23,392 nt of DNA. Origin: a virus. The notes beneath the pieces were generated by a model. The model made no database searches. It worked only from the letters and a program-made list of their open reading frames with translations, and was not told the origin of the DNA. The position numbers were made by a program, and so were the translations under genes. The stretch lies in IMG/VR virus record IMGVR_UViG_3300030380_004923, positions 4,280 through 27,671 of that record; one strand, written 5' to 3'. Below are positions 1-23,392 of this stretch, piece by piece; the first letter of the stretch is position 1, and each line of letters opens with the position of its first letter.

Positions 1-1004
1 TCATCATCCTTATCCATTTTTCTCATACGAGATAATTCTTTATTAATAGTAGCTAATGGAATTTTTTTATCTTTAGCGATGCCTAATCTTTTTCTAACGG
101 TACCTTGCTTTAAATTACCAGCTTTTTTACCCTTAGCGGCCATTTTTTCGTAAGTATCACCTTCATCAAATTGACTTCTTAAAAGTGATTTCCAATTAAC
201 CATTATTTCACCTACTCCTCTTATAAAATCAGGATTTCTTAAATCATCTTTAAATTTGCCAAATAATGCCCTTAAATCTTCCTGAAATTGAGATACTGAC
301 CCCGTTGGTTTAAATGGGATAGAATCTGGATCTTCTGGTTCTCCTCTCCTAAAACCACTAAAAGCTTCCTTTAATGTCATGTCAAAAGCATTAGCTATTT
401 CTTTTCTGAATTCTTCTAATTCATCATCATTAAATTGTCTAAATGTAGTTGCTCTTAATCTATCAATAAGCTTTCTAGCGGCTATATATCCTTTATTATC
501 ATATTCGGGTCCAGGAAATGAAGAATCCATTTCTTTTATATTAGCACCTAAGTAATCTTGATAAGTAGTCCCATCATCAAATTTAAGATTAGCCATTAAA
601 TCTATATAATCAACAACTTTACCACTATTTGTAAATTTTACTTTCCATTCTGTTTCAGGTCCATTCATATGAACAACAACTGCTCTACCAGCATATGTAC
701 CTGGTTTCATTTTTCCTTTAACTTGTTCGTCAGCGGGGGTAAGAGCTTTATTTTTTGCTCTTGTCATAGATAATGCTGGGTTAGGATCTTTGTATGATGG
801 TGTTGGGGTATTAGTGTTTTCGCCCATAGACTTTTTAAGATCCTTCACTGCTTTTTCTCTTTTTTTCTCTAAACCTTTAGTTAATTTAGCTGGTTTGTCA
901 GATTTTTTAGATTGAGGACGTCCATACTTAGCCATGTTAGTAGCTAAAGCATATTTTAAACTATCATCATCTTCAAATATTTTTTTAATTTGTTCTATTT
1001 TCAT
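1..1004 (-). CDS. Hypothetical phage protein with capsid-targeting-like N-terminus (partial, C-terminus off window)
   Basis: The reading frame is open from the ATG at 1004-1002 to the left edge. It gives 334 complete codons and no stop, so the C-terminus is missing. I do not recognise a catalytic domain. The N-terminus MKIEQIKKIFEDDDS is a short charged helix ending in I-F-E, like the N-termini of five other proteins in this part of the window. Residues about 30-60 are very Lys-rich. A middle segment contains a TEWKVKFTNSGKVVDYIDL stretch that looks like a small beta domain. The C-terminal visible part is basic (KGKKAGNLKQGTVRKRLGI), a style I associate with uncharacterised proteins of marine T4-like phages. 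The start overlaps the stop of the upstream 43-residue gene by 20 nt. The role could be an internal (packaged) protein or a DNA-associated protein; this is inference only. Confidence 0.8.
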   Translation of the reverse strand, partial: MKIEQIKKIFEDDDSLKYALATNMAKYGRPQSKKSDKPAKLTKGLEKKREKAVKDLKKSMGENTNTPTPSYKDPNPALSMTRAKNKALTPADEQVKGKMKPGTYAGRAVVVHMNGPETEWKVKFTNSGKVVDYIDLMANLKFDDGTTYQDYLGANIKEMDSSFPGPEYDNKGYIAARKLIDRLRATTFRQFNDDELEEFRKEIANAFDMTLKEAFSGFRRGEPEDPDSIPFKPTGSVSQFQEDLRALFGKFKDDLRNPDFIRGVGEIMVNWKSLLRSQFDEGDTYEKMAAKGKKAGNLKQGTVRKRLGIAKDKKIPLATINKELSRMRKMDKDD

Positions 1005-1116
1005 GACATTCACAATTTGATCCGCAGCAACCCGCTTTGGATTTATTTTTTAAAGAAATAACTAATAAACCAACAGCAACACCTACTATTACCGATATAT
1101 AAATAAAACTAAGCAT
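985..1116 (-). CDS. Small Cys-rich single-pass membrane protein (43 aa)
   Basis: This short ORF runs from the ATG at 1116-1114 to the TAA at 987-985 and fills the space between two larger genes. It begins with a hydrophobic helix of about 20 residues (FIYISVIVGVAVGLLVI), followed by a basic stretch (KNKSKAG) and a Cys-rich tail, CCGSNCECHE. The layout is N-terminal membrane anchor, positive-inside loop, then CC-x3-C-x-C. It resembles in style the small FeoB-associated Cys-rich membrane proteins of Bacteroidetes, but I cannot claim homology. The tail could bind a metal or form disulfides. Its start overlaps the upstream cupin-like gene by 8 nt (ATGCTTAG) and its end overlaps the next gene by 20 nt, which is the close packing seen elsewhere here. 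No Shine-Dalgarno is visible. It could be a holin-like or other lysis-associated peptide, but there is only one membrane segment and no lysis gene nearby. Confidence 0.6.
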   Translation of the reverse strand: MLSFIYISVIVGVAVGLLVISLKNKSKAGCCGSNCECHENRTN

Positions 1117-1369
1117 ACTCGTTTATTAATATTTTTAAACACCCACTACCTTTTATTACCCTATGCCAAGTACCTTCTGGTATAAAAATACAATCATTTA
1201 TGGGTTGGGGTAATTTATCATCAAATTGAATCTGCCAATCCGTTTCTCCTATAGGAGTAATATCTCTATCTTTTCTATCACGATGCCATATCAATTCATC
1301 CATTTCCACATCTTCTGAAAAGTGTCTTACATGGTATCCCTTATATATATAATCTTTATATGTAGCCAT
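1109..1369 (-). CDS. Cupin-like small protein (86 aa)
   Basis: The frame continues upstream to an ATG at 1396, but that start lies inside the end of the preceding gene. I prefer the ATG at 1369-1367 (MATYKDYIYKG), which follows the upstream TAA after 1 nt. The protein is short and beta-rich. The WHRDRKD segment (His29, Asp31) and the later FIPEGTWHRVIKG segment (His69) look like the two metal-binding halves of a small cupin barrel, with a Pro-Glu-Gly turn before the second histidine. Similar WHRDRKDR...WHR proteins occur, to my recollection, in marine T4-like phages without assigned function. No N-terminal capsid-targeting-like peptide is present, unlike most neighbours. The substrate is unknown. 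It overlaps the small membrane-protein gene by 8 nt, so the two are probably translationally coupled. Confidence 0.75.
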   Translation of the reverse strand: MATYKDYIYKGYHVRHFSEDVEMDELIWHRDRKDRDITPIGETDWQIQFDDKLPQPINDCIFIPEGTWHRVIKGSGCLKILINEYA

Positions 1370-1370
1370 T

Positions 1371-2375
1371 TTACCAAAAAGTATTTTTATTAGCACCTAA
1401 ACCAAGTTGCTTTGCATATCTTGGTAAATTACATGACCAGTATCCCGCTTTTGTTCTATCTTTTTTATTAGGACAATTATGACGTGCAGAAAATGCTCTA
1501 CGTGCTTTTGGGTTATTAATTTTTGCTCTTAATCCTCCCGAACCAAATGATACTTTTTTAACTCTACCTGTTTTGGGATTTTTAACATAAACATAATAAG
1601 CTTTAGAACCACCTCTTTTAGGAGAATTTAATTTAACATTTTTTCCTCTAAATTCTGCCTCAAACATTCTTTGGTTTGTATCGGCAAATATAACATATCC
1701 GTCTCTTCCAAACATTTTAGTTAGTTCAGTATTTAAACCATCTAAGTTACGTTCATTTTCATCATCAATTTGTATTGGAAATCTTGGATCTATATCACTT
1801 GGATATCCAACTTTAACATTAAATCCTTTATCTTTAAGATTATTTTTTATTTTAATTAAATCCATAAACTTATAATCTTCATTAACAAAAGGAATATCTA
1901 ATGGCACTTGTTCATCTTCAAATATTCCATATTCACCAATATCTGTATTTCTAATTAAGATTTTATCACCTTCATTTATTTTTAAAACTCCTTCATTGAA
2001 TAATTCTCTTGCTTCTGCATAAAAATCTACATAAGATTTAGAACCAATTCTAAAAACACATTCTGATAAGGGTTTGTTATGTTGTTGATGGAATATTAAA
2101 CCAGGAGAAGCATTTACTCCTTCTTGGAGTGTAATGCCCTCAGATGTTTTTGAAATTTCTTTTTCTTGGAATGGAGCCAAATCTTTAAAATTAAAAGATT
2201 TAGTAGTTCCCGTTTCTTCTAACTCCACAGTATAAAAGGGGTGTTCCGCCATAGTAATTTTTGCGGTATCACCATCTACTGTAGTTACCTTATCTCCAAC
2301 AGAGAACTTAGATGAAACATTAACAACGTTTTCTATAGCCTCTCGGATAAGATATCTGAGTTTGAGCTTGTCCAT
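1371..2375 (-). CDS. Phage protein with conserved basic C-terminal domain and capsid-targeting-like N-terminus (334 aa)
   Basis: The ATG at 2375 lies 3 nt after the stop of the upstream gene. The N-terminus MDKLKLRYLIREAIENV is an amphipathic helix containing L-I-R-E. Residues about 25-65 (FSVGDKVTTVDGDTAKI) resemble a small SH3/KOW-like beta barrel. The centre is acidic and unrecognised. The last 80 residues form a distinct basic domain: YVKNPKTGRVKKVSFGSGG, then ARRAFSARHNC, then AGYWSCNLPRYAKQLGL. The two Cys (RHNC and WSC) could bind metal with nearby His. To my recollection, similar C-terminal domains recur in uncharacterised proteins of marine T4-like phages, sometimes joined to other domains, which suggests a nucleic-acid or capsid-interior role. 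I do not recognise a catalytic site. The role is therefore unknown; a packaged DNA-binding protein is a reasonable guess. Confidence 0.85.
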   Translation of the reverse strand: MDKLKLRYLIREAIENVVNVSSKFSVGDKVTTVDGDTAKITMAEHPFYTVELEETGTTKSFNFKDLAPFQEKEISKTSEGITLQEGVNASPGLIFHQQHNKPLSECVFRIGSKSYVDFYAEARELFNEGVLKINEGDKILIRNTDIGEYGIFEDEQVPLDIPFVNEDYKFMDLIKIKNNLKDKGFNVKVGYPSDIDPRFPIQIDDENERNLDGLNTELTKMFGRDGYVIFADTNQRMFEAEFRGKNVKLNSPKRGGSKAYYVYVKNPKTGRVKKVSFGSGGLRAKINNPKARRAFSARHNCPNKKDRTKAGYWSCNLPRYAKQLGLGANKNTFW

Positions 2376-2378
2376 AGA

Positions 2379-2975
2379 TTATTTATCGTCTTTATCTTCT
2401 TTTTCGTCTTCTTTTTTAGCTTTTTTAGAAGTTTTTTTCTCAAAACGTAATCCTTCTAATTCTAATACTTCTCTTAATTTTTCAACTTGAGCCTCAATCA
2501 TAGATAATTTTTCCATTAAATTATTTGATTCAGCCGTTAAAGATTCTCTCATATCAGGATTAGAGGTTGCTTCGGACATTTTTCCTTCTATTTGAGATTT
2601 AATTTCATCAATAGAAGCTTCCATAGCTTTTAACTTATCTTTGCCTTTAGCATAAGTTTCTTTTAACTTAATGTCTCTTTCTTTAATAAGTTTACCAGCA
2701 ACAGAGTTTGCCTTATTTTCTGATTTATAGATACCAAAAATATCTTCTTTAGTAAGGCCCAAAGTAGAAAATTCAAATACATCACCTTTTCCAACTAATT
2801 CTTCCATAGAAGATTTTTTAGAAGGTTTAGTAACATAATACATTTCACCAATTTGGTCTTCTATTGTAACTTTTTTTTCTTTTACAGGTGCACTTTCATT
2901 TTCCGGGATGTTACGTTCAGAAAGCCAGTCTGTAATGTTTTCTTTGATAATTTTTTTAAGTTCTTGTTTTTTCAT
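2379..2975 (-). CDS. Coiled-coil protein with charged tail and capsid-targeting-like N-terminus (198 aa)
   Basis: The N-terminus MKKQELKKIIKENITDWL is a Lys-rich helix with I-K-E at residues 10-12. Residues about 95-175 are a long heptad-like region (KERDIKLKETYAKGKDKLK, later SMIEAQVEKLREVLELEG) that should form a coiled coil. The C-terminal 20 residues are almost purely charged (SKKAKKEDEKEDKDDK). There is no Cys or recognisable enzyme motif. The composition fits a core/scaffold-like or internal structural protein rather than an enzyme. The gene is preceded by a 37-nt gap that carries an AT-rich element and a 13-nt palindrome, so a promoter may lie directly before it. It is followed after 3 nt by the 334-residue gene. 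Alternative: an assembly chaperone. No homologue recognised. Confidence 0.85.
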   Translation of the reverse strand: MKKQELKKIIKENITDWLSERNIPENESAPVKEKKVTIEDQIGEMYYVTKPSKKSSMEELVGKGDVFEFSTLGLTKEDIFGIYKSENKANSVAGKLIKERDIKLKETYAKGKDKLKAMEASIDEIKSQIEGKMSEATSNPDMRESLTAESNNLMEKLSMIEAQVEKLREVLELEGLRFEKKTSKKAKKEDEKEDKDDK

Positions 2976-2980
2976 GATTT

Positions 2981-2993
2981 TAGAATTATTCTA
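2981..2993. repeat. Perfect 6-bp inverted repeat in intergenic gap
   Basis: TAGAATTATTCTA is a perfect palindrome (TAGAAT, a central base, ATTCTA). It lies 6 nt upstream of the start codon at 2975 and next to the AT-rich element of the same gap. It could be an operator-like site or a weak hairpin near the ribosome-loading region. Such a short AT palindrome can also arise by chance in this composition. Confidence 0.25.
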
Positions 2994-2994
2994 T

Positions 2995-3004
2995 AATAAA
3001 TATA
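2995..3004 (-). promoter_or_regulatory. AT-rich promoter-like element, gap upstream of the coiled-coil gene
   Basis: AATAAATATA on the plus strand (TATATTTATT in the coding direction), 20-29 nt upstream of the start at 2975. It lies in one of only four gaps longer than 30 nt in the window. The other three gaps carry closely similar sequences at about the same distance from a start codon. It is the least perfect of the four copies. Function inferred from position and recurrence only. Confidence 0.3.
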
Positions 3005-3012
3005 TAAAGATA

Positions 3013-3585
3013 TTACAACTCTATTTCCTTTAGGCGTTGTATATTATCTTTTAATGCCTTAATTATTTCAGGATTTATTTTGGCATTTGACCAGTTTTCA
3101 ATATCCCCAGCCTCGGATACAAATGTATCACCTCCCTCATTTAAAAATGCATCTACTGCTTGTTCATATTCTACAACAAACGTATCTTTATTAGAGTTTA
3201 ATAATTTTTTTCTATACTCATCATAACCCCCATTAATTTTTAATTGGGTTTCATTTTGAATAACACAATTAAAACATTTTTTATGGATGACCCACATTTT
3301 CCTATTAAGTTTATTAGCCTTCATAGGTTTACCACATGAACAAGTTAAAGGTAAATTTACCATTTCTCTAAGTTTGTCATGTTTAGTAATGGTTTGTTTT
3401 ATACCATTTTTTATAGTCCATTGTTTACCATTTTCCTCCCAAATATCACCTTCAGTATATTGCTTAGATTCTTTTTCATACCCAGCCTGAACTCTAGTTC
3501 TATTAGCAGTATTACCTGTAACTATATTACGCATTCTCTCAACATCACGTTTAGAAAATTCACGATTTAATTGAGATTCACTCAT
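3013..3585 (-). CDS. Zinc-ribbon-like phage protein (190 aa)
   Basis: The ATG at 3585 overlaps the stop of the HAD gene by 4 nt (ATGA), which supports this start. The central region has a Cys-x-Cys pair in LTCSCGKPMKANK, then a basic spacer, and HKKCFNC. This gives four Cys plus a His in a zinc-ribbon-like arrangement. Before it, residues about 40-70 (GDIWEENGKQWTIKNGIKQ) look like a small beta hairpin module. After it comes an acidic helical tail (YEQAVDAFLNEGG; ALKDNIQRLKEIEL). I recall comparable small zinc-ribbon proteins in T4-like phages without known function. It lacks the N-terminal (L/I)-x-E peptide found in most neighbours. A nucleic-acid or protein-binding role is likely; no catalytic residues are evident. 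Confidence 0.85.
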   Translation of the reverse strand: MSESQLNREFSKRDVERMRNIVTGNTANRTRVQAGYEKESKQYTEGDIWEENGKQWTIKNGIKQTITKHDKLREMVNLPLTCSCGKPMKANKLNRKMWVIHKKCFNCVIQNETQLKINGGYDEYRKKLLNSNKDTFVVEYEQAVDAFLNEGGDTFVSEAGDIENWSNAKINPEIIKALKDNIQRLKEIEL

Positions 3586-4133
3586 AACCCTAATTTAGAT
3601 AACTCATTTTTTACTTGTTCGGTTGACTTGAATAATATACCAATCCCTCCTGCAGCTTTCCAAGAGGATATGTTATCTTCTCTATCATCTATTAAAATTT
3701 TATTAGGCCCCGCAAATTTAGCTTTACCACCAGCTTTAAAACCAAACTTTACTGGTACCCCTGGCATGTTTCTTTTTACCCATACACCTTTTCCAATACG
3801 AGATGATTCATCTCTGGATGGTGATGTTAAAATTGTAGGTTTATATTTTTTAACATATTTGTATAAACTTTCTCCCTCGGGCATCCAAGGCATTCCCGCC
3901 CAGAAACGTACACCTATTTGTTTATCTATTAAATTCCAAAACTGTTCATCAGCCTTTTTTTTACCTACTTGAATGGTTCTTTGGGATTCAAATTCATTAG
4001 GTGTAACACCTGCAAATTGTTCAAAACGTCTTTCAAAATCAGTTAAAACCCCGTCCATATCAAGAAATATATCATATGCCTTAGCAAGATCTTCTTGTAA
4101 TAATTCCATTAATGTACCTTTTATTCTATTCAT
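3582..4133 (-). CDS. HAD-superfamily phosphatase (5'-nucleotidase-like) with capsid-targeting-like N-terminus
   Basis: HAD motif I is seen as FLDMDGVLTDF, with nucleophile Asp25 and acid/base Asp27. A motif II threonine or serine lies in TILTSPS, and the motif IV acidic pair is in KILIDDREDN. The cap region contains aromatic WAGMPWMPEG, as in the phage and bacterial 5'(3')-nucleotidase type. The total of 183 residues is normal for that family. The frame extends to an ATG at 4157, but I chose the ATG at 4133 because it overlaps the upstream stop by 8 nt (ATGAATAG), as other genes here do. From this start the N-terminus is MNRIKGTLMELLQEDLAKAY, with L-Q-E just before the HAD fold. The likely reaction is dephosphorylation of a nucleotide or a nucleic-acid 3' end; the substrate is not determined. 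It sits downstream of a P-loop kinase and a nucleotidyltransferase. Confidence 0.88.
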   Translation of the reverse strand: MNRIKGTLMELLQEDLAKAYDIFLDMDGVLTDFERRFEQFAGVTPNEFESQRTIQVGKKKADEQFWNLIDKQIGVRFWAGMPWMPEGESLYKYVKKYKPTILTSPSRDESSRIGKGVWVKRNMPGVPVKFGFKAGGKAKFAGPNKILIDDREDNISSWKAAGGIGILFKSTEQVKNELSKLGL

Positions 4134-5754
4134 ATATGTGTGGATTATCACGTCCAAATTTTCTCATTATTACAGCGGCTAATGAATTAGCTTCATTTTC
4201 ATCTGGAGATCCATCCTCCCCCGAAGTGGGTGTTAGTCTTTTATCTAAATTTTGCATATGATGAACCATTTCATGAGCTATAGTTCTTAAAATATCCGCC
4301 ATATTTCTATTATGTACTACAACTATTATCTTTTCTTCAGAAGGTAAATAACCTCCTAAACTACGATTTTCATAAGCATAATCATTAGAGTTAATAAGTT
4401 TTAATTTGGGACGGTCTACTGAAAGATATTCCATACAATAATTAACAAATTCATTAACTACACTTGCTTTAGCATTCTCCCAAGCTTCATTTAAAAATTT
4501 TTTATATTTAGCTTCTCTTAAATAATTAACTTCTTTTTTATCTTTTTTTAATTCAGGATGGAATTTTACATAAACTTCCCTAGCATCAGGTTTTATTGAA
4601 ACACCATCAACTTCAACTTCTACGGGATATACTTTAGCATCTTCACCATACCAATAATTTATTTTATATCCACCTTCTTTAGTAAGTTCTACTATTAAAC
4701 CTCTATCATAGTCCTGTTCTTCGGCTTGTAAAATTGTTTTTTTACCTCTTTTTAATACAAGATTAGTTTGAGGTAAAACTCCCTCATTTGTTTTTTGTTT
4801 TTTCAATCTTTGTGTTTTCTTTTTAGATGCTTCTTTACGGTTTTTAATATATTCAAAAGCCGACTTTAATTTAGCTTTTTTTAATGGATCTTTAGTTCTA
4901 CCCAAAGCGGCTCTTACTCGTTGATGTATTAAATTTATTACCTGAGATTGTCTAGCATGTGATTTATTTTTAAATGAAGTTTTATTTAAAGTATCTACTA
5001 TATCCTGTCTAGTACTAAATTTTATTCTTACTGTGTCACTTGGATCCTCATCAGTGTATAATCTACGGCCCGATCCTTTAGGTTTTTTACCTGTACCTTT
5101 TTTAGGATCAGCTTCCTCTAATGCATCAGGATCATTAGTTCTAACATCAGAGGCTTTATATCTTACCTGTCTTACTTTTCTATAATCATACCTTGGATAT
5201 AAACCTTCATTAGTTTGAAATATAGATATAAAATCATCTACATTTACTCTATCAGGTAAAAATGTTTTTATTTTTTCTAAATCATTATCCCTAATAGCCT
5301 GTCTTAAATTAGTAGCGGAAAAATCACCTTCTATCCCTGCATCAAATACTTCTACATGGGGGTATTTTTCTTTATCTAATAATGATTTAAATCTACTTTC
5401 TTCACCTTTACCAAATACTGCTCTAATATCATGTGAAGGATTATCTTTTGCATAATCATAAACGGCAGTAACCGGTGTTGGAGTAGGTATTATTTCTATT
5501 TTTTCCAGTTCTGGAAGGTTGGATTTATATAAATCCCAAACTTTAATTGCTTCCTCCACATCAACATCTTCTCTTTCCTTAGTAGATATAAACACTAAAA
5601 CTTTATCTGTATCATTATCTATAGATCTTAAAATAGTAGCAATATGGCCCCTATGTGGTGGTTTAAATGCACCTGGATATAATGAGACTTTTTCTGTAAG
5701 TTGTTCTACTAATAGTTTTTTAACTATTTGTTGGGCTACCTTTAATGGATTCAT
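4126..5754 (-). CDS. Nucleotidyltransferase - basic domain - HExxH metalloprotease fusion (542 aa)
   Basis: Three parts can be seen. Residues 1-22 are a capsid-targeting-like peptide with L-L-V-E at 14-17. Residues about 22-170 are a class I-fold nucleotidyltransferase: PGAFKPPHRGH (residues 27-37, the GxFxPxHxGH site) and FSATNLR (145-151, equivalent to the SSTxxR motif of NMNAT and PPAT). The family joins NMP groups to phosphorylated substrates such as NMN, phosphopantetheine or glycerol phosphate. Residues about 195-320 are very basic (KKGTGKKPKGSGRR; KNKSHARQSQVINLIHQRV). The C-terminus has HEMVHH (494-499) and a downstream acidic stretch DENEAN (518-523) that could give the third zinc ligand, as in gluzincin-type proteases. 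TNEG occurs at 182 and 322, at both edges of the central domain. The start overlaps the upstream kinase stop by 4 nt. The substrate of either enzyme is unknown. Confidence 0.88.
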   Translation of the reverse strand: MNPLKVAQQIVKKLLVEQLTEKVSLYPGAFKPPHRGHIATILRSIDNDTDKVLVFISTKEREDVDVEEAIKVWDLYKSNLPELEKIEIIPTPTPVTAVYDYAKDNPSHDIRAVFGKGEESRFKSLLDKEKYPHVEVFDAGIEGDFSATNLRQAIRDNDLEKIKTFLPDRVNVDDFISIFQTNEGLYPRYDYRKVRQVRYKASDVRTNDPDALEEADPKKGTGKKPKGSGRRLYTDEDPSDTVRIKFSTRQDIVDTLNKTSFKNKSHARQSQVINLIHQRVRAALGRTKDPLKKAKLKSAFEYIKNRKEASKKKTQRLKKQKTNEGVLPQTNLVLKRGKKTILQAEEQDYDRGLIVELTKEGGYKINYWYGEDAKVYPVEVEVDGVSIKPDAREVYVKFHPELKKDKKEVNYLREAKYKKFLNEAWENAKASVVNEFVNYCMEYLSVDRPKLKLINSNDYAYENRSLGGYLPSEEKIIVVVHNRNMADILRTIAHEMVHHMQNLDKRLTPTSGEDGSPDENEANSLAAVIMRKFGRDNPHIYE

Positions 5755-6551
5755 GAAAAAAATTGTTTTACTCTTGATTTTGCTTCATCTTTAGATACAG
5801 AATTAGACTTAATGTCTTCTACTTTATCAGAATTTATAAAATCGTTTATTTGTTTATTTAATTCAGCTTTACTCTTTTCAGAACGTGCCCTTTCTTTATC
5901 CGTTTTAGGTTTTGTATTAGTAGGTTTAAAGGGTTCCACATACTTATCCACTAATGTTTTTAAATCCTTTAAGGATTCTCCCTTTTTTAACGCCTTATCA
6001 TTTACTACTGAAACAAAGTTACTTCCAAACTCATTTTTATATAAATCATAATTTTGAGTTATACTATTCCAAGTACGTAACACAATAGCAGGAGATAAAC
6101 TTCTATCTTCACCTTGGCTACGTTGAAAACGAGTTTCATTTCTATCTAATGCTTTTTCTAATGAAGCAAATACATATACCATTAAAATATCATATCCTAA
6201 ATCCTCTAATTCTTTTTTTAATTTTAAAGTAGGTCTTGAACTAGCAGCAGTACCATCTAATATAAAATTTTTCTTACCTAATATAATATCTTTAATAAAA
6301 GGTCTAAATTCCTTATTAGCAGCCGCCATCGCTTTAGCAGCCTTACTTCTTGCTTCAGCATCTGCATTTTTTAAATCTAAAGATACTCCTGCATCTTTTA
6401 AATTGCGTATAAAATAATCATCTACATTTAAGATTAGAGCATTATCTACATCTTCTATAAATGAAGATTTTCCTGCTCCAGGAGCTCCGGCTAATATAAG
6501 GGCTTTAGGGTTGGTGGATTGTTCTAATATGATATCACGCAATCTAATCAT
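5751..6551 (-). CDS. P-loop kinase, zeta-toxin/polynucleotide-kinase-like, with capsid-targeting-like N-terminus (266 aa)
   Basis: Residues 1-11, MIRLRDIILEQ, form a short helix with I-L-E. A Walker A loop AGAPGAGKSS follows (Lys28), then LNVDDYF (Asp44-Asp45), where zeta-toxin and polynucleotide-kinase families place the general base. A middle hydrophobic strand ILMVYVF is followed by an Arg-rich lid (RNETRFQRSQGEDR). This is a small-molecule or nucleic-acid kinase fold that uses ATP; the acceptor is not determined. The C-terminal 60 residues are a Lys/Glu-rich linker and helix without recognised function. The gene follows a 45-nt gap with an AT-rich element and a possible weak terminator, so it probably opens the accessory transcription unit. 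It ends in a 4-nt overlap (ATGA) with the nucleotidyltransferase gene. An antitoxin partner is not visible, which argues against a toxin role. Confidence 0.85.
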   Translation of the reverse strand: MIRLRDIILEQSTNPKALILAGAPGAGKSSFIEDVDNALILNVDDYFIRNLKDAGVSLDLKNADAEARSKAAKAMAAANKEFRPFIKDIILGKKNFILDGTAASSRPTLKLKKELEDLGYDILMVYVFASLEKALDRNETRFQRSQGEDRSLSPAIVLRTWNSITQNYDLYKNEFGSNFVSVVNDKALKKGESLKDLKTLVDKYVEPFKPTNTKPKTDKERARSEKSKAELNKQINDFINSDKVEDIKSNSVSKDEAKSRVKQFFS

Positions 6552-6564
6552 TTAGTATACTTTG

Positions 6565-6576
6565 TATATAAATATA
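6565..6576 (-). promoter_or_regulatory. AT-rich promoter-like element upstream of the kinase gene
   Basis: TATATAAATATA on the plus strand (TATATTTATATA in the coding direction), 14-25 nt upstream of the kinase start codon. It is part of a near inverted repeat TTTGTATAT-AA-ATATACGAAA. The identical 12-mer occurs in the gap before the 219-residue structural gene at a similar distance. Role as promoter or operator is inferred. Confidence 0.4.
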
Positions 6577-6578
6577 CG

Positions 6579-6598
6579 AAAAAAGATTGAGGAATCCT
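6579..6598 (-). terminator. Possible weak rho-independent terminator after the PD-(D/E)XK nuclease
   Basis: In the coding direction AGGATT-CCTC-AATCTT can fold into a 6-bp stem with one G-T pair and a 4-nt loop, overlapping and followed by a run of six T. The stem begins within the stop codon of the nuclease gene. It is short and AT-rich, so termination would be weak at best. The position between replication genes and the accessory genes makes it plausible. Confidence 0.25.
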
Positions 6599-7355
6599 AC
6601 TGTTTTTGCACAGTAGTTGGCCATTTTTCGGAAATAGGTTTTAAATTTGGATTTTCTAAATCAAATAAAGCTCTAACATGTTTAAATATTTCCAAATTAT
6701 CCTCTTGTGAACGTTTGGATTCATAAACTTCCCAACCTTTACCTTGAAGACTGCCTTTTTTAGGACCCCTTTTGGAAGATTTTAACCAAAGTATACCTAC
6801 TTTATCAACTTTTTGGTCATAGCATTCTTCAAAACAACGCGAGTAAACGGCGGCTTGTATATCATATGTAGTCTGTAGTTGGTTAGATGTTTTTAAGTCA
6901 ATTACCCACAGTTCTCCGTTGATTTTACATACTAAATCGCATGTTCCTGCTACCTTAAGAGTATCAGAATATAAAAATACTTCTGTTTCTAATAATTCTG
7001 CTTTTGTAGTTTCCCAAAATTCTACAAAACGCAAAAACATTTTCCATACTTTAATATCATACTTGGGATTACCATTATCCATTAAAGTTACTTTTTCTCC
7101 TAATAAGTACTTTTCACATAAATTATGAACTAAAGTACCTTCATCAGCAGCCTTTTTTACAATAAAGTCGGAAGCATAACCTACTTTTTTTAACCACTCC
7201 TGAAAATGTTTTCCCTTGGGATAATAAGATAAAACAAATGTAACAGAAGGGTATGTTTTTTTACCATCCTCGTAAAAACGAGAATCATTAGTAGTTATTT
7301 GTTTAAATTCACGGTTATGTTCCTGTTTAGGAAAATTTGCCTTTCGTAAAATCAT
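6597..7355 (-). CDS. PD-(D/E)XK nuclease, RecB/Cas4-exonuclease type (252 aa)
   Basis: Motifs typical of the RecB/Cas4-like exonuclease branch appear in order. GTLVHNLCEKYL carries the conserved His77 and Glu81, and ETEVFLYS supplies an acidic residue. AGTCDLVCKINGELWVIDLKT contains Asp140 and the catalytic Asp153-x-Lys155. QAAVYSRCF gives the Gln167 and Tyr171 of motif QxxxY. The fold cleaves DNA using Mg2+ or Mn2+. I see no four-Cys iron-sulphur cluster like that of Cas4, so this is the cluster-free phage type. Its start overlaps the end of the primase gene by 4 nt (ATGA), so the two are coupled and probably work together in replication, recombination or packaging-related end processing. 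No capsid-targeting-like N-terminus is present. Confidence 0.87.
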   Translation of the reverse strand: MILRKANFPKQEHNREFKQITTNDSRFYEDGKKTYPSVTFVLSYYPKGKHFQEWLKKVGYASDFIVKKAADEGTLVHNLCEKYLLGEKVTLMDNGNPKYDIKVWKMFLRFVEFWETTKAELLETEVFLYSDTLKVAGTCDLVCKINGELWVIDLKTSNQLQTTYDIQAAVYSRCFEECYDQKVDKVGILWLKSSKRGPKKGSLQGKGWEVYESKRSQEDNLEIFKHVRALFDLENPNLKPISEKWPTTVQKQ

Positions 7356-8281
7356 AAAGATAATTTCAAATTAAGTAGTGATGAAAATGTAAATTCCTGT
7401 GATTTTTGGATTTTATTTGTAAATAAAGAAAATCCCATATCTGCTGGATCTTTATCATCCAAATCTACTACAAATAGTTTTTTACCCGCTTCTAAAAGTT
7501 GTTTTGCTATTTTTATTGTTGATTTAATAGCATCCTTATCTAATGCCAAATAAACTTTTTTTACTTCTGATGTTACTAATTTTTGCATTAATTTTTTAGA
7601 TATATTTTTGCCAAATAAAGGTATGGCATTTCTTTTTATTGAAATAGCATCGAAAGCACCTTCACACAATACTATTGGTACATTCCAATTTATCATATTT
7701 TCAAAACCTATTATATTCTTATCAGATTGGGGTGCATCATATTTTCTAGAGGGTTCTTTTTCAAATGAACGAGCTACAAAATAATCTAAAACACCATCTA
7801 TATTATAAGTAGGTATTATAATCTTATTAGCATATCTACCTTTTTCACAATATCCTATTTTATATTTTAAAATATCCATCATGGTTAAACCTCTTTTTTT
7901 AAGATAAACTAAAGCATGTCTAGCATGGATATCTGATTTATTTAAGTTATATAAAGGTTTATATTCTAAGGGTAATTCTACTTTTATATTGGAAATAACT
8001 TTATCATATTTTTCAGTTACACCTAATATATCTTTTAATTGTGTGAATTTATCTGATGGTGCTTTTGTTCTTTTAAATAATCCAAATAGTGTTTTACCTT
8101 TAGCATCACAAACCCAACAATGCCATAAATTTTCATTCTTTTTATTGGGAACTAAATTTATTTCTAATTTTGGATTTTTATGATGACAAAAAGGACAACC
8201 AAAAGCATGATTGCCTCTTGCTGTCGGATTACTTTTGCCTAGAACGGATTCAATTAATCCTAATAGTATTTGATTAACCAT
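7352..8281 (-). CDS. DNA primase, DnaG/TOPRIM type (309 aa)
   Basis: The N-terminus has a zinc-binding domain: Cys29-Pro-Phe-Cys32 and Cys55-Trp-Val-Cys58 (CPFC...CWVC), used by phage primases to read the priming site. A TOPRIM catalytic domain follows. It shows LCEGAFDAIS (Glu207), LALDKDA (Asp248, Asp250) and LDDKDPADMG, the acidic residues that hold metal for RNA primer synthesis. At 309 residues it is close to the stand-alone primases of T4-like phages and lacks a helicase domain, so a separate replicative helicase should be encoded outside this window. The gene starts after a 44-nt gap with an AT-rich element and lies directly upstream of the PD-(D/E)XK nuclease. Confidence 0.92.
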   Translation of the reverse strand: MVNQILLGLIESVLGKSNPTARGNHAFGCPFCHHKNPKLEINLVPNKKNENLWHCWVCDAKGKTLFGLFKRTKAPSDKFTQLKDILGVTEKYDKVISNIKVELPLEYKPLYNLNKSDIHARHALVYLKKRGLTMMDILKYKIGYCEKGRYANKIIIPTYNIDGVLDYFVARSFEKEPSRKYDAPQSDKNIIGFENMINWNVPIVLCEGAFDAISIKRNAIPLFGKNISKKLMQKLVTSEVKKVYLALDKDAIKSTIKIAKQLLEAGKKLFVVDLDDKDPADMGFSLFTNKIQKSQEFTFSSLLNLKLSL

Positions 8282-8287
8282 GCAGGT

Positions 8288-8301
8288 AAAACTCGAATTT
8301 T
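8288..8301. repeat. Imperfect palindrome upstream of the primase gene
   Basis: AAAACTCGAATTTT is a 14-nt near-palindrome (one mismatched pair) centred on TCGA, 7 nt upstream of the primase start codon. It adjoins the AT-rich element of the same gap. It could be an operator, but a chance occurrence cannot be excluded. Confidence 0.2.
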
Positions 8302-8311
8302 ATATAATATA
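8301..8311 (-). promoter_or_regulatory. AT-rich promoter-like element upstream of the primase gene
   Basis: TATATAATATA, 20-30 nt upstream of the primase start codon. It differs from the 12-mer before the kinase and the 219-residue gene by loss of one A. It lies in a 44-nt gap. Promoter role inferred from recurrence and placement. Confidence 0.35.
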
Positions 8312-8325
8312 CATTAATTTATTAG

Positions 8326-8754
8326 CTAAACCAAATCTTTTCTAAAAAATTTGCCTAATATATTATCATTTATATATTCTTCACTTTCTAATACTTTTCT
8401 TTTAAATAAGTATTGGGTTTCTAAATAGGTTAGGTGTTTTTTATTAAATGCAAACTTTAAAATGGTTCTTTTAAAATCATCATGTTTATTTTCTTTTAAT
8501 AAATCTTTAATTTTTTGATGACTACCATAATAAGTTTTCCAATCACTTTCTACTATAACTTTACGTTTACGTTTAAAACCTTTTAAGGGTGGAAGTTTTT
8601 TATTAAATTGTAATACTTTTTTACCTAAATATTTTTTATTAGTTGGAATATGACAAACCTCATATATGAACCCAAATGTGTTTTCGGGCATATCTTCTAT
8701 AGAATTTATTGGTTTTAATGTAAAACTTTTTTTGTGTTCTTTATATAACCACAT
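8326..8754 (-). CDS. GIY-YIG-type endonuclease, Seg-like (142 aa)
   Basis: The GIY-YIG fold is recognisable in degenerate form. FGFIYEV stands for the GIY strand and KKYLGKK for the YIG strand. They are followed by the spaced DWKTYYGS found in phage Seg-type homing nucleases, the catalytic Glu112 in LTYLETQYL, and Asn130 in YINDNILGKF. The middle is highly basic (KGFKRKRKV), as expected for DNA binding. At 142 residues it is a minimal nuclease without an added DNA-targeting domain. It directly abuts the end of the 99-residue structural gene and sits between the virion genes and the replication genes, a typical insertion point for a free-standing homing endonuclease. It could instead be a domesticated resolving or degrading nuclease. 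Confidence 0.75.
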   Translation of the reverse strand: MWLYKEHKKSFTLKPINSIEDMPENTFGFIYEVCHIPTNKKYLGKKVLQFNKKLPPLKGFKRKRKVIVESDWKTYYGSHQKIKDLLKENKHDDFKRTILKFAFNKKHLTYLETQYLFKRKVLESEEYINDNILGKFFRKDLV

Positions 8755-9054
8755 TTATTGATCGTATCTAATAATGAAAGTAGTATCTGTATTGTTAGAC
8801 ATTGGTATGGGTTGACCTAATTTACCTACCATTAATAATTCGTTAGCTTCATTATATAAACCTATAGTAGTAACATAAGATCTAAATTTTGATCCAGTTG
8901 CAAAAGGTCTTAACGAACCAGAACTATCAGTAGTTAAAGAAGGATTTTGAGAAATATTAAATTCATTATCTGATATTTTACAGATAATTTCATTTTCAAA
9001 TACTCTGTATTCGTTTCTAAATTTAATTTTATTTTGTTGTGGTGTAATTGCCAT
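8755..9054 (-). CDS. Small virion structural protein, paralogue of the C-terminus of the 346-aa protein (99 aa)
   Basis: The protein aligns with the last 90 residues of the 346-residue structural protein encoded at 14819-15859. Shared features are an N-terminal R/V-x-N-x-(E/D)-F-N motif followed by NPS, the core TTIGLYNEANELL (TTVGLYNDANELL in the other copy), and a following K-L-x-x-P. I know the GLYN-(D/E)ANELL-x-V-x-K-L signature from structural proteins of marine phages. It probably forms the same small beta domain as a separate subunit. The gene lies 9 nt after the 567-residue gene and abuts the endonuclease. There is no signal peptide, membrane segment or catalytic motif. Likely a tail, baseplate or neck component; the exact position is unknown. 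Confidence 0.8.
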   Translation of the reverse strand: MAITPQQNKIKFRNEYRVFENEIICKISDNEFNISQNPSLTTDSSGSLRPFATGSKFRSYVTTIGLYNEANELLMVGKLGQPIPMSNNTDTTFIIRYDQ

Positions 9055-9063
9055 AATAAGTTA

Positions 9064-10767
9064 TTAACAAGGGGTAGATGATGATAATATTAGACCTTCT
9101 GATAGCAATAAAAATTCATCAGATGTATTTTTGTAATAATATCCCCCATCTCCTACTAAATTATAAGCTAAACTACCCGTATTATTATAATAGATACCTT
9201 CATCACCCTGATAATACGTACCAAAGGTGTCATCTCCACAGGCAACCACCAATTTATTACGATTAATTAGTTCTGGTGTGTTGAAAGGGTAAGAGGAACT
9301 TGGGTAACCATATATACTTAATTGTAAAGTTTCTAATTCTCCCCCACATGTTTCAAATCCTACTATATTACCTGCACTTAAAATTATATTTCTACCTCCT
9401 CTACCTTCATTATTTATAGGAAATCTACCCGATAATAATCTACCATCCCCATTTAATTTATTATCTTTACTAGTAAAAGTCTCACTTCCATCAAAACTTT
9501 TTAATCTTTTGCAAGCTTTTTCTTGAGTTGTAAAGGATCCATCTTGGGTAAAAATTTCAAATGAGGGTAATTTACATGTTTTTTCAGCTTGGATATAACC
9601 TTCACTATCTACTTGGAGAAATGTATTAGCATCAGTTAATATAAAATTAGTTTTAAAAGGTAAAGAGGATATAGTTTTTGTTTCAGCATCCGCTCTACTA
9701 TTATATAAACGTCCTCCTAATTGAAAATAAGTTTTTTCTTTAAAGTTAATTTTACTATCAGTACATGCTGCATCCTGTGATATTAGGGGTGCTGAACCAA
9801 ACCTTATAGTTGGTGTTAAAGTATGATCTGTAACACTAGCTGATCCTGAATCCGTAGGTAATACTTCTAATAATGAAAAAGTAGTAGTAGTATTATCTGT
9901 AGGAAATTCTAATTGTCTTATAGTAAAATTAATACCCTCATCGGGTGTAAAAGTATTACTAGTATCTAAATCTACTAAAGGATTATTAAATCCCGAACCG
10001 GATGTATGGGTTGAATTATTTGAACCAGCAGTACTTCTTTGTATAAATGTTCCTCTAGATCCATTAGCACCACCTTTTATAGTAATATTTAAATCTTCCG
10101 ATATTCCTTTTGAACACCATGCACCCGTTACAGGACAATCACTATAATCATAAGTAAATACTTCAGAAGAACTTATAAAATTAAGACTATTACCTCTAAG
10201 ACTTTTAATTTCTACCTCCATATCCGAAGATAAATTGTTAACAAATCTAATGTTTACATTGCCTTTATTTTCGGGTGTATTAATTTCATCATATATAAAA
10301 TTTAATGGTGCTGAAAATATTGATGGATCCGGGCTAGTTCCACTACCTGATAGTATGGCCCTAAAAAATACTGTGCCACTAACAAAAGATGAACTTATTG
10401 GTAATGGGCTAGCTACTGAGGAAGAAAATATTTCCTGATCAGCAAATGTTTCTTTTTGTGATACTGAAGCTGTTATATTTAAATATCCTTTTTCAAAAGA
10501 TTCAGATACAAAACTTAAATTAAAAAATCCTCTTTGTGAGCCTGTAATTACACTAGTTAATATAGGAGCGGGAGGTGTGTTAAAACCTTCTTTACAATCT
10601 ATGGGACTAAACGATCTATTATAAAAAGTTTGTTCGTCAACTGATGATGAGAATGATGAAGTGGATAAATTTACAGTATAAGTGTTATCTACTACATCAC
10701 CAAATGAAGGCCCATTATCAAATATTTGATTTATATTTTGTATTATTTTATATCCAGTCTTAGGCAT
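9064..10767 (-). CDS. Modular tail/fibre structural protein with FnIII-like and Cys modules (567 aa)
   Basis: This is a Ser/Thr/Gly-rich beta protein with no enzyme motif. Residues about 65-165 start with NTPPAPILTSVITGSQRG and alternate in a way typical of fibronectin III-like domains. The C-terminal half contains loosely repeated Cys modules: AACTDSKINFKEKTYFQLGG with a later RLYN, and VVACGDDTFGTYYQGDEG with a later YYNN. Comparable Cys-Asp...YY...Gly-x-(I/L)-Y modules are, to my knowledge, common in surface and tail proteins of Bacteroidetes and their phages. The last residue is Cys. The start overlaps the stop of the 1351-residue gene by 8 nt. The probable role is part of a tail fibre or host-adhesion structure; a chaperone or trimerisation element cannot be excluded. 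Confidence 0.82.
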   Translation of the reverse strand: MPKTGYKIIQNINQIFDNGPSFGDVVDNTYTVNLSTSSFSSSVDEQTFYNRSFSPIDCKEGFNTPPAPILTSVITGSQRGFFNLSFVSESFEKGYLNITASVSQKETFADQEIFSSSVASPLPISSSFVSGTVFFRAILSGSGTSPDPSIFSAPLNFIYDEINTPENKGNVNIRFVNNLSSDMEVEIKSLRGNSLNFISSSEVFTYDYSDCPVTGAWCSKGISEDLNITIKGGANGSRGTFIQRSTAGSNNSTHTSGSGFNNPLVDLDTSNTFTPDEGINFTIRQLEFPTDNTTTTFSLLEVLPTDSGSASVTDHTLTPTIRFGSAPLISQDAACTDSKINFKEKTYFQLGGRLYNSRADAETKTISSLPFKTNFILTDANTFLQVDSEGYIQAEKTCKLPSFEIFTQDGSFTTQEKACKRLKSFDGSETFTSKDNKLNGDGRLLSGRFPINNEGRGGRNIILSAGNIVGFETCGGELETLQLSIYGYPSSSYPFNTPELINRNKLVVACGDDTFGTYYQGDEGIYYNNTGSLAYNLVGDGGYYYKNTSDEFLLLSEGLILSSSTPC

Positions 10768-13700
10768 AATTATCTATTACGTTATCTATAAAGAATTTTC
10801 CTATTGCTATAGCTCTATTATCTACATCTTCTTGTATAACAGAACTAGAATTAAATACATTTATCTGTCCTCCCATGTTTGAATGATTTATACAATAATA
10901 ATATAATGTACTAGGGGCATCTGCGGGAAGGTTAATACTTAATTCACCACTAGAGCCAGCTGTACCCTTATAACTAATACCATTATTAGAACCCGTATAA
11001 GCTACTCCACCACCATGTGTACCATTTGGTGTTACAGATAACCTTATAGGGTGACCATCATTACTAGCATCACTTTGTACTAATGAAGCACTTACACCTC
11101 TTCTTAGGATTATTGAACCTGTTTTAACTCCATCTATATTATATCTATTTCCTTCAGTATATGCTTCAACTGTTACATTAAATGAACTAGTATGATTATT
11201 AATAAACGAAGGTCCTACTTCAGGTGATGAAAATAAATAATATATTCTATTTATATCTTTAGTAAGTTGTAATCTTCTACTAAATATTTCTCCACCTCCT
11301 AATCCAGAAGGTAAATTCATATTTACATCTTCATCTTCTCTAGTAATCATAACATACATTAAATCATTTTCCATAGCCTGGGATCCAGCATATATAGTAT
11401 GATTTTTATATGTAACGGGGTTTAAATTGGTTCTAGGTGATAAAGGATCGGAATCAAAGAAACTTGCACTAGTAAATGAAGATGCTTCAAAAAAATCAAC
11501 ACTATCTACATCAAATGCCGCCATAAACATTTTATCAGCTCTTTGAGTTACGTAATAAACATCATTTGAATCTTGTGTACCCAATGCACTAGCAGATACT
11601 GATCCGCTAAATATTTTTCCATTAGTATATAATATATTAGTACCTAAATTAGTATTCATTATATTACCAAAGGGGTAATTATCTCTAAATAAATCCCTAT
11701 TAGGACCAAAATAACTACCTGTATTACCATATATTTCATTAATAAATTCATCATTTCTAGCTATAAAATTAGAACCACTATTATTACTACCTGTTGTTGA
11801 TAATAATGTAGCGCTTCCTGTAAAATTATCTCTAATTTTAGCTAATTGAATTTGTTTATCAAATTTAAAATTAATTGTAGTAGGTACTAATTCAAAATTA
11901 ACTTTAGATGCTGTAATATGTGCTGTAGGGGTAGAGTAATTTAAACCAAATGGTAAAGATACATCCCTATTATCCGCAAAATCATCCAATCTTAAACTAC
12001 CCGTTATTATAGCTGAATTAGTTATTTCACTTCCAGTTACATTAGCTATAGTTCCACTTACGTCTCCCGAACCACTATATTCTCTTCTAACAGAAAAAGC
12101 ATGTGATGAACCTGTTTGTATATCTATATAAATTGTATCATTGTTAGTCCATGCAAAACTACCTGTTGCACTACCTGATGTAACAAACTCTACTGGGGTT
12201 TCACTACCGGATCTAACTAATACTTTTACAAAAGCAGAACCAGTATAAGAATAAAAATTAAGAGTTCTTTTAGAAGGTAAATTACTACCTGTAGTATTTT
12301 CACAAAATGATTGACTTATTTCCCATCTTCTAGCATAATATTCTAAACTAGCGGATGTTCCTATTATTGCAGAACTAGAAAGAGAACCACTTAAATTTAT
12401 GTTTTCTATAGAGGCTGAGAATAAACTAGCACTGGTAGCATCCTGGATAAAAATACTAGCCGATCCTGATGAAAGTTGTGCCGCATCTAGTTCTATAGTT
12501 GAATTTCCTGATGAAGCTGTTAAAAAATAATTTGATTGTAGAGTGGATGCCGTAATATTATATGGATTTACACCACCTCCTAAGTTAGTTATTTTAATTG
12601 AACTACTTAAAGAACTACTATAATCAATAGATGCGGTATAGGTTAATATAGTAGGTGATAATAAATCAAAATCAAAACTATAGGTTGCACTATTTGCGTC
12701 AAATACATCTAAGGTATAAGTACCTGAAGGAGCATTTACAGCATCAACAGAATTAGTAGTAAATCCAGTAGAACCTGACCAACTCCATGTTAATGGTAAT
12801 CTTCCTCCCTCTATTGGTAAATCTCTTCTTTGTATAAAACTACCATCTGAAGCACTAAAGGCTGAAGCGTTATTTACAGTGTAACTAGCTGTTACGGGTT
12901 GTATTTTATCTATTACTACAGAAGATGTATCCGTACACCCATTACTATCTTTAAAAAATACTTGATATGATCCTGTTACTAAATCTCCAAATTCAATTAA
13001 AGGTATACCTAATGTAGAAGTAGAATCATACACATTTACTTGACCACCCATATTAGAGTGATTTATACAATAATAATATAAAACATCAGGGGCATCATCA
13101 GGTAAGGTTATACTTAATTCTCCATCTGTCCCTGCAGTTCCATTATAAGTTACCCCATTATTTGATCCTGTATAAGCTACTCCACCACCATGTGTACCAT
13201 TTGGTGTTGTAGATAATCTAATAGGATGACCATTATTGCTACTATTTATTTGAATAAGAGATGAACTAATTCCTCTTCTTAAATTTATAGAACCTGTTTT
13301 GGTTCCATTTATATGGTACCTATTACCCTCAGAATGAGATACTACTGTAATGTCAAATGAGCTAGTATTAGCCGGAGTTATTCTTGAGCTTGAAAATGAT
13401 GATGATAATGAAGCTGATATTGCACCATTAGAACCATCTGAACTAATTATTATTTTTCCATCATTGGTATCATTAAAGGATACTGGGCTTGGATATACAT
13501 TTCTATTAATAGAAGGTAAAGAAGTATTTATAGATTGTGTGTAAAGAGTAGATTCTGCATCCTTAACTGTTAATACTAAAGATCTAGTAGGTAAAATAGA
13601 TGCAGATACAACAGGTTGATATAAATCATTAGATGATGTACTTAAAGCCCTAAAATCCGAAAATCCATCTACATTTAAAGAATAACTGTAAGGAGGAACT

Positions 13701-14815
13701 CCTTGATCAAATGAAAAAGTTACGGAAGCAGAATTATTACTTCCAAAACATGATTGAGTTAAATTTACTATACTAGAAGATAAAGGTAATGTAGTTAAAG
13801 TTAAATCTATAGAAGCAGTATTACTAGGTAATCCCGAGGTATTATTTACAGTATAATTTATTTTATAATTTCCGGGTTGTGAACCTGATAGATTAGGAGT
13901 AATTATTAAATCTCCTTGAGCACTAATACTAGTATCAGGGAAACTACTATTAGGATCATTATGTAAAGTAATAGATCCCGTATCAATTCCTGAACAATCA
14001 TCAAAGTCACTGTCTAAAAGTGCTATTGTTTTATTTCTTTGTGTATTAGTAACAGTAATATAATCATTTCTAGCTACTGGGTTAGTAGCAGAAAAACAAA
14101 AATAATCTTCATTAGATATAACTGCTACACCATGAGAATAAAATATATTTCCTACATATACTTTTGAACCTGAATTATAATAAGTTGCTTCAGGGTCGGA
14201 ATATTTTGCAGAGGCATAATCATCCTCAAAATCACTGTAATCAAACAAATTACCTAATCCATCATCTCTTATAATATATCCTGAACCCGAAAGTTCAAAT
14301 GTATGTGGTTGTAACCCATTACCAAATATATTTTGTGGTATAGTTACTACTCTTATTTTAGCATTATTTTCAGCAAAATAAGTAGTTAAATCATAGATTG
14401 ATGAACCGGATGTATCGTAATTAGTAAAGGAAGAAGTAAAATAAGGTATTTTTCTTATAGTAGCATCAAACGAACCCGATGCTAAAGTATTTTGTGAGTA
14501 ATTATCATAGGATGATGAATGCCAAAATTGATTAGTATTGGCCGGATAAGGATTTTGAGCCGAAGATTCTGTTACATAGTTAGAATAATATAAATGTACT
14601 ACAGAATCAAATATTAATCTTCTATAATTACCATCAATATCTTTATTATCATTTATAGGGTCAAAATCTAGGTTATTTATAGGAATATATTCACCCACGT
14701 AAATTTTAACACCTAAATCATCATAAGATGAGGAGGGAATATCATATAACTTATTAGCTACATACGGAGTTGACGAAAAGTCAGACGGTTTTAATTTTTT
14801 GTATGCAAAGCTCAT
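10760..14815 (-). CDS. Large modular tail-fibre protein with two cupredoxin-like domains and SprB-like repeats (1351 aa)
   Basis: The N-terminus (MSFAYKKLKPSDFSSTPYV) probably anchors to the virion. Residues about 250-345 resemble the Ig/cadherin-like modules of Bacteroidetes surface proteins (ALLDSDFDDCSGIDTGSI). Residues about 349-430, about 436-475 plus 601-635, and about 640-716 resemble SprB repeats: QGVPPYSYSLN, GSYQVFFKDSNGC, and GGRLPLTWSW with a later SGTYTLDVFDAN. Residues 484-600 and 1209-1325 are near-copies of a cupredoxin-like domain, each ending in YYYCINHSNMGG, with an upstream GHPIRLS. That supplies His, Cys-x2-His-x2-Met, a complete type 1 copper ligand set. The first copy sits inside one SprB-like repeat. 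A non-repeated region (about 1000-1200) and a 26-residue tail complete the protein. It is probably a host-binding fibre or baseplate appendage. The start lies 3 nt after the 346-residue gene. Confidence 0.85.
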   Translation of the reverse strand: MSFAYKKLKPSDFSSTPYVANKLYDIPSSSYDDLGVKIYVGEYIPINNLDFDPINDNKDIDGNYRRLIFDSVVHLYYSNYVTESSAQNPYPANTNQFWHSSSYDNYSQNTLASGSFDATIRKIPYFTSSFTNYDTSGSSIYDLTTYFAENNAKIRVVTIPQNIFGNGLQPHTFELSGSGYIIRDDGLGNLFDYSDFEDDYASAKYSDPEATYYNSGSKVYVGNIFYSHGVAVISNEDYFCFSATNPVARNDYITVTNTQRNKTIALLDSDFDDCSGIDTGSITLHNDPNSSFPDTSISAQGDLIITPNLSGSQPGNYKINYTVNNTSGLPSNTASIDLTLTTLPLSSSIVNLTQSCFGSNNSASVTFSFDQGVPPYSYSLNVDGFSDFRALSTSSNDLYQPVVSASILPTRSLVLTVKDAESTLYTQSINTSLPSINRNVYPSPVSFNDTNDGKIIISSDGSNGAISASLSSSFSSSRITPANTSSFDITVVSHSEGNRYHINGTKTGSINLRRGISSSLIQINSSNNGHPIRLSTTPNGTHGGGVAYTGSNNGVTYNGTAGTDGELSITLPDDAPDVLYYYCINHSNMGGQVNVYDSTSTLGIPLIEFGDLVTGSYQVFFKDSNGCTDTSSVVIDKIQPVTASYTVNNASAFSASDGSFIQRRDLPIEGGRLPLTWSWSGSTGFTTNSVDAVNAPSGTYTLDVFDANSATYSFDFDLLSPTILTYTASIDYSSSLSSSIKITNLGGGVNPYNITASTLQSNYFLTASSGNSTIELDAAQLSSGSASIFIQDATSASLFSASIENINLSGSLSSSAIIGTSASLEYYARRWEISQSFCENTTGSNLPSKRTLNFYSYTGSAFVKVLVRSGSETPVEFVTSGSATGSFAWTNNDTIYIDIQTGSSHAFSVRREYSGSGDVSGTIANVTGSEITNSAIITGSLRLDDFADNRDVSLPFGLNYSTPTAHITASKVNFELVPTTINFKFDKQIQLAKIRDNFTGSATLLSTTGSNNSGSNFIARNDEFINEIYGNTGSYFGPNRDLFRDNYPFGNIMNTNLGTNILYTNGKIFSGSVSASALGTQDSNDVYYVTQRADKMFMAAFDVDSVDFFEASSFTSASFFDSDPLSPRTNLNPVTYKNHTIYAGSQAMENDLMYVMITREDEDVNMNLPSGLGGGEIFSRRLQLTKDINRIYYLFSSPEVGPSFINNHTSSFNVTVEAYTEGNRYNIDGVKTGSIILRRGVSASLVQSDASNDGHPIRLSVTPNGTHGGGVAYTGSNNGISYKGTAGSSGELSINLPADAPSTLYYYCINHSNMGGQINVFNSSSVIQEDVDNRAIAIGKFFIDNVIDNYA
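10841..11191 (-). repeat. Cupredoxin-like domain, copy A (residues 1209-1325 of the 1351-aa fibre)
   Basis: Second of two homologous domains in the same protein; 86 of 117 residues are identical to copy B by hand count. Predicted copper ligands are His1255 (GHPIRLS), Cys1308, His1311 and Met1314 (YYYCINHSNM). The spacing Cys-x2-His-x2-Met equals that of amicyanin. It lies just before the C-terminal tail. Confidence 0.75.
13016..13366 (-). repeat. Cupredoxin-like domain, copy B (residues 484-600 of the 1351-aa fibre)
   Basis: First of two homologous domains. Predicted ligands are His530, Cys583, His586 and Met589. The surrounding sequence reads as a SprB-like repeat split in two by the domain: YPSPVSFNDTNDGKIIISSD before it and GSYQVFFKDSNGCTD after it. 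This suggests a domain inserted into an existing repeat. Confidence 0.75.
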
Positions 14816-14818
14816 TCA

Positions 14819-15859
14819 TTAAAAATCTAATTTTACTCTTACAAGAGCTTCCTTAGTAAAATCTTTAACGAGTGGTTTGGATAATTTAGCTACTGATAAT
14901 AACTCATTAGCGTCATTATATAATCCTACTGTTGTAATAAATGTTTGAGGGTTATTAATTAAACTTGAGTGAACAAATTCTCCACTACCACTAATCATAG
15001 ATGGGTTAGTTGAATAATTGAAGTCTGTATTTCTTACTCTAACAAACACAAAATCAGAAGTAATAGTTTCTTCCGAATTAAGTGAAAAAGTTTGGGCTAA
15101 TTTTATACTTTCAAATAAATTACTATTGTTGGCTATCATTGCCGTATCAGTCAGATCATCATTAATTGTTAATCCTACTCCTCCTAATGATTGGGATAAT
15201 GCCAATGCCCTTGGGTTTAATACTATTAATCCTACATCTGGTAAAAATTTACCATATGATCCTGATGGAGTAAGTCCTGCAGTAATACCTCCCGTTACAG
15301 CTGTAGATACAGCACTACCATTAGTTCCACTTACAATATCAAATACCCTACCGGCATCAGTAAATGTTAAAGATGTAACGTCTTTTGAGTTATCTGTTAA
15401 TTGTATTCTAGCGGGATTAGTACCATCTGAACCAGATAATACTAAATTAAATGTTCCTGGGAATATTTTTTCTTTATATCTTGCTCTATTAATATTTAAA
15501 ACATAAATATCTCTAGAATCTGTATTTCCTGTTCCAAAACTAAAATTAGTATTTTCATCTCCATTAACTAAAGTTCTATATTGTCCATAAGATACTTTAG
15601 AGGGAGAACTTCCTGTTACTAAATTATTAAATGGAGCCGAACCCGAACCTTCTACCTCTCCATAGGCAATTGAAAATTGTACTTCAGAATCTGATCTTAC
15701 AGAACTAGTTTGGAATACATCTAAAAAGAAATTAAATGAAGATGTAGCTGAAGATGTAAAAAAATTATTTAATGTAGGTACTCCTCCTGTCCATAACGTA
15801 GAAGTTATGGAATCTGCGCTAACTACAAAATCACTGCTATTTAAACTTACAAAGCTCAT
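14819..15859 (-). CDS. Virion structural protein (346 aa)
   Basis: This is a beta-rich structural protein. The N-terminus MSFVSLNSSDFVVSADS shares its MSF-x(3-4)-L-x(2)-SDF pattern with the 1351-residue neighbour, perhaps a common docking element. The centre has FGTGNTDSRDIYVLNINRAR, then FPGTFNLVLSGSDG and FLPDVGLIVLNPRALAL. This last series I recognise from uncharacterised structural proteins of marine myovirus-like contigs. The last 90 residues are homologous to the separate 99-residue protein encoded at 8755-9054 (TTVGLYNDANELLSVAKLSKP). There is no catalytic site or membrane segment. It lies 11 nt after the 219-residue gene and 3 nt before the fibre gene. A baseplate or fibre-attachment role is likely from context. 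Confidence 0.82.
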   Translation of the reverse strand: MSFVSLNSSDFVVSADSITSTLWTGGVPTLNNFFTSSATSSFNFFLDVFQTSSVRSDSEVQFSIAYGEVEGSGSAPFNNLVTGSSPSKVSYGQYRTLVNGDENTNFSFGTGNTDSRDIYVLNINRARYKEKIFPGTFNLVLSGSDGTNPARIQLTDNSKDVTSLTFTDAGRVFDIVSGTNGSAVSTAVTGGITAGLTPSGSYGKFLPDVGLIVLNPRALALSQSLGGVGLTINDDLTDTAMIANNSNLFESIKLAQTFSLNSEETITSDFVFVRVRNTDFNYSTNPSMISGSGEFVHSSLINNPQTFITTVGLYNDANELLSVAKLSKPLVKDFTKEALVRVKLDF

Positions 15860-15870
15860 ATTATATTATT

Positions 15871-16530
15871 TTATGTAGTTACTTTAGTTATGTTAACTGG
15901 GATTGTTAATCTAGCTCCGGAATCTCTACCAGTAACAGTTAATATTGTATTTAATGTGGCCGAAGTTCCAAATAATGTATTAACAGTTGTGGCTGTCAAG
16001 TTTATTGTAGTACCAATTACTGTTCTAGAAACATTTGTTCCTATAGTACTAGTTGTATTTAAATCCGCTGCATCTGCTGTATTTACACCTACACCTTCAA
16101 AGGTTTGTAATGTTCTTGAATCACCTATAGTTGCAGTATAACCACTGGCTTCAAATGTTGAATCCGTACCTAGATAATTTAATGTTTGTGGTGTTAATGA
16201 TAATGAAGCTCCTTGTTTTAATGTAATAGTTGTAAATCCTAGTTCTAAAACAGGTAACTTAGCAGTACCTCTTGGTAAAGTAAGTAATTTATATTTCATT
16301 ATTTGTGTTTCATCCGGAAATGCCTCTATAACGGGCATATTTTCTATAGCTTCTCCATAAAAGGCAGAACCAGATGGATGGTTTGGATTATATAATGTAT
16401 AATCTATTTCATCATCACCTAAAGAGAATTGTGTAATTTGGAAAGAGCCATCGTTTCGTGCTAATAATTCACGTCCTTTTTTTGTTAGGATGGCATCTAC
16501 AGTAACTGTAATATTATTTAAGTATCCCAT
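15871..16530 (-). CDS. Conserved baseplate/tail structural protein (219 aa)
   Basis: The first 110 residues are strongly patterned and familiar from structural proteins of marine T4-like phages: TVDAILTKKGRELLARNDGS, then FQITQFSLGDDEIDYTLYNP, then an aromatic loop with SGSAFYGEAIENMPV. The last 100 residues are simple in composition, rich in Thr, Val, Asn and Gly (NTTSTIGTNVSRTVIGTTIN), and probably form a beta domain. A TTI/TVT-rich end of this kind fits a subunit assembling around a fibre or baseplate. No enzyme motif. It is preceded by a 40-nt gap with an AT-rich promoter-like element, which may make it the first gene of a transcription unit with the downstream fibre genes. Confidence 0.82.
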   Translation of the reverse strand: MGYLNNITVTVDAILTKKGRELLARNDGSFQITQFSLGDDEIDYTLYNPNHPSGSAFYGEAIENMPVIEAFPDETQIMKYKLLTLPRGTAKLPVLELGFTTITLKQGASLSLTPQTLNYLGTDSTFEASGYTATIGDSRTLQTFEGVGVNTADAADLNTTSTIGTNVSRTVIGTTINLTATTVNTLFGTSATLNTILTVTGRDSGARLTIPVNITKVTT

Positions 16531-16545
16531 GGTTTATTCTTGTTA

Positions 16546-16557
16546 TATATAAATATA
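16546..16557 (-). promoter_or_regulatory. AT-rich promoter-like element upstream of the 219-aa structural gene
   Basis: TATATAAATATA on the plus strand (TATATTTATATA in the coding direction), 16-27 nt upstream of the start codon. It is identical to the 12-mer upstream of the kinase gene about 10 kb away. On the plus strand it contains TATAAATA, the T4 late promoter core, but in the orientation opposite to the genes. Function inferred. Confidence 0.4.
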
Positions 16558-16570
16558 GTATTTTTCTTTT

Positions 16571-19500
16571 TTATGAAATTAAGTTTTGTGCTTTTAGTTC
16601 CTTAACTATATTACCTGCTTTATCCTTTAAAACTTTAGGTGTATCACTAGATAATATGATTCCTGAAGATGTTTTTCCAGGTTGTTTAGGAAAATCTAAA
16701 ACAATATTAGTTTCATCTTCAACTTTTTTAAGTATTATAAATCTTTTTATTTGGCGAGCATTTTCACCATTAGCTGCTGTTGTGAAATCTTCACAAGCTC
16801 TAGCAGGTATATCTTTATCAAATTCAATTGTTATTCTTCTAGTATTAGTTACTTCGTCCCTAAATACAGTATTTATTCTTTTTACTTGTCTTTCAAATTC
16901 TCTAGGAAATATACCACTACCTGTACCCGCTGAACCCGCTTTTTTATCTACAAATTTAAAAATATCTCCCTCTTCTACAAAAAATTCCTCATCTACTATA
17001 CCAAATGAATCCGATTGAGAAACAAATATAGAAGATGATTGTTGGAAGTTACCAAAATAATATGACATAGACACGGAAGCTGTTAAAATATTAAATGATC
17101 CCGTATTATTTCTTAAAAAGAAAGCACCTCCATTATCAGCATCACCACCATCCGTAATACTACCAGTTATACTAACAATAGGATCCGATGGATAATAATA
17201 AGTTTGTTTAGGTACTGAATATTTTGCTGATTGTAATCCTATTTCTAATGATGAGCTTCCTATTAGTGGATTAGTATCCGAAGTTTGAAATACTCCTCCT
17301 AATGCTGAATCTGAATATTCTAGCAATGCATTAGTGGAATCTGTATTTTTAGGTATAACTGCAGAATTACTAACATAGTAAACCGCCTTAATAATAGCTG
17401 ATTCACCTAAATCTATAGAAGATGATTGTAATGGTGATGTACCATTAAAAGGATTCCATCTTAGATCATCAAATGAAGCAGAAGGATTTTTAGGTATAGT
17501 TAATTTAAATTCTAATTCTCCTTCTACATTTATTAATAAATCATTATCCCACCAAATAGAATCTCTATTTACAGGTGTGTTTCTTGTTAAATTAATAGAA
17601 GGTGTTCCGGCTACAGAAACAAAATTACTACCACTAATAACTTGAATATCTCCTAATTCATAATTACCTATTTGTACATAGTTTCCTTCTAAACTATCAG
17701 GTAATGGTAAAATATCACCTTGATCTTCAGTTTCTATAGACCCAGTAGTAAATTTATATACTAAAGTACTGCTACCAGTTGGGTTTTGTAACATTGGTAA
17801 ATAACTAAATCCACCAGCATATATAGGTTTTACACCATCTAAATATTTTTGTTCAGAAAATTCTATATTATTATCCAGTGATATATCTAATTGTTTCTTT
17901 TGGTTAAATATATTTTGTATTTCAAATATAAATTCATTTTCCCTAGTTAATTCTACTACATTCGATCTACCATCTATTAAATACTTTAAATAGATATTAG
18001 CTCTTTCTGGGAATGCAGAGCCTGTTTCTACAATTTCTGAAAAATAAGCAAATTTTAAGGAATTTAAATCTATAGATGGAGAAGATCCATAGGATTCATC
18101 TCCTTCATTATACACATTATATTCTTTAGATATTGTTTTAGATCCTAAATATCTGGGTCTTAAATATCTTTGTAAAGAGTAATTACTATCTTGTATAGGG
18201 GCATCTAAAAATGGACTATCTACCTCAGTAATATCTCCAAAAGATCTACTTGTTATGAATCCTATATTTACAGGAGTTATAATATTAGTAGAATAATCTA
18301 CATCCATAAATTGGGTTGATTTTCTAGGTTCAATTACGTTATTTAGTTCGGGGTTAAAAGGTACTAATGAAAATGATGCCGCTGTAGTAGTATCAGGACC
18401 CACCCTAAATAAACTTTTTTCTGTTACTGTACTAGTAAGAGGTTGTGTATAAGCAACAAACTCACTACCACTAAATTCTCCGGTTATAGGTTCTCTATTA
18501 TCTGTAAAATTAAAAGTTACTCCAGAAGCAGTAATAGTATTAGCCGAACTAGAAGGTATAAGAATTTCTCCCGTATAGCTAGTATCTAAGTTTTGACCCA
18601 TAGGATTAGATCCTGTAATACTAGGTACAGTTAATGAACCACTAAAATCTACAAATGTAATTGTAGGATCAAATCTTTGAGTTTTATTTCTTTCTAATAG
18701 ATGGGATTTTATTAAAAATCCTGTTGTAAATTCCGCCTTAGCAGGGACAAAATCTCTTAACATTTTAAATAGTGAACTATCAAAATATGATAATAGTTGT
18801 ACTATATCAGTTATATTTTGTTTTCTAAAGTATTTATCAAAATAGAATTTTTTAACATGGTCTAACCCATCATAAGATGATGATAGGGCTAATTTAGGAT
18901 CACCTATAAACTCATCTACATTGAAATAACCTAATTGTTCTGTAATATCCTTATTTATACTATCCTGTGGTGAAATAGCTACTTCTACATCGTTTACATC
19001 TAAAGTAAATTGATCTGGTGGAAATGAATAGTCCTGAACTGAAATGTAGGGTGATAATGTCGAACCTGAAACAGTATTATGTTTTTTATTTATTATTTTA
19101 TCATCTACCGGATTATAGGCGCCTAAATTAGGTGATTCTACTAGGGCGAAGTACTCCGTTGGTTGGTAGCTTGAACCAGTAAAATTCGTTATTATTCCAT
19201 GAGAAACGGTAGATGAACCGGTTCCAAGGAAGAAAGATGCTGTAGGTACAAATGAACCCGTTATAGATGGGTGTACTGAGTTTACTTTATTATTTCCAAA
19301 TGACCCTGAAATTTGTAGGTCATTTCCTAATGGTAATCTAAATATTAGGTCAAACATTGAAGAAGTTACTTCATTAGATCTTATGGATCTAGGATCTAAT
19401 ACATGTTGATTAAATACCGATTCACTTAATACTGTTGACCACATTCTTGCTTCTTGGAATGATCCATCAAATACTACACCATTAGGTGATAATACATTAT

Positions 19501-21985
19501 TACTTCCTGTACCTCCTAAGTGACCATCTAATACTAAGTTACCCGAAGCATATCTAAAGTCATGCCAAGAACCATTATAAGATGCGGATGTTGTTCCATT
19601 AATATGTAAACTTTGTGATTCTTGATATTTTATAAAAGTACCATCTTTACCATTGTAATCAGTACTTTTTACTGTTAAGGTATAATCTTGATTTGAACCA
19701 CTATCAAATATAAATCTACTTCCTGTTTCTCTATTAAGTTTTAATGACCACCAACTACCTGAAAAGAAAGGAGCATATATAGGTTGTGTTTTAGCGTACC
19801 CTTGGGACCCAGATAAGAAAAATCTTAATTCCCCATATACTGAAAATCTATCATTTAGTACGGGGCTATTATAAGAAGCATTGGAAGCTGAGGGGTATAA
19901 TAATTGTACACCAAATTTAGTATCTGAATCCTGTCTTATTTGGAATAATGATTGGCTATAATAGGATGAAGAAGGTATACCATTAGTTTTAAATCTAAAC
20001 TCTATAGTATCCGGGGTAGAACTTGCGGCTTTAGGACCATTCCAAACACCTTCTATAGTATTCCAATCTACATTTACTGATTGCCATTCATCAGAAAAGT
20101 TTGTTACAAAAGGTAACCAAGGAATATTTATTACACTTGATGATATAGATGAGGTTAAATGTAAGGGATTAGTATTTAAAGAATATGCAAATCTGTCTAT
20201 TACTTGATTTACAGTAGGTACATTCTTTTGATCACCCCCATATTCATTTACTTTTAAAATTGTTTCAGGAATACCAAAACAATTAATTAATGCCCTTAAT
20301 CCCGTTCTTGTACCTCTAGTTTTTAATAAATAAGGTAAATTATTATATATTCTTTTATATACTTCTTTATTTAAGGTATCAGTTGTATTAGCATCATTAG
20401 ATACTGAAACATAACTTTCAACTCTTTGAGAGCCCGTATCTGGGGTAGCTGATCCAGAAGGAGATAATCCTAATAGGTCCTGAAATAGGTTTTCATTAGT
20501 TCTATTAGAAGTATAAAGTTTTATACCTAAGGATCTTAAAGTATCCGCTACTAAATCTTTTGATATACCTTTATCTATTCTATTATCATTATCTTTTATA
20601 TCACCTATTGCCCTGGTATATGTCCATAAAGTATCAAAATGTTGACCTAACATAGAAGATAAAAGTTCTAAATTAGTATTTTGAGGATCTTCTTTTATAT
20701 AAGCGGGTAAGGTATTCCAAATATAATTTCTATTTGTATCATTATATAATGAGGCAGATAAAATTTGACCTCCAAAAAAGTCACTGCTTTCATCTTCTGA
20801 ACCATACCAATCTAAAGCAGAAGTTGAATTTACAGGTGCATTAATAAAAGGAGCTATATTAGAGCCGGATTTAGGCCAAGCTTTGGAACCAGATGTAAAG
20901 TATAAGAAAAATTCATATCCATCAAATTGTTCAATTACTTTATCTAGGTTATTTTGTAAAGTAGCTTCCGAAGAAGATATAAAGGTTTTATTAGTAAGAG
21001 GCCCTACTCCTTTTAATTGGTTAATATCGGATTGAAATCTTTCAATTAGAATTAATTTTTCTCTAAAATTTTCTAATCTTTGATAGGCAGAAGAAAAATG
21101 TACAAAATTTTTATAATCAGTATAGTCTATATTAATGTCTATACTTTTTTCTTCTAGGATTGATTTTATTTGTTGTAATGAAGAAGTTAAGGGACTATCT
21201 AAAATTTCACTTACATTTAGATATTTAGTAGTTACATTAGTTTGTAAGTTTAAATCAACATTAGTATTAGGTCCTCTTAGTAATATTGTTTCATCTTCTT
21301 CCTCTTCAGGTAAAATATTTATGTCTACTTTAAAAGAAAAAGGATCGGATACTTGTTCCGATACCCAAAGTGTATCTTTTAATTGTAAACTATCAGGAAG
21401 AGGTTCATATAATTTTATAAAAATACTAGGTTCAGTAGTAAGTGAAGTATCTAATAAAGTATTTACACCTAATATAGTATTATTATCACCAAAATTTAAA
21501 AGAAAATCCGAATAAAAACTCTTGTTGGTTTTGGAATTTATATAATTAAAATATGAAGTACTTAATGCCTCATATGATAATTCATTAGTTACTATTCTTA
21601 ATTCTGTTCTATCATCGGATATTTCTTTAACAAAGAATCTTCTTTCTTCATTACTTAAGAATAAATTTCTATATGGGTAATAAGTTGTATTGAATGTCCC
21701 TGCATCATAACCTAAGTTTTTTACATCTTCTTCGGGATCTACAAGAATTTTATTAAAAAAACTAGAAGATGGATCGGTTGTTGCTTGGGTTTGGAAGTTT
21801 CTAAAATCATAAGATGAAGTTAGTAATAATCCTCCTCCATCAAAAATGTGTAATTCTATAACATCTTGAGGTGCACCAAAATCTCTATTTAATGAGAAAC
21901 TATTAAATAGATTTTCATCTTTTGGGTTGTAATTTTGATTTACAAAATTAGCCGATCCAGTGGATATTACCTTTATTTCTTCCAT
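16571..21985 (-). CDS. Giant tail/baseplate protein with P2 gpI-like and LamG-like regions (1804 aa)
   Basis: The TAA of the upstream gene overlaps the ATG here (TAATG). The N-terminal 350 residues are structural, with a helical stretch near 270-330 (LQQIKSILEEKS, NFREKLILIERF). Residues about 425-575 resemble the tail protein I (P2 gpI) type of baseplate protein: LPAYIKEDPQNTNLELLSSM, then YNNLPYLLKTRGTRTGLRAL and NCFGIPETILKVNEYGG. Residues about 625-870 look like a LamG/concanavalin-type lectin fold (HINGTTSASYNGSWHDFRYA; VVFDGSFQEARMWSTVLS). The remaining 900 residues are beta-rich and Ser/Gly-rich with several unrecognised modules. At 1804 residues it far exceeds gpI (about 180). It probably combines baseplate assembly with sugar or surface binding. 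I see no glycosidase or lysozyme active site. Confidence 0.85.
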   Translation of the reverse strand: MEEIKVISTGSANFVNQNYNPKDENLFNSFSLNRDFGAPQDVIELHIFDGGGLLLTSSYDFRNFQTQATTDPSSSFFNKILVDPEEDVKNLGYDAGTFNTTYYPYRNLFLSNEERRFFVKEISDDRTELRIVTNELSYEALSTSYFNYINSKTNKSFYSDFLLNFGDNNTILGVNTLLDTSLTTEPSIFIKLYEPLPDSLQLKDTLWVSEQVSDPFSFKVDINILPEEEEDETILLRGPNTNVDLNLQTNVTTKYLNVSEILDSPLTSSLQQIKSILEEKSIDINIDYTDYKNFVHFSSAYQRLENFREKLILIERFQSDINQLKGVGPLTNKTFISSSEATLQNNLDKVIEQFDGYEFFLYFTSGSKAWPKSGSNIAPFINAPVNSTSALDWYGSEDESSDFFGGQILSASLYNDTNRNYIWNTLPAYIKEDPQNTNLELLSSMLGQHFDTLWTYTRAIGDIKDNDNRIDKGISKDLVADTLRSLGIKLYTSNRTNENLFQDLLGLSPSGSATPDTGSQRVESYVSVSNDANTTDTLNKEVYKRIYNNLPYLLKTRGTRTGLRALINCFGIPETILKVNEYGGDQKNVPTVNQVIDRFAYSLNTNPLHLTSSISSSVINIPWLPFVTNFSDEWQSVNVDWNTIEGVWNGPKAASSTPDTIEFRFKTNGIPSSSYYSQSLFQIRQDSDTKFGVQLLYPSASNASYNSPVLNDRFSVYGELRFFLSGSQGYAKTQPIYAPFFSGSWWSLKLNRETGSRFIFDSGSNQDYTLTVKSTDYNGKDGTFIKYQESQSLHINGTTSASYNGSWHDFRYASGNLVLDGHLGGTGSNNVLSPNGVVFDGSFQEARMWSTVLSESVFNQHVLDPRSIRSNEVTSSMFDLIFRLPLGNDLQISGSFGNNKVNSVHPSITGSFVPTASFFLGTGSSTVSHGIITNFTGSSYQPTEYFALVESPNLGAYNPVDDKIINKKHNTVSGSTLSPYISVQDYSFPPDQFTLDVNDVEVAISPQDSINKDITEQLGYFNVDEFIGDPKLALSSSYDGLDHVKKFYFDKYFRKQNITDIVQLLSYFDSSLFKMLRDFVPAKAEFTTGFLIKSHLLERNKTQRFDPTITFVDFSGSLTVPSITGSNPMGQNLDTSYTGEILIPSSSANTITASGVTFNFTDNREPITGEFSGSEFVAYTQPLTSTVTEKSLFRVGPDTTTAASFSLVPFNPELNNVIEPRKSTQFMDVDYSTNIITPVNIGFITSRSFGDITEVDSPFLDAPIQDSNYSLQRYLRPRYLGSKTISKEYNVYNEGDESYGSSPSIDLNSLKFAYFSEIVETGSAFPERANIYLKYLIDGRSNVVELTRENEFIFEIQNIFNQKKQLDISLDNNIEFSEQKYLDGVKPIYAGGFSYLPMLQNPTGSSTLVYKFTTGSIETEDQGDILPLPDSLEGNYVQIGNYELGDIQVISGSNFVSVAGTPSINLTRNTPVNRDSIWWDNDLLINVEGELEFKLTIPKNPSASFDDLRWNPFNGTSPLQSSSIDLGESAIIKAVYYVSNSAVIPKNTDSTNALLEYSDSALGGVFQTSDTNPLIGSSSLEIGLQSAKYSVPKQTYYYPSDPIVSITGSITDGGDADNGGAFFLRNNTGSFNILTASVSMSYYFGNFQQSSSIFVSQSDSFGIVDEEFFVEEGDIFKFVDKKAGSAGTGSGIFPREFERQVKRINTVFRDEVTNTRRITIEFDKDIPARACEDFTTAANGENARQIKRFIILKKVEDETNIVLDFPKQPGKTSSGIILSSDTPKVLKDKAGNIVKELKAQNLIS

Positions 21986-22335
21986 TATACACTAGTAGAT
22001 AAATTTACTATTTCTTGTTGTGCAGTAAGCAATTGTATTCTTAAACTATTTATTTCATCTAGTAAAGCTTGAATTTCATCAGCTTGACCTGATATGCCTA
22101 TATAAGATGAACTTCTTGCTACTAATTCCTCATGAGAACCATTAGCTCCATTTCTGGGTATTTGAAAGAATAATCTATCATATTCATCAAAAAATTCAGC
22201 TACAGTCATAGGATCGGGTCCTACTAATTCGGTATCTTCTACTGTTACTAACTCTGAAAATTCAGTGTTTACAATTTTAGGGTAAGAAACCTTACCATAA
22301 ACTTCTTTCGTTAATTGTATTTCCTGTTTTGCCAT
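21985..22335 (-). CDS. Small structural protein with C-terminal coiled coil (116 aa)
   Basis: Residues 1-85 are mixed and unrecognised (FSELVTVEDTELVGPDPMTV; FDEYDRLFFQIPRNG). The last 35 residues (EIQALLDEINSLRIQLLTAQ) follow a leucine heptad pattern and should form a coiled coil, possibly a trimer stalk. Both ends join neighbours by a 1-nt TAATG overlap, so translation is coupled to the structural genes on both sides. It probably bridges two virion components, such as the upstream structural protein and the giant baseplate protein. No enzyme features and no signal peptide. Confidence 0.82.
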   Translation of the reverse strand: MAKQEIQLTKEVYGKVSYPKIVNTEFSELVTVEDTELVGPDPMTVAEFFDEYDRLFFQIPRNGANGSHEELVARSSSYIGISGQADEIQALLDEINSLRIQLLTAQQEIVNLSTSV

Positions 22336-23392
22336 TATCTAACAACTTTAAAATAGTTACCTTTATCTTCAAATACTAGAGTTTCATCTCCTACTTGAGA
22401 TTTAATCATTAATTGATAGTACCTTTCAGGTTCTAAACCATCCATATAAACTTTAAAGAAATTACTACCACTATCCGCACTTATTTTAGTGTATGAAGTA
22501 TCAAAATCTATTACCATTTGGTCAGTTTTTATATCCTTTAGACCCCAATAAGAAGAAGTTGGTAATACTTTTGCATTTAAATAAACTGAACTAGATTGAA
22601 ATGTTCTAGCCGGGAATGTATCTCTTGCTTTTACTCTAAATTTGTAAACAGATTGATCTTCAAATTCTTCTTTTAAATTTGTAAACCCAATAACAAAATC
22701 ACTAGATGTTACAGGGGTTAAAGGAGTATCATATGAACTATCATCCCACTTAAATTCTAATTCAGGAGGGTATATTGTATGTGTATCCATAGAAAAATAT
22801 TGTGTTTCAACATATTCATCTACAAATTCATGTTCATCACCTAACTTTAATATAAATCCATCATTTGAAAAACTTGCGGCAGTCCATAATTTTACAGCAT
22901 TAGTTACATTTAAGGAAATATCCTTATCACTAATATATTTAAAAGATTGTGATGCTTCTGGATTGACTGTAGTTGATCCCGTATACCAATTTCCTCCACC
23001 TACTGCTGTTGTATAAGATGCAGTTACAAAATTAGTAAATGCACTAGCAGTCCAGGCATTTGAACCTGATGCTCCTCTAAAACCCCAACAACAACCATCT
23101 TCAGTTTTAGGGCTATCACTTGTTTTTCCTGTTCCCATATCCCATGCACCCGAAATAGGGTAAGCATATATTTCATAATCTAAGGGAGCATTTTCAGCGT
23201 TTGCTAGATATAATTTTATACTAGCAGAGTACTCTGATGCGCCTATTTTGTCTGCTATAGTACCACTAATTTCAGTTTGACTAAATTGTACTAAAGATCT
23301 AGCTACGGCTGGTAAATCCCCTGCTGCGGATGAATTTATATTAATACCATTATAATTTGAAATATCTAATATCTCATCTCTACCCGTATTTT
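22335..23392 (-). CDS. Virion structural protein (partial, N-terminus off window)
   Basis: The frame is open to the right edge, giving 351 complete codons up to the TAA at 22337-22335. The first in-frame ATG (23138) is internal, because about 84 well-formed codons precede it with no stop. The protein is beta-rich and aromatic: PLDYEIYAYPISGAWDMGTG, GGGNWYTGSTTVNPEASQSF, DTHTIYPPELEFKWDDSSYD, YWGLKDIKTDQMVIDFD. These strings match my recollection of a large uncharacterised structural protein of marine tailed phages. The repeated pattern of hydrophobic strands, Trp/Tyr and Ser/Thr/Gly fits tandem carbohydrate-binding-like beta domains. No catalytic motif is visible in this part. It is coupled by TAATG to the small coiled-coil gene. 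Likely tail or baseplate component. Confidence 0.82.
   Translation of the reverse strand, partial: NTGRDEILDISNYNGININSSAAGDLPAVARSLVQFSQTEISGTIADKIGASEYSASIKLYLANAENAPLDYEIYAYPISGAWDMGTGKTSDSPKTEDGCCWGFRGASGSNAWTASAFTNFVTASYTTAVGGGNWYTGSTTVNPEASQSFKYISDKDISLNVTNAVKLWTAASFSNDGFILKLGDEHEFVDEYVETQYFSMDTHTIYPPELEFKWDDSSYDTPLTPVTSSDFVIGFTNLKEEFEDQSVYKFRVKARDTFPARTFQSSSVYLNAKVLPTSSYWGLKDIKTDQMVIDFDTSYTKISADSGSNFFKVYMDGLEPERYYQLMIKSQVGDETLVFEDKGNYFKVVR

Follow-up and report, generated by a model that had tools for sequence, protein, structure and literature searches.

Six minus-strand genes of an uncultured virus, within positions 1-6551 of a 23,392-nucleotide stretch of IMG/VR record IMGVR_UViG_3300030380_004923 (the window; positions 4,280 to 27,671 of the record), encode proteins whose N-terminus is a short amphipathic helix with (L/I)-x-E at its end. 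Such tags are of the kind that loads proteins into the T4 head, and their presence on unrelated enzymes therefore indicates that this phage probably packs enzymes in its virion for delivery together with its DNA. We assign a probability of roughly 0.85 to this explanation as a whole, comprising a tag that resembles the T4 capsid-targeting sequence (CTS), a cut after its Glu by an S77 protease and ejection together with the DNA. An earlier note on this DNA had read the six proteins as packaged cargo; our analysis supports that reading, from which we infer their virion location, cleavage and injection in the source phage. The source is a marine T4-like phage, probably with a host among the Flavobacteria.

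An Operon of Tagged Genes

The genes are listed below with their tags, which lie on the minus strand as well, and with orthologues from Flavobacterium phage immuto and from a 166-kb IMG/VR genome (herein referred to as G001).

6597..8281, minus strand: exonuclease and primase genes, upstream, untagged (phrog_298, E 6.9e-47; phrog_47, E 1.8e-45)
5751..6551, minus strand: P-loop kinase, zeta-toxin/polynucleotide-kinase superfamily (Pfam Zeta_toxin, E 2.4e-13); tag MIRLRDIILE at 6522..6551 (N-terminus MIRLRDIILEQ), in T4 register (hydrophobic 4, 7, 8, Glu 10)
4126..5754, minus strand: NMNAT/cytidylyltransferase-like domain, then a zinc metallopeptidase domain (weak profile matches plus HExxH); tag MNPLKVAQQIVKKLLVE at 5704..5754 (N-terminus MNPLKVAQQIVKKLLVEQ); G001 orthologue MNPEKIGSQIAKSILLEE
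3582..4133, minus strand: NT5C-like 5'(3')-deoxyribonucleotidase of the HAD type (phrog_2643, E 6.4e-28); tag MNRIKGTLMELLQE at 4092..4133 (N-terminus MNRIKGTLMELLQED); immuto orthologue MKKVMGNLADLLLEES
3013..3585, minus strand: zinc-ribbon protein within the operon, untagged
2379..2975, minus strand: coiled-coil protein (77% identity to the G001 orthologue); tag MKKQELKKIIKE at 2940..2975 (N-terminus MKKQELKKIIKEN); G001 orthologue MKKQELRKLIKEN
1371..2375, minus strand: protein with a basic C-terminal domain (phrog_7595, E 7.8e-12); tag MDKLKLRYLIRE at 2340..2375 (N-terminus MDKLKLRYLIREA), identical in the G001 orthologue
1109..1396, minus strand: cupin-like protein within the operon, untagged
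985-1116: 43-aa membrane ORF between tagged genes, untagged
3..1004, minus strand: 5' part of a tagged protein that starts at 1004 and runs on left of the window; tag MKIEQIKKIFE at 972..1004 (N-terminus MKIEQIKKIFED); G001 orthologue MKISQVKEVLNSIFEE

The end of the leftmost gene is uncertain because of a run of N at the window edge. The AlphaFold model of the kinase (pLDDT 86) has zeta toxin (3q8x/1gvn) and polynucleotide kinases as its best Foldseek matches; in this model the tag is a lone helix with pLDDT <50, and the fold starts at residue 16. The nucleotidyltransferase-metallopeptidase matches Pfam CTP_transf_like (0.01) and the cytidyltransferase family phrog_395 (4e-4) weakly, with HEMVHH at residue 494 as its HExxH motif, and Pfam matches of a 505-aa protein and of the basic protein were under the cut-off. 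The phrog_7595 domain also occurs in phage HTVC008M, where it adjoins the HTVC008M cytidyltransferase.

The six N-termini are encoded as the earlier note had given them, and all six contain (L/I)-x-E within 17 residues. Its description of the genes as adjacent is only nearly correct, with the zinc-ribbon gene, the cupin gene and the membrane ORF lying between them, and the absence of the tag that it reported elsewhere stands for the zinc-ribbon, cupin, nuclease and tail genes; the N-terminus of the primase (MVNQILLGLIESVLG) does contain L-I-E by the loose rule, but out of register and with the Glu lost in G001. The search for more such N-termini that it had proposed yields three or four further tagged genes close by in the same record, just beyond the window.

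Enrichment of the Tag Pattern

Register differs between the tags: that of the kinase is exactly that of T4, those of the coiled-coil protein, the basic protein and NT5C are shifted, and those of the nucleotidyltransferase-metallopeptidase and the left-edge gene follow the loose (L/I)-x-E rule only. This rule is too frequent to serve as the sole argument, being satisfied by 15-17% of genes outside the region, and a helix ending in (L/I)-x-E could on that account recur six times by coincidence. Such a coincidence is contradicted by the enrichment statistics, since the loose motif occurs in 18/30 genes of the region against 32/183 elsewhere in G001 (p=3e-6) and in 19/32 against 31/201 in immuto (p=4e-7), and by the swapping of tags described below; we regard it as scarcely conceivable. 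The strict class pattern in T4 register is likewise enriched, at 7/30 versus 3/183 (p=5e-5) and 8/30 versus 6/196 (p=7e-5), respectively. N-terminal pattern counts in five relatives exceed those of all 300 shuffles, so the comparison with shuffled and whole-proteome controls that the earlier note had called for bears out its observation. Gene starts in the metagenomic records come from a simple ORF script, uncurated.

A position-specific matrix built from nine tags was set aside; its leave-one-out scores were weak and it transferred poorly to T4 (IPII at rank 14 and IPIII at rank 28 of 345, with gp61.1 as top match), and we therefore adopted a fixed T4-register pattern. Derived from T4, this pattern picks nine T4 genes, including IPII, IPIII, gp24 and Alt, a control that is incomplete because IPI and gp67 were absent from the gene calls for T4. 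The pattern is found in 0/89 cases in phiM5, the sole S77-lacking phage covered. HTVC008M has the same enzymes, and initial inspection by eye suggested T4-like tags there (MKTLKELLRKK, MIPFILKEG); these were left out of the support because HTVC008M shows no statistical enrichment of the pattern.

Register and Prohead Protease

Among 36 distinct kinase tags, which come from related and hence not independent sequences, Leu is present at position 4 and Glu at position 10 in 36/36, with L/I/M at position 7 and L/I at position 8. Mutagenesis of the T4 IPIII capsid-targeting sequence has shown that positions 4 and 7 matter for targeting and positions 8 and 10 for processing (PMC9026906). The conserved positions of the kinase tags are thus those important in IPIII, and capsid targeting by the tags is strongly supported.

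The same operon adjoins terL-gp20-gp21-gp22-gp23 in immuto and G001, with exonuclease and primase genes as the anchor of synteny, and both phages have an S77 prohead protease. The earlier note had named a gp21-type protease as a necessary partner; one is indeed encoded in G001 and in 13/19 tag-bearing records, including 9/9 of those of at least 60 kb. None was found in the source record (27.7 kb), as expected of a fragment. Additionally, the genes of immuto at the positions of gp67/68, gp21, gp22 and gp23 have similar N-terminal starts, and in five relatives the predicted maturation Glu of the major capsid protein aligns with T4 Glu65. Cleavage after the tag Glu is likely.

Tags directed to the prohead might also belong to core components that are kept in the head or degraded, rather than to injected enzymes. 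Similar sites are present in the T4 core proteins gp22, gp67 and gp68, and some tagged proteins of the window are coiled-coil or basic, as are T4 internal proteins. However, the tagged enzymes look active, as judged from an intact Walker A motif in the kinase and HAD and HExxH motifs retained in others, and T4 Alt and the internal proteins, which carry tags of this kind, are injected. We consider the core-component explanation unlikely.

Tags Are Detachable Modules

A near-invariant 18-aa tag heads some 20 unrelated proteins (22 clusters without mutual similarity, one of them an uninformative 20-aa ORF), and six kinase orthologues bear it in place of the usual kinase tag. The peptide KKYLAEGRLLKE lies at residue 6-8 in 40/44 matches and is internal in the other four, in proteins that have a similar N-terminal tag. 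NT5C homologues in other phages lack the tag and begin at the domain, which, together with the swap between kinase orthologues, shows the extension to be a module separable from the fold and favors the earlier note, which had named homologues lacking the extension with equal frequency as a refuting condition; the NMNAT-NT5C fusion G008:108623 is an untagged exception. In a third version, RMQKLAGIITE, the tag has the sequence of the peptide at the C-terminus of the prohead scaffold. Among the matches listed, which are a sample, 80 copies of RMQKLAGI were located, at least 66 of them at protein C-termini, mostly of prohead scaffolds, and at least 13 at residue 7-12 in 12 protein families, where x-E follows in nearly all.

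One 18-aa leader on many neighboring genes could also reflect a DNA-level element, such as a translation aid or a site of recombination, in which case the peptide itself would not matter. This is hardly credible: one genome contains two 18-aa tags with the same amino acids but with 7/54 bases changed, all silently, the DNA similarity between them ends at the tag boundaries with unrelated flanks on both sides, and the kinase tags hold L4 and E10 despite variation at many positions. As read from these sequences, the tag behaves as a detachable module, which recombination has attached to many proteins that are otherwise unrelated.

Tagged Enzymes in Virions of Relatives

Published virion proteomes of T4-like cyanophages include enzyme classes that equal or resemble those here, namely a SAM hydrolase, a Cas9-like nuclease, an APH kinase and three cytidylyltransferases, all with a T4-like N-terminal tag; the tags of the virion cytidylyltransferases of S-SCSM1 (MKSFLQFLKEA) and S-SZBM1 (MRFRQFIIEA) both match. 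In S-CREM2, 5/6 proteins in the exact T4 register are nonstructural or hypothetical virion proteins detected by mass spectrometry (p=9e-5, a value to be read in light of the looser forms of the pattern that were tried first, with p=0.005-0.04), and most of its other detected hypothetical proteins are untagged. The S-CREM2 paper does not mention such a tag, and the available portions of the virion-proteome literature contain no cleaved N-termini. For the S-CREM2 and S-SCSM1 preparations, the authors could not rule out that abundant proteins had been carried over into the CsCl fractions. The choice between cargo and carry-over for kinases and NMNAT-like enzymes detected in virions is posed as a question by the cyanophage proteomics authors, and the tag bears on it. 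We found no proteomics of the source phage or of immuto, and the accessible literature yielded no virion-proteome notes for the Sinorhizobium phages phiM12 and phiM9.

Short amphipathic helices often serve as membrane anchors, and the tag is predicted to be a lone helix; the peptides might accordingly hold proteins of the early or middle stage at a membrane, or at a complex of phage proteins inside the infected cell, with no packaging into the virion. An invariant Glu10 and the T4 register would be unexpected of such anchors, the RMQKLAGII version is common to prohead scaffold C-termini and the virions of relatives contain tagged enzymes, which together make anchoring very improbable.

Mechanism and Implications

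Under the virion-cargo explanation, the hydrophobic residues 4, 7 and 8 of the helix would dock the protein on the prohead core or inner shell during head assembly, and the gp21-type S77 protease would then cleave on the C-terminal side of the Glu (about position 10-18), leaving the enzyme free inside the head and then ejected with the DNA. The module would have spread by recombination to many unrelated proteins, one version copying the scaffold C-terminal peptide. Tagged proteins that enter the cell with the DNA would therefore act before any phage gene expression. An early supply of nucleotide- or NAD-directed enzymes for host take-over or counter-defense is a doubtful guess at their use, and cargo with such tags could include the early counter-defense and take-over enzymes of marine phages.

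One rule marks some 10 or more proteins of unrelated type in each genome, and cargo proteins exchange their tags; the tag thereby allows phage proteins that accompany the DNA into the cell to be recognized from sequence. It seems reasonably probable that, in phages of the T4 superfamily that infect marine and freshwater bacteria, a set of interchangeable N-terminal peptides addresses many enzymes to each head, one of these peptides being a copy of the C-terminus of the scaffold, such that N-termini alone predict which proteins an uncultured phage injects.

Comparison with Known Systems

Polyvalent proteins and injected anti-defense proteins of the P1 DarA/Hdf type are likewise delivered with phage DNA, possibly against defense; however, their domains were not found here and their mode of targeting differs. 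In phiKZ, SPN3US and 201phi2-1, the prohead protease of giant phages removes propeptides from head and ejection proteins by cutting after Glu, and some of these proteins are ejected, but their propeptides are mostly longer, the sites are A-x-E or S-x-E and the protease is of another family (S80 for phiKZ), whereas the protease here matches S77 and the tags comprise 10-18 residues with hydrophobic-x-E; we did not assign the present proteins to this type. The virion enzymes of S-CREM2, S-SCSM1 and S-SZBM1 are similar in combining a kinase and an NMNAT/cytidylyltransferase with T4-like N-terminal tags and an S77 protease, although there the proteins were detected by mass spectrometry whereas here the tag is read from sequence, and the kinases are APH-like in cyanophages and zeta/PNK-like here.

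The T4 CTS (IPI, IPII, IPIII and Alt; gp21, MEROPS S77) shares an N-terminal peptide of 10-19 residues, hydrophobic positions 4, 7 and 8, Glu 10, an S77 protease in the genome and unrelated cargo behind similar tags. In contrast to T4, the phages here are of Bacteroidota type, with more cargo, enzymes among it and several tag types (MIRLRDIILE, MDNFDLKKYLAEGRLLKE and the scaffold copy RMQKLAGIITE), all known at the level of sequence. To our knowledge, the packaged proteins described from T4 number only a handful. Exceptions such as the untagged fusion and HTVC008M aside, this is a T4-type cargo system that is far more modular than the few known cargo proteins of T4.

Tagged genes lie upstream of head genes

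The window (bases 4280–27671 of a 27.7-kb viral metagenome record) carries its main genes on the minus strand, and a run of N beside its start makes it uncertain where the first gene ends. The earlier note had described six adjacent genes sharing a short N-terminal amphipathic helix that ends in (L/I)-x-E (herein referred to as the tag). All six N-termini are present, each with the motif within its first 17 residues, but the genes do not stand side by side: an untagged zinc ribbon, cupin and small membrane ORF are interspersed, and the feature hence belongs to the genes and not to the region. Past the window edge, the same record encodes further tagged N-termini (MENFNFKKYLAEGRLLKEQE, MLNKKEFIQLLEQEVED, MSKFDLKTFINENKL) and one that is less clear as a tag (MEEKKIKKYTSEF).

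The window exonuclease shares 80% identity with that of G001, a 166-kb IMG/VR genome, and 47% with that of the cultured Flavobacterium phage immuto; the window phage probably infects Bacteroidota. Both relatives have the order primase, exonuclease, tagged enzymes, terL, portal gp20, prohead protease gp21, scaffold gp22 and capsid protein gp23, which places the tagged genes upstream of the head genes in a T4-superfamily phage. As an internal contrast, G001 also encodes an untagged nucleotidyltransferase and an untagged P-loop kinase (G001:110370–110837 and 110844–111374) in addition to the tagged ones. A tag-like start (MKIEAFRKIIREEVRDVIKEEL / MKLDLLKKLIKEAVKEAVREEL) occurs outside the head region, in a gene adjoining baseplate genes (G001:78693; L018:31525–31944, immuto 81525).

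The kinase tag follows the T4 register

A kinase scan of viral contigs recovered 80 loci with relatives. Among 36 distinct 14-residue segments preceding the first strand of the kinase, Leu at position 4 and Glu at position 10 are invariant. Positions 7 and 8 hold Leu or Ile, with Met in rare cases, and Ile predominates at position 2; the remaining positions vary. Mutagenesis of T4 IPIII mapped targeting mainly to residues 4 and 7 and processing to residues 8 and 10 (PMC9026906). The AlphaFold model of the kinase places a lone helix at residues 4–11 (pLDDT below 50) ahead of a folded P-loop kinase that starts at residue 16, with zeta toxin and polynucleotide kinase as the closest folds.

The loose (L/I)-x-E motif, found in 15–17% of genes outside the region, is enriched in the operon region of both relatives (p = 3e-6 in G001, 4e-7 in immuto), as is a strict, T4-derived pattern (hydrophobic at IPIII residues 4, 7 and 8, Glu at residue 10, offset allowed; p = 5e-5 and 7e-5, respectively). 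N-terminal counts of the strict pattern exceeded all 300 shuffles in five relatives of the window's group; applied to T4, it returned nine genes, including IPII, IPIII, gp24 and Alt, and it was not enriched in HTVC008M. This pelagiphage, whose host is unrelated, clusters kinase, cytidyltransferase, phrog_7595 and NT5C genes as in the window (L114:26562–31718), its kinase, cytidyltransferase and NT5C genes being related to those of the window. T4 gene 61.1 (NC_000866 18966–19130) starts with MKTFKEFIKED, nearly the T4 internal protein tag MKTYQEFIAEA, and may encode a packaged protein that has gone unrecognised.

The tag is exchanged between unrelated proteins

NT5C homologues of pf16, Atu_ph07, XacN1, Cr30, phiXF1 and Phosso begin at the domain, with at most about 10 extra residues. 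In one kinase orthologue the tag is instead that of a neighbouring gene, MNDFDFKKYLAEGRLLKE, and a DNA-pattern scan located 44 matches to this peptide in 40 loci. It lies at residue 6–8 in 40 of the 44, and its carriers form 22 mutually dissimilar clusters (one a 20-aa ORF, too short for comparison) and include six kinases; the other four matches lie within proteins that themselves begin with such a tag. Second copies lie at residue 101 in L133, 102 in L144, 58 in L136 and 79 in L164, as if two tagged units had been joined. Six adjacent genes of one genome all bear MNDFDFKKYLAEGRLLKE. Two tags with identical amino acids differ by seven silent bases and have unrelated flanking DNA, indicating that the peptide, not the DNA, is conserved. 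The window encodes its NMNAT-like and NT5C domains in separate tagged genes; in G007:49227, G009:97626 and G008:108623 they are fused under one N-terminal tag or none, the last being untagged.

Links to the prohead and scaffold

An S77 protease was found in G001, as it was in each of the nine tag-bearing records at least 60 kb long, and the maturation-site Glu of T4 gp23 is conserved in the sequences of five relatives. In immuto, the proteins at the gp67/68, gp21, gp22 and gp23 positions begin with MKKSQIVKAVQEVLEEM, MNNPLLINVTPFKGLLTES, MSNKDLLKQAIAEA and MELNQLFEG, respectively.

Each of the five scaffolds examined has a form of R-M-Q-K-L-A-G-I at its C-terminus. At least 80 copies of RMQKLAGI were located in viral contigs, at least 66 being C-terminal (L233 and L235 among those in proteins unlike scaffolds), at least 13 at residue 7–12 and, among the matches listed, one elsewhere. 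The proteins with the N-terminal placement span 12 families, and a T-E, S-E or similar site nearly always follows the peptide (both among the matches listed), and one class of cargo thus carries the peptide that ends the scaffold, together with a site resembling a cleavage site. N-termini of the type MKKQILSEEFxRMQKLAGIITE, which include this peptide, occur on unrelated proteins in immuto (L019:11675–12139, L017:25061–25456) and in L228, L239, L247, L248, L251, L279, L286, L293, L295, L297, L298 and L300.

Tagged proteins in cyanophage virions

The mass spectrometric virion proteome of the T4-like cyanophage S-CREM2 includes, as named non-structural proteins, a SAM hydrolase, a Cas9-like nuclease, an APH/ChoK-like kinase, a cytidylyltransferase and two endolysins; its authors left carry-over open (PMC10665884), and their main text mentions neither targeting, N-termini nor cleavage. 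The hydrolase starts with MKDFDSFLEE, the nuclease with MTSRWSNWSTGSDKKPLRFASFMAEA, the kinase with MKRFDAFLTEE (GTG start codon) and the cytidylyltransferase with MKNFSSFLTEA. Five of the six S-CREM2 proteins in the exact T4 register belong to the 26 detected non-structural or hypothetical proteins (p = 9e-5); several detected hypothetical proteins lack a tag. The nuclease, gp12 (L197:7704–10313), has the T4-like tag RFASFMAEA at residues 18–26. The NMNAT detected in S-SCSM1 virions (PMC9602691) starts with MKSFLQFLKEA; the cytidylyltransferase detected in those of S-SZBM1 (PMC9146016) starts with MRFRQFIIEA. Virion-detected genes 89–93 of S-SCSM1 (L202) lie between a gp41-type primase and another primase/nrdA, and the S-SZBM1 gene (L203) occupies the matching place.

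The earlier note had proposed that the tagged proteins are packaged, processed and injected. Sequence comparison strongly supports a tag that would direct proteins to the capsid; its cleavage is likely, and we infer injection of the tagged enzymes by analogy with T4. The untagged fusion G008:108623, the lack of enrichment in HTVC008M and the untagged hypothetical proteins detected in virions are at odds with this picture. We found no description of capsid-targeting sequences in Flavobacterium phages or cyanophages in the open-access literature, which does report them for T4, P1 and giant phages. The data support capsid targeting of the T4 type, in which the cargo proteins are many and the tags can be swapped among them.
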